Below, one piece after another: positions 1-64,000 of a stretch of 64,000 bases of DNA. Location: the NCBI RefSeq assembly GCF_024749285.1, contig NZ_CP087196.1, forward strand, positions 4,836,001 to 4,900,000, written 5' to 3'. The notes beneath the pieces were generated by a model. That model ran no database searches, had not been told where the DNA came from, and saw nothing but the letters and a program-made list of their open reading frames with translations. How positions within the stretch are numbered: position 1 is the first letter of the stretch; every line of letters starts with the position of its first letter. Both the position numbers and the translations under genes were made by a program. Source of the DNA: Pseudomonas sp. B21-015 (GTDB taxonomy: Bacteria; Pseudomonadota; Gammaproteobacteria; Pseudomonadales; Pseudomonadaceae).

Positions 1-419
1 GGGCCGCAGCTATAGATACTCCCAACACCCGCGCCATTCGAATAACCCGACACCTGGAATGGCTGATCGACATCCGCCTGCACTTCCAACTGCGGGAAGC
101 GTTTAAGCGTGGCGCTGTTGGCCGCTTCGTTGAGTTTGGCGATCCAGCCGAAGACCTTGCCCTGACCTGAATCCACCACAGTTCCAAGCACCTCCATACG
201 CTTGTCGGGATCCGCTGCGCGAAGGATCGAGAACTCTACCGGGGTAGTGCTACCTGATGCTTTCATGATGACCTTGGCGTGTTGCGCATCGACTGTCACC
301 TTGTTCTGGTGCAGCTGGACACCGTCTTTCAACAGGCTGGGGGAAGAGTCCCGGACGTTGGAATGGCAGCCTGGTAATGCCAGAATCAGGGTCAGTGCTA
401 GTAGTGTGGTTTTTTTCAC
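1..419 (-). CDS. Putative lipoprotein, partial (3' end outside window)
   Basis: A GTG-initiated frame runs from 419 off the left edge, giving at least 139 residues. The start is supported by AAGGA nine bases upstream. The N-terminus MKKTTLLALTLILALPGC is a lipoprotein signal peptide with lipobox L-P-G-C, so Cys18 should be lipidated and the protein membrane-anchored and periplasmic-facing. The mature part is soluble-looking and matches no family I recognise. It follows the CDI operon in the same orientation, but a terminator at 531-558 separates them, so it is probably a separate unit. Function unknown. Confidence 0.7.
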   Translation of the reverse strand, partial: MKKTTLLALTLILALPGCHSNVRDSSPSLLKDGVQLHQNKVTVDAQHAKVIMKASGSTTPVEFSILRAADPDKRMEVLGTVVDSGQGKVFGWIAKLNEAANSATLKRFPQLEVQADVDQPFQVSGYSNGAGVGSIYSCG

Positions 420-530
420 GTCTGGATGTCCTTAAAGCGTATGTTCGGCTGATGAGAAAATATCTGTCAAAGCGGCGCATCATAAATGCTGAGTTCGCTA
501 TAGGGGGTCTGTCAGGCCCAAGCGCGTATA

Positions 531-558
531 GCGAAAAAACAGGGCTAATTTATTAGCC
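531..558 (-). terminator. Intrinsic terminator of the cdi operon
   Basis: GGCTAAT-TT-ATTAGCC at 543-558 is a perfect 7-bp stem. On the minus strand it is followed by CTG and then six T. It lies beyond the immunity gene and its remnant, so both fall inside the cdi transcription unit. Confidence 0.75.
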
Positions 559-602
559 AAGATAATCTATAAGTAAATTCGTTTATTTACTCCCTTCCTT
601 CA

Positions 603-665
603 TCACTCATAAACTTTCGCCGCACAAAATATTTTCGCAAAAATTTTTCAGCTTGGCGTAACCAC
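603..665 (-). pseudogene. Remnant of a second CdiI-type immunity gene
   Basis: Read on the minus strand, these 21 codons align without gaps to the last 21 codons of the immunity gene at 937-1185, with 8 mismatched bases in 63. Both end in the same A-K-V-Y-E-stop. About half of the differences are silent, so the copy probably diverged as a working gene before decaying. It now has TGA in place of the Trp codon and lacks everything upstream. No start codon or ribosome site remains. It is best read as a fossil orphan immunity cassette. Confidence 0.8.
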
Positions 666-677
666 TTCCCAAAAAGC

Positions 678-729
678 GGACTGATTTATTTTCTGGTCAC
701 CGCATAAAACCAAACAAATAAATCCGTCC
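678..729. repeat. Palindromic element GGACNGATTTATTT / AAATAAATCCGTCC
   Basis: GGACTGATTTATTT (678-691) and AAATAAATCCGTCC (716-729) form inverted arms with one mismatch around a 24-base loop. It abuts the broken end of the immunity remnant. A degenerate relative lies at 874-917 just beyond the intact immunity gene. Sequences of this type are dispersed in Pseudomonas genomes. Confidence 0.6.
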
Positions 730-936
730 CCTTTTCTCATATCCCTTTCCAAGCAAATACCCTCCACTTCTCTTACACCCCCCACTTCAAAGCCACTAAA
801 CTCCGAAGGCCAAACCTCCTACCCAGCCCAACTCGTCGTTTCCGGTTCGGCAACGCAGAAACCCACAGAGTCGAGACAGATTTATTTCTAGTAAACCAAC
901 CTATAAAAAATCCGTCACTTTAGCCCTTTTACCCCA

Positions 937-1185
937 TCACTCATAAACCTTTGCCGCACAAAGTATTTTCGCAAAAGTTTTCCAACTTGGTGTAAGCACC
1001 TCAGCATCACCCATATTTTTTGCATAAGAATCAATAACTCTTACCCATGCTTCCATGGCCTCTAAAAAATCCTCCAAAGTTTTATTCTCCCACTCCTGCG
1101 GTGAACGCAACAACTCCGCCTTCAACTCCCCTATAAAATCCGCAAGATGCTCCTTTGTTTGTACCTGATCAATATTTGAAGTCAT
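937..1185 (-). CDS. CdiI-type immunity protein (DUF7660-like)
   Basis: This 82-residue acidic cytoplasmic protein is encoded 12 bases after the cdiA stop. A TTG six bases further upstream is possible, but ATG at 1185 is better placed behind GAGGG and GGAA. The core pattern (E-W-E-N-K-T-L-E-x-F-L-E-A-M-x-A-W near residue 35, then P-S-W-K-x-F-A-K-I-L-x-A-A-K-V-Y-E at the C-terminus) matches, from memory, the DUF7660 family often found beside polymorphic toxins. Position immediately after a CdiA toxin end makes immunity to the CdiA C-terminal toxin the likely role. The assignment is by context and untested. A decayed paralogue lies at 603-665. Confidence 0.75.
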   Translation of the reverse strand: MTSNIDQVQTKEHLADFIGELKAELLRSPQEWENKTLEDFLEAMEAWVRVIDSYAKNMGDAEVLTPSWKTFAKILCAAKVYE

Positions 1186-1197
1186 TTCCAAAACCCT

Positions 1198-4100
1198 CTA
1201 TCTACATACGCCTCGAATACAAATTATCGAGCCATTATTAGGAGTAGTCATTTTCCAACCTTCCTTGGCAATTTCCGCAGGAGTCGCTGGAATTATTTTC
1301 ACTGGAACGCCCGCAGCAGAAGCAGCAAGTAGCCGCCGATTATCTAGACTATAGACCAATCCATCCTTCTCAAAAACACGAATAGGTGGAATATCGTTTG
1401 GAGATATGCGCCCAGACTTCAAGCCATCTATGGTCGAATACAGATCCCCTCCATCCGCAAATGCATTTTTAATGCTGTCCTGGGTAAATCGGATATCTTT
1501 TGGATTAGCCAGACCACTTAAATTATCTGGTAACTCAGAAGGCATTTTATAGAGACTAGTCCCCACCCCCTTGCTTGGACCACTATATACGGAGCCAGCC
1601 AAACCCCAAGCATTTAAAAGAGCCTCTACACCCCATATTACCCGCTCGGGACCTGTTGCAGTCTCCCCTGTTATAGGATTCGCTCCCCCAAAGGCCGTGT
1701 AGAGTTGGCACCCGACACCAACGATCCCCGCTCCGCCACAGCCCGCCATGAAAAGCTCGTTGGATACGCCATCAAGACGAGCCTTCAGTTCTGCGTCATG
1801 CAGTTTTTTTTCATTTTTCCCTATGATCGACTGCTCATAAGAAGCAGGTTGCAGGATCCACTCCTCGCCTTGATCCGTTGTGATCGACTTATCAGTGGCA
1901 ACGCAATAACCATTCGCCGACGTAACGCAGGAGACGATATCCCCAGGTTTGGTACTGGAAGCAAAAGCACGCGTGAAATCACTCTCCTCTACGATTCTTT
2001 CGTCCTTGAGCACGCTGGACCCCTTGGCGATAAGGTCAGCAATATCGCTGGATAGTCCTTCACAGTAACTTGATGTAACTCCGGTACATGCCGCCTCGTA
2101 CTCTCTCTGCGCTACACGAAGCGAGTATTGTTCAACCACGCTCAGATGATTGTTTTCTACAGCATTTTTTGATGTCCAGGCACCCAACGCCGCTCCTGCG
2201 GAACTCCCGGTAACCATAGCCCCAGCCAACCCACCAGCCAGCGTGGACAGAGCCGAAACCGTCTGTTTCTCCGACTCAGTCAGCTGATCACTGGTCTTGT
2301 CCGGATAAAGCTGTTTGGCAATCAGCTCACCAATAGTCGCTCCCGCAGCGCCGGCCAATGCGGAACCACCTTGCGCTTTCGCAAGCACGGCCCCCAGGAG
2401 GGCATGCGCCATCAAGTTGGCCGCGTCATCGCCCTCAGTCATTTGCTTCACGGCTTGAGCCAGATAAGGCGCAGATGCACCGGCCAAGGCACCGAGGATG
2501 TTGCCGCTCAACACTCCTTGCACGATTGCACTTACAGCCTTCGAGGCTTTTTGGAAGCTGCTGCCCATGCCGTAATCTTGCTGAACTTGCTGCGCAATTT
2601 GTTCAGGAGTCGGGTCGGCAATGCCTTTGTCGTTAAGCTTCTGCCTTGCAGCGTTGGATGCGTCGCTGTTTAGATCGTTGGCTTCGTTGATTTTTGCAGC
2701 GGCGATGGCGTCACCAATGCCCTGCGCCAATTGCATCGCGCTTTTTACAAGCTCGATGCGTTCGTCCATTGCGTGCTGGTCTGGCTTATCAAGCTGTTCA
2801 TTGGCATTGGCGGTGTCGCGATTCAGGCCAACCAGATCGTTCGCGCCTTCTGGGTTGCGAACGATGATGGTGCCTTCACTGACGGCGCTACGGGTTTTGC
2901 TTTGGTCTGAGTCATTAAGTGCAATGCCATACAAACCACCGACAGAGCCACTCCCGCCACCTGCACTGCTGAAACTGGCCGAAATGCCAGCGGACTGAGC
3001 CTCGATTTCACTGACGTTCTTGATGTCGCTGACAATAAGTCGGTCGGTGATCAGCAGGTTTTTATCCGGCGTCGCGTCACTGGCAATAACCCCACCGGTC
3101 AGGGTGGTGTTCTTACCAACATCAATGGTGTACCCGCCCGAGCCGGCAAACAGCCCGGTTTGGTCAGTTACGGCCCTGTACTCGCTGTTCATGTTGCCAG
3201 CGGCAAGATTTGCCGAGCCGCTAACTGGTACGCCATAGCAAAATGGAGGAATGCAAATGCTGGCGCCGAAACCACCGCTACCTTGCTTATTCTCCTGGAT
3301 CTCTACGTCTTGACGGGAAATGATGTTCAGGTTGCCGTCAATCAATGCATTAATGCTGTCGGCGTTGACTTGAGCGCCCGCAAGGGTGGTGTCGCCTCCA
3401 CTACGCAAGAGGAGCGAACCTGTGTTCAGTGTGCTGTTAACCTGCGTGATGGATCTGCCGGTCCCGGTGCCTTTCGCGCCCGACGCACCGAGATCCAGGG
3501 TAAAACCGTTTTGTTGCCCAATGTTGAAACTGGCACCGATGGCAGTTTTGTTGCTGGAATTGTTATTGGCCCATTCAGCAGTGTTTTGCGCGCTCTCCAG
3601 AATGATGTCGTTTTTCGCGATCAAGGATGTATCGGCGGCTTTTAAGGTACTCCCGATGACATGTATGTCGCCGGACTCACCCTCCGCGTTCCCCGTGGCG
3701 ATGATCGAAAGCGTGCCGCCAGCATTTACAGAACTCTGCCTCGCAGTCTGACTGTTGTACTCACTGGTGCTTTTGCTGTGAGTATTGGCAAGCTCAGTAC
3801 CAATTTTAATCAGCGACCCATTGTTGGAAGTACCGCCAGTCTTGTCTTTGAAACCAGTGCTGTTCGCCTCCGCATCACCCGCCATTCCGCCGAGGTTATA
3901 AGCCGCCAATGCAGCTTGTGCCAGCTTCACGGCTTTTAGCCGTGGGTCTTCAGCATCGTTCGCTGCCTTGACCGCCGTACGAATGGTGTTAACGGTGTCA
4001 ATGATCGCCCCGCCAATAACACGCCCTACTGCCAGGCTATTGGATTGATCGGCAGTGCTTTGACTTGAGCTTTCCATGCCCGCCGCAATAGTGACGTTAG

Positions 4101-7100
4101 TACCGCGCAAGCTCATGTTTTTGGTACTGATCAGATCGCTGGCGATAACGCTCAGATCCCCCCCGGCCACAAGGCTTACATTGCCGTTGCTGGAGCCAAT
4201 GGTGCTGCCGGTAAGGGTCGTTTGCGACATCGTGCCATTGTGGCGTTGGCCACTGATGGACAGATGTTGGTTGCCAGTGATGTCATCGACGCCAAGGTTG
4301 TTGGCCGTGAGTACACCGGTCAGGTCACGGTTCTTTTCCTTATGCGATTCGGTGCGGGTGTAGGTGTTTTCAGCGGCGGTGATGTTCAGGTCGCGGCCGG
4401 CGCGAACCGCCAAATCGTCAGTACTGACCAAGGCAGAGCCGGTAATTGCCACGTCTCGCTTTGCGCTCACTGCGATGGTGTTACCCGATATCAGGCTACC
4501 CACTGCAGTGGTTTGAGTCTCCGAGATGTTGTCTTGGACTTTGCTCGATTTCAAACCACCCCAGCTGCTTTTGCTTGAGCTGCTTTCAAAGCGTGCGCTG
4601 GTTGAATCGGTGACGGCAACGATCTTCACATCATTGCCAGCAGCCAGACCGACGCCACCTTTCTCAGAGATCACATTGCTCCCTTCGATCAGCAAATCGT
4701 TGCCGGCGGACAGTACAGTTTTACCTTGAGCAGTCACCGAACTCCCGACATTGGTCGTGCTGGAAATCTCCTGAAGCTGGCTCTTTTTTCCCGACGAGCT
4801 TTTCTTGGTCTTGCTGTAGAAGCTGTAGTCTTCGTCTTGTGCTGCTCCTACCAATAGATCACCGTCGGCAACTAGATACGCCTCTTCCCCGGCGCTCACC
4901 CGGCTGGCAATCAGGCCCAGATCTTTACCCGCTTTTAGCGAGACGGTACCGCCCGCATTAACAGTCGTAGACACCTGCCTGACATGGTCTTCCTGACTGG
5001 TGAACTTTTTGTTTTGGCTAAAGGAGTGCTGTTCATCCGCCGCCGAGGCCAACGTCAGGTCGCCAACGGCGCTCATGCTGACGTCACGCTTGGCATCGAT
5101 CTGACTGGCGATAACGGTGAGATCCCGACCAGCATTAACCTTCAGGTCCCGCCCCACATCCACGTCTGAACCATATTGGGTGATGGTTTGATCACGGTGT
5201 GTGCCCACCTCATGGCTGACGATCTGTTCGGCGGAAGCGATGTTGACGTCACGACCGGCGTTGATCGTGGTGTCGGCACCGCTTTTCAGCACGCCACCGG
5301 TGTTGTTGACGTCGCGCCCGGCGTTGAGGGTCAGCGCGTTGGCGGCTTCGATGCGGGCGGCGCTGTTGACGAAGTCCGTGCGCTCGTTGGTGTAACCCGT
5401 ACCACTTTCATGAGTGGTGACGGTCCGCTCGTTGATCACATCGCCCCGGGTGGCGGTCAGCGTCACATCCCGCCCGGCAATGATCCCCCCCGCCTTGTTG
5501 GTCAGGTTATTGGTGGCGAGCACCTTCAACTGGTCCCCCGCCTCCAGCAACCCACTGCTCACCAGATCATTCTTGGCCGTCGCATCCAGGTTCTGGCTGG
5601 CGCGCAGGGTGCCGGCGTTGTTCAGGTCTTTACCGGCGATCAGGGTCACGTCGCTGCCCTGGATCAGCGCGCCGTTGGCCGCGAGGCGGTTGTTGGCGTT
5701 GGCCAGGTACAGCACCGGCACCAGGACTTTTTCGCCATTCACTTCGTGCTCTTCGAGCCAGACGATGTCGTGGGTCAGGGCCGCGACTTGCTGTGACGTG
5801 AGGGTCACGCCGAGGCTCAGGTTGAGTTGGCTCTTGCTGGCGATGGCATTGTTCATCAGGTACTTGAACAAGCCTTCGTCGGTGGTCTGGCCATCGATGA
5901 AGCGTTGGCCGGTACGAGCGACCACGGCTTGCTGGATCAGGCGTTGTTCGTAGAGGCCATCGCCCAAACGCTTGGCGCTTTTATCGGGGTCGTAGCCGAG
6001 GCCAGACAGCAGGTAGTCCGAACTCATGAACTGTTTGAGGTCGGTGAGTACCGGGTTGGTTTCGATCAGGTATTTGTGCGGTTGGGATTTGCCGGCGTTG
6101 CTCGGCAGGCCTTTCACGCGGTTGAGGGTGATCGGCGGCGCATTGGTGGGCGAGGTGACGCTGGCGCCGGTGAGGGTCCAGCTTTGCGGGCCGGTGGCGG
6201 TCGGGGTGGTGCTGCCTTCCTGGCTCAGGCGGAACAGGCCGTTCTGGCTGGTGGGCAGGCTGAAGCCGGGAAGCGTGAGCGGGTTGACTTGTTGCTGGGC
6301 CAGATCGGGGGCGAGTTGCTGGTTGATCTGGATCGGTGTCGAGTAGCCGCTGCCCGCGCCCGTGTCGGTTTTGGTCCGACCCGCCGCCACATAGGCATAG
6401 AACGGGCGAACCACGCTGTTGTTGATGTTCTGGGTGGCATCGAGGGTGACGTTTCCACCCGCCTGGATGATGGCATCCAGAGACTCGCCGTTGATGACGC
6501 GGCTGCTGGTCGGCAGTGTTTGGCCCATCCAGGCCAGAAAGTTGCTCATGTCCTGTTCGACGGTGGCCGAAGGGGTCGGGTTGTTTCGTTGGGTGAAGAG
6601 GTCAGCCATTGCAATGGCCGAGGCGGTTTCGTTGACCCAGCTCACGAATCGTCGGGTGGTTTCGATGTCCTGCTCTTGCACACCTTTGTTGTTGATCGTC
6701 GAAGCATGGACAGCTAAATCGCCAGCAGCTGTCATGCTACTGCTGGTGTTGTTCACTTCTCCCGCATTAATCAACAGGTCCGCGCCACTGTTGATCGAGG
6801 CGGCTTCAGAATGAAGCGTGATCTTCAAGCGATCGGTTTCGGCAATTTCCCAAAGGCCGTTGATGCGACCACCGCCACGGCTGTCACATCCATACGAGAT
6901 CAGCGTGCACGACAACTGAGTGATGGTCGCGACACTTTTCTCATGCTCGGTGTACTGCAACACATCCATGACGTTGTTAACCGTCGTGGCGGCGATCGTC
7001 AGGTCGCCGGTGCTCTCAATCCCACCAGATCTGTTGTCCAGCAGATCAGCCTTGGTCCCTTTTTTATCCCTGGCAATGAGCGTGCTGCCCAGGCTGTAGA

Positions 7101-10100
7101 CCTGCCCGTAGTAGTTGGTGAAGCTGGGGCTCAGAAGCTGCATGTCTGCGCCACTGAAGATCAATCCGCGGTCGTTGCGTAATGCGTCTGTGGTCAACGT
7201 CAGGTTCTTGCCGGCGCCCACGGTGCCGGTGTTGTTGACGCTACCGGCCGTCAGGGTCAGGTCGGCAGCCGAGGTCAGGCGACCTGCGTTGCTGAGCTGT
7301 CCACCCACGGAAATGGTCGTGTTGCCGCCACCGGCGAGGCTCGATGCGGCATTGAGGTTCAGTTGTGCAGCGCTGAGGCCAAACGTTCCCAGGCTGCTGA
7401 CCCGGCCACTGCCCGAGTACGTGCCACCGAGCGTCAGACTCAGGCTGCCGTCGCTCGCGATCAGGCCATCGTTATTCCAGTTACCGCCGTTACCGGTCAG
7501 TGTGCTGGCGGCCAGCAGTTGACCAGCGGCCGTCTGGTTGAGGCTGTTGATGTTGACGGTCAGGCGATCGGCCTGGATCACGCTGCTGTTGGTCCAGCTG
7601 GCGGCGGTCAGGGTCAGGCCACCACGGGTGACGAAGTTGCCACCGGCGCTGCCCAGTTGGCCGGTGGCGATGTCGAAGAGGCCGGTGCCGACGTGCAGCA
7701 CGTTGCCGCCGACGTTCAGCAAACTGCCGGCAGTGAGGTTCAGGTTGGTGTTGGCGGATTCCACGGTGCCATTGCGGTTGTCGAACAGGCCGCCGAGGGT
7801 GAACGCGGTTTTACCATTGTCGCCCAGTGCGCGAAGTTGGCCGGTCTGGTTGTCGAGGCTGGCGGCGGAGATGGTCAGGGTGCTTTCGCTTTCGATGATG
7901 CCCTGGCGGTTGTTCAATGCACCGCGCAGGCTCAGGTCGATTTGTTGCCCGCCGATCTGCCCGTCGTTGTCGCCGCTATTGTCGAAGTCTTTAGCCGTGA
8001 CGCTGACCAACCCCTTGGCGTAGAGGCCGCCATTGCGGTTGTCGAAGTTGCCGTTGGTGCCGGTGTCGACGATGGCGTCACCGGTTTGCGCGGTGATCCG
8101 CCCGCCGTAGTTGTCGATGCCGGCCAGTGCCTTGAGGTTCAGGCTCTGGGCCTGAATGATCCCGCCCCGACGGTTGTTGTTCAGGTCATAGCCGTTGCGC
8201 AATACACCCGTGATGTGGCTGCTGAAGGCGCCTTGCAGGCTGGAGAGCACACCGCCACGGCTGTCGAGGCTGGCGGCGGTGATGTCGAGGTTGCCGCCCT
8301 TGGCGACGATGCGCCCGCTCTGGTTATCGATGGCGCCGCTGGTTTTTACCGTCAGGTCGCCCTCGCTTTGCAGGGTGCCCTTGGCGTTGTCGAGGCTGGC
8401 GGCGTTGAGCGTCAGGCCGGCGTTGTTGCTGAAGACCTGACCGCCCGCGCTGTTCTGCACAAAGCCACTGGCCGTGAGCGTCAGCAGATCGTTGGCCACG
8501 ACAATGCCGCCATTGCGGTTATCGAGTCCGCCGGTCAACAGGCTCAGCAAACCCAGACTGGCCAGTTGGCCGCCCTGGTTGTTGATCTGCACCGCGCGCT
8601 GAATGACCAGCGGGCCGTTGCTCGCCAGTTTGCCGTTGGTATTGGTCAGGGTGCCGAGCAGATCGAGGGTGACCGCGCCAGTGCCGGCCAGGGTACCGGT
8701 GCTGTTGTTCAGGTCGGTGCCGGTGAAGCTGATGTCCTGCTGGGCGTTGATGGTTGCGTTGGTGTTGTCGAGCGCTTTGGCCCGGATATCCAGAGCGGCG
8801 CCACTGTCGATCAAACCACCTTGGGCGTTATTCAGTGTTCCGGCGATGACGAAGGTTTGCGCACCGACACTGGAGAGAATGCCGTTGTCGCTGTTGTCGA
8901 GGCTGGCCGCCGTGACCTTCAACGTGCCGTTACTGACCAGAGCGCCGGCATTGCTGTTACGCACGGCGCCGGTAAGGTCCACCAGCACGTCACCGTCGCG
9001 GCTCGACAAGGTGCCTAGATTACGGTTGTCGAGGCTGCCGCCCAAAAGGCTCAGGCTTTGCCAACCGGAAATCAGACCCTTGAGGTTAGTGGTGGTATCG
9101 GCGGTGAGATCCAGTTGCTGACGGCTGATGAGCTTGCCGCCGCTGTTGTCCAGGTTGCGTGCAGTCAGTGCATAGCTTTGGCTGCTGGAGATTTCACCAC
9201 TCTGGTTGTTCAAATCCCGCAGGTTGCGGATGCTCAGTTGCCCGGTGGTGGTGATCAGGCCGTTGGCGTTGTTCAGGTCGCCCATGGCGCCGCTGAAGTC
9301 GATGACAATGGCGCTGCCAAGCAACGAGCCGCCGTTCTGGTTGTTCAAACTCGCGGTGTTGATGGTCAGGTTGTCGGTGGCGTTGATCAGGCCTTGGTCC
9401 TGATTATCGAGTTGGCCGGTAACCCGAAGGTCGAGGCCGGTGCGACTGGTGAGGGTGCCGCCGTTGTTGTTCAGGCTACCGGCCTGTACATCGACGCTTG
9501 CCGCCGCGATCAGGCCTTTGATGTTGGTCAGCACCTGCTGTATGCGTAGGGTCACTGCCTGATTGCCGAGCAGTTTGCCGTTGCTGTTGTCGAGGCTGTC
9601 GGCCGCCAGCGTGAACGCCTGCGCACTGGAAATTTCGCCGTTGCGGTTGTCCACCTGTGCGAGGTTTTTCAGCACCAGCACCGGGGCGTTGATCAAACCG
9701 TTCTGGTTGTTCAACTCGCCGTGATTCAGGTCCAGGGTCAGCGACGTGCCACTGGTGAGTTGCCCGCCATCGTGTTGGTCGAGGCCGCTGACACTGGCCG
9801 TCAGGGCCTTGTTGCTGGCAATCCGGCCCTTGTTGCTGTTATCGACCGTGCCGGCAGTGAGGCTCAGGCTGTCGAGGCTGGTCAGTTTGCCGCCCTGGTT
9901 GTTCACCGCACCCGTGGCGGTGATGCTCAAGGCCTGACCGGCGTTCACCAGTCCCGCCACGTTATCCAGAGTGGCCATGCGCAGCGTCGCGCTGGCCAGG
10001 CTCGAGAGTTCGCCATTGCGATTGTTCAGGTGGCCAAGGGTGGCGCCGAGATGACCGGTACTGGTGATCAGACCGTTGCCGTTAAGCACCTGACTGGCCG

Positions 10101-11454
10101 TGAGATTGAGGTTGCCGCTGCTCAACACCCGGCCCTTGTTCTGGTTGTCCAGGGTCCCGGCGGTGATGTTGGCGGTTTGCGCGGCGCTCAACGTGCCGCC
10201 CTGGTTGTTCAGGGTCTGGCTGGTGTTGACTGTCAGGTTGCGGCTGGCCACCACGCTCTTGCCGACGTTGTTGAGATTCTGCGCACTCAGGCTCACATCG
10301 CCGCTGGTGTTGCGGCTGGTGTCGGCGTTGACTCCGGCTTCGATGATGCCGTTGTTGGTCAGTACACCGCCGGCGCTCAGGGTGATGCTGTCCCGGGCGG
10401 CGAGCGTTTGCTGGTTGGTCAGGTTGCCTTGGGTTTGCACGTTGACAGCGGTGCCGGCATAGACCGGGCCGCGAGCATCGAGGCTGACGGCTTTAACGTT
10501 CACTGCGCCCGTGGCCGACGCCTGCGCGAGGCTGAGATGTCCGTTGGCATCGAGCTGGATGTCACCGCCACTGGCGGCCAGGTTACCGTCGAGTTTCACC
10601 CCGACCCCGGCTTCGGTGCCCACCAGTTTGATCGCCCCGGCGTACATGCCGCCCAGGGCCGAGGAGTCGATGGCCAGCCCCGGTTTACCGCTGCCGTCAT
10701 CGGCGCGGGCGGTGGCGTTGAGGCTGTCGGCGTTGACGTCGTTGCGGCCGGCGACGATGGTCAGGTTTTTCGCCTGAATCTCGGCGTTGATCTTCGCGCT
10801 GCGAGTGATGATTTCGAAGCGGTCGACGTTGTCGGCGTTCAGCCCGGCGCCGTCGATGGTGACGCTGCCCTGATCGACCTGGAAGCGATCGAGCCGGCCG
10901 TTGTCCAGCACCGGTTTGCCGGTGGTGAGGGTCACACGCGGGGTGTTGATGAAGCCGCAGCCGTTGCAGCTGATACCGTAGGGGTTCGCCACAATGACCC
11001 GCGCCGACTGCCCCGCCACTTCGGTATAACCGCGCAGCTGACTCGGGCTGCCGCCGATTACTTCGTTGAGGATGGTTTGTGCGGCGACCCGGTTGGTCAG
11101 GTTGGGGTTGCCGACGATGATCCCGCCCAGTTGCGTCGCGCCGGTCTGGTTGGCGACGTTGTTGAGGATCACGCCCTGGGTGCCGACGTTGTAATCGTGA
11201 AACTGGTTATGCGACAGCCCTGTGCCGTTGGGCGTGGCGATGTTGACGATCTGCACGCCATTGCCGGCCTGCCCGAGGCTGGTGCCCGGCGAGGCCACCA
11301 CAATTCCGTCCGCCTGGGCCCACATCGGCTGCCAGAACATGACGTTGGCCAACAGGAACGCCAACCCGCGCTTGGGCATGCCCCAGAAGTACTCACGGTT
11401 ATTGATGGCAGCAGAAGGCTGACCAGCCAGAAGGGCCAGTTGACGAACGTCCAT
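1198..11454 (-). CDS. cdiA: CdiA-type contact-dependent toxin / filamentous haemagglutinin (TpsA)
   Basis: This 3418-residue exoprotein is exported by the CdiB/TpsB partner upstream. It starts with an extended ESPR-type signal region (residues 1-48, with P-K-R-G-L-A and ending A-Q-A). The TPS secretion domain follows (to about 300) with N-P-N-L at 116-119 and N-P-Y-G at 157-160. A long stretch of roughly 20-residue beta-helix repeats (about 330-1480), a non-repetitive middle (about 1500-1850) and a second haemagglutinin-repeat block come next. The pretoxin carries VENN at 3099-3102 (bases 2149-2160) and a PT-TG-like G-A-N-P-I-T-G-E segment near 3260. The last 100 residues resemble the ParB/sulfiredoxin fold (P-P-I-R-V...D-G-L-V-Y-S-L-D-N-R-R at 3356-3374), so the toxin may be a nuclease or nucleotidyl enzyme. 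The 3' end is clearly more AT-rich than the rest, as expected for an exchanged toxin module. Confidence 0.92.
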   Translation of the reverse strand: MDVRQLALLAGQPSAAINNREYFWGMPKRGLAFLLANVMFWQPMWAQADGIVVASPGTSLGQAGNGVQIVNIATPNGTGLSHNQFHDYNVGTQGVILNNVANQTGATQLGGIIVGNPNLTNRVAAQTILNEVIGGSPSQLRGYTEVAGQSARVIVANPYGISCNGCGFINTPRVTLTTGKPVLDNGRLDRFQVDQGSVTIDGAGLNADNVDRFEIITRSAKINAEIQAKNLTIVAGRNDVNADSLNATARADDGSGKPGLAIDSSALGGMYAGAIKLVGTEAGVGVKLDGNLAASGGDIQLDANGHLSLAQASATGAVNVKAVSLDARGPVYAGTAVNVQTQGNLTNQQTLAARDSITLSAGGVLTNNGIIEAGVNADTSRNTSGDVSLSAQNLNNVGKSVVASRNLTVNTSQTLNNQGGTLSAAQTANITAGTLDNQNKGRVLSSGNLNLTASQVLNGNGLITSTGHLGATLGHLNNRNGELSSLASATLRMATLDNVAGLVNAGQALSITATGAVNNQGGKLTSLDSLSLTAGTVDNSNKGRIASNKALTASVSGLDQHDGGQLTSGTSLTLDLNHGELNNQNGLINAPVLVLKNLAQVDNRNGEISSAQAFTLAADSLDNSNGKLLGNQAVTLRIQQVLTNIKGLIAAASVDVQAGSLNNNGGTLTSRTGLDLRVTGQLDNQDQGLINATDNLTINTASLNNQNGGSLLGSAIVIDFSGAMGDLNNANGLITTTGQLSIRNLRDLNNQSGEISSSQSYALTARNLDNSGGKLISRQQLDLTADTTTNLKGLISGWQSLSLLGGSLDNRNLGTLSSRDGDVLVDLTGAVRNSNAGALVSNGTLKVTAASLDNSDNGILSSVGAQTFVIAGTLNNAQGGLIDSGAALDIRAKALDNTNATINAQQDISFTGTDLNNSTGTLAGTGAVTLDLLGTLTNTNGKLASNGPLVIQRAVQINNQGGQLASLGLLSLLTGGLDNRNGGIVVANDLLTLTASGFVQNSAGGQVFSNNAGLTLNAASLDNAKGTLQSEGDLTVKTSGAIDNQSGRIVAKGGNLDITAASLDSRGGVLSSLQGAFSSHITGVLRNGYDLNNNRRGGIIQAQSLNLKALAGIDNYGGRITAQTGDAIVDTGTNGNFDNRNGGLYAKGLVSVTAKDFDNSGDNDGQIGGQQIDLSLRGALNNRQGIIESESTLTISAASLDNQTGQLRALGDNGKTAFTLGGLFDNRNGTVESANTNLNLTAGSLLNVGGNVLHVGTGLFDIATGQLGSAGGNFVTRGGLTLTAASWTNSSVIQADRLTVNINSLNQTAAGQLLAASTLTGNGGNWNNDGLIASDGSLSLTLGGTYSGSGRVSSLGTFGLSAAQLNLNAASSLAGGGNTTISVGGQLSNAGRLTSAADLTLTAGSVNNTGTVGAGKNLTLTTDALRNDRGLIFSGADMQLLSPSFTNYYGQVYSLGSTLIARDKKGTKADLLDNRSGGIESTGDLTIAATTVNNVMDVLQYTEHEKSVATITQLSCTLISYGCDSRGGGRINGLWEIAETDRLKITLHSEAASINSGADLLINAGEVNNTSSSMTAAGDLAVHASTINNKGVQEQDIETTRRFVSWVNETASAIAMADLFTQRNNPTPSATVEQDMSNFLAWMGQTLPTSSRVINGESLDAIIQAGGNVTLDATQNINNSVVRPFYAYVAAGRTKTDTGAGSGYSTPIQINQQLAPDLAQQQVNPLTLPGFSLPTSQNGLFRLSQEGSTTPTATGPQSWTLTGASVTSPTNAPPITLNRVKGLPSNAGKSQPHKYLIETNPVLTDLKQFMSSDYLLSGLGYDPDKSAKRLGDGLYEQRLIQQAVVARTGQRFIDGQTTDEGLFKYLMNNAIASKSQLNLSLGVTLTSQQVAALTHDIVWLEEHEVNGEKVLVPVLYLANANNRLAANGALIQGSDVTLIAGKDLNNAGTLRASQNLDATAKNDLVSSGLLEAGDQLKVLATNNLTNKAGGIIAGRDVTLTATRGDVINERTVTTHESGTGYTNERTDFVNSAARIEAANALTLNAGRDVNNTGGVLKSGADTTINAGRDVNIASAEQIVSHEVGTHRDQTITQYGSDVDVGRDLKVNAGRDLTVIASQIDAKRDVSMSAVGDLTLASAADEQHSFSQNKKFTSQEDHVRQVSTTVNAGGTVSLKAGKDLGLIASRVSAGEEAYLVADGDLLVGAAQDEDYSFYSKTKKSSSGKKSQLQEISSTTNVGSSVTAQGKTVLSAGNDLLIEGSNVISEKGGVGLAAGNDVKIVAVTDSTSARFESSSSKSSWGGLKSSKVQDNISETQTTAVGSLISGNTIAVSAKRDVAITGSALVSTDDLAVRAGRDLNITAAENTYTRTESHKEKNRDLTGVLTANNLGVDDITGNQHLSISGQRHNGTMSQTTLTGSTIGSSNGNVSLVAGGDLSVIASDLISTKNMSLRGTNVTIAAGMESSSQSTADQSNSLAVGRVIGGAIIDTVNTIRTAVKAANDAEDPRLKAVKLAQAALAAYNLGGMAGDAEANSTGFKDKTGGTSNNGSLIKIGTELANTHSKSTSEYNSQTARQSSVNAGGTLSIIATGNAEGESGDIHVIGSTLKAADTSLIAKNDIILESAQNTAEWANNNSSNKTAIGASFNIGQQNGFTLDLGASGAKGTGTGRSITQVNSTLNTGSLLLRSGGDTTLAGAQVNADSINALIDGNLNIISRQDVEIQENKQGSGGFGASICIPPFCYGVPVSGSANLAAGNMNSEYRAVTDQTGLFAGSGGYTIDVGKNTTLTGGVIASDATPDKNLLITDRLIVSDIKNVSEIEAQSAGISASFSSAGGGSGSVGGLYGIALNDSDQSKTRSAVSEGTIIVRNPEGANDLVGLNRDTANANEQLDKPDQHAMDERIELVKSAMQLAQGIGDAIAAAKINEANDLNSDASNAARQKLNDKGIADPTPEQIAQQVQQDYGMGSSFQKASKAVSAIVQGVLSGNILGALAGASAPYLAQAVKQMTEGDDAANLMAHALLGAVLAKAQGGSALAGAAGATIGELIAKQLYPDKTSDQLTESEKQTVSALSTLAGGLAGAMVTGSSAGAALGAWTSKNAVENNHLSVVEQYSLRVAQREYEAACTGVTSSYCEGLSSDIADLIAKGSSVLKDERIVEESDFTRAFASSTKPGDIVSCVTSANGYCVATDKSITTDQGEEWILQPASYEQSIIGKNEKKLHDAELKARLDGVSNELFMAGCGGAGIVGVGCQLYTAFGGANPITGETATGPERVIWGVEALLNAWGLAGSVYSGPSKGVGTSLYKMPSELPDNLSGLANPKDIRFTQDSIKNAFADGGDLYSTIDGLKSGRISPNDIPPIRVFEKDGLVYSLDNRRLLAASAAGVPVKIIPATPAEIAKEGWKMTTPNNGSIICIRGVCR

Positions 11455-11479
11455 GATTTGAATCTCGTTAAAGCAGAAT

Positions 11480-13186
11480 TTAGAGGAAGAAATCCACGCG
11501 GAAATAGATCGGCGCTTCGCGCTCGGTCAGCACATCAGGGCGTTCCAGGGAATGGGCAAAGGTCACGCTGGCCGCCACATGCTGACCCCGGGCGAACAGC
11601 TCCAAGGAGTTGCTGGACATGCGCCCGTGCTGATCGCCGTTGTACCGGTCGCCACGAATCACGCCCTGGTCGTAACCGAGGCTGGTGCCGTACTCGGCGA
11701 ACACCGGGCGCAGCCATTCCAGGGTGATCGGATGGCTCCAGCGCAGGTCGTTGCGCCAGTAGCCGCCGCTGTCGCCGGATAAGGACTGGTCTTTGTAACC
11801 CCGGATCGACGACTGCCCGCCAAGGCTGGTGCGCTGCGGGCTGAACAGCACATCTTCGCTGCGCTGGCCGGTCATCAGGCTGCTGAACGTGAAGGACTCG
11901 CCCCACAGTTTGAACGGCTGCAAGTAACTCGCGGTGGCGGTGTATTTGCGGTAGCGCGCATCCGGCTCGCCGGGGCCTGGATCACCGTTGCCCTGCGCGT
12001 CCAGGATGCCGATGCCTTCCTGCATGCCCAGGTCAAGGTTGACGAACGCACTGCCAATCCGCCGACCGTGGTTGATGCCGAACTGCGCTTCACTGATGCG
12101 GTTGCTGCTCAGCCTGAGTTTGCTGTCTTCGATGAAGTTGTTGGTGCGCAAGTACGAGAGACCGGTGCTGAGGGAGGTCTTGCTCAGGGCGTCGCGATGG
12201 ATCACCCGCTCGGCGCGTAGTTGATGGTTTTCGCTGTCGCCGGTCTGCTTGAAATTAAAACCGTTGGCCTGAGCTTGCGCGCGGTACTCGCTCTGGCTGT
12301 AGGTGTAACTGAAGTTCCACCAGCCCCACGGCAGGTTGTAATTGAGCATGGCGTTGTTGGAGGTGTGCTGGTGGTCGGTCATCGCATCGTGACCGCCGCG
12401 CAGCATCAACTGATCGGCCAGGCCCAGCGGGCTGTCCCAATCAAACGTCGTGCCCCACTGCTGCTCACCGGTGCTGCGCTGGCCGTCATTACTGCGGGAC
12501 AACCCGGCACGCCAAGGCTTCTGCGGCATGTTCTTGACCAACACTTCGCTGCCACCGACGTTCTTGCCCGGGGACAACTCCATCTGCGCCTGATTCGACG
12601 GCAAGCGGTTCAGCTGATCCACCATCTGCTCGATTTCCCGCAGATTGACCAGCTCACCGCTCTTGCCGGGAAACGCCATCCCCAATTCGCGGTCCGACAG
12701 CTTGCTGCCCTCCGCCCCCTTCAACCCTTCCAGCCGGCCCTCGACCACCAGCACCTTCAGATGCCCGCCGGACAAATCCTGCTGCGGCAAGTAGGCACGA
12801 CTGGTGACCAGGCCTTTCTCGATGTAGTGATCGGTGATGACTTTCAGCAGCTCGTTGAGCTGCGTGACACCCAGGCACTGGCCGATATAAGGCTTGAGCA
12901 GACGATTTTTCTCGCTGTCCGAGAGACTGTCGGCGCCTTTGAGTTCGATGTCCTTGATCGGGAAACAACGGGCGTCGGCCGGAGCCGTCGGTTGCACGGG
13001 TTTGGCTGCCTTGCCGGGTAATTCCTTGAGTTCCTCGAGACGCCGACGTTGCTCTTCGAGCAAGCGATCCTGACGTTCGCGGATCAGATCGGTTTCACCG
13101 GGGGTGGGGGCGGCGTGAGCAAGATTCAGCGGAGAAAGGCACAGCAAAGCCAGGCACAACCTCGCCACGAGGGCGGGTGGGTACAT
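11480..13186 (-). CDS. cdiB: CdiB / TpsB outer-membrane transporter (FhaC/ShlB family)
   Basis: This outer-membrane beta-barrel exports CdiA by two-partner secretion. I start it at ATG 13186 (568 aa), which follows GAGGG by six bases. The upstream frame start at 13219 lacks a ribosome site. The N-terminus is a signal peptide ending L-A-H-A. An Arg/Glu-rich helix of the FhaC H1 type follows (R-E-R-Q-D-R-L-L-E-E-Q-R-R-R-L). A POTRA-2-type domain begins at C-F-P-I-K-D-I-E-L-K-G, and a ShlB-type barrel ends in a terminal Phe-rich strand (Y-F-R-V-D-F-F-L). The length is normal for the family. It is 25 bases upstream of cdiA and certainly cotranscribed. Confidence 0.92.
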   Translation of the reverse strand: MYPPALVARLCLALLCLSPLNLAHAAPTPGETDLIRERQDRLLEEQRRRLEELKELPGKAAKPVQPTAPADARCFPIKDIELKGADSLSDSEKNRLLKPYIGQCLGVTQLNELLKVITDHYIEKGLVTSRAYLPQQDLSGGHLKVLVVEGRLEGLKGAEGSKLSDRELGMAFPGKSGELVNLREIEQMVDQLNRLPSNQAQMELSPGKNVGGSEVLVKNMPQKPWRAGLSRSNDGQRSTGEQQWGTTFDWDSPLGLADQLMLRGGHDAMTDHQHTSNNAMLNYNLPWGWWNFSYTYSQSEYRAQAQANGFNFKQTGDSENHQLRAERVIHRDALSKTSLSTGLSYLRTNNFIEDSKLRLSSNRISEAQFGINHGRRIGSAFVNLDLGMQEGIGILDAQGNGDPGPGEPDARYRKYTATASYLQPFKLWGESFTFSSLMTGQRSEDVLFSPQRTSLGGQSSIRGYKDQSLSGDSGGYWRNDLRWSHPITLEWLRPVFAEYGTSLGYDQGVIRGDRYNGDQHGRMSSNSLELFARGQHVAASVTFAHSLERPDVLTEREAPIYFRVDFFL

Positions 13187-13217
13187 GTTCGATCCCTCGA
13201 ATGGAGAGTGATGGCAC

Positions 13218-13258
13218 AATAGTGGCGCGATATTAGATGGCCACTATTTTGGCGTCAA
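13218..13258 (-). promoter_or_regulatory. cdiBA promoter with overlapping palindromic operator
   Basis: On the minus strand, TTGACG (13258-13253), a 17-base spacer and TAATAT (13235-13230) make a near-consensus sigma-70 promoter about 45 bases before the cdiB start. A perfect inverted repeat, AATAGTGGC (13218-13226) and GCCACTATT (13240-13248), brackets the -10 box with 13 bases between the arms. This is the geometry of a repressor operator, or of a hairpin at the transcript's 5' end. The regulator is unknown. Confidence 0.65.
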
Positions 13259-13297
13259 CAAATTGATCCATTCGAGAAGGTTAAGGGACGCCTTGTA

Positions 13298-13411
13298 ATG
13301 GCTAAATCGGGCGCTTCCGACGAGAGCGCAGGACATTTCCTGATGTGGTGTAAAAAAAATGCTCACAACGCCAAGGCGCTGCAATCAGCAGAGAAAAAAG
13401 CCGAGCGCTAA
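13298..13411 (+). CDS. Possible 37-residue protein
   Basis: An ATG frame with AAGGGA 11 bases upstream encodes MAKSGASDESAGHFLMWC followed by a Lys/Ala-rich tail. It is small, basic and probably cytoplasmic. I recognise no family. The gene's end (GCCGAGCGCTAAACGGC) recurs almost exactly at 15041-15057 next to the helicase gene, so its 3' part lies in a duplicated block. It is divergent from cdiB and could be a real small gene or a chance frame. Confidence 0.3.
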   Translation: MAKSGASDESAGHFLMWCKKNAHNAKALQSAEKKAER

Positions 13412-13435
13412 ACGGCTGCGATCTTTTTTTACGTA

Positions 13436-13468
13436 ATAAAAAACCCGGACACTGTCCGGGTTTTTATT
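13436..13468 (-). terminator. Orphan terminator, duplicate of the helicase terminator
   Basis: CCCGGACA-CTGTCCGGG with a T-run on the minus strand. It is identical in its stem to the helicase terminator at 15136-15165. Here no intact gene precedes it, only a short stretch resembling the helicase's last codons (13475-13515). Confidence 0.75.
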
Positions 13469-13474
13469 GGGTCG

Positions 13475-13660
13475 CTACGGCGCTTTATTCAGCAGTCGGT
13501 GCTTGCGGCGGGAGCACTGCTCCTTCTTCAAGAAAAACGTGGTCTGTCCCCGTTTACCGCCCGGGTTGATACAGGGAGATGGAACCCGGCCAGGATTCAC
13601 CTCCCCATGAATGCACAACGCGCCGGAGTGCGGCGCGTTGTGGGGGTCAGATCAACACCA
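13475..13660. other. Remnant of helicase gene end plus dispersed-repeat debris
   Basis: The minus strand at 13475-13515 matches the end of the helicase gene (GTCGCTAC-GGCGCTTTATTCAGC, then a diverged GCGG segment). AAAACGTGGTCTGTCCCCG (13541-13553 and flanks) is a dispersed Pseudomonas repeat motif. Two further inverted repeats follow: CCGGGTT...AACCCGG (13561-13589) and a 10-bp stem ACAACGCGCC/GGCGCGTTGT (13615-13641). The latter lies just after the DUF2135 gene and may help end its transcript, but it has no T-run. Confidence 0.5.
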
Positions 13661-13665
13661 GGCGA

Positions 13666-14841
13666 TCAGCGGTTTTGTACGCGCTCGATGGCCGTGTCAT
13701 ATACCGGGTTGGCCTTCTGCGCCTTGGCTAACTGGTAATGACGCAGGGCGTCGGGGAACTGACCGGCCGCTTCATAGATACGGGCAATGTTGTAGTAGGA
13801 ACCGGCACGCACGGTGGCAGCCGAATTGCCGCTGGCCAAGGCAATGGCCTTGCGGTTGGCCCAGATCGACTCGGCGGTGTTACCGGCCTTCTGATACGCC
13901 AGGCCCAGGTTGCCGTAGGCCTGACCGTAGCTGTTATTCAGATCGATCGCCTGACGGAAGAAGTCGATTGCCAGCGGCAGATTACCGGTTTTGTAGGCCG
14001 CCTCGCCTTTGGTGTTCAGGCTTTTCGCATCGGCCTGTGCCGAAGCGCTGACCGCCACCGCCGTCAGGGCAACGCTGTCATCCAGCAATGGCGACACTTC
14101 GTTCAACACGTTTGCCGCATCGACCCTGGCACCCGTAATGCTGTTGATGTCCTGGAAGTCGCCATTGCCGGTCATGCGGAACACGGTCCACAGGTTGCCG
14201 CTGCGGTTCTGCGGCACGTAGTAGGTGCGCACCAGCGACTGGCCCATGTACACGAACACCTTGGCCTGGCTGTTGGAGAGATCGCGCGAACCCGGCTCGC
14301 CGCTATTGCTGTAGTCATGCACGGCGTAGACGTAACTTTCGCCGTAGTGCTTCTTCTCCAGGGTGATGGTTTCCGGGCCATAGCTGGTGGTGTCGTCGAC
14401 ATCCAGATTGGCATCGTCACCGCGCTGTTTTTGGAAATAGATGTTGTTACCGGGGAAGATCATGTGGGAGTCGAGGTCCGACGGGGTCGCACCCCAAGTC
14501 AGCACCACGCGCAGACCATCGAGGTTCTGCATCACCGGGCTGATGGCATAGGTCATGCCCTTGCATGGGCACTTGACCACCAGATTGGAGTAGCCAGGCT
14601 TCTTGATGATCAGCAGGTTGCCGGCATCATCGGCAAACTCGGTGGTCAGGCTGACCTGGCCCTGAGCATTGGTGCGACCCACCACGTTTTGTGCGCCGTT
14701 GCGCTGCAACAGCAGCTCGGCGTCGGCGATCTTCTGGTCCTTGACCACCGCACTCAGCACTTCGATCGGCAGTTGCTCAGCCTGCACCGAAAGCGCCGCC
14801 GCCCACAACGACAACACTGAAGCCACGCGAAAAAATCGCAT
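13666..14841 (-). CDS. Secreted DUF2135 (YfaP-like) protein with TPR repeats
   Basis: I start at ATG 14841 (391 aa), behind AAAGGAATTAAGT. Residues 1-22 are a signal peptide ending V-Q-A, so the protein is periplasmic or exported. A carboxypeptidase-like beta domain (about 23-110) leads into the DUF2135 domain with the hallmark L-T-W...D-L-D-S-H near residue 120. The C-terminal third has two to three TPR units, including A-Y-G-N-L-G-L-A-Y-Q-K-A-G. The family is common in proteobacteria but has no assigned activity; TPRs suggest a protein partner. It is flanked by duplicated terminator blocks and shows no operon partner. Confidence 0.8.
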   Translation of the reverse strand: MRFFRVASVLSLWAAALSVQAEQLPIEVLSAVVKDQKIADAELLLQRNGAQNVVGRTNAQGQVSLTTEFADDAGNLLIIKKPGYSNLVVKCPCKGMTYAISPVMQNLDGLRVVLTWGATPSDLDSHMIFPGNNIYFQKQRGDDANLDVDDTTSYGPETITLEKKHYGESYVYAVHDYSNSGEPGSRDLSNSQAKVFVYMGQSLVRTYYVPQNRSGNLWTVFRMTGNGDFQDINSITGARVDAANVLNEVSPLLDDSVALTAVAVSASAQADAKSLNTKGEAAYKTGNLPLAIDFFRQAIDLNNSYGQAYGNLGLAYQKAGNTAESIWANRKAIALASGNSAATVRAGSYYNIARIYEAAGQFPDALRHYQLAKAQKANPVYDTAIERVQNR

Positions 14842-15061
14842 ACTTAATTCCTTTAAGTGAGAGTAACGGACATAGCGAAATGTCCTACAGATTTTGGCGC
14901 GAACCATACACAGTTTTTGCGTCCGGCGCCCGACAATCGCATAGGAAATTTATTCACTAAGGGAGTCGCTGAAAAAACCAGGGAAGTGCGTAGGAACAAG
15001 GCTTAACAATACGTAAAACCCCTAGTAGAAATGCGGAAAAGCCGAGTGCTAAACGGCAAGA

Positions 15062-15131
15062 TCAAAAGATCGCAGGCTCCTACAGGCGTATACAAAACCC
15101 TGTAGGAGCTGGCGAAGCCTGCGATCTTTTG
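15062..15131. repeat. REP-type palindrome (GTAGGAGCTGGCGAAGCCTGCGATC family)
   Basis: CAAAAGATCGCAGGCTCC and its partner GCCTGCGATCTTTTG form arms around a TACAGG...CCTGTA core. Relatives of the same family occur at 42293-42335 and 57884-57912. It is inserted within a block otherwise shared with 13396-13515. Confidence 0.8.
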
Positions 15132-15135
15132 ACGT

Positions 15136-15165
15136 AAAAAAAACCCGGACACTGTCCGGGTTTTC
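15136..15165 (-). terminator. Terminator of the DEAD-box helicase gene
   Basis: ACCCGGACA-CTGTCCGGGT stem followed on the minus strand by eight T. It lies 20 bases after the helicase stop codon. Confidence 0.85.
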
Positions 15166-15184
15166 ATTGGGTCGCTACAGCGCT

Positions 15185-16531
<1,347 letters not shown>

Positions 16532-16724
16532 GGGTGCTACCTCGAAGAAATACAAAAAAACAGCTGCATAGGGTAACGGTTTCGAGCGCGAAGGCCGAGT
16601 TTCTTTATACAAACGGCTGCAAACAGTGGTTTTTTTGTTGCCTGATTTGTCTCAAAACGTCATCCGTAACGTCTTAAATGCTCTAATCGCCCCGTCGCGT
16701 CCTACAGAAGAACCGTTTTCGCCC

Positions 16725-18023
16725 ATGGATATCAAACAGCTCTGGCTCAACGCCCAAGACCTCTGGGGTGCCCTCGATCAGCACCCGCTCCTGCATTCCA
16801 CGCTCGCGCTGATGTTGCTGCTGGTGGTGGCGCTGGTGCTCGGACGAGTGGCGCGTTACCTCATTCTTCATGCGACCAAAATGCTCGGTCGCCAGCCGGC
16901 GTTGCACTGGATCACCGATTTTCGCCACAACAAGGTGTTTCATCGCCTGGCGCAGATGACGCCCTCGCTGGTGATCCAGTTCGGCCTGCACCTGGTGCCG
17001 GAGTTGGGCAAGACCAGCCTGAACTTCCTCGGCAACGTGGCGCTGGCGTTCACCATTCTGTTCCTGGTGTTGGCCGTCAGCGCGCTACTCAATGCCCTGC
17101 TGGATATCTACGCCCGCACCGAACATGCCCGTACCCGCTCGATCAAGGGCTATGTGCAACTGACGAAAATGGTGTTGTTCGTGTTTGGCGCGATCATCAT
17201 CGTCGCTACGTTGATCGACCGTTCGCCGCTGTTGCTGCTGTCGGGTCTGGGCGCCATGTCGGCGGTGATCCTGTTGGTCTACAAAGACACCTTGCTGTCG
17301 TTCGTCGCCAGCGTGCAGCTGACCAGCAACGACATGCTGCGGGTCGGCGACTGGATCGAGATGCCGCAAGTCGGCGCCGACGGTGACGTGGTGGACATCA
17401 CCTTGCACACGGTCAAGGTGCAGAATTTCGACAAGACGATTGTGTCGATCCCCACCTGGCGCTTGATGTCCGAGTCGTTCAAGAACTGGCGCGGCATGCA
17501 GCAGTCCGGTGGGCGCCGGATCAAGCGCAGCCTGTTCATCGACGCCAGTGGCGTACGGTTTATCCGCGATGACGAAGAGCTGAAGCTGTCTCAAGTGCAT
17601 CTGCTGACCGACTACATGAGCCGCAAGAAAGCCGAGCTCAAGGCCTGGAACGAAGCCCAGGGCAACGTCGCGGCGATGTCGGCCAACCGCCGGCGGATGA
17701 CCAATATCGGCACCTTTCGCGCCTATGCGCTGGCCTACCTGAAGAGTCACACAGAGATTCAGCCGAACATGACCTGCATGGTTCGCCAGATGCAGACCAC
17801 CGCTCAGGGCATTCCGCTGGAAATCTACTGCTTCACCCGCACCACCGCGTGGGCCGATTACGAGCGGATTCAGGGGGATATTTTCGATTACCTGTTGGCG
17901 GTACTGCCAGAGTTTGGCTTGAGCCTTTATCAACAGCCGAGCGGTGGTGATCTGCGGTCCGGGTTGCTCCCGGCGATGTTGGGCGCGAGCCACATCCCCG
18001 AGCCCGAAAAACACATCATGTAG
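16725..18023 (+). CDS. Mechanosensitive ion channel (YbdG/MscS family)
   Basis: I prefer ATG 16725 (432 aa, M-D-I-K-Q-L-W) over the in-frame codon at 16626, because family members begin near here. Five hydrophobic segments lie in the first 230 residues. The pore helix and the MscS beta domain follow (L-R-V-G-D-W-I-E-M-P...G-D-V-V-D-I-T-L-H-T-V-K-V), then P-T-W-R-L-M-S-E-S-F-K-N-W as in YbdG-type channels. It should gate in the inner membrane on osmotic downshock. Transcribed alone, divergently from the helicase. Confidence 0.88.
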   Translation: MDIKQLWLNAQDLWGALDQHPLLHSTLALMLLLVVALVLGRVARYLILHATKMLGRQPALHWITDFRHNKVFHRLAQMTPSLVIQFGLHLVPELGKTSLNFLGNVALAFTILFLVLAVSALLNALLDIYARTEHARTRSIKGYVQLTKMVLFVFGAIIIVATLIDRSPLLLLSGLGAMSAVILLVYKDTLLSFVASVQLTSNDMLRVGDWIEMPQVGADGDVVDITLHTVKVQNFDKTIVSIPTWRLMSESFKNWRGMQQSGGRRIKRSLFIDASGVRFIRDDEELKLSQVHLLTDYMSRKKAELKAWNEAQGNVAAMSANRRRMTNIGTFRAYALAYLKSHTEIQPNMTCMVRQMQTTAQGIPLEIYCFTRTTAWADYERIQGDIFDYLLAVLPEFGLSLYQQPSGGDLRSGLLPAMLGASHIPEPEKHIM

Positions 18024-18034
18024 CACCTCAGCAC

Positions 18035-18145
18035 TGATCGTTCCCACGCTCTGCGTGGGAATGCATCCGGTGACGCTCTGCGTCACATGCGTAGGGACGC
18101 AGAGCGTCCCGGGCGGCATTCCCACGCAGAGCGTGGGAACGATCA
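18035..18145. repeat. Large inverted repeat (GTTCCCACGCTCTGCGTGGGAA family)
   Basis: Arms TGATCGTTCCCACGCTCTGC (from 18035) and its complement ending at 18145 enclose a second palindrome (GACGCTCTGCGTC...GACGCAGAGCGTC). The element sits between convergent genes. Its right end supplies the TGA stop codon of the EamA gene at 18143. Confidence 0.9.
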
Positions 18146-19006
18146 TGCGATGACAGGCCTACGCATACCCAACCGACTAATCCACACTGCCATCAGAATC
18201 ACCATCCCGCCGAACAACAACCGCCCCAGCTCTTCATGCTGATTCCAGATCAGCAAATTGATCAGCAACCCCACCGGCACATGCAGGTTGTTCATCACCG
18301 CCAACGTCCCGCCATTCACCAGGCACGCGCCTTTGTTCCACCAGTACAAACCCAGCGCGGTCGAGACCAGGCCGAGGAACAACAGCACGCCCCATTGCAG
18401 CGGTGCTTCAGGCAAGAAGTTCTGTTTGCCGAACAGCAGAAACGCCGGCAATGCCACCGCCAACGCGCCCAGATAGAAGTAGCCGAAACGCCGGTAATGC
18501 GGCAGATCACTCGGATGGCGAGCCACCAGATGTTTATAGAGCACTTGCCCGGCGGCGTAGGTGAAGTTGGCCAGTTGCAGCAACAAAAAGCCCATGAAGA
18601 AATCCGGGTTGATCCGGTCATAGCGAATCACCGCCGCGCCCGCCACCGCCACCAATGCCGCGATCAAGGCCCACGGATTGAAGCGCCGGTTCAGCGCATC
18701 TTCGATCAGGGTCACATGCAGCGGTGTGAGAATGGTGAACAGCAACACCTCCGGCACCGTCAGCACTCGAAAGCTCAGATACAGGCAGACGTAGGTCACG
18801 CCAAACTGCAACGCGCCAATCAGCAACATGCCACGCATGAACGCCGGCTCGACCTGACGCCAGCGTGTCAACGGAATGAACACCAGCCCCGCCAGCAGCA
18901 CCCGCACCAGCACCGCGAAGTAACTGTCGACATGCCCGGCCAGGTATTCGCCGATCAAGCTGAAGGAAAACGCCTGGATCAGCGTGACAAAAAGTAGATA
19001 GCCCAT
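18143..19006 (-). CDS. EamA/DMT-family transporter
   Basis: This 287-residue inner-membrane protein has about ten hydrophobic segments in two EamA halves, the normal DMT build. Substrate unknown; family members move amino acids, amines or other metabolites, usually outward. Its stop codon falls inside the large inverted repeat. It begins at the ATG at 19006 with no obvious operon partner. Confidence 0.85.
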   Translation of the reverse strand: MGYLLFVTLIQAFSFSLIGEYLAGHVDSYFAVLVRVLLAGLVFIPLTRWRQVEPAFMRGMLLIGALQFGVTYVCLYLSFRVLTVPEVLLFTILTPLHVTLIEDALNRRFNPWALIAALVAVAGAAVIRYDRINPDFFMGFLLLQLANFTYAAGQVLYKHLVARHPSDLPHYRRFGYFYLGALAVALPAFLLFGKQNFLPEAPLQWGVLLFLGLVSTALGLYWWNKGACLVNGGTLAVMNNLHVPVGLLINLLIWNQHEELGRLLFGGMVILMAVWISRLGMRRPVIA

Positions 19007-19084
19007 GCTCGCCTCATTTCGAATGGCGGCGACGATAGCGGTTTTTTCCTTTCATCGCGAACAGTCAGGCAATACACAAATCCA

Positions 19085-19176
19085 CTGTGGGAGCGGGCTT
19101 GCCCGCGAAAGCGGTGTGTCAGTCGAATTCAATGCTGCCTGACACACCGCCATCGCGGGCAAGCCCGCTCCCACAG
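19085..19176. repeat. REP doublet (GTGGGAGCGGGCTTGCCCGCG family)
   Basis: Two inverted copies of CTGTGGGAGCGGGCTTGCC face each other across about 45 bases containing GTGTCAG...CTGACAC. This paired arrangement is the usual form of fluorescens-group REP elements. Confidence 0.92.
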
Positions 19177-19205
19177 GTTTATGTTGCGCTGACAAAATCG
19201 CAGGC

Positions 19206-19244
19206 AAAAAAAAGCCCGATCTCGCTAATGCGTTCAATCGGGCT
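19206..19244 (-). terminator. Terminator of azoR
   Basis: AGCCCGAT (19213-19220) pairs with ATCGGGCT (19237-19244). On the minus strand a run of eight T follows. Confidence 0.85.
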
Positions 19245-19351
19245 AGAGCACTCAGGAGCAACAAGTGCAAAGGGAGGTTCGATGCGCGTGCAGTCTTGAA
19301 GGGTTGCACCAGGTCACTAGACCATCCAGCGATTAGCTGGCGATTAACGGC

Positions 19352-19951
19352 TCAGGCGACCTGGGAAAGCTTGGCGTTGGCCTGGTTCAAGCCTTTCTCC
19401 TGGAAGTCACCGCCCAGGTTCATGCCTTCGGCGTGAATGAACGTGACGTCGTGGATGCCGATGAAGCCCATGACCTGGCGCAGGTACGGTTCCTGATGAT
19501 CCGCGGTGCTGCCGGCGTAGATCCCGCCGCGGGCGGTCAGCACATAAGCACGCTTGCCGTTGAGCAAACCTTGCGGGCCCGTTTCGGTGTACTTGAACGT
19601 CACGCCGGCACGCAGCACGTGGTCGAGCCAGGCTTTGAGGGTGCTCGGGATGGCGAAGTTGTACATGGGCGCTGCCATCACCAGTACATCGGCGGTCAGC
19701 AGTTCGTCGGTCAATTGGTTGGAACGTTCCAGGGAGGCCTGTTCGATCTCGTTGCGTTGTTCGGCAGGTTTCATCCAGCCGCCCAGCAAGTTGATGTCCA
19801 GGTGCGGCACCGGGTTGACGGCCAGGTCACGGACGGTGATCTGGTCGGCCGGGTGCGCGGCTTTCCATTGGCTGATGAAGGTCTGGGTCAGTTGGCGGGA
19901 AACCGAATCTTGCTGACGGGCGCTGCTTTCGATGATCAGAACGCGGGACAT
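19352..19951 (-). CDS. azoR: FMN-dependent NADH:quinone oxidoreductase / azoreductase
   Basis: This 199-residue flavodoxin-fold enzyme reduces quinones and azo dyes in the cytoplasm with FMN and NAD(P)H. Family marks include the N-terminal phosphate-binding V-L-I-I-E-S-S-A-R-Q-Q-D-S-V-S, M-A-A-P-M-Y-N-F-A-I-P-S-T-L-K at about 91-105 and T-A-R-G-G-I-Y near 139. Length is typical. It has its own terminator and is flanked on both sides by REP doublets. Confidence 0.93.
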   Translation of the reverse strand: MSRVLIIESSARQQDSVSRQLTQTFISQWKAAHPADQITVRDLAVNPVPHLDINLLGGWMKPAEQRNEIEQASLERSNQLTDELLTADVLVMAAPMYNFAIPSTLKAWLDHVLRAGVTFKYTETGPQGLLNGKRAYVLTARGGIYAGSTADHQEPYLRQVMGFIGIHDVTFIHAEGMNLGGDFQEKGLNQANAKLSQVA

Positions 19952-20076
19952 GGGATGTAGCCTCCATCTGAGAATGCTGTAGGTCGATGGAGTGAAGGTT
20001 AAACAGAGTCATATCGATGAAAAAGCGCAAATAACTGCTATAAAGCATCGATAAATTCGTTTATAAGCGAGACATG

Positions 20077-20172
20077 CCCTGTGGGAGCGGGCTTGCTCGC
20101 GAAGGCGGTGTGTCAGGCAAAATTGATGTCGGCTGACACTCCCTCTTCGCGAGCAAGCCCGCTCCCACAGGG
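20077..20172. repeat. REP doublet
   Basis: Facing copies of CCCTGTGGGAGCGGGCTTGC with the inner GTGTCAGGC...GCTGACAC spacer. It lies between azoR and the small secreted protein gene. Confidence 0.92.
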
Positions 20173-20180
20173 TTGTAACG

Positions 20181-20510
20181 TTATTTCGGAGTGCAGGTCA
20201 GGTCGATACGCAGCTTGATGATGGTGCGGGTGAACTTGGCCGTGGCATTTTTGTGTTTGCCGGCGGGTACGTCGATCTTGCGGGTGCGTGGCGCTTCCGG
20301 GCCGTTATTGAAAACCACCTTGCAAGACACATCGGTGTCGCCGTAGTTATTGACCTGAATGGAGCCGATATCGGCGTCCGTGTCGTAGGCGTTGTAGTCG
20401 ACCTTCAAACCATTGAGCTGTTTAGTGACATCGATCGGATAGGCAAACGCAGTCAGCGGCAGCATCGCCAACACCGCACAACCCGCCACCACACAACAAA
20501 GTTTTTTCAT
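20181..20510 (-). CDS. Small secreted protein (Pseudomonas family often misnamed 3-phosphoglycerate kinase)
   Basis: The start at ATG 20510 follows GGAG by nine bases; 109 aa. Residues 1-24 are a signal peptide (MKKLCCVVAGCAVLAMLP) ending T-A-F-A. The mature part is a short beta-rich domain with two Cys residues placed to form a disulphide. It is periplasmic or secreted. The family is widespread in Pseudomonas and frequently carries the label 3-phosphoglycerate kinase, for which nothing here gives support (no kinase motif, far too short). It is divergent from the LysR gene with a palindrome between them. Confidence 0.7.
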   Translation of the reverse strand: MKKLCCVVAGCAVLAMLPLTAFAYPIDVTKQLNGLKVDYNAYDTDADIGSIQVNNYGDTDVSCKVVFNNGPEAPRTRKIDVPAGKHKNATAKFTRTIIKLRIDLTCTPK

Positions 20511-20512
20511 TC

Positions 20513-20535
20513 GGCAGTCTCCAATAAGGACTGCC
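20513..20535. promoter_or_regulatory. Candidate operator between small secreted protein and LysR genes
   Basis: GGCAGTC (20513-20519) and GACTGCC (20529-20535) form a perfect 7-bp inverted repeat with a nine-base spacer. It lies in the 49-base divergent gap and overlaps the ribosome site of the leftward gene. It could bind the adjacent LysR protein or fold in the leader RNA. Confidence 0.4.
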
Positions 20536-20559
20536 AGCTTAGGACAAGAGGAGCTCAAC

Positions 20560-21483
20560 ATGAAAGCGCCCCGCGTGACCCTTGATCAATGGCGAACATT
20601 GCAGGCCGTGGTCGATCACGGCGGTTTCGCCCAGGCCGCCGAAGCGCTGCACCGCTCGCAATCGTCGGTCAGCTACACCGTAGCGCGCATGCAAGACCAG
20701 CTCGGCGTGCCGCTGTTGCGCATCGACGGCCGCAAAGCCGTGCTCACCGAGGCCGGCGGCGTGCTGCTGCGCCGTTCCCGGCAACTGGTGAAACAGGCCA
20801 GCCAACTGGAAGATCTGGCGCACCACATGGAACAAGGCTGGGAAGCGGAAGTACGGCTGGTGGTCGACGCCGCCTACCCCTCCGCCCGCCTCGTCCGCGC
20901 ACTGACCGCGTTCATGCCGCAAAGTCGCGGCTGCCGGGTACGTCTGCGCGAAGAAGTATTGTCGGGTGTCGAAGAAGTGTTGCTCGAAGGCGTGGCCGAT
21001 CTGGCCATCACCGGCTTCAGCATTCCCGGGTATCTGGGCGCGGAATTGAGCGACGTCGAATTCGTTGCGGTGGCCCATCCTGAACATGCCCTGCATCGTC
21101 TGAACCGCGAACTGAGCTTCCAGGACCTTGAAAGCCAGATGCAAGTGGTGATCCGTGACTCCGGCCGCCAGCAACCGCGCGACGTCGGCTGGCTCGGCGC
21201 CGAACAGCGCTGGACCGTCGGCAGTCTCGCCACCGCCGCGACCTTCGTCAGCAGCGGCCTGGGTTTCGCCTGGCTGCCCCGGCACATGATCGAGCGCGAA
21301 CTCAAGGAAGGCACGCTCAAGCTGCTACCGTTAGACCAGGGCGGCAGCCGCAACCCGAGCTTCTATCTGTATTCGAACAAGGACAAACCCTTGGGCCCGG
21401 CGACGCAGATTCTCATCGAACTGCTGCGCACCTTTGATACCGCGCCGCTGGATGCGCCCTTCGCCGCCCCCGAACAAGCCTGA
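20560..21483 (+). CDS. LysR-family transcriptional regulator
   Basis: This 307-residue protein starts behind AGAGGAG. The N-terminal winged helix-turn-helix (about 8-66) has the LysR pattern F-A-Q-A-A-E-A-L-H-R-S-Q-S-S-V-S-Y...L-L-R-I-D-G-R-K. A type-2 periplasmic-binding effector domain follows from about 90 to 290. Target genes are unknown; the divergent secreted-protein gene and the hydrolase gene 14 bases downstream are the obvious candidates. Confidence 0.9.
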   Translation: MKAPRVTLDQWRTLQAVVDHGGFAQAAEALHRSQSSVSYTVARMQDQLGVPLLRIDGRKAVLTEAGGVLLRRSRQLVKQASQLEDLAHHMEQGWEAEVRLVVDAAYPSARLVRALTAFMPQSRGCRVRLREEVLSGVEEVLLEGVADLAITGFSIPGYLGAELSDVEFVAVAHPEHALHRLNRELSFQDLESQMQVVIRDSGRQQPRDVGWLGAEQRWTVGSLATAATFVSSGLGFAWLPRHMIERELKEGTLKLLPLDQGGSRNPSFYLYSNKDKPLGPATQILIELLRTFDTAPLDAPFAAPEQA

Positions 21484-21497
21484 CACGGAGTGTACCG

Positions 21498-22301
21498 ATG
21501 GCCTATTTCGAACATGAAGGTTGCAACCTGCACTATGAGGAATATGGCCACGGCACTCCATTGCTGCTGGTTCACGGGTTGGGTTCCAGTACCCTGGACT
21601 GGGAAATGCAGATCCCGGCGCTCTCGGCCCACCACCGGGTGATCGTCCCGGATGTGCGCGGCCACGGGCGCTCCGACAAGCCCCGCGAGCGCTACAGCAT
21701 CGCCGGGTTCAGCGCCGACCTGATCGCGCTGATCGAGCACTTGAACCTCGGCCCTACCCATCTTGTGGGACTTTCGATGGGCGGCATGATCGCCTTTCAA
21801 CTGGCGGTGGACCAGCCGCAACTGCTCAAGAGCCTGTGCATCGTCAACAGCGCGCCCGAGGTCAAAAGGCGCAGCCGCAACGATGACTGGCAGTGGTTCA
21901 AACGCTGGAGCCTGATGCGCGTACTGAGCATGGGCACCATCGGCAAGGCCTTGGGTGCCAAGCTGTTCCCCAAACCGGAACAGGCTTCGTTACGACAAAA
22001 AATAGCTGCACGCTGGGCAAAAAACGACAAACATGCTTATCTCGCCAGCTTCGATGCCATTGTTGGCTGGGGGGTTCAGGAACGACTTTCCAGGGTTTCC
22101 TGTCCAACCCTCATCGTCAGCGCCGACCGTGACTACACCCCCGTGTCGCTGAAAGAAACCTATGTAAAACTGCTGCCCGATGCGCGGCTGGTGGTGATCG
22201 CCGATTCACGCCACGCCACGCCGCTGGATCAACCCGAACGCTTCAACCAAACGCTGCTCGAGTTTCTCACCGCAGTCGACACCACCACTCAGGATCACTG
22301 A
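21498..22301 (+). CDS. Alpha/beta-fold hydrolase
   Basis: This 267-residue cytoplasmic hydrolase has an H-G-L-G-S-S oxyanion segment near 26, nucleophile elbow G-L-S-M-G-G at about 92-97, an acid in S-A-D-R-D near 210 and catalytic His in D-S-R-H-A-T near 236. It is closest in feel to the PcaD/3-oxoadipate enol-lactonase type, but substrate cannot be assigned. It sits between LysR and ppiA (3-base gap to ppiA), so the three may be cotranscribed. Confidence 0.87.
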   Translation: MAYFEHEGCNLHYEEYGHGTPLLLVHGLGSSTLDWEMQIPALSAHHRVIVPDVRGHGRSDKPRERYSIAGFSADLIALIEHLNLGPTHLVGLSMGGMIAFQLAVDQPQLLKSLCIVNSAPEVKRRSRNDDWQWFKRWSLMRVLSMGTIGKALGAKLFPKPEQASLRQKIAARWAKNDKHAYLASFDAIVGWGVQERLSRVSCPTLIVSADRDYTPVSLKETYVKLLPDARLVVIADSRHATPLDQPERFNQTLLEFLTAVDTTTQDH

Positions 22302-22304
22302 CCC

Positions 22305-22862
22305 ATGCTGAAAAAAATCGCCCTCGTCGCCGGCTCCGTTCTGTTTGCCGCCAACCTGATGGCCGCCACGCCCGCCAAGGCGCCGCACGTGCTGCTGGAC
22401 ACCACCAACGGCCAGATCGAAATCGAACTGGACCCGGTCAAGGCGCCGATCAGTACCAAGAACTTCCTTGAGTACGTCGACAGCGGCTTCTACAACAACA
22501 CGATTTTCCACCGTGTAATTCCTGGGTTCATGGTCCAGGGCGGTGGTTTCACTCAACAAATGCAGCAAAAAGAAACCAAGGCGCCGATCAAGAACGAATC
22601 CAAAAACGGTTTGCATAATGTGCGTGGCACGCTGTCCATGGCCCGTACTTCCGTCCCGGATTCGGCCACCAGCCAGTTTTTTGTCAACGTCAAAGACAAT
22701 GACTTCCTGGACCAGGGCGACGGCTATGCCGTGTTCGGTAAAGTCGTGAAAGGCATGGACGTGGTGGACATCATCGTCAACTCGCCAACCACCACCCGTG
22801 GCGGCATGAAAGACGTGCCGGCCGATCCGGTCTTCATCAAGTCGGCCAAGCGCATCGACTGA
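22305..22862 (+). CDS. ppiA: Periplasmic peptidyl-prolyl cis-trans isomerase (cyclophilin)
   Basis: 185 residues with a signal peptide ending N-L-M-A-A and a bacterial cyclophilin domain. Conserved active-site segments are [15 protein letters not shown] (about 68-82), M-A-R-T...S-A-T-S-Q-F-F-V-N (about 111-126) and the FGKV turn. It catalyses proline isomerisation during folding of exported proteins. Confidence 0.93.
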
Positions 22863-22955
22863 GAGTAAGCTGGACAGGGAGTTTTGAGCGGCCGCCGGTT
22901 CTTCCGGCGCCGCTCATATCGTTTAAAGGAGAGCCCGTGCGCGGGCGGAGAACTG

Positions 22956-24788
22956 ATGCTTTATCGCCGTTTTGAAAAACTGATCGACATTTTCCGCGAT
23001 GCACCGACGGCGGCTCCGCCGAGCCGGGTTCTCTCCTTCTATACCTACTACCTGAAGCAGGTCTGGCCAATCTTCGCCGTTTTGTTGGTCGTCGGCCTGT
23101 TCGGCGCGCTGATCGAAGTGGCGCTGTTCAGCTACCTGAGTCGCATCATCGACCTGACCCAGGGCACGCCCAACGTCGATTTCTTCAAGGTCCACGGTGT
23201 GGAACTGGCCTGGATGGCGGCGGTTGCGCTGATCCTGCGGCCACTTTTCCTCGCCCTGCACGACATGCTGGTGCACCAGACCTTGAGCCCCGGCATGACC
23301 AGCCTGATCCGCTGGCAGAACCACAGTTACGTGCTCAAACAGAGCCTGAATTTTTTCCAGAACGACTTCGCCGGGCGCATCGCCCAACGCATCATGCAGA
23401 CCGGCAACTCCCTGCGCGACTCTGCCGTACAAGCGGTGGATGCACTTTGGCATGTGCTGATCTACGCGATCAGCTCGCTGGTGCTGTTCGCCGAAGCCGA
23501 CTGGCGCCTGATGATCCCGCTGCTGATCTGGATCGCCGCCTACATCGGCGCGCTCTACTACTTCGTGCCGCGGGTGAAGGAGCGTTCGGTGGTGTCCTCC
23601 GATGCACGCTCCAAACTCATGGGGCGGATTGTCGATGGCTACACCAACATCACCACCCTCAAGCTGTTCGCCCACACCAACTTCGAACAGCAGTACGCCC
23701 GCGAAGCCATCGCGGAACAGACTGAAAAAGCCCAACTGGCCGGTCGCGTGGTCACCAGCATGGACGTGGTCATCACCAGCATGAACGGCCTGCTGATCGT
23801 CGGTACCACCGGGCTGGCCCTGTGGCTGTGGACGCAGTCGCTGATCACCGTGGGCGCGATTGCCTTGGCCACCGGGCTGGTGATCCGCATCGTCAACATG
23901 TCCGGCTGGATCATGTGGGTGGTCAACGGCATCTTCGAAAACATCGGCATGGTGCAAGACGGTTTGCAGACCATCGCTCAACCGGTCAGTGTCACCGACC
24001 GCGAACAGGCAAAACCCTTGGCGGTGGCCCGTGGCGAGGTGCGTTTCGAGCACGTCGATTTCCACTACGGCAGGAAAAGCGGGATCATCGGCGGCCTCAA
24101 CCTGACCATCAAACCCGGCGAGAAAATCGGCTTGATCGGCCCGTCCGGTGCCGGCAAATCGACGTTGGTCAATCTGCTGTTGCGCCTGTATGACGTGCAG
24201 GGCGGGCGGATCCTCATCGACGGCCAGAACATCGCCGAAGTCGGCCAGGAAAGCCTGCGCGAACGCATCGGCATGATCACCCAGGATACCTCGCTGCTGC
24301 ACCGCTCGATCCGCGACAATTTGCTGTACGGCAAACCCGACGCCACCGACGCCGAACTCTGGGAGGCGGTGCACAAAGCCCGTGCCGACGAGTTCATCCC
24401 GCTGCTGTCGGACTCCGAAGGCCGCACCGGTTTCGATGCACATGTCGGTGAGCGCGGGGTGAAACTCTCCGGTGGCCAGCGTCAGCGGATTGCCATCGCC
24501 CGGGTGCTGCTCAAGGACGCGCCGATCCTGATCATGGACGAAGCCACCTCGGCGCTGGACTCGGAAGTCGAAGCGGCGATCCAGGAAAGCCTCGAAACCC
24601 TGATGCAGGGTAAAACCGTGATCGCCATCGCCCACCGCCTCTCGACCATTGCCCGGATGGATCGGTTGGTGGTGCTGGAAAACGGCAAGATCGCCGAAAC
24701 CGGCAGCCACGCCGAACTGCTGGCCCATGGCGGCTTGTATGCGCGGTTGTGGCAGCACCAGACCGGCGGGTTTGTCGGGATCGATTGA
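22956..24788 (+). CDS. ABC transporter, fused permease-ATPase (multidrug/lipid exporter type)
   Basis: I start at ATG 22956 after GGAG (610 aa); the upstream frame to 22884 has no ribosome site. Six membrane segments lie in residues about 40-330. The ATPase has Walker A G-P-S-G-A-G-K-S-T, signature L-S-G-G-Q-R-Q-R and Walker B I-L-I-M-D-E-A-T-S-A-L-D. It is a half-transporter that should work as a homodimer in the inner membrane, exporting an unknown substrate. An intrinsic terminator and a REP doublet follow it. Confidence 0.92.
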   Translation: MLYRRFEKLIDIFRDAPTAAPPSRVLSFYTYYLKQVWPIFAVLLVVGLFGALIEVALFSYLSRIIDLTQGTPNVDFFKVHGVELAWMAAVALILRPLFLALHDMLVHQTLSPGMTSLIRWQNHSYVLKQSLNFFQNDFAGRIAQRIMQTGNSLRDSAVQAVDALWHVLIYAISSLVLFAEADWRLMIPLLIWIAAYIGALYYFVPRVKERSVVSSDARSKLMGRIVDGYTNITTLKLFAHTNFEQQYAREAIAEQTEKAQLAGRVVTSMDVVITSMNGLLIVGTTGLALWLWTQSLITVGAIALATGLVIRIVNMSGWIMWVVNGIFENIGMVQDGLQTIAQPVSVTDREQAKPLAVARGEVRFEHVDFHYGRKSGIIGGLNLTIKPGEKIGLIGPSGAGKSTLVNLLLRLYDVQGGRILIDGQNIAEVGQESLRERIGMITQDTSLLHRSIRDNLLYGKPDATDAELWEAVHKARADEFIPLLSDSEGRTGFDAHVGERGVKLSGGQRQRIAIARVLLKDAPILIMDEATSALDSEVEAAIQESLETLMQGKTVIAIAHRLSTIARMDRLVVLENGKIAETGSHAELLAHGGLYARLWQHQTGGFVGID

Positions 24789-24809
24789 GTCTTGCGATCA
24801 ACACCGACC

Positions 24810-24900
24810 CTGTGGGAGCGGGCTTGCTCGCGAAGAGGCCGTGTCAGTCGATATCAATGTTGCCTGATACACCGCACTCGCGAGCAAGCCCGCTCCCACA
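24810..24900. repeat. REP doublet
   Basis: CTGTGGGAGCGGGCTTGCTC and its inverted partner ending TCCCACA at 24900, spacer with GTGTCAG. It lies between the ABC transporter stop and its terminator. Confidence 0.9.
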
Positions 24901-24913
24901 TAGAACTGCGATA

Positions 24914-24953
24914 ACCGCCAGAGCCCGTCAACCACGGACTCTGGCGGTTTTTT
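24914..24953 (+). terminator. Terminator of the ABC transporter gene
   Basis: CCGCCAGAG (24915-24923) pairs with CTCTGGCGG (24939-24947), followed by six T. Confidence 0.85.
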
Positions 24954-25069
24954 ATGGCCACTGGAATTCCATAAAAACCCTGCTGTACTCAGCCAAGGTA
25001 CTGGAGATGGTTCTGTAGTCCATCTACTGGATGCACAACGACAGTGGTATCTCGACAGGGAAATTCGCT

Positions 25070-25768
25070 ATGTCTTTGTTCAAACGTTCAGCTACAGAAT
25101 TGGTAGGTACGTTCTGGTTGGTGCTGGGAGGGTGCGGCAGTGCGGTGCTGGCGGCAGCATTTCCAAACGTGGGGATCGGTTTGCTGGGGGTGTCCCTGGC
25201 ATTTGGTTTGACGGTGCTGACGATGGCCTTCGCCATCGGCCACATCTCCGGTTGTCATCTCAACCCCGCAGTCTCGGTCGGGCTGGTCGTCGGCGGACGA
25301 TTCCCAGCCAAGGAACTGCCCGCCTACATCATCGCCCAAGTGCTTGGCGGGATCATCGCAGCAGCCTTGCTGTACTTCATCGCCAGTGGCAAACCCGGCT
25401 TCGAACTGGCCAGCGGCCTTGCATCCAATGGCTACGGCGAACACTCGCCAGGCGGCTACTCGATGGCGGCGGGGTTTGTCAGTGAACTGGTGATGACCGC
25501 GATGTTTATCCTGATCATTCTCGGCTCTACCGACAAACGCGCCCCGGCCGGCCTGGCGCCCATTGCCATCGGCCTGGCACTGACCCTGATCCACCTGATC
25601 TCGATTCCGGTCACCAACACCTCGGTCAACCCGGCCCGCAGCACGGGCCCGGCGCTGATTGTCGGTGGTTGGGCGATTCAACAACTATGGCTGTTCTGGC
25701 TGGCACCGCTATTGGGTGCCGTCATCGGTGGCGTGATGTATCGCTGGCTGGGTAAAGAAGACAGCTGA
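25070..25768 (+). CDS. aqpZ: Aquaporin Z
   Basis: The start is ATG 25070, behind AGGGAAATTCGCT (232 aa). Six membrane segments and the two half-helices carry the paired N-P-A motifs of water channels: H-L-N-P-A-V near 63 and S-V-N-P-A-R near 184. R after the second NPA and a Thr/Cys-containing filter region fit a water-selective channel. It stands alone and is convergent with the GNAT gene. Confidence 0.94.
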
Positions 25769-25788
25769 CAAACGACATAGCGCGAAGA

Positions 25789-26913
25789 TCAGCCTTGTCG
25801 GTAGGGCAAGGCGGTCTTCGCTTCTTCTGCATACCCCAGGACCCCGACCCGCTCACGCTCAAGGAAATCTTTCACCGCCGACTTCAAGCCCGGATGGCGC
25901 AGGTAATGCCAGGAATGGGTGATCACCGGTTCAAAACCGCGAATCAACTTGTGCTCGCCCTGAGCGCCAGCGTCAAAACGTTGGAAGCCATTGGCAATCG
26001 CGTAATCCATCCCCTGATAGAAACAGGTCTCGAAGTGCAGGCGATCGAACTCCGCCAGGCAGCCCCAGTAACGGCCATAAAAACTGTCGCCACCGACCAG
26101 ACTGAAAGCCATGGCCACCGGTCGTGAGCCTTGCTTGGCCAGCACCACGCGAATCGATTCCGGCATGCGCTCGGCCAACAGACTGAAAAACTCCCGCGTC
26201 AGGTACGGCGTTTGCCGACGCACCGCGTAGGTATTGGCGTAGCAGGCATACACAAAGTCCCACTGCACCTGATCCAGTTGGCGCCCTTGCAGCCATTCGA
26301 AGTCGATGCCCTGCCCCGCCACTTGCTCACGTTCCTTGCGCATTTGCTTGCGCTTGCGCGAACTGAGGGCATCGAGGAAGTCCTGAAAGTCCCGATAACC
26401 GCGGTTCTGCCAATGGTACTGACAGCCAATGCGCTGCAACCAGCCAGGCTGTTCGGCCAATGCCGCGTCGGTGAATGGATCAGTGAAGTTGATATGGGCG
26501 CTGGAGAGTCCTTCGATCTCCAGATAACCCGGCAGGCTCTGCAGGAGCTCGAAACCGTCCTCGATCGTCGCCGCCAGCAATCGCGGCCCGCTGACCGGGC
26601 TGAACGGCACTGCCGTCAACAGCTTGGGGTAGTAGTCGATGCCAGCACGCTCGCAAGCTTCGGCCCAGGCATGATCGAATACGTACTCGCCGTAGGAGTG
26701 CCATTTGCGGTAACTGGGCAGCGCGGCGATCAGGCGATCACCTTCAACATGCAGCAGATGCTCAGGCTGCCAGCCGGAATGCGGGCCGAGGCTGCCGCTG
26801 TCTTCCAGCGCACCCAGAAAGGCATGGCGCAGAAACGGCTGAGTTTCCGGCACCAGCGCGTCCCAGGTGTGCGGCGCGATTTCAGACAGACGTTCCAGAC
26901 GTTGCAGCGGCAT
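25789..26913 (-). CDS. GNAT-family acetyltransferase (DUF482 / COG3146)
   Basis: This 374-residue cytoplasmic protein has the duplicated GNAT/FemAB-like fold. Signature stretches are F-L-R-H-A-F-L-G-A-L-E near 28, Y-G-E-Y-V-F-D near 75, R-K-R-K-Q-M-R-K-E-R near 186 and F-D-A-G-A-Q-G-E-H-K near 315. Substrate is unknown. It is convergent with aqpZ and downstream of the porin gene, but separated from it by a terminator. Confidence 0.8.
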   Translation of the reverse strand: MPLQRLERLSEIAPHTWDALVPETQPFLRHAFLGALEDSGSLGPHSGWQPEHLLHVEGDRLIAALPSYRKWHSYGEYVFDHAWAEACERAGIDYYPKLLTAVPFSPVSGPRLLAATIEDGFELLQSLPGYLEIEGLSSAHINFTDPFTDAALAEQPGWLQRIGCQYHWQNRGYRDFQDFLDALSSRKRKQMRKEREQVAGQGIDFEWLQGRQLDQVQWDFVYACYANTYAVRRQTPYLTREFFSLLAERMPESIRVVLAKQGSRPVAMAFSLVGGDSFYGRYWGCLAEFDRLHFETCFYQGMDYAIANGFQRFDAGAQGEHKLIRGFEPVITHSWHYLRHPGLKSAVKDFLERERVGVLGYAEEAKTALPYRQG

Positions 26914-26981
26914 CAGTATCCCCGACCATCATTCTCTACAGATGGGGCGAGTATCGCTTATCTGATGCTCCAAACCGAGAC

Positions 26982-27005
26982 AAAAAACCCCGCCGAAGCG
27001 GGGTT
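26982..27005 (-). terminator. Terminator of the porin gene
   Basis: AACCCCGC-CGAA-GCGGGGTT at 26986-27005, a GNRA-type loop, with a run of six T on the minus strand. Confidence 0.85.
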
Positions 27006-27061
27006 AAAACGAGAGGAGCTTTAACGGATGAAGAAAGAGCTCGTACAGGGTTTGCTGCAAT

Positions 27062-28405
27062 TTAGAACACGTATTGAGCGCGGACCACGAAGCCGTCACC
27101 GCTGTCATCACCGGTACGACGTGCCGGGGTAGTACCGCTGGCAGCCGTGGCATTGGTCACGTTGTCAGTCTTGGCCTTGAGGTAGGCGGCGGAAATTTTC
27201 ACCGCTTCGTTGGCATACCAGTTGACGCCCAGGGTATGCACCTGAGCTTCGGCATCGCCGACATCGCGGGTCAGGCTGGCGGTGGTGATGTTGTCGTCTT
27301 CGACGGTCAGGCTGTCGTAGCGATAGAACAGCTCCCAGGCACCGATGGACTTGTTGGCTGGCTTGATCGCGTCGAACTTGCCGACTTTATAGCCACGGGC
27401 TTCACCGGTGAGGGTGTAGGCACCCTGAACGTAGAAACCGTGACCTTTGATGTCCTCAAGGTTACTGGCATCGGCCTTGGTTTTGCGGGCGATGTACTCA
27501 CCCTGAATCGAGGCCGGGCCCATGGCGAAAGCGGCTTCCAGGCCGACAGCGTCGTCACGGTCATAGGAGCCGGCAGGCGAAGTGGCGCTGCCGCCCAGCA
27601 CCGGACGGTTGCCGTTGGTGCCAGCATCGTTGCCGCCGAGGGTATCAACGCCACGCATGCCCATGCGGGTGCGATAGCGCGAATCGAAGGCGGTGTCGGA
27701 GACATCACGGGAAGCCACGTTCACACCGAAGTGCAGCACGTTGCCGGCGTCATGCAACGGGGCGAATACAAAGCGGCCGTTGACCTGTTTGACGCTGTTG
27801 CCATCGGTATCGTCGGTGTCTTTGCTGAACACGCCGGCGGAAGCGTAGAACGAATCGGCGAAGGTGCTGGAGGCTTGCAGACCCAGGCCATTCTGGTGGC
27901 TGTTTGCCCAATCAACCATGTCGTACGCCATGTTGCGCTCTGGCGCGGTGACCCACTTGGAGCTGGTGGCCTTTTCCAGGCCGAAGTCCGGGTCGAAACG
28001 ACCGACTTTGATCGAGACCGGTTTGAAGCCGTTGTAGGCCAGCGACGCTTCGTCGAAGTAGCCGTTGTCGGAGTCACCGGTGTTATGGGAGAAGTCGTAG
28101 TTGATGGTGTAAGCCCAATCCGTGTACAGCACACCGGACAGTTCCAGGAACGCACGACGGAAGTAGGCCGCGTCGGCGGTGTCGCCGTTTTTGGTGTAGA
28201 CACCATCGAACTGGCTGTAATCGGCCTGCAAGCGTCCGCCGAGTTTGAAGCTGAATTCTTTATCGGTGGTGGCGACCTCGAGGCCGCCCTTGGTTTTGAC
28301 TACGATATCAGCGCCGTCAGAGGTGACGGTGCCAGCGAAAGCCTGGGCGGTTACTGCCATGGCCAGTGCGCTGGCGGCAAAACCGGCGAAGTGCTTACGG
28401 ATCAT
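27062..28405 (-). CDS. Phosphate/polyphosphate-selective porin (OprP/OprO family)
   Basis: 447 residues with signal peptide ending A-Q-A-F-A and an outer-membrane barrel ending in aromatic Phe (R-A-Q-Y-V-F). Strands such as [11 protein letters not shown] near 53 and [13 protein letters not shown] near 135 mark the OprP/OprO family, which passes phosphate or polyphosphate through an arginine ladder. A Pho-box candidate lies 110 bases upstream. Placement near an ECF sigma gene and a KAS III gene recalls, from memory, the P. aeruginosa oprO-PA3285-PA3286 neighbourhood. Confidence 0.88.
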
Positions 28406-28514
28406 CGAAGAGTTCCCCTAATTGGTGGTCTTGGCGTAAGAAACACGCGGGGCTGGCCCGCTGGTGTTGGGAGGGGATCTTGGCGATGGGGTATTTCAGC
28501 CGGGTTGCTGGTAG

Positions 28515-28532
28515 ATAAAGATTTTATGACAG
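28515..28532 (-). promoter_or_regulatory. Candidate Pho box upstream of the porin gene
   Basis: The minus strand reads CTGTCATAAAATCTTTAT. The first half-site is a perfect CTGTCAT and about 14 of 18 positions fit the PhoB consensus; the second half is weak. Known PhoB control of the OprP family makes it plausible. Confidence 0.4.
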
Positions 28533-28633
28533 GGGAACTTTCTTACTTCGAATTGAAATAACGCGAGGACAGCGGCAAGCGATGAGCCGCAAGCCGCAAA
28601 CCAGAGCGGATAAAGGGGGTACTGCCGGGGAGA

Positions 28634-28870
28634 TCAGGATTTGTTCTTCAGATGTTCTTTGGCAAGTCGGTCAGCCAGCGCATCAAGATCAGTCACAGGT
28701 GGCTCAGGCATCACCTTCAGGGTGGCCTGGATCAACCGCATCTGCCGAATGAACCGCCGGCAATTGGGGCAAAACATCAAATGATGTCGCATCAGCAGCT
28801 TCTCGCGAAAACTCAATTGCCCATCGAGATAATCACTGGAGCGCGCCACTTGTTCCTTACAGGTCAGCAT
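28634..28870 (-). CDS. Anti-sigma factor with zinc-finger (zf-HC2)
   Basis: 78 residues, soluble, with the anti-sigma zinc motif C-K-E near 4 and H-H-L-M-F-C-P-N-C at about 28-36 (H-x3-C-x2-C). There is no membrane segment, so it acts in the cytoplasm. Its ATG overlaps the sigma gene stop by seven bases, giving translational coupling and marking it as the partner of that sigma factor. Confidence 0.85.
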   Translation of the reverse strand: MLTCKEQVARSSDYLDGQLSFREKLLMRHHLMFCPNCRRFIRQMRLIQATLKVMPEPPVTDLDALADRLAKEHLKNKS

Positions 28871-29475
28871 TCGCCGGTTTCCTCAAAATGTTCTACGGTC
28901 GCAAAGACCTTCAAGCGTGCCCGATGCAGCAGCACACGAACATTGGAGAGCGAGATTTCCAGAAGATTACAGATCTCCTCCAACTCCAGCCCCTGGCGCT
29001 CGCGCAACAACAAAACGCTGCGTTGCAGTTCCGACAGGCTGAGCAACGTGTGCTCCAGGCATTCGCGTAGCTCGCTTTCGATCAACAGCGCCTCTGGCGT
29101 GTCCTGATGCCAGGCGAACGGCGCCACCAGCCAATGCCCATCGCTCGATGAAAAACGATCGTCATCCACCGTGCCGTGAGGCGACGGCAGGTCATCGAGC
29201 AACACCTCCCGGCGGTTCTGCTTGTAGCGGTTCTTGGCCGAGTTGGCGGTGATGGTCAGCAGCCAGGTCTTGAGGCTCGAACGCCCCTCGAACCTGCCCA
29301 GGTTACGCACAACCGACAGCCATGCATCTTGAACCACTTCGTCGGCGTGCCGGTTACCTACGATAGCGTAGGCCACGGCACGCATGGCGCTCTGATAGGT
29401 GCTGACCAACTCTTTGAAAGCCTTTTGCTCACCTGCCAGCAAGCGCTCGAGCAGTTGCGCGTCGTCAGCCGCCAT
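28864..29475 (-). CDS. ECF sigma-70 family RNA polymerase sigma factor
   Basis: I start at ATG 29475, eight bases after AAGGGG (203 aa). Region 2 (about 15-80) has D-E-V-V-Q-D-A-W-L-S-V-V and W-L-L-T-I-T-A-N; region 4 (about 145-195) has the helix-turn-helix L-S-E-L-Q-R-S-V-L-L-L-R-E-R...E-I-S-L-S-N-V-R-V-L-L-H-R-A-R. It directs a small regulon after release from the anti-sigma encoded next. The signal and targets are unknown; the adjacent porin and KAS III genes are candidates. Confidence 0.9.
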   Translation of the reverse strand: MAADDAQLLERLLAGEQKAFKELVSTYQSAMRAVAYAIVGNRHADEVVQDAWLSVVRNLGRFEGRSSLKTWLLTITANSAKNRYKQNRREVLLDDLPSPHGTVDDDRFSSSDGHWLVAPFAWHQDTPEALLIESELRECLEHTLLSLSELQRSVLLLRERQGLELEEICNLLEISLSNVRVLLHRARLKVFATVEHFEETGEC

Positions 29476-29622
29476 TAACAAACCCCTTGTCTTGACCTCG
29501 AAAATGAAAACAACAGGACTTCGCTGTAGGCGTCGTCCTGCTGGCATTTCCGAAAATTACAGCGTCCTGACTATTTCGAATGTAGGAACAATCCTCACAA
29601 ATCGCAGGAAAGAACGACAGAA

Positions 29623-29670
29623 GTTCCGATCATCAAGAGCTCCGATCAACAGGAGTTCCAATCAACGCTT
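29623..29670. repeat. Three degenerate 16-bp tandem repeats
   Basis: GTTCCGATCATCAAGA, GCTCCGATCAACAGGA and GTTCCAATCAACGCTT follow one another without gaps. The last one runs into the final codons of the KAS III gene. Confidence 0.6.
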
Positions 29671-30783
29671 GCGCAGAATCACGCAGCCAATCGAGTAACC
29701 GGCGCCGAACGAGCTAAGCACGGCCAGCGAACCACTGATCAGATCGTCCTGATTCTTGTGAAACGAAATCACCGAACCGGCGGAACTGGTATTGGCATAG
29801 GTGTCGAGAATCACTGGGGCTTCTGCTTCGGTGGCTTCGCGGCCCAGCAGCTTCTTGACGATCAGGTGGTTCATGCTGAGGTTGGCCTGGTGCAGCCAGA
29901 AGCGCTTCACGTCGCTGACGTTGAGCTGGTTTTCTTCCAGGTGCGTGGCGATCAGCTCGGCGACCATCGGACAGACATCGCGGAACACCTTGCGGCCTTC
30001 CTGGACGAACAGCTTGTCGGGGGCACCGATGCCCTCTTCCGCCGCGCGGTTGAGGAAGCCGAAGTTGTTGCGGATGTTGTTGGAGAACTTGGTCAGCAGT
30101 TTGGTGCTGACCACGTCGAACTGATACTTGGAGGTCGCCAGATCGGCGCGCTCGATGATCACCGCGGTGGCGGCATCGCCGAAGATGAAGTGGCTGTCAC
30201 GGTCGCGGAAATTCAGGTGACCGGTGCAGACTTCCGGGTTGACCATCAGGATCGCCCGCGCCTGGCCCAGTTGCACGCTGTTGGCGGCGGCCTGGATGCC
30301 GAAGGTCGCCGAAGAGCAGGCAACGTTCATGTCATAACCGAAACCCTGGATGCCCAGCGCTTCCTGAACTTCGATGGCGATAGCCGGGTAGGCGCGTTGC
30401 AGGTTGGAACAAGCGACGATCACACCATCGATGTCAGCAGCGGTCTTGCCGGCGCGCTGCAAGGCTTGCTCGGCCGCGCCGATGGCCATCTGGCACAGCA
30501 CCGACCACTCGTCGTTGGAGCGCTCGGGCAAGCGTGGCGCCATGCGCTGCGGGTCGAGGATGCCTTCCTTGTCCATGACAAAGCGGCTTTTGATGCCGGA
30601 CGCTTTTTCGATGAACGCTGCGCTGGATTCGGTCAATGCCTGGATTTCGCCACGCTCAATGGCCTCGGCGTTATCGGCGTTGAACTGTGCGACGTAAGCG
30701 TTGAAAGACTGCACCAGCTCTTCGTTGGAGATGCTGTTGGCCGGGGTGTAAAGGCCGGTGCCGCTGATGACGACGTTATGCAT
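29662..30783 (-). CDS. Beta-ketoacyl-ACP synthase III family protein
   Basis: 373 residues with a thiolase fold. The catalytic triad is visible: Cys156 in N-V-A-C-S-S-A-T-F-G, His298 in W-L-H-Q-A-N and Asn331 in Y-A-N-T-S-S-A-G-S. It condenses an acyl-CoA starter with malonyl-ACP. It is longer than housekeeping FabH (about 320 aa) and resembles the PA3286-type enzyme that channels octanoyl-CoA into fatty acid synthesis; that orthology is from memory. It lies upstream of the ECF sigma gene but 186 bases away. Confidence 0.88.
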   Translation of the reverse strand: MHNVVISGTGLYTPANSISNEELVQSFNAYVAQFNADNAEAIERGEIQALTESSAAFIEKASGIKSRFVMDKEGILDPQRMAPRLPERSNDEWSVLCQMAIGAAEQALQRAGKTAADIDGVIVACSNLQRAYPAIAIEVQEALGIQGFGYDMNVACSSATFGIQAAANSVQLGQARAILMVNPEVCTGHLNFRDRDSHFIFGDAATAVIIERADLATSKYQFDVVSTKLLTKFSNNIRNNFGFLNRAAEEGIGAPDKLFVQEGRKVFRDVCPMVAELIATHLEENQLNVSDVKRFWLHQANLSMNHLIVKKLLGREATEAEAPVILDTYANTSSAGSVISFHKNQDDLISGSLAVLSSFGAGYSIGCVILRKR

Positions 30784-31092
30784 GGTCGTTTCTCTAATCT
30801 ATTCAGGCAGAAAGCGCTGGCACCGACGTACCAACACACAAAGGGTCTATTCCAGGTTCCAGACGCAAACCTGGCATCGCTTTATTCCGATCCGCCCGGG
30901 CCCGTGGAGGCTCAAAACCGCGGGGCCGGCGTTTATAGGCGCGAAGTTTGCCATAAACGCTGGCTTTTGGCCCCTTTTGCAAGAGCAACAGCCTATCCAA
31001 TGTGTGTGGGGCTTGCCCGCGATGAGGCCATCACATTCAACATCCATGTCGAATGATAGACCGCCATCGCGGGCAAGCCCGCTCCCACAGGA
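30784..31092. other. Gene-free stretch upstream of KAS III
   Basis: It contains the KAS III leader, a GC-rich segment around 30890-30945 with no motif I recognise, and a REP doublet (31003-31090) that abuts the hrpA stop codon. Confidence 0.6.
31003..31090. repeat. REP doublet downstream of hrpA
   Basis: GTGTGGGGCTTGCCCGCG, slightly eroded at its left end, faces CGCGGGCAAGCCCGCTCCC ending at 31090. Confidence 0.85.
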
Positions 31093-34000
31093 TCAAGGTT
31101 CGACCTGGCTCCATTGCTTATTCAGGCGCTTGTCGGAGATCGGCACCTTGGTCCCCAGTTGCTGTGCGAACAGCGAGACCCGGTACTCCTCCAGCCACCA
31201 GCGATAAAGCTCCAGCTGCGGATCGCGTTTGCCTTCCTGGGCGTGTTTGTTGGCGCGGGTCTGGTATTGGCTCCAGAGGCCAGACAATTCTCCGCTCCAG
31301 ACCCGGTCCTTCTGCACCTGAGCGCCGAGTTTCTCGAAGCGCTGCTCGACGGCCTTGAGGTAACGCGGCAGCTCCTTGAGCCACGGCATCGGCGTTTCAC
31401 GCACGAACCCTGGATACACCAGATGGCTGAGCTGCTGCTTGATGTCGTTCAAGGCCACGGCTTGCGCCAGGTCGATCTTGCCCTTGAAGCGTTTTTGCAG
31501 GCCGTGCCAGTGCTTGAGAATCTCCAGGGTCAGCCTGGCCAGACGCTCGGCGTGCTCGGTCCAGGCGCCACGTTTGCGTTCGGCCAGCGACGCCAGGCCA
31601 GCGCCATCACGGGGCAACGGGTCTTCGCCGTCGAGGATGCAGCTGTCGAGACTGGCCAGCAGAATGTCTTCCACCAGGCTGTCGATGCGCCCCAATTCGC
31701 GGTACATCAGGCCCAACTCGGTCAGCCCCGGCAACTTGCCACGCAGGAACTTCGCCGGTTCCGCCAGTTGCTGCATCAGCAAGCGCTGCAAGGCCCGGCG
31801 ATGCTGGAACTCGGCTTCGGCCGGCGTCGAGAAACGCCCTTCCTTGACCGTCCCGGCCTCTTCCACCAACGCCGGATACACCGTCATCGACAGCCCGGCG
31901 ATCTTCTGTTGGGTTTTCTCGGCGACCGCCGCAAAGACTTTCGCCTCCACCGGCTGCTGACTTTTTGCAGTTTGCGGTACGGCTAATGCCGCTTGGCTGG
32001 CCTCGGCAAAGCGTGCGGTCAACTCGGCCAGATCGCGCCCTTCGCCAAGGAACTTGCCCTGGCCGTCGACGATTTCCAGGTTCATCCGCAAATGGCTTTC
32101 GACCTGCTGCGACGCTTCGGCCCAGGCCTCATCGCTGACCCGCGCCCCGGTCATGCGCAGCAACTCGCGGCCCAGCGCCTGGGGCAACGAGCCCTCGGCA
32201 AACGTGATGCGCTGCAACGCGGCTTTGACGAAGTCCGGCACCGGCACGAAGTTCTTGCGCAGGGCCTTGGGCAGGTTACGGACCAACGCGATGCACTTGG
32301 CCTCGATCACCCCCGGCACCAGCCATTCCAGACGCTCCGGCGGCAGCATCGGCAACAACGGTGCCGGCACGCGCAAGGTCACGCCGTCACGCGGATGGTT
32401 GGGCTCGAAGTGATAACTCAGCGCCAGTTCCAGATCGCCGATGTGCAGGGTGTCCGGGTAATGCGCGGCGGTGACTTCACTGGCTTCGCGGGCCAGCACG
32501 TCTTCTTCGCGCATGATCAGCAGCTGCGGGTCTTTCTGGCTGTTGACCCGGTACCAACTGTCGAAGGTGGCGGTCTGGTGAATCTCTGCCGGCAGTCGCG
32601 CATCGTAGAAGGCGAACAGGGTTTCTTCGTCGGCCAGAATGTCGCGACGACGGGCCTTGGCTTCCAGTTCGTCGAGCTGTTCCAGCAACTGTTGGTTGGC
32701 CGTCAGGCACTTGGCCTTGGATTGAATCTCGCCACGCACCAAGGCTTCGCGGATAAACAACTCGCGGGACACCACGGGGTCGACCGGCCCGTAATGCACT
32801 GGCCGGCGTCCGACCACGATCAGCCCGAACAGGGTGATTTGCTCGAAGGCCACGACCTGCCCACGCTTCTTCTCCCAATGGGGTTCGAAGTGGTTTTTCT
32901 TGATCAGGTGCCCGGCCAGCGGCTCGATCCAGTCGGCGTCGATCTTGGCGACCATCCGCGCGTAAAGCTTGGTGGTTTCCACCAGTTCGGCGGTCATCAG
33001 CCATTGCGGACGTTTTTTACCAAGCCCGGATGAAGGGTGAATCCAGAAGCGCCGCTGACGAGCGCCGAGGTAGTCGCCGTCTTCGGTTTTCTGACCGATC
33101 TGGCTGAGCAAACCCGACAGCACGGCTTTGTGCAGTTTCGGGTAATCCGCCGGCTCTTTGTTGAGGCCGAGCTGCATGTCGCGGCAGATCAGGCTCAACT
33201 GGCGATGGGAGTCGCGCCACTCGCGCAGGCGCAGGTAATTGAGGAAGTTCTTGCGGCACCAGTTGCGCAGCGGACTGGCCGTCAGGGCCTGGCGCTGCTC
33301 TTCGAAACCACGCCACAGATTGACCAGCCCGGCGAAGTCCGAGTCCACGTCTTTCCACTGGGCGTGGGCCTGATCCGCCGCTTGCTGACGCTCTGGCGGA
33401 CGTTCGCGCGGGTCCTGAATCGACATGGCACTGGCGACAATCAGCACTTCCTGCAAGCTGCCGAGTTTGGCCGCTTCCAGCAGCATTCGACCCATGCGCG
33501 GGTCCACCGGCAGCCGCGCCAATTGACGACCGAGCGGGGTCAGCTGACTGTTGCGGTCCACCGCCGACAGTTCTTGCAGCAGGTTGAAACCGTCGCTGAT
33601 GGCTTTGCCATCCGGCGGTTCGATAAACGGGAAATCAGTGATCTCGCCGAGGCGCAGATGGAGCATCTGCAAAATCACCGCCGCAAGGTTGGTACGCAGG
33701 ATCTCCGGATCGGTAAATTCCGGCCGACCGATGAAATCTTCTTCGCTGTACAAGCGCACGCAAATACCCGGTTCGACCCGCCCGCAGCGACCTTTACGCT
33801 GGTTGGCGCTGGCCTGGGAAATCGCTTCGATGGGCAGGCGCTGGACCTTGGCGCGGTAGCTGTAGCGGCTGATGCGCGCGGTGCCGCTGTCGATCACGTA
33901 ACGAATGCCCGGCACGGTCAACGAGGTTTCGGCGACGTTGGTGGCCAATACGACGCGGCGCCCTGGGTGCGACTGGAAAATCCGCTGCTGTTCGGCCGGC

Positions 34001-35004
34001 GACAGTCGTGCGTAGAGCGGCAGAATCTCGGTGTGCTTGAGCTGGGCCTTGCGCAGCATGTCTGCCGCGTCGCGAATCTCGCGCTCGCCGGGCAGGAACA
34101 CCAGCACGTCGCCGGGGCTCTTGCGCTCACTGCGTTCAAACGCGGCGATTTCATCGAGGGTGGCGAGGATCGCCTGATCCACGGTCAGGTCATCCTCGAC
34201 GCGGTTGCCCTCCTCGTCCTGCTCCAGGGTCAGCGGGCGATACCAGGTCTCGACCGGGAAAGTACGGCCGGAGACTTCGACAATCGGCGCATCGTCGAAG
34301 TGCTTGGAAAACCGCTCCAGGTCGATGGTGGCCGAGGTGATGATGACTTTCAGGTCCGGGCGACGCGGCAGCAGGGTTTTCAGGTAACCGAGCAAAAAGT
34401 CGATGTTCAGGCTGCGTTCGTGGGCTTCGTCGACGATGATCGTGTCGTAGCGTTCGAGGTAGCGGTCGTTCTGGGTTTCCGCCAGCAGGATGCCGTCGGT
34501 CATCAATTTGATCAGGGTGTTGGCATCGCTCTGGTCCTCGAACCGCACCTGATAGCCGACCAGCGCGCCCAACGGCGTCGCCAATTCTTCAGCGACCCGG
34601 CTCGCCACGCTGCGGGCGGCGATTCGACGGGGCTGGGTATGCCCGATCAGACCGTGCTGGCCGCGACCGATTTCCAGGCAGATCTTCGGCAACTGGGTGG
34701 TTTTACCCGACCCGGTTTCGCCGGCAATGATCAGCACCTGATGCTTTTGCAGCGCCGCTTTGATTTCATCGCGCTTGGCGGCGATCGGCAGGCTGTCGTC
34801 GTAACGAATCACCGGCAGGCTGGCGCGCCGCGCCAACACCTGATCACAGGACGCCTGCATGCGCGTCACCCACTGGGCCAGTTTGGCCTCGTCCGGTTTC
34901 TTGCGCAGCTCAAGCAACTGCCGCCGCAGCCGGTGGCGGTCGGCGAGCATGGCGTGATCGAGGTTTTTCAGCAGTTTGTCGATTGAAGGCGATTCGTCAG
35001 TCAT
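31093..35004 (-). CDS. hrpA: ATP-dependent RNA helicase HrpA
   Basis: 1303 residues, normal for HrpA. Motif I G-E-T-G-S-G-K-T is at 95-102, T-Q-P-R-R at about 123, D-E-A-H at 192-195, T-S-A-T-I-D near 223 and Q-R-K-G-R-C-G-R-V near 383. Helicase-associated HA2/OB-fold domains follow and the long C-terminal DUF3418 region ends the protein. It unwinds RNA and rescues or remodels ribosome-mRNA complexes in the cytoplasm. Monocistronic in appearance, divergent from no close gene. Confidence 0.95.
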   Translation of the reverse strand: MTDESPSIDKLLKNLDHAMLADRHRLRRQLLELRKKPDEAKLAQWVTRMQASCDQVLARRASLPVIRYDDSLPIAAKRDEIKAALQKHQVLIIAGETGSGKTTQLPKICLEIGRGQHGLIGHTQPRRIAARSVASRVAEELATPLGALVGYQVRFEDQSDANTLIKLMTDGILLAETQNDRYLERYDTIIVDEAHERSLNIDFLLGYLKTLLPRRPDLKVIITSATIDLERFSKHFDDAPIVEVSGRTFPVETWYRPLTLEQDEEGNRVEDDLTVDQAILATLDEIAAFERSERKSPGDVLVFLPGEREIRDAADMLRKAQLKHTEILPLYARLSPAEQQRIFQSHPGRRVVLATNVAETSLTVPGIRYVIDSGTARISRYSYRAKVQRLPIEAISQASANQRKGRCGRVEPGICVRLYSEEDFIGRPEFTDPEILRTNLAAVILQMLHLRLGEITDFPFIEPPDGKAISDGFNLLQELSAVDRNSQLTPLGRQLARLPVDPRMGRMLLEAAKLGSLQEVLIVASAMSIQDPRERPPERQQAADQAHAQWKDVDSDFAGLVNLWRGFEEQRQALTASPLRNWCRKNFLNYLRLREWRDSHRQLSLICRDMQLGLNKEPADYPKLHKAVLSGLLSQIGQKTEDGDYLGARQRRFWIHPSSGLGKKRPQWLMTAELVETTKLYARMVAKIDADWIEPLAGHLIKKNHFEPHWEKKRGQVVAFEQITLFGLIVVGRRPVHYGPVDPVVSRELFIREALVRGEIQSKAKCLTANQQLLEQLDELEAKARRRDILADEETLFAFYDARLPAEIHQTATFDSWYRVNSQKDPQLLIMREEDVLAREASEVTAAHYPDTLHIGDLELALSYHFEPNHPRDGVTLRVPAPLLPMLPPERLEWLVPGVIEAKCIALVRNLPKALRKNFVPVPDFVKAALQRITFAEGSLPQALGRELLRMTGARVSDEAWAEASQQVESHLRMNLEIVDGQGKFLGEGRDLAELTARFAEASQAALAVPQTAKSQQPVEAKVFAAVAEKTQQKIAGLSMTVYPALVEEAGTVKEGRFSTPAEAEFQHRRALQRLLMQQLAEPAKFLRGKLPGLTELGLMYRELGRIDSLVEDILLASLDSCILDGEDPLPRDGAGLASLAERKRGAWTEHAERLARLTLEILKHWHGLQKRFKGKIDLAQAVALNDIKQQLSHLVYPGFVRETPMPWLKELPRYLKAVEQRFEKLGAQVQKDRVWSGELSGLWSQYQTRANKHAQEGKRDPQLELYRWWLEEYRVSLFAQQLGTKVPISDKRLNKQWSQVEP

Positions 35005-35078
35005 CAGGTACGCAAAAGTCGTCTAGTGGCGCAGGGGGCGGATTGTCGCAGATTTGGGGCGCGCAGTGACGCGCTTTT

Positions 35079-35210
35079 GTGGCGAGGGAGCTTGCTCCCG
35101 CTCGGCTGCGAAGCAGTCGTAATCCTGCCAACGCGGCTTGTCTGAATCTCTGTGATGGATGGTTTTGGGGTCGCTTCGCGACCCAGCGGGAGCAAGCTCC
35201 CTCGCCACAG
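35079..35210. repeat. Inverted repeat (GTGGCGAGGGAGCTTGCTCCC family)
   Basis: TGTGGCGAGGGAGCTTGCTC and its complement enclose about 85 bases between hrpA and aceK, including an inner GGGTCGCTTCGCGACCC hairpin. A second member is at 59918-60010. Confidence 0.9.
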
Positions 35211-35228
35211 TGTGTTCACTCAGGTGGG

Positions 35229-36950
35229 CTACTCGTTATCAAGGCCCTTGCGCCGATACGGGAACACATCAATCACCTTCCCGGCCCGAATCGCTTCCTG
35301 CAGCCCCTTCCAGTAATCGGCGTTGTACAACTCGCCATGCAACTGATCGAACAATTTCCGCTGCCCGGAATCGGCAAACAGGAACGGTGGAAACTCCTCG
35401 GGAAACACATCCAGCGGCCCGATCGAGTACCACGGCTCGGAGGCCATTTCGTCTTCCGGCGTACGCGGTTGCGGGATGTGGCGGAAGTTGGCTTCGGTCA
35501 GGAAGCAAATTTCGTCGTAGTCATAAAACACCACGCGACCATGACGGGTAACGCCAAAATTCTTCAGCAACATGTCGCCGGGAAAGATATTCGCCGCCGC
35601 CAGCTGCTTGATCGCCAGACCGTAATCCTCCAGCGCCTCGCGCACCTGCGCCTCGTTGGCGTGTTCCAGATAAAGGTTCAACGGCGTCATCCGGCGTTCG
35701 GTCCAGCAGTGGCGGATCAGCACCGTATCGTCCTCCACCGACACCGTGGATGGCGCCACTTCAAGCAACTCCTCCAGGCATGCCGGCTCGAACTTGCTCA
35801 AGGGGAAACGGAAATCGGCGAACTCCTGGGTGTCGGCCATGCGGCCGACCCGGTCGACGCTCTTCACCAGGCGATACTTTTCGATCACCGTGGCACGGTC
35901 GACGTTTTTCGACGGTGAGAAGCGGTCCTTGATGATCTTGAACACGGTGTTGAAACCCGGCAGCGTAAACACGCTCATGACCATCCCGCGCACGCCGGGG
36001 GCCATGATGAACTGGTCGTCGGTGTTGGCCAGGTGGTTGATCAACGCCCGATAGAACTCGGACTTGCCATGCTTGTAGAAGCCGATCGAGGTGTACAGCT
36101 CGGCGATGTGCTTGCCCGGCAGGATGCGCTTGAGAAAGCCGATGAACTCCGCCGGCACCGGTACATCGACCATGAAATACGAACGGGTGAAGGAGAAGAT
36201 GATCGACACCTCCGCCTCGTCGGTGATCAGCGCATCGATCTGAATGCCTCGGCCTTCGCGGTGCAGCAGCGGAATCACCAGTGGCCATTGCTCGTCCTGG
36301 GTATGAATGCGCCCCACCAGGTAGGCGCCCTTGTTGCGGTAAAGCACCGAGGAAAACAGCTCGACACTCAGTTGCGGGTCCTTGCAGACCCAGTCCGGCA
36401 GGTTCTCGCGCAATTGCGCTTCGAGGCGACGCAGGTCGCCGGGCAAATTGGCGTAGTCCTCACTGAAGCGGTAGTCGGCAAAGATGCTGGTGAGCATGCC
36501 CGACAACTGCCCCTGCGGCTTGTAGATGCGGGTTTGCGCGGCCCGGGCCCGGCGCAGGCTCGGCCGCGTGGTGTGGATGAACATGCAGCCGTCGCTGATC
36601 AGGTCGTGGCTGAACAGCCCGCAGAAAATCGAGTTGTACCAGGTCTCGGACAGTTCATCGTCGAAACGCAGGTCGATCAGGCTGATGTAAGCGCTTTTGA
36701 CCAGCGGCCAGTTGCTGACGTCCATCAACACATCGGTGGCGAACGACGCATGCAAGTGCCCGACCGTTTCGCCGACCTTTTCTTCGTAGAGATTGATCCG
36801 CGCTGCCGAAGCGACTTGCGTCTCCTGCCACTGGGCCTGCTCGAAGCGGGCTCGGGCGCCATCGGTGATCTGACGGAAATGCTCGCGGTAATCGTCAAAG
36901 CCATCGAGGATCATTCGGGCGATGTCGGCGGCTGGCCATTGCTGCGGCAT
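35229..36950 (-). CDS. aceK: Isocitrate dehydrogenase kinase/phosphatase
   Basis: The start is ATG 36950, five bases after GAGG (573 aa); the frame open to 37061 has no ribosome site. AceK phosphorylates and dephosphorylates isocitrate dehydrogenase to divert carbon into the glyoxylate shunt. The nucleotide-binding segment [12 protein letters not shown] near 310, and the catalytic-lobe segments K-D-R-F-S-P-S-K-N and F-Y-D-Y-D-E-I-C-F are as in the family. It is not next to the glyoxylate-cycle genes here, which is usual in Pseudomonas. Confidence 0.95.
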
Positions 36951-37079
36951 GGTGAAACCTCGGCGGCTGTTCTTATCGTTGGAGCCTGAGCTTAGTGGGC
37001 CTGTGTTACGCAACGCAAGCCATTGCCTTGTGCCCTGACAGGGGCGACACTTGCGCGCCAATCAAGGAAGGAAAGTGCT

Positions 37080-37988
37080 GTGAACCCCGTCGATATCCTG
37101 CGTTTGTTGTCACTTGCCGCCATTTGGGGTGCGAGCTTTCTGTTCATGCGCATTATCGCCCCAGTGATTGGCACAATCCCCACTGCCTTTTTCCGTGTGT
37201 CGATTGCCGCTGTCGGGCTGCTGGTGATCCTTGGGCTGATGCGCATCAGCTGGGATTTCAAAGGCAAACTCAAGACCGTGATGCTGCTCGGGCTGATCAA
37301 CTCAGGGATTCCAGCGACCCTCTATTCCGTGGCCGCCCAAGTGCTGCCGGCCGGTTACTCGGCGATTTTCAACGCCACCACGCCGTTGATGGGGGTGTTG
37401 ATCGGCGGGTTGTTCTTCCATGAAAAGCTCACCGGGGCGAAGGTCTGTGGGGTGTTTCTCGGCCTGTTCGGCGTCGGCGTCCTCACCCGTGCAGGTCCGG
37501 TGGCGTTCGACATGGAACTGCTGATGGGCGCACTGGCGTGCCTGATGGCCACCACCTGCTACGGCTTTGCCGGGTTCCTCGCCCGCCGCTGGCTCGATCA
37601 GGCCGGCGGCCTCGACAGTCGCCTTTCGGCCCTGGGCAGCATGCTCGGCGCGACCTTGTTTTTGCTGCCGCTGTTTGGCTACAGCGTGATCAGCCAGCCA
37701 CCGGCGAGCTGGGGCGGCTGGAGCGTCTGGTTGTCGTTGCTGGGGTTGGGTTTGGTATGCACAGCCTTCGCCTACATTATTTACTTCCGTTTGCTCAGCT
37801 CGATCGGCCCGGTGAAGTCGATGACCGTGACCTTCATGATCCCGCCGTTCGGCGTGTTGTGGGGGGCGCTGTTGCTGGATGAGCCGCTGTCGATGGCGCA
37901 CCTCTATGGCGGGGTATTGATTGCCGCGGCGTTGTGGCTGGTGTTGAAGCCGGCGGTGGTGAAACCGGTTGAGGTGGCTGCGCGGTAG
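37080..37988 (+). CDS. EamA/DMT-family transporter
   Basis: I start at GTG 37080, behind AAGGAAGGAAAG (302 aa). Ten hydrophobic segments in two EamA repeats; first helix L-A-A-I-W-G-A-S-F-L-F-M-R and second-repeat P-P-F-G-V-L-W-G-A-L-L-L-D-E are typical. Inner membrane, substrate unknown. Divergent from aceK. Confidence 0.87.
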   Translation: MNPVDILRLLSLAAIWGASFLFMRIIAPVIGTIPTAFFRVSIAAVGLLVILGLMRISWDFKGKLKTVMLLGLINSGIPATLYSVAAQVLPAGYSAIFNATTPLMGVLIGGLFFHEKLTGAKVCGVFLGLFGVGVLTRAGPVAFDMELLMGALACLMATTCYGFAGFLARRWLDQAGGLDSRLSALGSMLGATLFLLPLFGYSVISQPPASWGGWSVWLSLLGLGLVCTAFAYIIYFRLLSSIGPVKSMTVTFMIPPFGVLWGALLLDEPLSMAHLYGGVLIAAALWLVLKPAVVKPVEVAAR

Positions 37989-38152
37989 AAGGTACGGCAA
38001 GCCAAAATAAAACAGCTGATCGTCATGTTTACCGGGTGCGGTATCTAGCTATCGGTGAGGCGCTGTGTAGATAATCCGCCCACAGCGCTGGCACCACTGA
38101 ACCTTTCGGGGCAGGCACGCAAACTGCGTTTCAGATCACTCCCGAGGTGAAG

Positions 38153-39733
38153 ATGAATTCCTGGATACCCCCATCCATCCGTCACCTCAAAGGCGACCGG
38201 TTTTTGATCGGGCTGTCGTTGTGTCTGACATTGAGCCTGAGCACCATCCTCCTGTTGCTCTGGTTGCCCGATCCGACTTCGATCCACCGTTATGCCGAAC
38301 TGGCACTGATCGTCGAAACCCTGTTACTCGGCGTTCTCGGCGTTTCTACGCGGATACGTCAGAAACATTCCGGGGCCCGGTTCGAGGAACTGACCGCACA
38401 GAAAAACCAGATCAGCTTCTTGAACGCGCGCATCACCAACCTGATCAATGCCGCGACCCAGGTGGCCGTCATCACCACCGATCCGCAAGGGCGGATACAG
38501 GTGTTCAGCGAGGGCGCCCAGGCATTGTTCGGCTTCAGCCGCGAAGAAATGCTGGGGCGCAACAACGTCGAGATGCTCCATGTGCAGGAAGAGATCGATG
38601 CACGCCGTCTTGCCTGCGCCGACCCGGCGCTCCAGTCACTGACCGATAAACAACTGATCGGCCAGCTCTCCACCGATGACAACGGATCGAGCAAAGCCAC
38701 GGAGTGGAGTTATCGGCGCAAGGACGGCAGCCGGTTCACCGGCGAGCTGCGCCATGCCCGGTTCACCGACACCCATAGCGGTCAGGTCGAGCACATCAGC
38801 GTGATCATCGATGTCAGCGAACGCATCGAGCTGCTCAACCGGATCAAAGAAAGCAAAGCCCTGTTGACGTTACTGACCCAACGCATTCCAAACGTGCTCT
38901 ACCAGTACCACCTGCAGGGGCCTGGCGACGGTTTCTTTTCGTTTTGCAGCCGCAGCGTCGAAGACGTTTTCGAGCTCAAGGCCGAAGCGGTGGTCGGTGT
39001 CAATTTCGCCGGTAATCCACTGTTCCAGCGACTGCATCCCGAGGACCTGCCAATGATCCGGGCAGTCACCGCAAAGTCGATGGAAACCGCCGAAGGCTGG
39101 ATGTGCGATTTTCGCGTGATACTGCCGGTCAAGGGCGTGCGCTGGCTGCGCGGCGAATCCTACGCCGAGCGCCAGCCGGACCAGAGCTGCGTCTGGTATG
39201 GCTCGTTCAGTGACATCACCGAGCTTAAGGACCGCGAGGAAAAACTGCGTACCCAGGCCATTACCGACGAGTTGACCGGTATCTACAACCGTCGTCATTT
39301 CATGAGTACTCTGGAGCACCTGGTGGACACCGGCAAACGTTACGCCGCCGGCTTTTCATTGATCATGCTCGACCTCGATCACTTCAAGTCCATCAATGAC
39401 CGATGTGGCCATGATGTGGGTGACGCGGTGTTGAAGGAAACCTGCGCACGGATCCGCCAACGCTTGCGCACCAGCGACGTGTTTTGCCGGATCGGTGGAG
39501 AAGAACTGGCCATCCTTTGCCCGTTCACTTCAGAGGAGAATGCCGCACAGTTGGCCAACGTGTTGTGCCAGTCCCTGGCCAGCCATGACATAGCCATCGC
39601 CGGGCGCGTCACCGCCAGTTTCGGTGTCGCCACCTGGAACACGGATATCGCCGCCGAAGAGCTGCTGCGCCGTGCCGACCAGGCCAGTTATAGCGCCAAA
39701 CAGGCTGGCCGCAATCGAGTGGTCAGCGCGTGA
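38153..39733 (+). CDS. PAS-GGDEF diguanylate cyclase
   Basis: ATG 38153 (526 aa) is better spaced from GAGGTG than the GTG at 38147. Two membrane helices (about 18-40 and 48-65) are joined by a very short loop, so most of the protein is cytoplasmic. A first PAS domain (about 90-220) and a PAS-like second sensor domain (about 235-360) precede GGDEF (about 365-526). The active site is G-G-E-E-L at 448-452. R-T-S-D at 439-442 sits five residues before it and forms the inhibitory I-site. Active c-di-GMP synthesis is expected. It is a single gene; signal unknown. Confidence 0.9.
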   Translation: MNSWIPPSIRHLKGDRFLIGLSLCLTLSLSTILLLLWLPDPTSIHRYAELALIVETLLLGVLGVSTRIRQKHSGARFEELTAQKNQISFLNARITNLINAATQVAVITTDPQGRIQVFSEGAQALFGFSREEMLGRNNVEMLHVQEEIDARRLACADPALQSLTDKQLIGQLSTDDNGSSKATEWSYRRKDGSRFTGELRHARFTDTHSGQVEHISVIIDVSERIELLNRIKESKALLTLLTQRIPNVLYQYHLQGPGDGFFSFCSRSVEDVFELKAEAVVGVNFAGNPLFQRLHPEDLPMIRAVTAKSMETAEGWMCDFRVILPVKGVRWLRGESYAERQPDQSCVWYGSFSDITELKDREEKLRTQAITDELTGIYNRRHFMSTLEHLVDTGKRYAAGFSLIMLDLDHFKSINDRCGHDVGDAVLKETCARIRQRLRTSDVFCRIGGEELAILCPFTSEENAAQLANVLCQSLASHDIAIAGRVTASFGVATWNTDIAAEELLRRADQASYSAKQAGRNRVVSA

Positions 39734-39772
39734 AGCCGTGGGTATGACCAACGGCTAGCACTCATCACGGGA

Positions 39773-40636
39773 TCAAGCCTGCTTACGGAACACAAACACC
39801 AGGCCGACGATGATCAGCCCCATGCCAAGCAGGCTCAACACCGCCAGCCGATTGCCGAAAAACAGGTAATCCATCACCGCCGTCACTGCCGGCACCAGGT
39901 AGAACAGGCTGGTGACATTCACCAGATTGCCCCGGGCGATCAGTCGATACAGCAGCAGCGTCGCCAGCACCGACACCACCAACCCCATCCACAACACCGG
40001 CACGATGAACCCTGTGCTGTGTTCGATGTGAAACGGCTGGAATGGTACGAAAATCCCGCAGAGCAGCAACCCCGCCAGGTACTGCACCGGTAGTGTGCCC
40101 AGGGGATTGTCAGTGATGCGCTTCTGCATGATCGAACCGAACGTCATGCTCGCCAGCGCCAACAGGCCGAAGAGCATTCCGGCCAACGACACGCCAGCCA
40201 ACCCGATGCCCTGATAAACCACCATGATCAACCCGGCCAAGCCCAGCGCCAGACCGAACAGCCGGCTCCAGGAACGCTGACGTTCCATCAGCACCACGGT
40301 GAGAATCGGTTGAACGCCCATGATGGTTGCCATCATCCCCGGCGTGACCTTCAGGTCGAGGGCCAGCAGATAGAAAATCTGATAAGCCCCCAGCAACACC
40401 ACGCCCGTGGCCATCGCATACAACATCGGCTTGCCGCCCTTGGGCAGTTTCAGCTTGAGCAACGGCACCAGCAGCACCAACCCGCACAGAGCGATGGCGA
40501 AGCGAACCAGCAAAAAGGCAAAGGGTGACGCGTGGGCCAGGCCCCATTTGGAGAAGATCGCCCCGCTGCTCCACAGCAGAACGAACAGGCACGTGGACGC
40601 CGCCGCAAGCGCGGACTTTTTCGAAAGGACAAACAT
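39773..40636 (-). CDS. EamA/DMT-family transporter
   Basis: ATG 40636 follows ACAGGTGG; 287 aa. Ten hydrophobic segments in two EamA repeats, beginning C-L-F-V-L-L-W-S-S-G-A-I-F-S-K-W-G. Inner membrane, substrate unknown. A 54-codon ORF lies about 100 bases upstream in the same direction, with a small UUCG hairpin and T-run between them (40658-40682), an arrangement that could be a leader-peptide attenuator. Confidence 0.87.
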   Translation of the reverse strand: MFVLSKKSALAAASTCLFVLLWSSGAIFSKWGLAHASPFAFLLVRFAIALCGLVLLVPLLKLKLPKGGKPMLYAMATGVVLLGAYQIFYLLALDLKVTPGMMATIMGVQPILTVVLMERQRSWSRLFGLALGLAGLIMVVYQGIGLAGVSLAGMLFGLLALASMTFGSIMQKRITDNPLGTLPVQYLAGLLLCGIFVPFQPFHIEHSTGFIVPVLWMGLVVSVLATLLLYRLIARGNLVNVTSLFYLVPAVTAVMDYLFFGNRLAVLSLLGMGLIIVGLVFVFRKQA

Positions 40637-40657
40637 GAATACCACCTGTAGTCAGGC

Positions 40658-40682
40658 AAAAAGCCAACTCAGCCGAAGCTGA
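40658..40682 (-). terminator. Weak hairpin with T-run ahead of the EamA gene (possible attenuator)
   Basis: On the minus strand TCAGC-TTCG-GCTGA is a 5-bp stem with a UUCG loop; GTTGGC and five T follow. It lies between the 54-codon ORF and the transporter start. The stem is short, so terminator activity is uncertain. Confidence 0.35.
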
Positions 40683-40734
40683 AATTCAGTAGTTTTTTCA
40701 GGCGGGCAAAGGGGGGAGCAGCGGAAAAAGCTGA

Positions 40735-40899
40735 TCAGCCCAAGAAGCCAACGCCCGGCGGTGATACGACGGCGCACACCGGCGTGCTACTGACAGGTGG
40801 GGGGTAATGACTGATCTGCGCAGGCTGCTGATTCCCGCACGGCACGACGCCAGCGTTGACCGCTGAATCGACTACCGCGTTGATGAGGGAAGCAGGCAT
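40735..40899 (-). CDS. Possible 54-residue protein or leader peptide
   Basis: An ATG frame (M-P-A-S-L-I-N-A-V-V-D-S-A-V-N-A-G-V) with Pseudomonas-like codon use and a purine-rich AAGAAAGA upstream. The second half is rich in Pro, Ser and Val with two Cys (Cys21, Cys42) and ends G-V-G-F-L-G. No family recognised and no signal peptide. It precedes the EamA transporter gene in the same direction. It may be a leader peptide, a small peptide exported by that transporter, or a chance frame. Confidence 0.4.
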   Translation of the reverse strand: MPASLINAVVDSAVNAGVVPCGNQQPAQISHYPPPVSSTPVCAVVSPPGVGFLG

Positions 40900-41006
40900 G
40901 GGCTGATCTTTCTTGATGGGTGAAACGGTGGCTCAGGAAACCACCGAGCGCCGACTATAACCAGCGCGTGACATCGATTGCAATGACTAAGCGTCTGGCA
41001 CGATCC

Positions 41007-41098
41007 CTGTGGGAGCGGGCTTGCTCGCGAAAGCGGTGTGTCAGTCGACATCAATATTGACTGTGCCGCCGTCTTCGCGAGCAAGCCCGCTCCCACAG
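41007..41098. repeat. REP doublet
   Basis: CTGTGGGAGCGGGCTTGCTC and inverted partner, with GTGTCAGTCGAC spacer, just upstream of the lpxO stop side. Confidence 0.92.
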
Positions 41099-41159
41099 GT
41101 TCCGCGCCTTGACTGAGCAGCATTACTTCCGAGGAACTGATTTTGTTCCGGGGTCGGCC

Positions 41160-42098
41160 TCAACCAAACAGCCAATACCCCAACAACGTCAACACCACCA
41201 CCGCCAGCACCGGACGCAGGACGCGGTAGGCCTTGGGGTTGCGACGCTTCCATTGTTTGATCACGCCGCTGAATTTGTCGCTGAATTTTTTGCTCCAGGC
41301 ATAGGCCTGGTTGATCCCGCCAACGCGTTCATCATCAAGGTTCTGCGGTGCAGTGGCACGGCCCAGCAAGCCGCTGATCCAGCGGTTGATGCGGGTCATG
41401 AGGCGGTTGCTCAAGGGGCGTTCGATGTCGCAGAACAGGATGACCCGGGTTCGCTCGGTTTCGTTCTTGACCCAGTGCACGTAGGTTTCATCGAACATCA
41501 CGTCTTCACCATCACGCCAGGCGTAGACCTGACCGTCGACAAAGATGCGGCAATCGTCGGAGTTCGGCGTCGACAGCCCCAAGTGATAACGCAGGGAGCC
41601 GGCAAACGGGTCGCGATGCGGGTTGAGGTGACTGCCGCCGGGCAGCAGCGCAAACATGGCGCCTTTGACATTCGGAATACCGCTGACCAACGCCACGGTT
41701 TTCGGGCACAAGGTTTCGGCCGACGGCAGCGGTTTGTCGTACCACTTGAGGTAGAAACGCTTCCAGCCCTTTTTGAAGAACGAACCGAAACCGGCGTCGT
41801 TGTTCTTTTCGGCGGCGCGAATGTAGCCCTCGTCGAACAGGTGCATGGCTTCGTCGCGGATAACTTCCCAGTTGTCCCTGAGCACGTCCAGTTCCGGGAA
41901 CTTGCTGCGGTCCAGATAGGGTTTGGACGGCACGCCAGAGAACAGGTACATCAAGGCGTTGTAAGGCGCGAACAGGGCCGAGTGGTTGACGAATTGACGC
42001 AGGACCGGCAAACGCGCCTTGCCGCGCAAGTGCACATAGAGCGTGCTGCCGAGGAACAGCAGCAACACTGACGCCTTCGCGACAAAGGAAAAGCTCAT
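41160..42098 (-). CDS. lpxO: Aspartyl/asparaginyl beta-hydroxylase, LpxO-type lipid A hydroxylase
   Basis: 312 residues with a hydrophobic N-terminal anchor (about 7-22) and another near the C-terminus. Iron-binding residues are H161-R-D163 in N-P-H-R-D-P and H208 in T-Y-V-H-W, with R218 for 2-oxoglutarate. LpxO adds a 2-hydroxyl to secondary laurate of lipid A at the inner membrane using Fe(II), O2 and 2-oxoglutarate. Pseudomonas often has two copies, and which one this is cannot be told here. A different target within the family is possible. Confidence 0.85.
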   Translation of the reverse strand: MSFSFVAKASVLLLFLGSTLYVHLRGKARLPVLRQFVNHSALFAPYNALMYLFSGVPSKPYLDRSKFPELDVLRDNWEVIRDEAMHLFDEGYIRAAEKNNDAGFGSFFKKGWKRFYLKWYDKPLPSAETLCPKTVALVSGIPNVKGAMFALLPGGSHLNPHRDPFAGSLRYHLGLSTPNSDDCRIFVDGQVYAWRDGEDVMFDETYVHWVKNETERTRVILFCDIERPLSNRLMTRINRWISGLLGRATAPQNLDDERVGGINQAYAWSKKFSDKFSGVIKQWKRRNPKAYRVLRPVLAVVVLTLLGYWLFG

Positions 42099-42292
42099 CT
42101 ACGACTCCTTGAGAATAGGAAACTCCGCACAACGCCATTTACCCGACGTGGCAGTCGGCCATGATAAACACTCCCGGTCTCGGGAAACACCCGCATAGTT
42201 CAACATTCAACGTTAAGGATTACGCAATAAACACTTATTAACACAAGGTTCCTGAACGGGGGCTGACCTGCATCAACCCCCTCTCTCTCCAG

Positions 42293-42335
42293 ATCAAAAA
42301 CAAGATCAAAAGATCGCAGCCTTCGGCAGCTCCTA
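42293..42335. repeat. REP-type element overlapping the cysK stop codon
   Basis: On the minus strand TAGGAGCTGCCGAAGGCTGC followed by GATCTTTTGATC, a single copy of the family seen at 15062 and 57884. Its first three bases are the TAG stop of cysK. Confidence 0.75.
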
Positions 42336-43307
42336 CTGCTGATTTTCCTGGTCGGTAAACAGATCGCTGAATAGCATGCTCGACAGGTAGCGCTCGCCAG
42401 AGTCGGGCAGGATCACCACGATGGTCTTGCCTTGCATTTCCGGGGTTTCGGCCAGCCGCACAGCCACCGCCATGGCGGCGCCGCAAGAGATGCCGCTCAA
42501 AATCCCTTCTTCCTGCATCAGGCGCAGGGCCATCGCCTTGGACTCGTCGTCGCTGACCAACTCGACCCGATCGACCATCGACAGGTCGAGGTTCTTCGGC
42601 ACAAACCCAGCGCCGATGCCCTGGATCTTGTGAGGGCTCGGTTTGATCTCTTCCCCGGCGATCGCCTGGGTGATCACCGGAGACACCCGCGGCTCCACTG
42701 CCACCGAGAGAATCGGTTTGCCCTGGGTATTCTTGATATACCGCGAAACGCCGGTGATGGTTCCGCCCGTTCCGACACCCGCCACCAGTACGTCGACTGC
42801 GCCGTCGGTGTCGTTCCAGATTTCCGGACCGGTGGTTTTTTCATGGATGGCCGGGTTGGCCGGGTTTTCGAACTGCCCCGGCATGAAGTAGGTGGACGGG
42901 TCGCTGGCGAGGATTTCGGCGGCTTTCTCGATCGCGCCTTTCATGCCTTTGGCCGGCTCCGTCAGCACCAGTTCGGCGCCCAGGGCCTTGAGCACCTTGC
43001 GTCGTTCAATGCTCATGGATGCAGGCATGGTCAACATCAGCCGGTAACCACGGGCGGCGGCAACGAATGCCAGGCCAATACCGGTATTGCCCGAGGTCGG
43101 CTCGATGATGGTCATGCCTGGCTTGAGTTTACCGCTGCTTTCAGCCTCCCAGATCATGTTCGCGCCGATCCGGCACTTGACCGAATAACCGGGGTTGCGT
43201 CCTTCGATCTTGGCCAGAATGGTGACACCGCGCGGGGCGATACGGTTGATCTGCACCAACGGCGTATTGCCGATGGAGTGGGCGTTGTCAGCATAGATAC
43301 GGCTCAT
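42333..43307 (-). CDS. cysK: Cysteine synthase A (O-acetylserine sulfhydrylase)
   Basis: 324 residues, PLP enzyme of fold type II. The PLP lysine is in Y-S-V-K-C-R near 44, the substrate loop in P-T-S-G-N-T-G near 71-77 and the glycine-rich phosphate loop in [10 protein letters not shown] near 178. It makes cysteine from O-acetylserine and sulfide in the cytoplasm. Divergent from the DUF748 gene. Confidence 0.93.
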
Positions 43308-43433
43308 GGCTGGGTCCTTATACCGCGTTGAATTAGCCCTCCACGGTATGCCTGTTACTCGTGGTCGTCCAGTCAGTCGAACGTCCGCCCACCACCGCAG
43401 TCAATCGCTTTACACCGCCAGAGATTTACCGCC

Positions 43434-44510
43434 ATGAAGCGTCGATACAGCTGGCCCCTGGGGACCCTCGCCGGCTTCGTTTTGCTGCTGGTTGCCCTGC
43501 ACATCGCCCTGCCCTACATAGTGCGCGATTACCTCAACGAGAGACTGGCGAACATGGGGGACTACCGCGGGCAGATTACCGACGTGGACCTGGCCCTGTG
43601 GCGCGGCGCCTACAAAATCAACGGACTGAAAATCGTCAAGGTCGACGGCAAGGTCCCGGTGCCTTTCGTCAACGCGCCATTGATCGACCTCTCCGTCAGC
43701 TGGCATTCGCTCTGGTACGACCATGCCGTGGTGGCCAAGGCGCAGTTCGACAAACTCGAGGTGAACTTCGTCGACGGCGGCGCCAACAAGAAAAACTCCC
43801 AGACTGGCCAGGGCACCGACTGGCGGGCACAGTTAGAAAAATTGCTGCCGATTACCCTGAACGAAGTGCGGATCAACGATGGCCGGGTCACCTTTCACAA
43901 CTTCAATTCAAAACCGCCCGTGAACCTGAACGCTACTCAGGTGAATGCCAGCATTTACAACCTGACCAACGTAGTCGACACCAAAGGCAAACGCGATGCC
44001 CGTTTCGATGGCAAGGCGCTGTTACCGGGGAATGCACCGCTGGAAACAACGGCAACCTTCGATCCGCTGAGCAATTTCGAAGACTTCGAGTTCCGCCTGC
44101 GCGCCAGGGACCTTGAACTCAAACGCCTGAACGACTTCGCCGCGGCCTACGGCAAATTCGACTTCAATGCCGGCCATGGCGACGTGGTCATCGAGGCCAA
44201 AGCCGACAAGGGTCAACTCACCGGCTACATCAAGCCACTGTTGCGGGACGTCGAAGTGTTCAACTGGCAACAGGACGTGGAGAACAAAGAAAAAGGGATT
44301 TTTCGTTCCATCTGGGAAGCACTCGTCGGCGGCACCCAGAATGTGTTGAAGAACCAGGCGAAAAACCAGTTCGCCACTCGAGTCGAACTCAGGGGCAACG
44401 TGCATCAGCAAAATATCAGCGCGTTCGAGGCTTTTTTACAGATTTTACGCAACGGCTTCATCCAGGCGTTCAATGCCCAGTACGAACGCTCCAAGCCGGA
44501 TTCCGGTTAA
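43434..44510 (+). CDS. DUF748 (AsmA-like) envelope protein
   Basis: 358 residues with one N-terminal membrane helix (about 8-29). The remainder is a periplasmic beta-rich domain with the DUF748 pattern: L-N-E-R-L-A-N-M near 38, V-D-L-A-L-W-R-G-A-Y-K-I near 53, I-N-D-G-R-V-T-F-H near 148. Such proteins belong to the AsmA/TamB-like group implicated in lipid transport across the envelope; the role here is not known. Its stop codon overlaps the end of the convergent DUF2442 gene by 4 bases. Confidence 0.75.
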   Translation: MKRRYSWPLGTLAGFVLLLVALHIALPYIVRDYLNERLANMGDYRGQITDVDLALWRGAYKINGLKIVKVDGKVPVPFVNAPLIDLSVSWHSLWYDHAVVAKAQFDKLEVNFVDGGANKKNSQTGQGTDWRAQLEKLLPITLNEVRINDGRVTFHNFNSKPPVNLNATQVNASIYNLTNVVDTKGKRDARFDGKALLPGNAPLETTATFDPLSNFEDFEFRLRARDLELKRLNDFAAAYGKFDFNAGHGDVVIEAKADKGQLTGYIKPLLRDVEVFNWQQDVENKEKGIFRSIWEALVGGTQNVLKNQAKNQFATRVELRGNVHQQNISAFEAFLQILRNGFIQAFNAQYERSKPDSG

Positions 44511-45010
44511 GATTTGCGTGTGACGGTGTAACGACCGGTTTCTTCCGCCGCCCGCGCCGGGCTCAATTGTTGCTGCAAAAAGTCCCAACCCAGACACGCC
44601 AGCGCCAACGACCGCGGCACGGCTTCACGACCGCTGCTATAGCGACTGATGCTACGAGCACTCACACCCAACGCTTCGGCCGCCTGATTCAGCGGCAACC
44701 CAGTGCGAGCACGCCAATCGATGAAAATACGGGTGTTTTCATCTACCGCATTTTGCGCAAGGGCATCCAGATACAGCGTGTTTGCGCCAATCTGGATATC
44801 CAGTTCAGGCCACTCCACGCTCCAGCCATCGTCACCCAAGGCTGCTCCTTCAAAAGCACGGCCCTCCAGCAATGGCTGCAGCCCCGAATATGAACGCAGG
44901 TCGCGACTTAAATCGAGGCTCAGCTGCTGCCCATCAATAAAAGTCAGCGCCAGCCTGTATTCCGGCAATGCCAGCACGGCCGACAATCGTGGTCGTTTCA
45001 TGGGTAACAT
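44507..45010 (-). CDS. DUF2442 protein with helix-turn-helix (antitoxin-like)
   Basis: I start at ATG 45010 (167 aa), just behind GGAAACG; ATG 45001, which overlaps the upstream stop as ATGA, is the alternative. Residues about 10-85 fit DUF2442 (L-P-E-Y-R-L-A-L-T-F-I-D-G...W-P-E-L-D-I-Q-I). The C-terminal half carries an XRE-like helix-turn-helix, L-N-Q-A-A-E-A-L-G-V-S-A-R-S-I-S-R-Y. DUF2442 proteins commonly pair with DUF4160 in toxin-antitoxin-like modules, and the DNA-binding part suggests autoregulation. Confidence 0.75.
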   Translation of the reverse strand: MLPMKRPRLSAVLALPEYRLALTFIDGQQLSLDLSRDLRSYSGLQPLLEGRAFEGAALGDDGWSVEWPELDIQIGANTLYLDALAQNAVDENTRIFIDWRARTGLPLNQAAEALGVSARSISRYSSGREAVPRSLALACLGWDFLQQQLSPARAAEETGRYTVTRKS

Positions 45011-45228
45011 CGTTTCCAATCCTCCAGCAATTGCACCTGATGGGCCCTGACCCACTCCAGCGCTTCCTTGATAATCAGCGGCGGCGCCTTGCCCATCATC
45101 ACTTCGACGGTTTCCGGGCTGAGCATAACGTCCAGCCCGCCACCGGTCAGGTGGACATGGGGCGGCGGATGATCCTTCTCGCGCAACTGAATACGGTACT
45201 CATCGCGAAATCGATATTTAGTAGACAT
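44998..45228 (-). CDS. DUF4160 protein (partner of DUF2442)
   Basis: ATG 45228 follows GCGAGAC; 76 aa. The family core is visible: F-R-D-E-Y-R-I-Q-L-R-E-K-D-H near 8-20, P-P-P-H-V-H near 21-26 and a helical C-terminus ending L-L-E-D-W. Small and cytoplasmic. It overlaps the next gene by 13 bases, so the two are translated together. Toxin-like activity is assumed from the pairing, not shown. Confidence 0.75.
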   Translation of the reverse strand: MSTKYRFRDEYRIQLREKDHPPPHVHLTGGGLDVMLSPETVEVMMGKAPPLIIKEALEWVRAHQVQLLEDWKRCYP

Positions 45229-45430
45229 GTCTCGCAAGCTATCGCCAGAATGGCGATACCTCAATACTGGCCAGCAGCCGAGACTGAGTCAAGATGTGAC
45301 GCCCCATTCAGAGACTGAATGACCCGTCTGCGTTCACAGTCGACCGGGCAGCGCGTTATAGTCGGACATTACAACTATTGCGCCCCGCCCTGCCCCGTTC
45401 AGGTCGGCGTTACCGTTCGAGGATTAGCAG

Positions 45431-46276
45431 ATGAAGTTCGAAGGCACCCAGGCCTACGTCGCCACCGATGACCTGAAGCTGGCGGTCAACGCCGCCATCA
45501 CCCTGGAACGGCCACTGCTGGTCAAGGGCGAGCCAGGCACCGGCAAGACCATGCTCGCCGAGCAACTGGCCGAGTCCTTCGGCGCCAAGTTGATCACCTG
45601 GCACATCAAGTCCACCACCAAGGCGCATCAAGGCCTGTACGAGTACGACGCGGTCAGCCGCCTACGGGACTCGCAGCTGGGCGTGGACAAGGTTCACGAC
45701 GTGCGCAACTACTTGAAAAAGGGCAAGCTCTGGGAGGCTTTCGAGTCCGAAGAGCGGGTGATTCTGCTGATCGACGAAATCGACAAGGCCGACATCGAGT
45801 TCCCCAACGACTTGCTGCAAGAACTCGACAAGATGGAGTTCTACGTTTACGAGATCGACGAGACGATCAAGGCCAAAAAACGTCCGATCATCATCATTAC
45901 CTCCAACAACGAGAAAGAGCTGCCGGACGCCTTCCTGCGCCGCTGCTTCTTCCACTACATCGCCTTCCCGGATCGCATCACGATGCAGAAGATCGTCGAC
46001 GTGCACTACCCGGACATCAAGAAAGACCTGGTCAGCGAAGCGCTGGATGTGTTCTTCGACGTGCGCAAGGTGCCGGGCCTGAAGAAAAAGCCCTCGACCT
46101 CCGAACTGGTGGACTGGTTGAAACTGCTGATGGCCGACAACATCGGCGAAGCAGTGCTGCGCGAACGCGATCCGACCAAGGCCATTCCACCGCTGGCAGG
46201 CGCCCTGGTGAAGAACGAACAGGACGTACAATTGCTCGAGCGCCTGGCGTTCATGAGCCGTCGCGGCACTCGTTGA
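45431..46276 (+). CDS. MoxR-type AAA+ ATPase
   Basis: 281 residues. Walker A G-E-P-G-T-G-K-T is at 33-40, Walker B L-L-I-D-E-I-D near 112-118, sensor 1 I-T-S-N-N near 151 and the arginine finger segment A-F-L-R-R-C-F-F near 162. MoxR ATPases act as chaperones that insert cofactors or assemble complexes with a VWA partner, here the next gene 32 bases downstream. Confidence 0.9.
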   Translation: MKFEGTQAYVATDDLKLAVNAAITLERPLLVKGEPGTGKTMLAEQLAESFGAKLITWHIKSTTKAHQGLYEYDAVSRLRDSQLGVDKVHDVRNYLKKGKLWEAFESEERVILLIDEIDKADIEFPNDLLQELDKMEFYVYEIDETIKAKKRPIIIITSNNEKELPDAFLRRCFFHYIAFPDRITMQKIVDVHYPDIKKDLVSEALDVFFDVRKVPGLKKKPSTSELVDWLKLLMADNIGEAVLRERDPTKAIPPLAGALVKNEQDVQLLERLAFMSRRGTR

Positions 46277-46308
46277 TCCCTCTTTTCACAAAGTCGTAGG
46301 CGATCGCC

Positions 46309-47487
46309 ATGCTGCTCAACCTGTTCAATGAAATGCGTGCTGCCAAGGTGCCGGTTTCGGTGCGTGAGCTGCTAGACCTGATCAACGCCCTGAAACAGCG
46401 CGTGACCTTCGCCGACATGGACGAGTTCTATTACTTGTCACGGGCGATTCTGGTGAAGGACGAACGGCATTTCGACAAGTTCGACCGGGCGTTCGCTGCC
46501 TACTTCAATGGCCTGGAAAAACTCGACGATCACCTTCAGGCGTTGATCCCCGAAGACTGGCTGCGCAAGGAGTTCGAACGCTCCCTGACCGATGAGGAGC
46601 GGGCCGCGATCCAGTCCCTCGGCGGCCTGGACAAGCTGATCGAAGAGTTCAAGAAACGCCTGGAAGAACAGAAGGAACGCCATGCCGGCGGCAACAAATG
46701 GATCGGCACCGGCGGCACCAGCCCGTTCGGTTCCGGTGGTTTCAACCCGGAAGGCATTCGGGTCGGCGATGCTGGCAAGCGTCAGGGCAAGGCAGTGAAA
46801 GTCTGGGATCAGCGCGAGTACAAGAACCTCGACGATTCGGTCGAACTGGGCACGCGCAACATCAAGGTCGCCCTGCGTCGCCTGCGTAAATTCGCCCGTC
46901 AGGGTGCGGCGGAAGAACTGGACATCGACGGCACCATCGACCACACCGCTCGCGATGCCGGGTTGCTGAACATCCAGATGCGTCCGGAGCGGCGCAACAC
47001 CGTCAAGTTGTTGCTGCTGTTCGACATCGGCGGTTCGATGGACGCCCACGTGAAGATCTGCGAAGAACTGTTCTCGGCCTGCAAGACCGAGTTCAAACAC
47101 CTGGAGTACTTCTACTTCCACAACTTCATTTATGAATCGGTGTGGAAGAACAACATGCGCCGCACCTCCGAGCGCACCGCCACCCAGGACCTGCTGCACA
47201 AGTACGGCGCCGACTACAAAGTAATCTTCATCGGTGACGCCGCCATGGCGCCCTATGAAATCACTCAGGCCGGCGGCAGCGTCGAGCACTGGAACGAAGA
47301 AGCCGGTTATGTGTGGATGCAGCGCTTCAAGGAAAAGTACAAGAAGCTCATCTGGATCAACCCGTACCCGAAAGACACCTGGGGCTATACCTCGTCGACC
47401 AGCATCGTGAGGGATTTGATTGATGACCAGATGTTCCCGCTGACGTTGCGGGGGTTGGAGGAAGGGATGCGTTTTTTGTCCAAGTAA
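46309..47487 (+). CDS. VWA-domain protein (CoxE-like), MoxR partner
   Basis: 392 residues. A helical N-terminal part (1-190), a Gly-rich linker (about 127-150) and a C-terminal VWA domain with metal site D-I-G-G-S-M at 239-244 in place of the classical D-x-S-x-S. This D-x-G-G-S variant is, from memory, usual in the CoxE-like subfamily. It forms an operon with the MoxR gene. The client complex is unknown and no metalloenzyme gene is nearby. Confidence 0.87.
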   Translation: MLLNLFNEMRAAKVPVSVRELLDLINALKQRVTFADMDEFYYLSRAILVKDERHFDKFDRAFAAYFNGLEKLDDHLQALIPEDWLRKEFERSLTDEERAAIQSLGGLDKLIEEFKKRLEEQKERHAGGNKWIGTGGTSPFGSGGFNPEGIRVGDAGKRQGKAVKVWDQREYKNLDDSVELGTRNIKVALRRLRKFARQGAAEELDIDGTIDHTARDAGLLNIQMRPERRNTVKLLLLFDIGGSMDAHVKICEELFSACKTEFKHLEYFYFHNFIYESVWKNNMRRTSERTATQDLLHKYGADYKVIFIGDAAMAPYEITQAGGSVEHWNEEAGYVWMQRFKEKYKKLIWINPYPKDTWGYTSSTSIVRDLIDDQMFPLTLRGLEEGMRFLSK

Positions 47488-47506
47488 TCTCTGTTGTCTG
47501 GACTGA

Positions 47507-47603
47507 CGCCATCGCGGGCAAGCCCGCTCCCACAAGGATTAGCGTTGTTCACACATTTTGTGAACACCCTCCACCCTATGGGAGCGGGCTTGCCCGCGAT
47601 GCT
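47507..47603. repeat. REP doublet with inner hairpin
   Basis: CATCGCGGGCAAGCCCGCTC and ATGGGAGCGGGCTTGCCC point outward around TGTTCACA-CATTT-TGTGAACA (47546-47566), between convergent genes. The inner stem may act as a bidirectional terminator. Confidence 0.88.
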
Positions 47604-48530
47604 TTAACGGCCTAAAAACCGGCGCAAATACTCGACCTGTTCCCGATGCGCGACATCCTGCACCACCGGTCGCAACCGCACCTTCGCCCCCGGCAAACAC
47701 TGCGCCAATCGCGCCAACGCCAACGGTGTCAACGCTCCCAGCCGCGGATACCCGCCAATGGTCTGCCGATCATTGAGCAACACAATCGGCTGCCCATCCG
47801 GTGGTACCTGCACCGCCCCCAGCGGGATGCCTTCGGAAATCATCGGTTTGCCCTGGTACTCCAGCGCCATTCCCAGCAAGCGAATCCCCATGCGATCGGC
47901 ACGGCTGTCGAGGGTCCAGGCGCTGTTGAACGCGTCAAACAGACTCTGCCCGCTGAATTCACCGATCTGTGCACCGAGCACCAGGTCCAGCGGTGCCGCG
48001 AGACTCAGGTCCGGTCGCAGGTCCCCCGGCAACTCCCGCAGCAGCATCACCGAGTTGCCCGAATAGCTCAACGACTGCCCCTTGGCCAACGGACGGCCCA
48101 TGCCATCAAGACCGCCGAGTTCCTCGCGCACCACCGTCGCCCGGCTGCCCAGCACCTTGGGCGCATCGAATCCGCCCGGCGCCGCCAGATAGGCCCGCGC
48201 CCCGAGTAACGGCTGAGTGAATTGCAGTCGCTGGCCTTTGTGCAGCCTGAAACTGCGCCACGGCGCCAACACCTCGCCATCGATTTGCGCCCCCAGATCC
48301 GCTCCGCCCAGTGCCAGCACGCAATCCTCTTCGGCCATCAAGCTGAAACCACCGAGGGTAATCTCGATGACCGATGCATCCAGCCCATTACCCACCAGCC
48401 AATTGGCCCACGACATCGATCGCCAATCCAGCGCGCCGCCCTGGGTCACGCCCAGATGCCGCACGCCAAATCGCCCGGCATCCTGCAACAGGCACAACGG
48501 CGTACTTGCCTCAATCGTCAGTTGGCTCAT
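47604..48530 (-). CDS. pxpC: 5-oxoprolinase subunit PxpC (biotin-dependent carboxyltransferase domain)
   Basis: 308 residues of the KipA/PxpC family. It opens with G-R-F-G-V-R-H-L-G-V-T-Q-G-G-A-L-D near 18-34 and has L-A-L-G-G-A-D-L-G near 72 and P-D-G-Q-P-I-V-L-L-N-D-R-Q-T-I-G-G-Y-P near 247. With PxpA and PxpB it hydrolyses 5-oxoproline to glutamate using ATP. It overlaps pxpB by four bases and is last in the operon. Confidence 0.92.
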   Translation of the reverse strand: MSQLTIEASTPLCLLQDAGRFGVRHLGVTQGGALDWRSMSWANWLVGNGLDASVIEITLGGFSLMAEEDCVLALGGADLGAQIDGEVLAPWRSFRLHKGQRLQFTQPLLGARAYLAAPGGFDAPKVLGSRATVVREELGGLDGMGRPLAKGQSLSYSGNSVMLLRELPGDLRPDLSLAAPLDLVLGAQIGEFSGQSLFDAFNSAWTLDSRADRMGIRLLGMALEYQGKPMISEGIPLGAVQVPPDGQPIVLLNDRQTIGGYPRLGALTPLALARLAQCLPGAKVRLRPVVQDVAHREQVEYLRRFLGR

Positions 48531-49231
48531 GCCAGGGCCTCCATCGGCGTATCGTCACCGCCCAGGTTGATGAACTCGGCATGGCTGACCGCTTCGAAGC
48601 GCACGGTGTCGCCCGGTTGCATCAGGCTATAGCCGTCGCGCTCGCGGTCGAACAGTCTGGCCGGGGTGCGGCCGATCAGGTTCCAGCCGCCAGGGGACAC
48701 CACCGGATAAGCCGCCGTCTGGCGTTCGGCGATGCCGACACTGCCGGCAGCCACTTTTTTACGTGGAGTACTCAGACGCGGTGCAGCCAATACCTCTTCC
48801 ACCAACCCCATGAAGGCGAACCCCGGCGCGAAACCCAACGCGAACACCTGATACTCGCGTTCGCTGTGGCAACGAATCACCTCTTCCACCGTTAACCCGC
48901 TGCGCTGAGATAGCAAAGTCAGTTCCGGGCCGACGCTCAGGTCATACCAGACCGGCAGCACATGGCATTTACCCCTGGCCCGAGCGTTGGGCGACAGATC
49001 GATCAAGGCGTTAGTGATCAATTCCCGCGCCTGGCCCGGATTCAGTGCCATCAGATCGTAATGCACCATCAACGTCGTGTAGGACGGCACCAGATCGATC
49101 AAATGGCGGGCGAACGCTTCTCGCAGACGCTCGCTGGCCGCGAGCATCCACGGCATATTGGCCTCGCTGATGTCATCGAACAGGCGCACCATCAGGCAAT
49201 CCAGCGCCACCACTTCTACCCGTGGCTTCAT
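48527..49231 (-). CDS. pxpB: 5-oxoprolinase subunit PxpB
   Basis: ATG 49231 overlaps the pxpA stop as ATGA, giving 234 aa. Cyclophilin-like carboxyltransferase subunit (KipI family) with V-H-Y-D near 55, [22 protein letters not shown] near 119-140 and [10 protein letters not shown] near 178. Works with PxpA and PxpC. Confidence 0.92.
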
Positions 49232-49980
49232 GATGCGCTCTGCTGATTCAAGGCTTCGCGAATGCGTCGCACGGCGGCCACCGAACTGGCGTTGTCGCCG
49301 TGTACGCACAAGGTATTGGCTTGCAGGTGCAAGGCACTGCCGTCGCTGGCCGTGAGGTTGTCACCGCGGGCAATGATCAGCGCCTGTTCGATGATTTTCT
49401 CTGGATCGTGATGCACGGCTCCCGGCAGTTGCCGCGAGACCAGCATGCCTGCGCTGTCGTAAGCGCGATCGGCGAAAGCTTCAAACCACAACGTCACGCC
49501 ATATTCATCGCCCAGTTGCTGCGCGGCACTGTTGTCGCGGGTCGCCATCAGCATCAATGGCAGCGTCCGGTCGTAGGCCGCCACGCCCTGAATCACCGCG
49601 CGCAATTGCGCCGGGTTGGCCATCATGTCGTTGTACATCGCGCCGTGGGGTTTGACGTAACTCACCCGCCCGCCCTGAGCCCGGCAAATGCCGTCGAGGG
49701 CACCGATCTGGTAATGCAACAGGTCCTGCAATTCCTGGGCGGTGTAAGCCATGGATCGACGACCGAACCCCACCAGATCCTGATAGGCCGGGTGCGCGCC
49801 AATCTGCACGCCATGGCTCAGGGCCAGGCTGACGGTCTTGTGCATGATGCTCGGGTCGCCGGCGTGGAAGCCGCAAGCGATGTTGGCGCAGTCGATGAAG
49901 GGCATGACCTCGGCGTCCAGACCCATGGTCCAGTTGCCGAAACTCTCGCCGATGTCGCAGTTCAATAGCAGGCGGTTCAC
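49228..49980 (-). CDS. pxpA: 5-oxoprolinase subunit PxpA (LamB/YcsF family)
   Basis: 250 residues beginning with the family signature [10 protein letters not shown]. Other marks are [12 protein letters not shown] near 33-44, G-A-H-P-A-Y-Q-D near 57 and V-K-P-H-G-A-M-Y-N near 108. It carries the 5-oxoproline-binding site. First of the three subunit genes and 63 bases after the MFS gene. Confidence 0.93.
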
Positions 49981-50043
49981 GGTGAACGCTCCTGTAGGCT
50001 TTTATCTTTTTAACTGAAGGACTTATGCCCCACAGATTATCAG

Positions 50044-51345
50044 TTACCGGATATCCGGTTTTTGAGCATCAAGTTGTTTGCCGCGGGTTTCCGGCAGACT
50101 CAACGCCGCCAGGATCACCACCCCGTAGGACACCGCCGCGAAGGCCCCGATTCCCACGCTCAGCGGCACCTTCTGGCTGAGCAAGCCGATCAGCAACGGA
50201 AACAACGCCGCCAGTGCCCGACCGATGTTGTAGCAAAAACCCTGGCCCGAACCGCGAATCCGCGTTGGAAACAGCTCGGTCAAAAACGCGCCCATGCCGC
50301 TGAAGATCCCCGAAGCAAAGAAGCCCAAAGGAAAGCCGAGCCAGAGCATCACACCGTTGCTGACCGGTAATTGGGTGTACAGCAGAACAATGGTGAACGA
50401 GCCAACGGCAAACAGAATGAAGTTCTTTTTACGACCGAGGATGTCAGTCAAATACGCGCTGATCACGTATCCAATGTAGGACCCGATGATCACCATGGCC
50501 AGATAACCGCCCGTGCCGAGTACGCTCAAGCCCCGTTCATTCTTCAGAAAAGTCGGCAACCAGGAGGTGATCGCGTAATAACCGCCGAGGGCACCGGTGG
50601 TCAGGATCGACGCGCGAATCGTGGTGAAAAGGATGCCAGGGGCGAAAATCTCATAGAACTTGGCGGGGTTGCCTGGCTCCTGTTTGGCTTTGGCTTCGCG
50701 GTAGATTTCCGGGTCCTTGACCAGGCGGCGGACGAAGATCACGAAAATCGCAGGGACGATGCCGAGAAGGAACAGTGCCCGCCAGGCGTCTTCCGGCGGC
50801 AAGACCGAAAACAGCAGCGCATACAGAATCGCTGTCAGCCCCCACCCCAACGCCCAACCCGACTGCACCATGCCGACGACTTTGCCACGGTCCTTGGCAC
50901 GGATCACTTCGCCGATCAGCACCGCGCCGGCCGTCCATTCGCCACCGAAACCGAAGCCCATCAGGGTGCGTGCGATCAGCAGTTGTTCGTAGTTCTGGGC
51001 GAAGCCGCAAAGAAAGGTGAAGAACGCAAACCACAGCACCGTCAGTTGCAGGGTGCGCACCCGGCCGATGCGGTCGGAGAGAATTCCCGCCACCCAACCA
51101 CCGATGGCCGAGGCGATCAGGGTGCTGGTGTGAATCAGCCCGGCCTCGCCGGTGGTGATGCCCCACATGGCAATCAGGGTCGGCACCACGAAGCTGAGCA
51201 TCTGGGTGTCCATGCCGTCCAGGGCATAGCCGATCTTGCAGCTCCAGAACGTGCGACGTTCCTGCTTGTTGATGTTGTGGTACCAATCGAAGGGTCCCGG
51301 GCGAGTCGTAGCCTTAGGGGTATCGAGGGTGTCGGGCGCACTCAT
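50044..51345 (-). CDS. MFS transporter, probable 5-oxoproline or organic-acid permease
   Basis: ATG 51345 is nine bases after GGAG; 433 aa. Twelve hydrophobic segments and the MFS loop G-x-L-S-D-R-I-G-R-V-R near 91 place it in the metabolite:proton symporter group (aromatic acid/sialic acid type). It is the first gene of the pxpABC operon, so its likely substrate is 5-oxoproline or a precursor, by context only. Divergent from a LysR gene. Confidence 0.87.
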   Translation of the reverse strand: MSAPDTLDTPKATTRPGPFDWYHNINKQERRTFWSCKIGYALDGMDTQMLSFVVPTLIAMWGITTGEAGLIHTSTLIASAIGGWVAGILSDRIGRVRTLQLTVLWFAFFTFLCGFAQNYEQLLIARTLMGFGFGGEWTAGAVLIGEVIRAKDRGKVVGMVQSGWALGWGLTAILYALLFSVLPPEDAWRALFLLGIVPAIFVIFVRRLVKDPEIYREAKAKQEPGNPAKFYEIFAPGILFTTIRASILTTGALGGYYAITSWLPTFLKNERGLSVLGTGGYLAMVIIGSYIGYVISAYLTDILGRKKNFILFAVGSFTIVLLYTQLPVSNGVMLWLGFPLGFFASGIFSGMGAFLTELFPTRIRGSGQGFCYNIGRALAALFPLLIGLLSQKVPLSVGIGAFAAVSYGVVILAALSLPETRGKQLDAQKPDIR

Positions 51346-51474
51346 GGCAAAATCTCCGTGCATATTTTATTGGTATTGTTCTGAGCCCCGACGACGCCTA
51401 TCGTGGGAACCGGATGGCCTGATTTTTGGACGCCTTGCCCTGCTACGTCCAACTAATAAAACCCCGCCCTAGAC

Positions 51475-51489
51475 ATAAGAAAACCTTAT
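51475..51489. promoter_or_regulatory. Candidate LysR-type operator (ATAAG-N5-CTTAT)
   Basis: ATAAGAAAACCTTAT is a perfect 5-bp inverted repeat with the T-N11-A form of LysR-type sites. It lies in the divergent gap, 31 bases before the LysR start and 130 bases before the MFS start. Confidence 0.65.
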
Positions 51490-51519
51490 CCGACGGGCTG
51501 AGTCCCACGAGCAGACCCC

Positions 51520-52449
51520 ATGAACCTGAAGTTTCTCGAGACCTTTGTCTGGGTCGCCCGACTCAAGAGTTTTCGCCTGACGGCAGACAAGCTCTTCACC
51601 ACCCAGGCGTCGATTTCCAGCCGTATCGCCGTGCTCGAAGGCGAGCTGGGGGTGAAGCTGTTTCTGCGCGATTCTCGCGGCGTGAGCCTGACCCCCGAAG
51701 GCTTGAAAGTGCTCGAATATGCCGAGCAGATGATGGACACGATGCAGGCGCTCAAGCAGTCGATCGAGACGCGATCGAGCAAGGTCGGGCGGGTCCGGAT
51801 CGGCGTCATGGACACCGTGATCCACACCTGGCTCAGCCCGTTGGTGGCGCAGATGATGGATCACTACCCGCTGGTGGAAATCGAGCTGGTGGCCGATACC
51901 GCGCTCAACCTCTGCGATCAGCTGCAAAAAGGCTTTCTCGATCTGATCCTGCAAACCGACCTGCTGCGTCAGGAAAGCGTGCGCAGCCTGGAGCTGGCCA
52001 GTCATCCGATGGGCTGGATCGTGGCCAGCAATTCCATCTACAACCGCGAGTATTCAGGTGTCGCCGACCTGGCGCGGGAGCGGATCATCACCTATTCGAA
52101 AAACTCCCGTCCGCACCAGGACATCTTGAGCCTGATGCAGGCCAACGGGGTCATGGCGCCACGCCTCAATTGCGTAAATTCAGTGTCGGCGATTACCCGT
52201 TTGCTGCGGGACGGTTTCGGCATTGGCGCGCTGCCACCGGTGCTGGTGGCCGAGGAACTGGCGCGGGGGGAACTGACCTTGCTGGCCATCGATCAGCGGC
52301 CACCGAATTTGCAGGTGGTGGTGTCGTGGCGGGTAGGTGTGGAGTGGGTCGAAGAAATCGTGGCGTTGTGTCAGCAAGTCGTGGAGCACTACGCGCAGAA
52401 AGTGGGCGAGCACTACATCGTCTTGAGCAAACCACAGGCCAGAATCTGA
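51520..52449 (+). CDS. LysR-family regulator, probable controller of the MFS-pxpABC operon
   Basis: 309 residues. The N-terminal helix-turn-helix (2-60) has F-R-L-T-A-D-K-L-F-T-T-Q-A-S-I-S-S-R-I and E-G-E-L-G-V-K-L-F-L-R. The ligand-binding domain spans about 88-295. Divergent placement from the permease-oxoprolinase operon with a T-N11-A palindrome between them suggests that it senses 5-oxoproline or a derivative; this is an inference. Confidence 0.9.
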   Translation: MNLKFLETFVWVARLKSFRLTADKLFTTQASISSRIAVLEGELGVKLFLRDSRGVSLTPEGLKVLEYAEQMMDTMQALKQSIETRSSKVGRVRIGVMDTVIHTWLSPLVAQMMDHYPLVEIELVADTALNLCDQLQKGFLDLILQTDLLRQESVRSLELASHPMGWIVASNSIYNREYSGVADLARERIITYSKNSRPHQDILSLMQANGVMAPRLNCVNSVSAITRLLRDGFGIGALPPVLVAEELARGELTLLAIDQRPPNLQVVVSWRVGVEWVEEIVALCQQVVEHYAQKVGEHYIVLSKPQARI

Positions 52450-52472
52450 AGGAATTTTTTCAAAGTGTAAAT

Positions 52473-52491
52473 ATGAACCACTATCATTTGC
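52473..52491 (-). promoter_or_regulatory. Candidate Fur box of the siderophore locus
   Basis: The minus strand reads GCAAATGATAGTGGTTCAT, matching 11 of 19 positions of the GATAATGATAATCATTATC consensus. It lies about 70 bases before the synthetase start. Iron repression is expected for this kind of locus. Confidence 0.6.
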
Positions 52492-52560
52492 ATTAATTTT
52501 TCAAGGAGGTATCCTCTGCGCGCTTTCAGCTAATCAATTGTCCAGAAGGAGTCGGACCTG

Positions 52561-54483
52561 ATGCGCGGCTACACGCAAAAACAGCAGCAATTGCTCGCTC
52601 ACTGGAGCGAAGCGCTTGGCACTCAGGCTTTCCAGTCCCACCGCATCACGCTCGATCATTTGAGCAATGCGCTGGAGCCCGCCGCCCAGCGCTGTTTCCA
52701 ACGCCTGATCCAGGCGCTGTTTCGTGAAGATCTGATCAACCCCGACGCCTGCGAATACGACGACACCAACCGTTGCTGGCTGCCACTTGGCGATGGCGTG
52801 CATCTTTGCTTCGAGCACTTGTCCGGCGCAAGAATGAACAGCTGGGACGTACGCGGCAGCATCGTCCTGCACACCCCCGACAAACTGCCCCATAAAATCC
52901 AGTTACCCAGCGAACTGCTCGCTCACCTCAGCACTCAGCTCAACCCGCCAGCCTCCCCGCAGGTACTGGAACGTCTGGCCCGGGAGCTGGATGACAGCTT
53001 CAGCAACGACACCCTGTGCCTGGCGTTTCACCATGGATGGACCGAGCGCCTGAGAGAGCAAATCGACACCGAGTACGACGACAATCTGCTCGCGTGGCTC
53101 AAAACCGGCCCCAATCACCAGAACCCGACGTCATTGCTCGAACAATGGGGCACGCTTGGCCATCCGTGGCACCCGAACTACAAGACCAAACTGGGCTTGA
53201 GCGCTGCTCAGGTCATCGCGTTCTCGCCAGAATTCGAAGCGAGTTTTCCGATTGTCCTGTGCGCCCTGCACCGCCAGTACGCACACGTCGAAGCGCTGGC
53301 TGGCACCACCGATTACTGGGACTGGTGGCAAGGTCACTTCCCACAGGCCGCCGAGCAACTGCAACGTCATCTGCAGCAGCTGGGTCTGGAAGTCACGGAC
53401 TACCTCCCGCTTCCGTCGCACCCATGGCAAGCCCATGAAGAGCTGCCACATTCGTTCGCCAACGAGATCGCCGACAACCTGCTGATCGTCACTGACATCG
53501 TGGCTTTTACCGGCCACCCGACCATGTCCTTCCGCACGGTCCTGCCGGAAGCCAGCCGCACGGCACCGATGGTCAAACTGCCGGTGGCTCTGCGACTGAC
53601 CAGCGTGCAGCGCACCGTGTCGCCGCGCTCCGCCCGGATGGGTCCGCGCATCAGCCAGCTGGTATTGGATATTCTCGATCAGGAGCCGCAGATTCAGCGT
53701 CTGCTGAACATCGTTCCAGAGCGCATCGGCGTGCACTACGCACCGCTGCCGACCGATGACGAGCGCTCCCGGCATGCTGCCGTACTGTATCGCGACAACC
53801 CGCTTACCCTCCTGCAAGAAGGCGAGTTGGCGGTGCCGGTCGGCAGCCTGTTCGCCGTCAACGAATTCGACCAACCGTTGCTGCGTGATTGGGTAAGACT
53901 GGCTCAGGGCAGTGACGACAGCGAGGCCATGCTGAGGTTCTTCGATGATTACCTGTCGATTGCCGTACCGAGTCTGCTGGGCATTTACTTGATGTATGGC
54001 GTGGCGTTCGAAGCGCATCAGCAAAACAGTTTCATGGTGATGGGTGCTGACGGGCAGTTGAATCGGTTGCTATTGCGTGATTTTGGCGACGTTCGTATCG
54101 ATCGCAAAACCCTGCACGCCAAGGGCCTGGATATCCAGTTGCACGATCCGAAAATGACCCTGTATGACGATTCCGGCTTTGTCCGCGACAAACTCCTGCA
54201 CACCACCTTCATGTGCCACCTCGGTGAGCTGACGCTGCTCTGTGCCCGCCACTGGAATGTGTCGGACAGTATCCTGTGGGACCGATTGGCATCACACGTT
54301 GCACAGTGCTTCGAGACCTTGCGCGAGCGTGTTGAACCGGCACGTTGGGAAAGCGAGCACCAGGCCTTGCTGGAACAGGATTGGCCCGCCAAATCGTTCA
54401 TGCGCATGCGCTTGCTCGACAGTCATGCCGACATCGTCGGACGCCTGAGCAACCCGCTGCGACCCAACACCCATGCTCGCTGA
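52561..54483 (+). CDS. NIS siderophore synthetase (IucA/IucC family)
   Basis: 640 residues, start behind AAGGAG. NIS enzymes use ATP to join citrate or another carboxylate to an amine or alcohol. The ATP/carboxylate site is seen in H-P-W-H-P-N-Y-K-T-K-L-G at 201-212, H-P-T-M-S-F-R-T-V at 319-327 and K-L-P-V-A-L-R-L-T-S-V-Q-R-T near 339-352; a FhuF-like C-terminal lobe has L-L-R-D-F-G-D near 510. It is the only biosynthetic gene in the locus. One-synthetase loci in other bacteria make rhizoferrin-type dicitrate-diamine siderophores, so a similar product is possible here. Cytoplasmic; translationally coupled to the exporter. Confidence 0.9.
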   Translation: MRGYTQKQQQLLAHWSEALGTQAFQSHRITLDHLSNALEPAAQRCFQRLIQALFREDLINPDACEYDDTNRCWLPLGDGVHLCFEHLSGARMNSWDVRGSIVLHTPDKLPHKIQLPSELLAHLSTQLNPPASPQVLERLARELDDSFSNDTLCLAFHHGWTERLREQIDTEYDDNLLAWLKTGPNHQNPTSLLEQWGTLGHPWHPNYKTKLGLSAAQVIAFSPEFEASFPIVLCALHRQYAHVEALAGTTDYWDWWQGHFPQAAEQLQRHLQQLGLEVTDYLPLPSHPWQAHEELPHSFANEIADNLLIVTDIVAFTGHPTMSFRTVLPEASRTAPMVKLPVALRLTSVQRTVSPRSARMGPRISQLVLDILDQEPQIQRLLNIVPERIGVHYAPLPTDDERSRHAAVLYRDNPLTLLQEGELAVPVGSLFAVNEFDQPLLRDWVRLAQGSDDSEAMLRFFDDYLSIAVPSLLGIYLMYGVAFEAHQQNSFMVMGADGQLNRLLLRDFGDVRIDRKTLHAKGLDIQLHDPKMTLYDDSGFVRDKLLHTTFMCHLGELTLLCARHWNVSDSILWDRLASHVAQCFETLRERVEPARWESEHQALLEQDWPAKSFMRMRLLDSHADIVGRLSNPLRPNTHAR

Positions 54484-55684
54484 CGGTCGCGCCTTGCGAC
54501 TGCTGATCGTCATCCAGTTTGTCTCCATGGGCGCAATGGAAATGAGCGGCCCGTTCTGGCCCTTGCAGATCCAGCATCTGCTCGGGCCGGAGGGCGCCAG
54601 CTACACCGCGCTGTTATCGGCGATGGTCTATGCCGGTCCGATGCTGGCGGCCATGCTCCTGACGCCCATGTGGGGCCGGTTGGGCGATCGCACCGGACAC
54701 AAACCGATGATTGTTCGGGCGTTGCTGGCACTCGCACTGTGCCAAGGGTTGGCGGCAATCACCCTCGACCCGTGGCTGCTGGTGGGTATTCGCGTGATGC
54801 AAGGCGCATTGGCCGGCTTTCTCGCTGCCGCGCAAGCCTATGCCTTGGCCTGCTGCGACAGTTCCAGGCGTGGTCACACCCTGGCCCGCCTGCAATCGGC
54901 CACCGCCGTCGGCTCGTTGATCGGCCCGGCGCTGGGTGGCTGGCTGATGGACGTCTCGGGGTTTGCCTTGCTGTGTTATGGCGCGACGGTGATTTGCCTG
55001 CTGTGCGCACTGGGAAGTTTTTTCCTGCCGGCCGACAAGGCGCGAACCTCGAAGAAAAAACCTGTCGAGCCGGTTGCTCTGCCCAAAGGCTGGCTCGGTG
55101 GAATCCTGTTGGTGATCGTGTTGATTCAGGCCGCGAAGATGATGCCGCAGTCGTTCTACGCCCTATACGTCGCGAACATTCTGCATGCCCCAAGCTGGCT
55201 GATCGGTGCCACCTACGCGGCGAGCGCCGCGACCCTGGCCATTTCCGCACCGCTGTGGGGCCGCCTGTTCGACCGCTGGCAGCCGGCCTACACCTTGCGC
55301 GTCATCGAAGGCGTGGCCTGGCTGTGCGCCCTGACACTGGCGGCCACGGCATTGACCAACGAATGGCTGGGGTTTCTCGTCAGCCGACTCGTCTGGGGCC
55401 TCTGGCAAGGCGCCCTGCTGCCCGTCGCCTATGCCCTGATCGCCAACACCATTTCCATCACCCAGCAGGGCTTCGCGCTGGGCCTGGGCAACAGCGCGGC
55501 AAAAGCTGGTGCTCTGCTCGGTGTCGTCCTTGGCGGGATCGGCATGGGCCTGGTCGGCCTGGCTCACAGTTTCTGGCTGGTGGCGCTGACCTACGCCCTG
55601 GCCGCCATCGGGATCCGCTGGGTGCGGTCGTTCAACACCGCGCCTGACCGTTCGACCTTATCGCCCCACACTTATCACAACTAA
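54473..55684 (+). CDS. MFS transporter, probable siderophore exporter
   Basis: 403 residues with about twelve hydrophobic segments and the MFS loop G-R-L-G-D-R-T-G-H-K near 67. Its ATG lies 11 bases inside the synthetase gene, in another frame, so the two are tightly coupled. Position between a NIS synthetase and a TonB receptor gene indicates export of the siderophore across the inner membrane. Confidence 0.87.
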   Translation: MLADGRALRLLIVIQFVSMGAMEMSGPFWPLQIQHLLGPEGASYTALLSAMVYAGPMLAAMLLTPMWGRLGDRTGHKPMIVRALLALALCQGLAAITLDPWLLVGIRVMQGALAGFLAAAQAYALACCDSSRRGHTLARLQSATAVGSLIGPALGGWLMDVSGFALLCYGATVICLLCALGSFFLPADKARTSKKKPVEPVALPKGWLGGILLVIVLIQAAKMMPQSFYALYVANILHAPSWLIGATYAASAATLAISAPLWGRLFDRWQPAYTLRVIEGVAWLCALTLAATALTNEWLGFLVSRLVWGLWQGALLPVAYALIANTISITQQGFALGLGNSAAKAGALLGVVLGGIGMGLVGLAHSFWLVALTYALAAIGIRWVRSFNTAPDRSTLSPHTYHN

Positions 55685-55697
55685 AAAAGACCACGTC

Positions 55698-57809
55698 ATG
55701 ACCCGAACCAAACTCTCCCTGCTGATCCCGCTGCTCGGTACCTTCAGCGCCCAGACCTGGGCCGAGGATATCGAGCAGCAGCCCGGCACCTTGAACATGC
55801 AAGCCACCGTCGTCTCCGCCACTCGCAGCGAGGCGAGCATCGCCTCGATTCCGGGCTCGGTCCAGGTCATCGACGAACAGCAGATCCGTGAGCAGAGCGG
55901 CGCGGGTCGCCGGGTCTCCGACATCCTCGGGCAATTGGTCCCCGGCATTGCACCGTCCAGCGGCGGGATGAGCAACTTCGGCCAGACCCTGCGCGGGCGC
56001 AACATGCTGGTGTTGATCGACGGCGTCTCGCAGAACGCCACGCGCGATAACTACCGCCAGCTCAACAGCATCGCCCCGGCCAGCATCGAACGCATCGAAG
56101 TAATCTCCGGCGCCAGCAGTATCTACGGTGCCGGTGCTTCAGGCGGCATCATCAACATCATCACCAAGCGCAATCAGGGCCAGGACATTGCCTACAGCAG
56201 CAAACTGGGCCTGACCAGCGGCAATAACCTCAACCGCAAAGGCTTCGCCTACGAAGCCTTTCAGAGTGCGACCGGGCGCAAGGATGCCTTGGACTGGTAT
56301 GTGTCCGCCGACCTGACCCAGCGTAACGATCAGTACGATGGCAACGGCAACCGCATCCCTCAGGACACCTCCCAGGGCAGCAACATGGATACCGAAACCT
56401 ATGACCTGCAAGGTCGTTTCGGTTACGAACTGGATGCCGACAAAAAACTCAGCCTGTCGCTGCAGGACTACAAGGACCAGCAGGACACTGGCTACACCAA
56501 AGACCCGAAAAACCTGCAGCAAGCCGTGGCAGTCAAAGGGCTGCAACTCGACGACCAACCCTATACCCATAACCAGGCGGCCAACCTCAACTACACCGAC
56601 AAGGACTTCTACGGTCAGGGCCTGCAACTGGAAAGCTACTGGCGCCGCGCCGATGCGCTGTTCTTTCCGGACCTGTCGCGAGGCAGGGCCGGGATCTCCG
56701 ACAACAACAGCGTGCAGGATGTCTACGGTCTGCGCGCGGCCATCGACACGCCGCTGCCGGCGATCGGGAGTGCCACGGGTAATCTGGTCTGGGGCGCCGA
56801 CTATGATAATGAGCGCTCCCGCCAACGGGGTGATCAATACACGCTCAATGGCCTGAACTACACCAAGACCGGCACCACTTACGAGCTGGGCCCGGACATC
56901 GAAACCACCACCAAGTCGCTGTTCGGGCAGATGTCCTGGGACATCGGTGACTGGACCTTGCGTGGCGGTGTACGCCGTGAATGGATCGAAAGCGACGTCT
57001 CCGACAGCATCGCTTATGGGCAGATCGTCCAGACCGGCATACGCGCAACGCTGCCCGGCGACACTCTGAAATACGATGCCACGCTGTACAACCTGGGGGC
57101 GGTCTACCACCTGAGTGAAAACCAGGACCTCTTCGCCAATTACAGCCAGGGGTTTTCGCTACCGGATATCCAGCGCTTCATGCGTGACGTCAGCAGCACC
57201 TTCGACATCCAGAGTCTCAACGCCCAGGCCATCAAGGTCGACAGTTACGAGCTGGGCTGGCGCGGTAACTGGGATCAGTGGCAGGCCGACGTCACCGTGT
57301 ACGAAAACACCTCGGACGTGACCCAGTTCTACGATGCCAATGATCGCGTATTGCGCCTGATCAACCAGAAAGAGCGGGTTCGCGGTATCGAAAACAGCCT
57401 GACCTACCGCGCGACCGATCGCTGGTCGGTGGGTGGCACTTATGCCTGGGCCAAAGGCGAGACCGAGCAGAACGGCAAATGGATCGATCTGCCGGCTACG
57501 CGCATCTCACCGGCCAAGACCACACTGTTCGTCGGCTACACCGAAGACGACTACACCTTGCGCCTGCAAGGCATGCATTTGTCCAGTTACGACGCTGCCG
57601 CCAAGGACAACAACGGACGCGAGATCGAAGGCTATACGCTGGTGGATCTGCTTGGCTCGGTGCAACTGCCGGTCGGTCGTCTTGAGGGCGGCGTGTACAA
57701 CCTGACCAACCGCACCTACCAGAACCTGTTCACCCAGGCCAACGCCAGAGCGCCGTACGCCAACGCCGAAGGTCGTACGTTGAGCATGAGCTACTCGGTC
57801 GACTGGTAA
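55698..57809 (+). CDS. TonB-dependent siderophore receptor
   Basis: 703 residues with signal peptide ending Q-T-W-A. A TonB-box-like A-T-V-V-S-A-T-R-S (about 31-39) precedes a plug domain with R-G-R-N-M-L-V-L-I-D-G-V near 97 and I-E-V-I-S-G-A-S-S-I-Y-G-A-G-A-S-G-G near 132. The 22-strand barrel ends in the C-terminal Trp (M-S-Y-S-V-D-W). It should import the ferric siderophore across the outer membrane. No periplasmic binding protein or inner-membrane importer gene is next to it. Confidence 0.92.
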   Translation: MTRTKLSLLIPLLGTFSAQTWAEDIEQQPGTLNMQATVVSATRSEASIASIPGSVQVIDEQQIREQSGAGRRVSDILGQLVPGIAPSSGGMSNFGQTLRGRNMLVLIDGVSQNATRDNYRQLNSIAPASIERIEVISGASSIYGAGASGGIINIITKRNQGQDIAYSSKLGLTSGNNLNRKGFAYEAFQSATGRKDALDWYVSADLTQRNDQYDGNGNRIPQDTSQGSNMDTETYDLQGRFGYELDADKKLSLSLQDYKDQQDTGYTKDPKNLQQAVAVKGLQLDDQPYTHNQAANLNYTDKDFYGQGLQLESYWRRADALFFPDLSRGRAGISDNNSVQDVYGLRAAIDTPLPAIGSATGNLVWGADYDNERSRQRGDQYTLNGLNYTKTGTTYELGPDIETTTKSLFGQMSWDIGDWTLRGGVRREWIESDVSDSIAYGQIVQTGIRATLPGDTLKYDATLYNLGAVYHLSENQDLFANYSQGFSLPDIQRFMRDVSSTFDIQSLNAQAIKVDSYELGWRGNWDQWQADVTVYENTSDVTQFYDANDRVLRLINQKERVRGIENSLTYRATDRWSVGGTYAWAKGETEQNGKWIDLPATRISPAKTTLFVGYTEDDYTLRLQGMHLSSYDAAAKDNNGREIEGYTLVDLLGSVQLPVGRLEGGVYNLTNRTYQNLFTQANARAPYANAEGRTLSMSYSVDW

Positions 57810-57816
57810 AAACAGG

Positions 57817-57912
57817 AGCCGGCTTGCCAGCGACGAGATCTGCCAGGCATACCGTGTCGCGGCAATCGCCGACAAGCCGGCTGTAGGAGCTGCCGAAGGC
57901 TGCGTCTTTTGA
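57817..57912. repeat. Mixed palindromic repeats after the receptor gene
   Basis: AGCCGGCTTG (57817-57826) pairs with CAAGCCGGCT (57873-57882). Then comes a single GTAGGAGCTGCCGAAGGCTG unit running into TTTTGATTTTTTT. Together they probably end transcripts of the convergent genes. Confidence 0.75.
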
Positions 57913-57920
57913 TTTTTTTC

Positions 57921-58463
57921 TTACAAACCGCGCAAGTCCCGCTCTTCGATCGGCCGGCTCTGGCGCAGACGCTTGCCGCCCAGCACCACCCAGTCGATCA
58001 ACCGGAACAGGCATTCAATACCGAACGACAGCAGCAACGCGCCGCTCATGCCCCAGATCATCGCTTCCGGCGTCAGCAGGATCTGGTAGCTGTAGCCGTT
58101 CCAGGTTTCCTTGCGAATATCCGGGTCGGCGGCCAGAGCTACCTGCAGGATTCGGATATACCACGGGCCTTGCATGGCCTGGAATTGCTTGTCGAGGGCC
58201 AGTTGACGGGTGAGCAAGGTGCTCAGGCTGTCGGCATCGCTGCGAAAGATCGGGTCTTCGCTGGCACGGTAATGGGCCACGAGCGCCTGCATATCCCCCT
58301 TGAAAAACTGATTGGCAGTGCCCTGAAAACCGCTCAAACCGGTCTGCGCCTCAATCAGATGCGCCTCGACTCGCTTGGCATAGTCACTGATGAACCCAGG
58401 CACCTGGACACCAATCAACAGGCCTGCCGCAAACAACACCAGCCGTAGATAACTGAGCAACAT
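57921..58463 (-). CDS. DUF2937 membrane protein
   Basis: 180 residues with two membrane helices, one at about 5-24 and one near 130-150, and a soluble helical domain between them. I read it as DUF2937, a proteobacterial family without known function. It lies 12 bases after the amidotransferase gene, so the two are probably cotranscribed. Confidence 0.7.
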   Translation of the reverse strand: MLLSYLRLVLFAAGLLIGVQVPGFISDYAKRVEAHLIEAQTGLSGFQGTANQFFKGDMQALVAHYRASEDPIFRSDADSLSTLLTRQLALDKQFQAMQGPWYIRILQVALAADPDIRKETWNGYSYQILLTPEAMIWGMSGALLLSFGIECLFRLIDWVVLGGKRLRQSRPIEERDLRGL

Positions 58464-58475
58464 GAGGGAGAATCC

Positions 58476-59252
58476 TTATTCGGTCTTGCCCTGACTGACG
58501 CATTCACCGCGCCGCCAGAGGCTCCATTGGCCCGGTTCGTAGCGGGTCCAGGTTTCGTTTTCGGTCAAAGGTTCGGTGGCGATCACCGTGACCACGTCGT
58601 TGGGCGTGGTTTCGGCCTGGAAGTCGACGATCACATCGACATCCTTCAAGCGCGCCGGGCCGAACGGTGCACGGCGGGTAATCTGCGCCAATTTGGTCGA
58701 GCAGTAGCAGAACAGCCAGTCGCCGTCGCTGAGCAGGCAATTGAACACGCCTTTGTTGCGGTACTCGGCGCAGGCGGCCACCAGCTCCGGCAACAGTTCT
58801 TCGATCTCCACCGGCTCAGGGAACGCAGCGCGTACCCGGTTGAGCAAATCGCAGAAGGCCGCTTCGCTGTCGGTATCGCCAACGGGGCGGTAGAAACTGG
58901 CGGTCGGGTTGAAGTCGGCCAACTGGCCGTTGTGGGCGAAACACCAGTTACGCCCCCACAACTCACGCACGAACGGGTGGGTGTTGGACAGGCAGACCTT
59001 GCCGACGTTGGCCTGGCGGATGTGCCCGATCACCACTTCGCTCTTGATCGGATAGCGTTGCACCAGGTTCGCCACTTCCGACTCGCTGCTCGCCGCCGGG
59101 TCCTGGAACAGCCGCAGGCCACGACCTTCATAGAAAGCGATGCCCCAGCCGTCACGGTGCGGCCCGGTGCGACCGCCACGTTGCATCAGCCCGGTGAAAC
59201 TGAACACGATATCGGTCGGGACATTGGCGCTCATGCCCAATAGCTCACACAT
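58476..59252 (-). CDS. Class II glutamine amidotransferase (YafJ-like)
   Basis: 258 residues. Cys2 after the initiator Met is the nucleophile (M-C-E-L-L-G-M-S). Conserved N-terminal nucleophile hydrolase segments are D-G-W-G-I-A-F-Y near 35, I-G-H-I-R-Q-A near 75 and F-A-H-N-G-Q-L near 104. There is no synthetase domain, so it hydrolyses glutamine or a gamma-glutamyl compound. The true substrate is unknown. Confidence 0.88.
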
Positions 59253-59284
59253 GCTCGGACTCTCGACTCAATACAGGGGCACGG

Positions 59285-59782
59285 TTATAGACGCGGTTCG
59301 ACCCGCAAACGCTGAGGGTTGCTTGGCACCGGTGGCCGGCCGTAACGATCATCGCCAGCACCGCCGAACGGTTGATCGTTTTCAGGTTCGTCGGCACGCG
59401 CCGCAACCTTCGCGGCAGCCGCCCGTTCCTTGCGAGCGTTGGAGGCGCGCTCGATGGGAAAACGGATCGCCACGAATACCAGGTAAATGCCGAAGGCAAT
59501 CATGGCGTACATGAACAGGTCGGAAATCGCCCGCCAGGCGTTGTTGCCGACCTTGAACAGCAGATCGAGGGCGGTGATGGCGATGGCCGGGGCAACCTTT
59601 TCCTTCACCGGGTCGATGATGGTCGGGCTGAACAGCAACACCGCCACCAGCAGCCGCAGCGGCTCACGCAGCCAACGCCACATCCAGCGGGTGATGCGCA
59701 TCCACACCAACAGGCAGCCTAAAGCAGCAAAGGCGTAGAGGCCCCAAGCGATCAGATAGTCGTTCTCGGTCATGGTGTCCAT
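59285..59782 (-). CDS. Membrane protein of unknown function
   Basis: 165 residues from ATG 59782, or 162 from ATG 59773; neither has a good ribosome site. Three hydrophobic segments (about 8-27, 38-55 and 88-107), then a charged Ala/Arg/Pro-rich cytoplasmic tail. Conserved in Pseudomonas in my recollection, but no function is known. It is 32 bases upstream of the amidotransferase gene in the same direction. Confidence 0.65.
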   Translation of the reverse strand: MDTMTENDYLIAWGLYAFAALGCLLVWMRITRWMWRWLREPLRLLVAVLLFSPTIIDPVKEKVAPAIAITALDLLFKVGNNAWRAISDLFMYAMIAFGIYLVFVAIRFPIERASNARKERAAAAKVAARADEPENDQPFGGAGDDRYGRPPVPSNPQRLRVEPRL

Positions 59783-60084
59783 GGCAAGGCAGGCAAAGAG
59801 GCGCTTATAGTAACGACTTTTCGCACGTCAGGCTTGTCCCAATACCAGTTGAGCAAGACTCAGAGCCTGTGGGAGCGAGCTTATGTGGCGAGGGGACTTT
59901 TGTGGTGAGCGAGCTTTTGTGGCGAGGGAGCTTGCTCCCGTTGGGCTGCGAAGCGGCCCCAAAAAAGGAACTGCTGCGCAGTTCAGCGGGAGCAAGCTCC
60001 CTCGCCACAGAATAGCCCCCTCACCATAAGCCCGCCCCCACAGGTTGCGAAGCCCCTATTTCATACATTGTTCGAGAGCCATTC
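59783..60084. other. Gene-free stretch filled by repeat fragments
   Basis: It contains a nested set of REP-like pieces: a lone GTGGGAGCGAGCTT unit (about 59870), two shortened GTGGCGAGG units, a complete inverted repeat (59918-60010) and a degraded GCCCGCCCCCACAGG unit (60030-60045). No gene is visible. Confidence 0.7.
59918..60010. repeat. Inverted repeat (GTGGCGAGGGAGCTTGCTCCC family)
   Basis: TGTGGCGAGGGAGCTTGCTC and its complement ending at 60010, around an inner AACTGCTGCGCAGTT hairpin. Same family as 35079-35210. Confidence 0.9.
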
Positions 60085-62139
60085 ATGCCCTTATCCGCCA
60101 ACGTCACCTGCGCCCCGATTGCCCACAAGGCCGACGGTTCTGACCCGTATGCCTGGCTGCAGGAGCGCGACACCGGCGCGGTGCTCGATTATCTGAAAGC
60201 TGAAAACAGCTATCAAGAGGCGCAAACCGCCGATCAGGCCGGGCTGCGTGAAACCCTGTTCGAAGAGATCAAGGGGCGGATTCTCGAAACCGATCTGTCG
60301 CTCCCCTCGCCGTGGGGCCCGTATCTGTATTACACCCGCACCACCGCAGGCGATGAATACGCCCGCCACTACCGCTGCCCGCGTCCGACCGACGGCAGCC
60401 TGCATATCGACGAAAGCCAGGAGCTATTGCTGCTTGATCCTAACGTGCTGGCCAAGGGCGGTTTCTTTTCCCTGGGCGCGTTCAGCATCAGCCCGGACCA
60501 CCAGCGTCTGGCCTACAGCATCGATTCCAGTGGCGAGGAGATCTACACGCTGTTCGTGAAGGAATTGTCCAACGGCCGCGTCAGCGAACTGGAATTCCAG
60601 GACTGCGATGGCAGCATGACCTGGGCCAACGACAGCCTGACGCTGTTTTTCGGCGAACTCGACGAGACCCATCGCCCGCACAAACTGTTCCGCTATCGGC
60701 TGGACGGCACCGCGGCCGAAGAAGTGTTCCATGAGCCCGACGGCCGATTTTTCCTGCACTGCTACCGCTCCAGCTCCGAACGGCAATTGTTGCTGTCGCT
60801 GGGCAGCAAGACCACCAGCGAAGTCTGGGCACTCGACGCCTCGCTGCCGCATCAGGCCTTTACTTGCCTGGCGCCGAGGGTCGAAGAACATGAGTACGAT
60901 GTCGACCACGGCAAACTCGATGGCGAGTGGACGTGGCTGATCCGCACCAACCGTGACGGTATCAACTTCGCCCTGTACCAGGCCGTCGATACCGGTGTCG
61001 CGCCGACCGAAGCCGACTGGCAGAACCTGATTCCCCACAGCGACACGGTGATGATCGACGGCATGAGCCTGAACGCCGAGGCCATGACCCTGAGCCTGCG
61101 TGAAGGTGGCCTGCCGATCATCGAAGTCCACCCACAGGACTTGGTACCGTATCGCGTGCAATTGCCGGACGCGGCCTACAGTCTGCATGTGCAAAACAGC
61201 CTGGAATTTGTCAGCGACAGGATCCGTCTGCGCTACGAAGCACTGAACCGTCCGGCGCAGATCCGCCAACTGACTCTGACCTCCGGCGAGCAGAAAGTCC
61301 TCAAGGAAACCCCGGTACTCGGCCCGTTCGACGCCGATGCTTACGTCAGCCAGCGGCTTTGGGCGACGGCACCGGACGGTACGCAAGTGCCGATCAGCCT
61401 TGTAGTCAAACGCGAATTCCTAGGTAAGCCGACGCCGCTTTATCTGTACGGCTATGGCGCCTATGGCGAAAGCCTCGACCCATGGTTCTCCCATGCCCGC
61501 CTGAGTCTGCTGGATCGCGGCATGGCGTTTGCCATCGCTCACGTACGCGGTGGCGGCGAGCTGGGTGAAGCCTGGTATCGCGCCGGCAAGCAGGAACACA
61601 AGCACAACACCTTCAGCGACTTCATCGCCTGCGCCGAACACCTGATCACCCACGGTTTCACCACCTCATCGCAGCTGGTGATCAGCGGTGGCAGCGCCGG
61701 TGGTTTGCTGATTGGCGCGGTGCTTAACCAACGGCCAGAGCTGTTTGGCGCGGCGATTGCGGAAGTGCCGTTCGTCGACGTGCTCAACACCATGCTCGAC
61801 CCGGAGCTGCCGCTGACCGTCACCGAATACGACGAGTGGGGCAACCCGCAAGAGTCGGACGTCTATGAGCGGATCAAGGCCTACGCCCCGTACGAAAACG
61901 TCACCGCGCAAGCGTATCCGGCGACGCTGGTGATCGCCGGCTATAACGACAGCCGCGTGCAGTACTGGGAAGCGGCCAAGTGGGTGGCAAAATTGCGGGC
62001 GACCAAAACCGACACCCATCCCCTGCTGCTCAAGACTGAACTGGGCGCCGGGCATGGCGGGATGAGCGGTCGTTATCAGGGATTACGTGACGTAGCCCTC
62101 GAATACGCATTTGTTTTGAAGGTTTTGGGCATTGCCTGA
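60085..62139 (+). CDS. Prolyl oligopeptidase family serine peptidase (oligopeptidase B type)
   Basis: 684 residues, S9 family. An N-terminal seven-bladed propeller (about 75-400) covers a C-terminal alpha/beta-hydrolase domain. The nucleophile is in G-G-S-A-G-G near 533, the acid in N-D-S-R-V near 618 and the His in G-A-G-H-G-G near 653. The Y-G-Y-G-A-Y-G segment near 453 is an S9A mark. It cleaves short peptides, after basic residues if it is true oligopeptidase B (PtrB). Cytoplasmic; no signal peptide. Confidence 0.9.
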   Translation: MPLSANVTCAPIAHKADGSDPYAWLQERDTGAVLDYLKAENSYQEAQTADQAGLRETLFEEIKGRILETDLSLPSPWGPYLYYTRTTAGDEYARHYRCPRPTDGSLHIDESQELLLLDPNVLAKGGFFSLGAFSISPDHQRLAYSIDSSGEEIYTLFVKELSNGRVSELEFQDCDGSMTWANDSLTLFFGELDETHRPHKLFRYRLDGTAAEEVFHEPDGRFFLHCYRSSSERQLLLSLGSKTTSEVWALDASLPHQAFTCLAPRVEEHEYDVDHGKLDGEWTWLIRTNRDGINFALYQAVDTGVAPTEADWQNLIPHSDTVMIDGMSLNAEAMTLSLREGGLPIIEVHPQDLVPYRVQLPDAAYSLHVQNSLEFVSDRIRLRYEALNRPAQIRQLTLTSGEQKVLKETPVLGPFDADAYVSQRLWATAPDGTQVPISLVVKREFLGKPTPLYLYGYGAYGESLDPWFSHARLSLLDRGMAFAIAHVRGGGELGEAWYRAGKQEHKHNTFSDFIACAEHLITHGFTTSSQLVISGGSAGGLLIGAVLNQRPELFGAAIAEVPFVDVLNTMLDPELPLTVTEYDEWGNPQESDVYERIKAYAPYENVTAQAYPATLVIAGYNDSRVQYWEAAKWVAKLRATKTDTHPLLLKTELGAGHGGMSGRYQGLRDVALEYAFVLKVLGIA

Positions 62140-62197
62140 GGAACTTGGCCCGGTGTCCTGGTCTTAACACCAGACACCGGGACCCGAGACAATACAC

Positions 62198-62237
62198 ATC
62201 CCCTGTGGGGGCGGGCTTGCCCGCTCCCACAGGGGAT
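62198..62237. repeat. Single REP hairpin
   Basis: ATCCCCTGTGGGGGCGGGCT and its complement collapse directly onto each other without the usual spacer. A separate hairpin, CCGGTGTC...GACACCGG (62151-62181), precedes it after the peptidase stop. Confidence 0.85.
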
Positions 62238-62292
62238 GATGGGTGACTGAAGGCCCGGAACAGACACAGACACAAAAAAAGACCGTGACGAC

Positions 62293-62766
62293 ATGTCAGA
62301 ACCGACCTTACTGAACAAAGAAATTCGCGACTGGCTGATGGACTGCGGCCTGTTCGATCAACTGCTGCCGGCAGACTTCGTGGCGGCTTCGGGCTACTTC
62401 AGCATCAGTACCATCGCCGAAGGCGAAGAGATTTTCCATGAGGGTGATGCCGGCAGTTTCATGTGCATCATCCACACTGGTCAGGTTGCGGTGCAGAAGA
62501 CCAACAGCGACGGGCAACGGGTCACCATGGCCACCTTGCGCAGCGGTCGGGCGTTCGGCGAAATGGCCGTGCTCGATGGCGAACGGCGTTCGGCCAGTTG
62601 CGTGGCCGCGAGCAATTGCCAGTTGCTCAACCTGGGCAAGGACTCCCTGGAGAAGATGCTCAATGACGCGCCGAAAATCGCCGCCAAGATCATCCGCGCC
62701 CTCGCCGTCTCCCTCTCCAAACGCTTGCGCATGGCCGACGGGCAATTACTCTTGCAGCAAGTTTAA
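62293..62766 (+). CDS. Cyclic nucleotide-binding domain protein
   Basis: 157 residues forming one CRP-type cNMP domain (about 20-150): F-H-E-G-D-A-G-S-F-M-C-I-I near 47, and the phosphate-binding cassette F-G-E-M-A-V-L-D-G-E-R-R-S-A-S near 88-102, which keeps the Arg that binds cyclic nucleotide. There is no DNA-binding domain, so it is a stand-alone sensor. Partner unknown. Its stop codon overlaps that of the convergent gene. Confidence 0.85.
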   Translation: MSEPTLLNKEIRDWLMDCGLFDQLLPADFVAASGYFSISTIAEGEEIFHEGDAGSFMCIIHTGQVAVQKTNSDGQRVTMATLRSGRAFGEMAVLDGERRSASCVAASNCQLLNLGKDSLEKMLNDAPKIAAKIIRALAVSLSKRLRMADGQLLLQQV

Positions 62767-63053
62767 CCGCCCGGCGTTTTGATTTTGGTCGTGCTCGGTT
62801 CAAGACCCGGCAAGGTCTGGTCCTTGGGCGGATTGGGCATTTCGATTGGCGGCAACAGCGGTGCCCCGCCACTGCCGGAACCGGCCTTGGGCACGCTGGT
62901 CGGGGTGATTTGCGGGTACGGCGTCGGGGTGGCGGTGCCGGGTGAACCGGGCATCGGCGTGGGGCTGGTCGGGATGGTTTGCAGCTCTTGGGCCTGCACT
63001 GCAGTTATCGAGAGCGCGGCCAGGGCAATGGCCGTTAGAATGGTGCGCTTCAT
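62763..63053 (-). CDS. Small secreted proline-rich protein
   Basis: ATG 63053 is behind GGAG; 96 aa. A signal peptide ends A-V-Q-A. The mature 76 residues are Pro/Thr/Ser/Gly-rich and probably disordered. No family recognised. The start 75 bases upstream in the frame lacks a ribosome site. Convergent with the cNMP gene (stops overlap by four bases) and divergent from the spermidine synthase-like gene. Confidence 0.65.
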   Translation of the reverse strand: MKRTILTAIALAALSITAVQAQELQTIPTSPTPMPGSPGTATPTPYPQITPTSVPKAGSGSGGAPLLPPIEMPNPPKDQTLPGLEPSTTKIKTPGG

Positions 63054-63148
63054 CAATGGCTCCGTTGGCCTTGTTGTCCTTTTGCAGGCTACTCCCAACT
63101 GCGCGTGTTTGCCTTCCTCCGTAGTCAATTTCTCATCAAGAGAGCCCC

Positions 63149-63835
63149 ATGAAACGTTTCGTTCTGCTCGACACCACCCCCATTCCTGAAAACGGCGGTG
63201 CCCTGTGCCTGTTCGAATACGGCGAGGACTTCGTTATCAAGATACAGGGCGGCGACGGCGGGCAGTTGATGAACACCCGCATGCACGGCTCTGAAGATGC
63301 CCTGGCCGAAATCCCCTGCCGCAAGGTCGCCGGCCGGCCGAATTCGCGGGTATTGATCGGTGGCCTGGGCATGGGCTTCACCCTCGCCTCGGCGCTCAAG
63401 CATTTGGGCAAGACCGCTGAAGTGGTGGTCGCCGAACTGGTGCCCGGCGTGGTGGAGTGGAATCGCGGGCCGCTGGGCGAGAAAGCCGGCAACCCGCTGC
63501 TCGACCCGCGCACGGTGATCCGCATGGAAGACGTGGCCAAGGTGCTGCAAGCCGAGCCGCAAGGTTTCGATGCGATCATGCTCGACGTCGACAACGGCCC
63601 CGAAGGTTTGACCCAGAAGGCCAACAGCTGGCTCTACTCCGCTGGCGGCCTGAGCGCGTGTGCCAAGGCCCTGCGGCCAAAAGGCGTGCTGGCGGTGTGG
63701 TCGGCCAGCGCCGACCGGCAGTTTTCCGACAAGCTGAAAAAGGCCGGTTTCAAGGCCGAGGAAGTGCAAGTCTTCGCCCACGGCAACAAGGGCACCCGCC
63801 ACACCATCTGGATTGCCGAGAAGCTCAAGGGCTGA
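63149..63835 (+). CDS. Spermidine synthase-like methyltransferase-fold protein
   Basis: 228 residues behind AAGAGAG. The nucleotide-binding loop V-L-I-G-G-L-G-M-G-F-T near 68-78 and acidic V-A-E-L-V-P-G-V near 94 match the SpeE/methyltransferase Rossmann fold; D-A-I-M-L-D-V-D-N-G-P near 141 is the acceptor side. It is shorter than SpeE and lacks the N-terminal beta domain, so polyamine synthesis is unproven. Confidence 0.8.
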   Translation: MKRFVLLDTTPIPENGGALCLFEYGEDFVIKIQGGDGGQLMNTRMHGSEDALAEIPCRKVAGRPNSRVLIGGLGMGFTLASALKHLGKTAEVVVAELVPGVVEWNRGPLGEKAGNPLLDPRTVIRMEDVAKVLQAEPQGFDAIMLDVDNGPEGLTQKANSWLYSAGGLSACAKALRPKGVLAVWSASADRQFSDKLKKAGFKAEEVQVFAHGNKGTRHTIWIAEKLKG

Positions 63836-63884
63836 GCTAAACTCACGTCATAACCGTCATTAGTCTTTTTACAAAGGTGAACCC

Positions 63885-64000
63885 ATGAGTTCGTCCACCC
63901 CAACCAACACATCGAAGCTGGACCGCATCCTCGCCGACAACCAGCGCGACAAGGAAATGGGTTACCGCGACAAGGCCCTGAAGATGTACCCGCACGTGTG
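63885..64000 (+). CDS. yajD: YajD-type HNH nuclease, partial (5' end only)
   Basis: ATG 63885 follows AAAGGTGAACCC. The 38 codons in the window (M-S-S-S-T-P...D-R-I-L-A-D-N, then G-Y-R-D-K-A-L-K-M-Y-P-H-V) match the start of YajD-like HNH proteins, whose zinc and HNH residues would lie beyond the window. Assigned from this N-terminal motif only. Confidence 0.7.
   Translation, partial: MSSSTPTNTSKLDRILADNQRDKEMGYRDKALKMYPHV

Follow-up and report, generated by a model that had tools for sequence, protein, structure and literature searches.

A 64,000-nucleotide stretch of the Pseudomonas sp. B21-015 genome (6.59 Mb, a single contig), referred to below as the window, in all likelihood carries a cdiB-cdiA-cdiI contact-dependent inhibition (CDI) module in which a toxin of the ParB/sulfiredoxin (Srx) fold occupies an exchangeable cassette that travels with the adjoining DUF7660 gene. 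The genes lie on one minus strand in the order cdiB, cdiA and small cdiI, which is the layout of a CDI module. The features discussed are the following:

11480..13219, minus strand: CdiB outer-membrane transporter, 579 aa (ShlB, 316.7 bits, and POTRA_2, 93.8 bits; span 11483-13186)
11454..1198, minus strand: CdiA, two-partner-secretion exoprotein, 3418 aa, one uninterrupted frame
2149..2160, minus strand: VENN motif, seen in the CdiA translation
1585..1758, minus strand: Pre-toxin TG domain PF14449 (26.8 bits against a cut-off of 23.5), preceding the toxin
1201..1566, minus strand: swapped toxin cassette, CdiA residues 3297-3418, delimited by the drop in identity to CdiA homologues
1201..1530, minus strand: predicted ParB/Srx-fold toxin domain (Tox-ParBL1-like), residues 3309-3418, from the AlphaFold2 model and its PDB neighbours
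1480..1482, minus strand: Q3325, the same residue in all 27 aligned toxins
1333..1344, minus strand: DNRR, residues 3371-3374, at a helix start, putative equivalent of the GxxR of ParB Box II (model, alignment)
937..1185, minus strand: CdiI, an 82-aa DUF7660 protein predicted to be a helical bundle (PF24693, 91.6 bits; helices in the fused model)
601..668, minus strand: relic of another DUF7660 gene, its 3' end (nucleotide identity and a weak PF24693 match)

The CDI operon and its exchangeable toxin cassette

The window CdiA carries the Pfam domains PF13332, PF05860, PF05594 and PF04829, and its VENN motif is presumably the marker that precedes the variable CT. Translation of the 3418-residue frame recovers the C-terminal residues quoted in a preliminary description of this locus, PPIRV...DGLVYSLDNRRLLAA...AGVPV, and the residue numbering given there is correct: worked out by hand, D3371, N3372, R3373 and R3374 fall at window positions 1344..1333. 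The same description called the next gene DUF7660-like, and its product indeed matches PF24693, a Pfam entry without function, over its full length and far above the cut-off of 27 bits. From its ATG the gene encodes 82 aa; starting instead at the TTG just ahead of it (1191) would give 84 aa.

We placed the border of the cassette by an ungapped comparison, in 20-residue blocks, of the window CdiA with 11 of 24 other homologous proteins. In all 11 homologues identity reaches 65-95%, 50-70% and 70-95% in the blocks whose first residues lie 60, 40 and 20 positions ahead of DNRR, while the blocks 100 to 300 residues before DNRR are each only 0-25% identical (11 of 11). The collapse begins more than 80 residues upstream of DNRR, i.e. 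upstream of about residue 3291. Because high identity stops so abruptly upstream in every homologue compared, we regard the last ~120 residues of CdiA as the exchanged unit. The same toxin domain also terminates Rhs proteins (Streptomyces, Paenibacillus) and a hemagglutinin-type protein (Thalassospira).

A predicted ParB/sulfiredoxin fold at the CdiA C terminus

The C-terminal ~110 residues of CdiA are a predicted ParB/sulfiredoxin-fold domain. AlphaFold2 models the last 110 residues confidently (pLDDT 91.6, pTM 0.85), the leading PDB matches by Foldseek and VIA-align are ParB, Noc and Srx, and the 34 entries of the structural-alignment list are nearly all ParB, Noc, KorB, sulfiredoxin, SbnI and SerK. 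Several of the best ParB and Noc matches are complexes with CDP or an analogue of CTP. The ParB/Srx reading of the CdiA end in the preliminary description is thereby upheld. Sequence profiles did not recover this relationship: Pfam and NCBIfam gave no meaningful match for the toxin domain itself (one chance-level Pfam row), and none of 16 toxin domains matched the ParB families in Pfam (PF02195 ParB_N test) at E up to 10.

With the ParB/Noc/KorB CTPase domain the toxin shares the fold, the position of Box II and the helix plus loop before the PIRV strand, and in the model DNRR lies at a helix start, in the same place as the phosphate-binding GxxR box of ParB. It differs in having D for the Box II glycine and in lacking the HTH and dimer domains: the modelled chain stops about 30 residues past the last core strand, so that the ParB_N-like core alone is present. 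By eye, we noticed no Box III in the toxin. The corresponding motif of sulfiredoxin is GCHR, whereas the toxin has DNRR, without a Cys there, and stands in a toxin context. The free serine kinases SerK and SbnI are larger proteins, with 5 to 14% identity.

Conserved residues and fit to Tox-ParBL1

We aligned a selection of 27 related toxin domains from several clades, namely the window, 9 of 42 non-self homologues and 17 loci. Six residues are the same throughout this selection (Q3325, D3371, N3372, R3374, A3377 and A3381), and T3404 is shared by 26 of 27; position 3373 is R or T, with T confined to one clade, next to a constant R3374. Two loci were omitted from the alignment: L022, although its DNTR motif fits, and L032, where LNTR would break the invariance of the D3371 column. 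At L032 a weak ParB-like match (around 1501; E 3.2e-5 over 49 positions) lies in a 2642-residue frame and has LNTR at the position of DNRR. The residue that would correspond to the arginine of the ParB/Srx GxxR box is R3374, kept at the helix start in 27/27 toxins, with D replacing the glycine of the box. Phosphate contacts are made by P motifs such as Box II, which we use as defined in excerpts of PMC12704722.

Excerpts of Zhang et al. (2012) describe Tox-ParBL1 as a toxin domain with a predicted ParB fold, an [ST] near the N terminus and an [NT][RT][RT] motif, found in proteobacteria and actinobacteria on scaffolds of the hemagglutinin and Rhs types, and assign Imm-SUKH and Imm44 to it as immunities (PMC3482391). 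All 27 toxins have N, [RT] and R at the motif. Near the N terminus all 27 have [FY]-[TS]-Q, and 24 of 27 have S or T two residues after the Q (counted by eye); either may be the position that Zhang et al. meant. The motifs of the toxin thus appear to fit Tox-ParBL1, as matched to its published description, and the predicted fold and the hemagglutinin/Rhs scaffolds are likewise shared. The immunity differs: DUF7660 is absent from the 2012 list as excerpted. Since the 2012 paper gives several immunities per toxin family, a DUF7660 neighbour is compatible with membership, and as an immunity DUF7660 would be an addition to those excerpted for Tox-ParBL1 (PMC3482391).

The toxin travels with DUF7660 across three phyla

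The close clade, as defined here, comprises those DNRR toxins that have a short hairpin and a K-x(4)-N-x-G tail. It is represented by 14 distinct loci, toxin remnants included: the window, L006, L007, L008, L009, L010, L011, L012, L013, L015, L023, L024, L025 and L038. In 13 of the 14, window included, DUF7660 is the gene directly after the toxin or remnant, in three phyla and on several scaffolds; the hosts include Pseudomonas, Achromobacter, Sinorhizobium, Streptomyces and Haliovirga, with L012, L013 and L015 placed in the window's genus. Pfam confirms the DUF7660 neighbour directly at 9 loci, and at L008, L009, L012 and L015 via genomes G071, G262, G010 and G345. Loci with broken toxin frames (L008, L015) or truncated toxins (L009, L010 and L011, the last with a match of 21 residues) enter the adjacency counts only. 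Left uncounted were L014, L016 and L017, which duplicate the contigs of L008, L009 and L010, L033 (a second copy on the L027 contig) and L001, L004, L005 and L026 (the window itself); L002 and L003 were dropped (E above 0.5). The one exception is L038, where the next gene is a different one of 149 codons (by eye). At this locus (1627-3303, an IMG/VR contig) the toxin end lies directly behind a 418-codon IS110-type transposase-like gene (by eye).

The more distant ParB-like toxins (L018 to L021, L027 to L031) have other genes downstream, and a Pfam scan of the downstream genes at three distant-toxin loci, two of the genes being incomplete, gave no match. In a sister clade (L027, L028, L033) the hairpin that precedes DNRR is enlarged by a 17-residue insert, and the downstream gene, of 121-132 aa, is a different one. 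At L013, a fragment behind the toxin-DUF7660 pair (2118-2393, DDIRFSQNSVSFNK...) resembles the distant DNTR-clade toxins and looks like a CDI orphan array.

Among 398 Pseudomonas genomes, the close-clade toxin is found in 7, any toxin match in 12 and DUF7660 in 44. Each of the 7 close-clade genomes, counting that of the window, also has DUF7660; by hand calculation the chance of such an overlap is about 1.3e-7, or 1.2e-6 without the window's own genome. Toxin and immunity distances over 8 pairs correlate with r 0.935 (0 of 5000 permutations), which in part reflects common descent. Given the 13/14 adjacency in three phyla and the other genes beside the distant toxins, we consider toxin and DUF7660 to be a conserved, mobile toxin-immunity module, with the DUF7660 gene most likely the matching antidote of the toxin. 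The preliminary description had proposed this pairing; adjacency argues for it, while the fused toxin-DUF7660 model (pLDDT 84.6, pTM 0.52) predicts each domain well but not their mutual placement and contains no confident interface.

DUF7660 extends beyond the ParB-like toxin

DUF7660 is a family wider than the partners of the ParB-like toxin. We examined 30 of the 44 Pseudomonas matches as loci; 7 adjoin the toxin and 23 do not, the strongest toxin hit inside 1.5 kb of those 23 having E 0.33. Three of the 23 (L072, L075, L077) have DUF7660 at 82 to 87 bits, a level equal to that of toxin-paired members, and the gene upstream in L075 is SMI1/KNR4-like by eye. No toxin was found at four other proteobacterial and six plasmid DUF7660 loci; a motif search there gave only two matches, at L039 and L041, both on the opposite strand and taken as chance. 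The plasmid records with DUF7660 number 13, three with the toxin and six others looked at, L069 and H12 to H14 being left out. On a Hymenobacter plasmid (L040, 1471-1728) the neighbour of a DUF7660-like gene is annotated as SMI1/KNR4, an arrangement that resembles a poly-immunity locus. A separate DUF7660 group, L081-L098, is without a ParB-like toxin nearby; 16 of its 18 Pseudomonas loci end in FLYCGKIYE or AGKFYE.

Displaced CDI antidotes typically appear as remnants behind another toxin-antidote pair. At L079 and L080 (around 1501), two of the 23 unpaired loci, DUF7660 remnants lie behind a CdiA end with another toxin and antidote gene (by eye), and the 601-668 segment of the window parallels them. 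It lies 334 bases downstream of the present gene, matches 935-1002 at 87% identity across 68 nt and contains a weak PF24693 match (E 0.81); we read it as what is left of an earlier or duplicated immunity gene. Pseudomonas sp. Q11 (L006) has tandem DUF7660 copies, 1441-1692 and 1796-2035, behind one toxin.

Proposed activity and its alternatives

As deduced from the operon type and general knowledge of CDI, CdiB would export CdiA, the CT would be delivered into a touching neighbour cell and the DUF7660 helical-bundle protein would bind the toxin, protecting kin. The toxin may bind an NTP, perhaps ATP, and would then move a phosphoryl or nucleotidyl group onto a cellular target; the phosphates would be held at the start of the DNRR helix, in the manner of ParB Box II and of sulfiredoxin. 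We tentatively favour such NTP-dependent transfer over a nuclease, the two being nearly tied, because the pocket of the fold binds NTPs, sulfiredoxin and serine kinases carry out phosphate transfer and the putative phosphate-binding arginine is kept. We know of no CDI precedent for phosphoryl or nucleotidyl transfer on the ParB/Srx fold. The NTPs bound by the pocket are CTP, ATP or GTP (excerpts of PMC12704722).

It is quite possible instead that the toxin is a nuclease, its ParB/Srx pocket holding the backbone and cutting DNA or RNA, with DUF7660 blocking the cleft. Nuclease activity has been reported on the same fold for Osa and a plant sulfiredoxin (excerpts of PMC4619093), and a nuclease was preferred for Tox-ParBL1 by Zhang et al. 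(excerpts of PMC3482391). However, D3371 is the sole acidic invariant in the 27 toxins and no histidine is invariant, which disfavours a metal nuclease and leaves room for a metal-free mechanism. Considerably less probable is a nucleotide-depleting NTPase or CTPase-like switch that upsets chromosome segregation by ParB mimicry: the best fold matches, several with CDP or a CTP analogue, are ParB and Noc, but a ParB_N-like core has no room for the HTH and dimer domain, and Box III went unnoticed by eye. That DUF7660 is an unrelated or regulatory passenger gene and not an antidote is very improbable. Its many loci without the toxin, the fused model without a confident interface and the L038 toxin without DUF7660 speak for this reading; the close-clade adjacency in three phyla and on several scaffolds, at the usual position of a CDI immunity gene, and the displaced DUF7660 remnants in CdiA loci speak against it.

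An extension of the NTP-dependent transfer reading, which we hold rather unlikely, is that the transferase toxin acts on an essential target and that DUF7660 is a large unrecognised helical-bundle immunity family, some toxin-free chromosomal members of which would guard against or regulate ParB/Srx-fold proteins.

Relation to published work and implications

In the literature searched, with preprints and most subscription papers outside it, DUF7660 is not mentioned and we found no experiment on a ParB-like CDI, CdiA, Rhs, MafB or polymorphic toxin. The name ParBL1 occurs in three papers and, judging by titles, means the toxin only in that of 2012 (PMC3482391), and the main text of a 2025 survey of the ParB/Srx fold contains none of the terms toxin, Rhs, polymorphic and hemagglutinin.

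With the present analysis DUF7660, a Pfam family without function, gains a testable role, and a Tox-ParBL1-type domain, predicted in 2012, gains a confident structural model. Proteins of the ParB/Srx fold are known as kinases, as NTP switches and in the repair of sulfinic acids; a toxin built on this fold would show the same pocket converted into a weapon.
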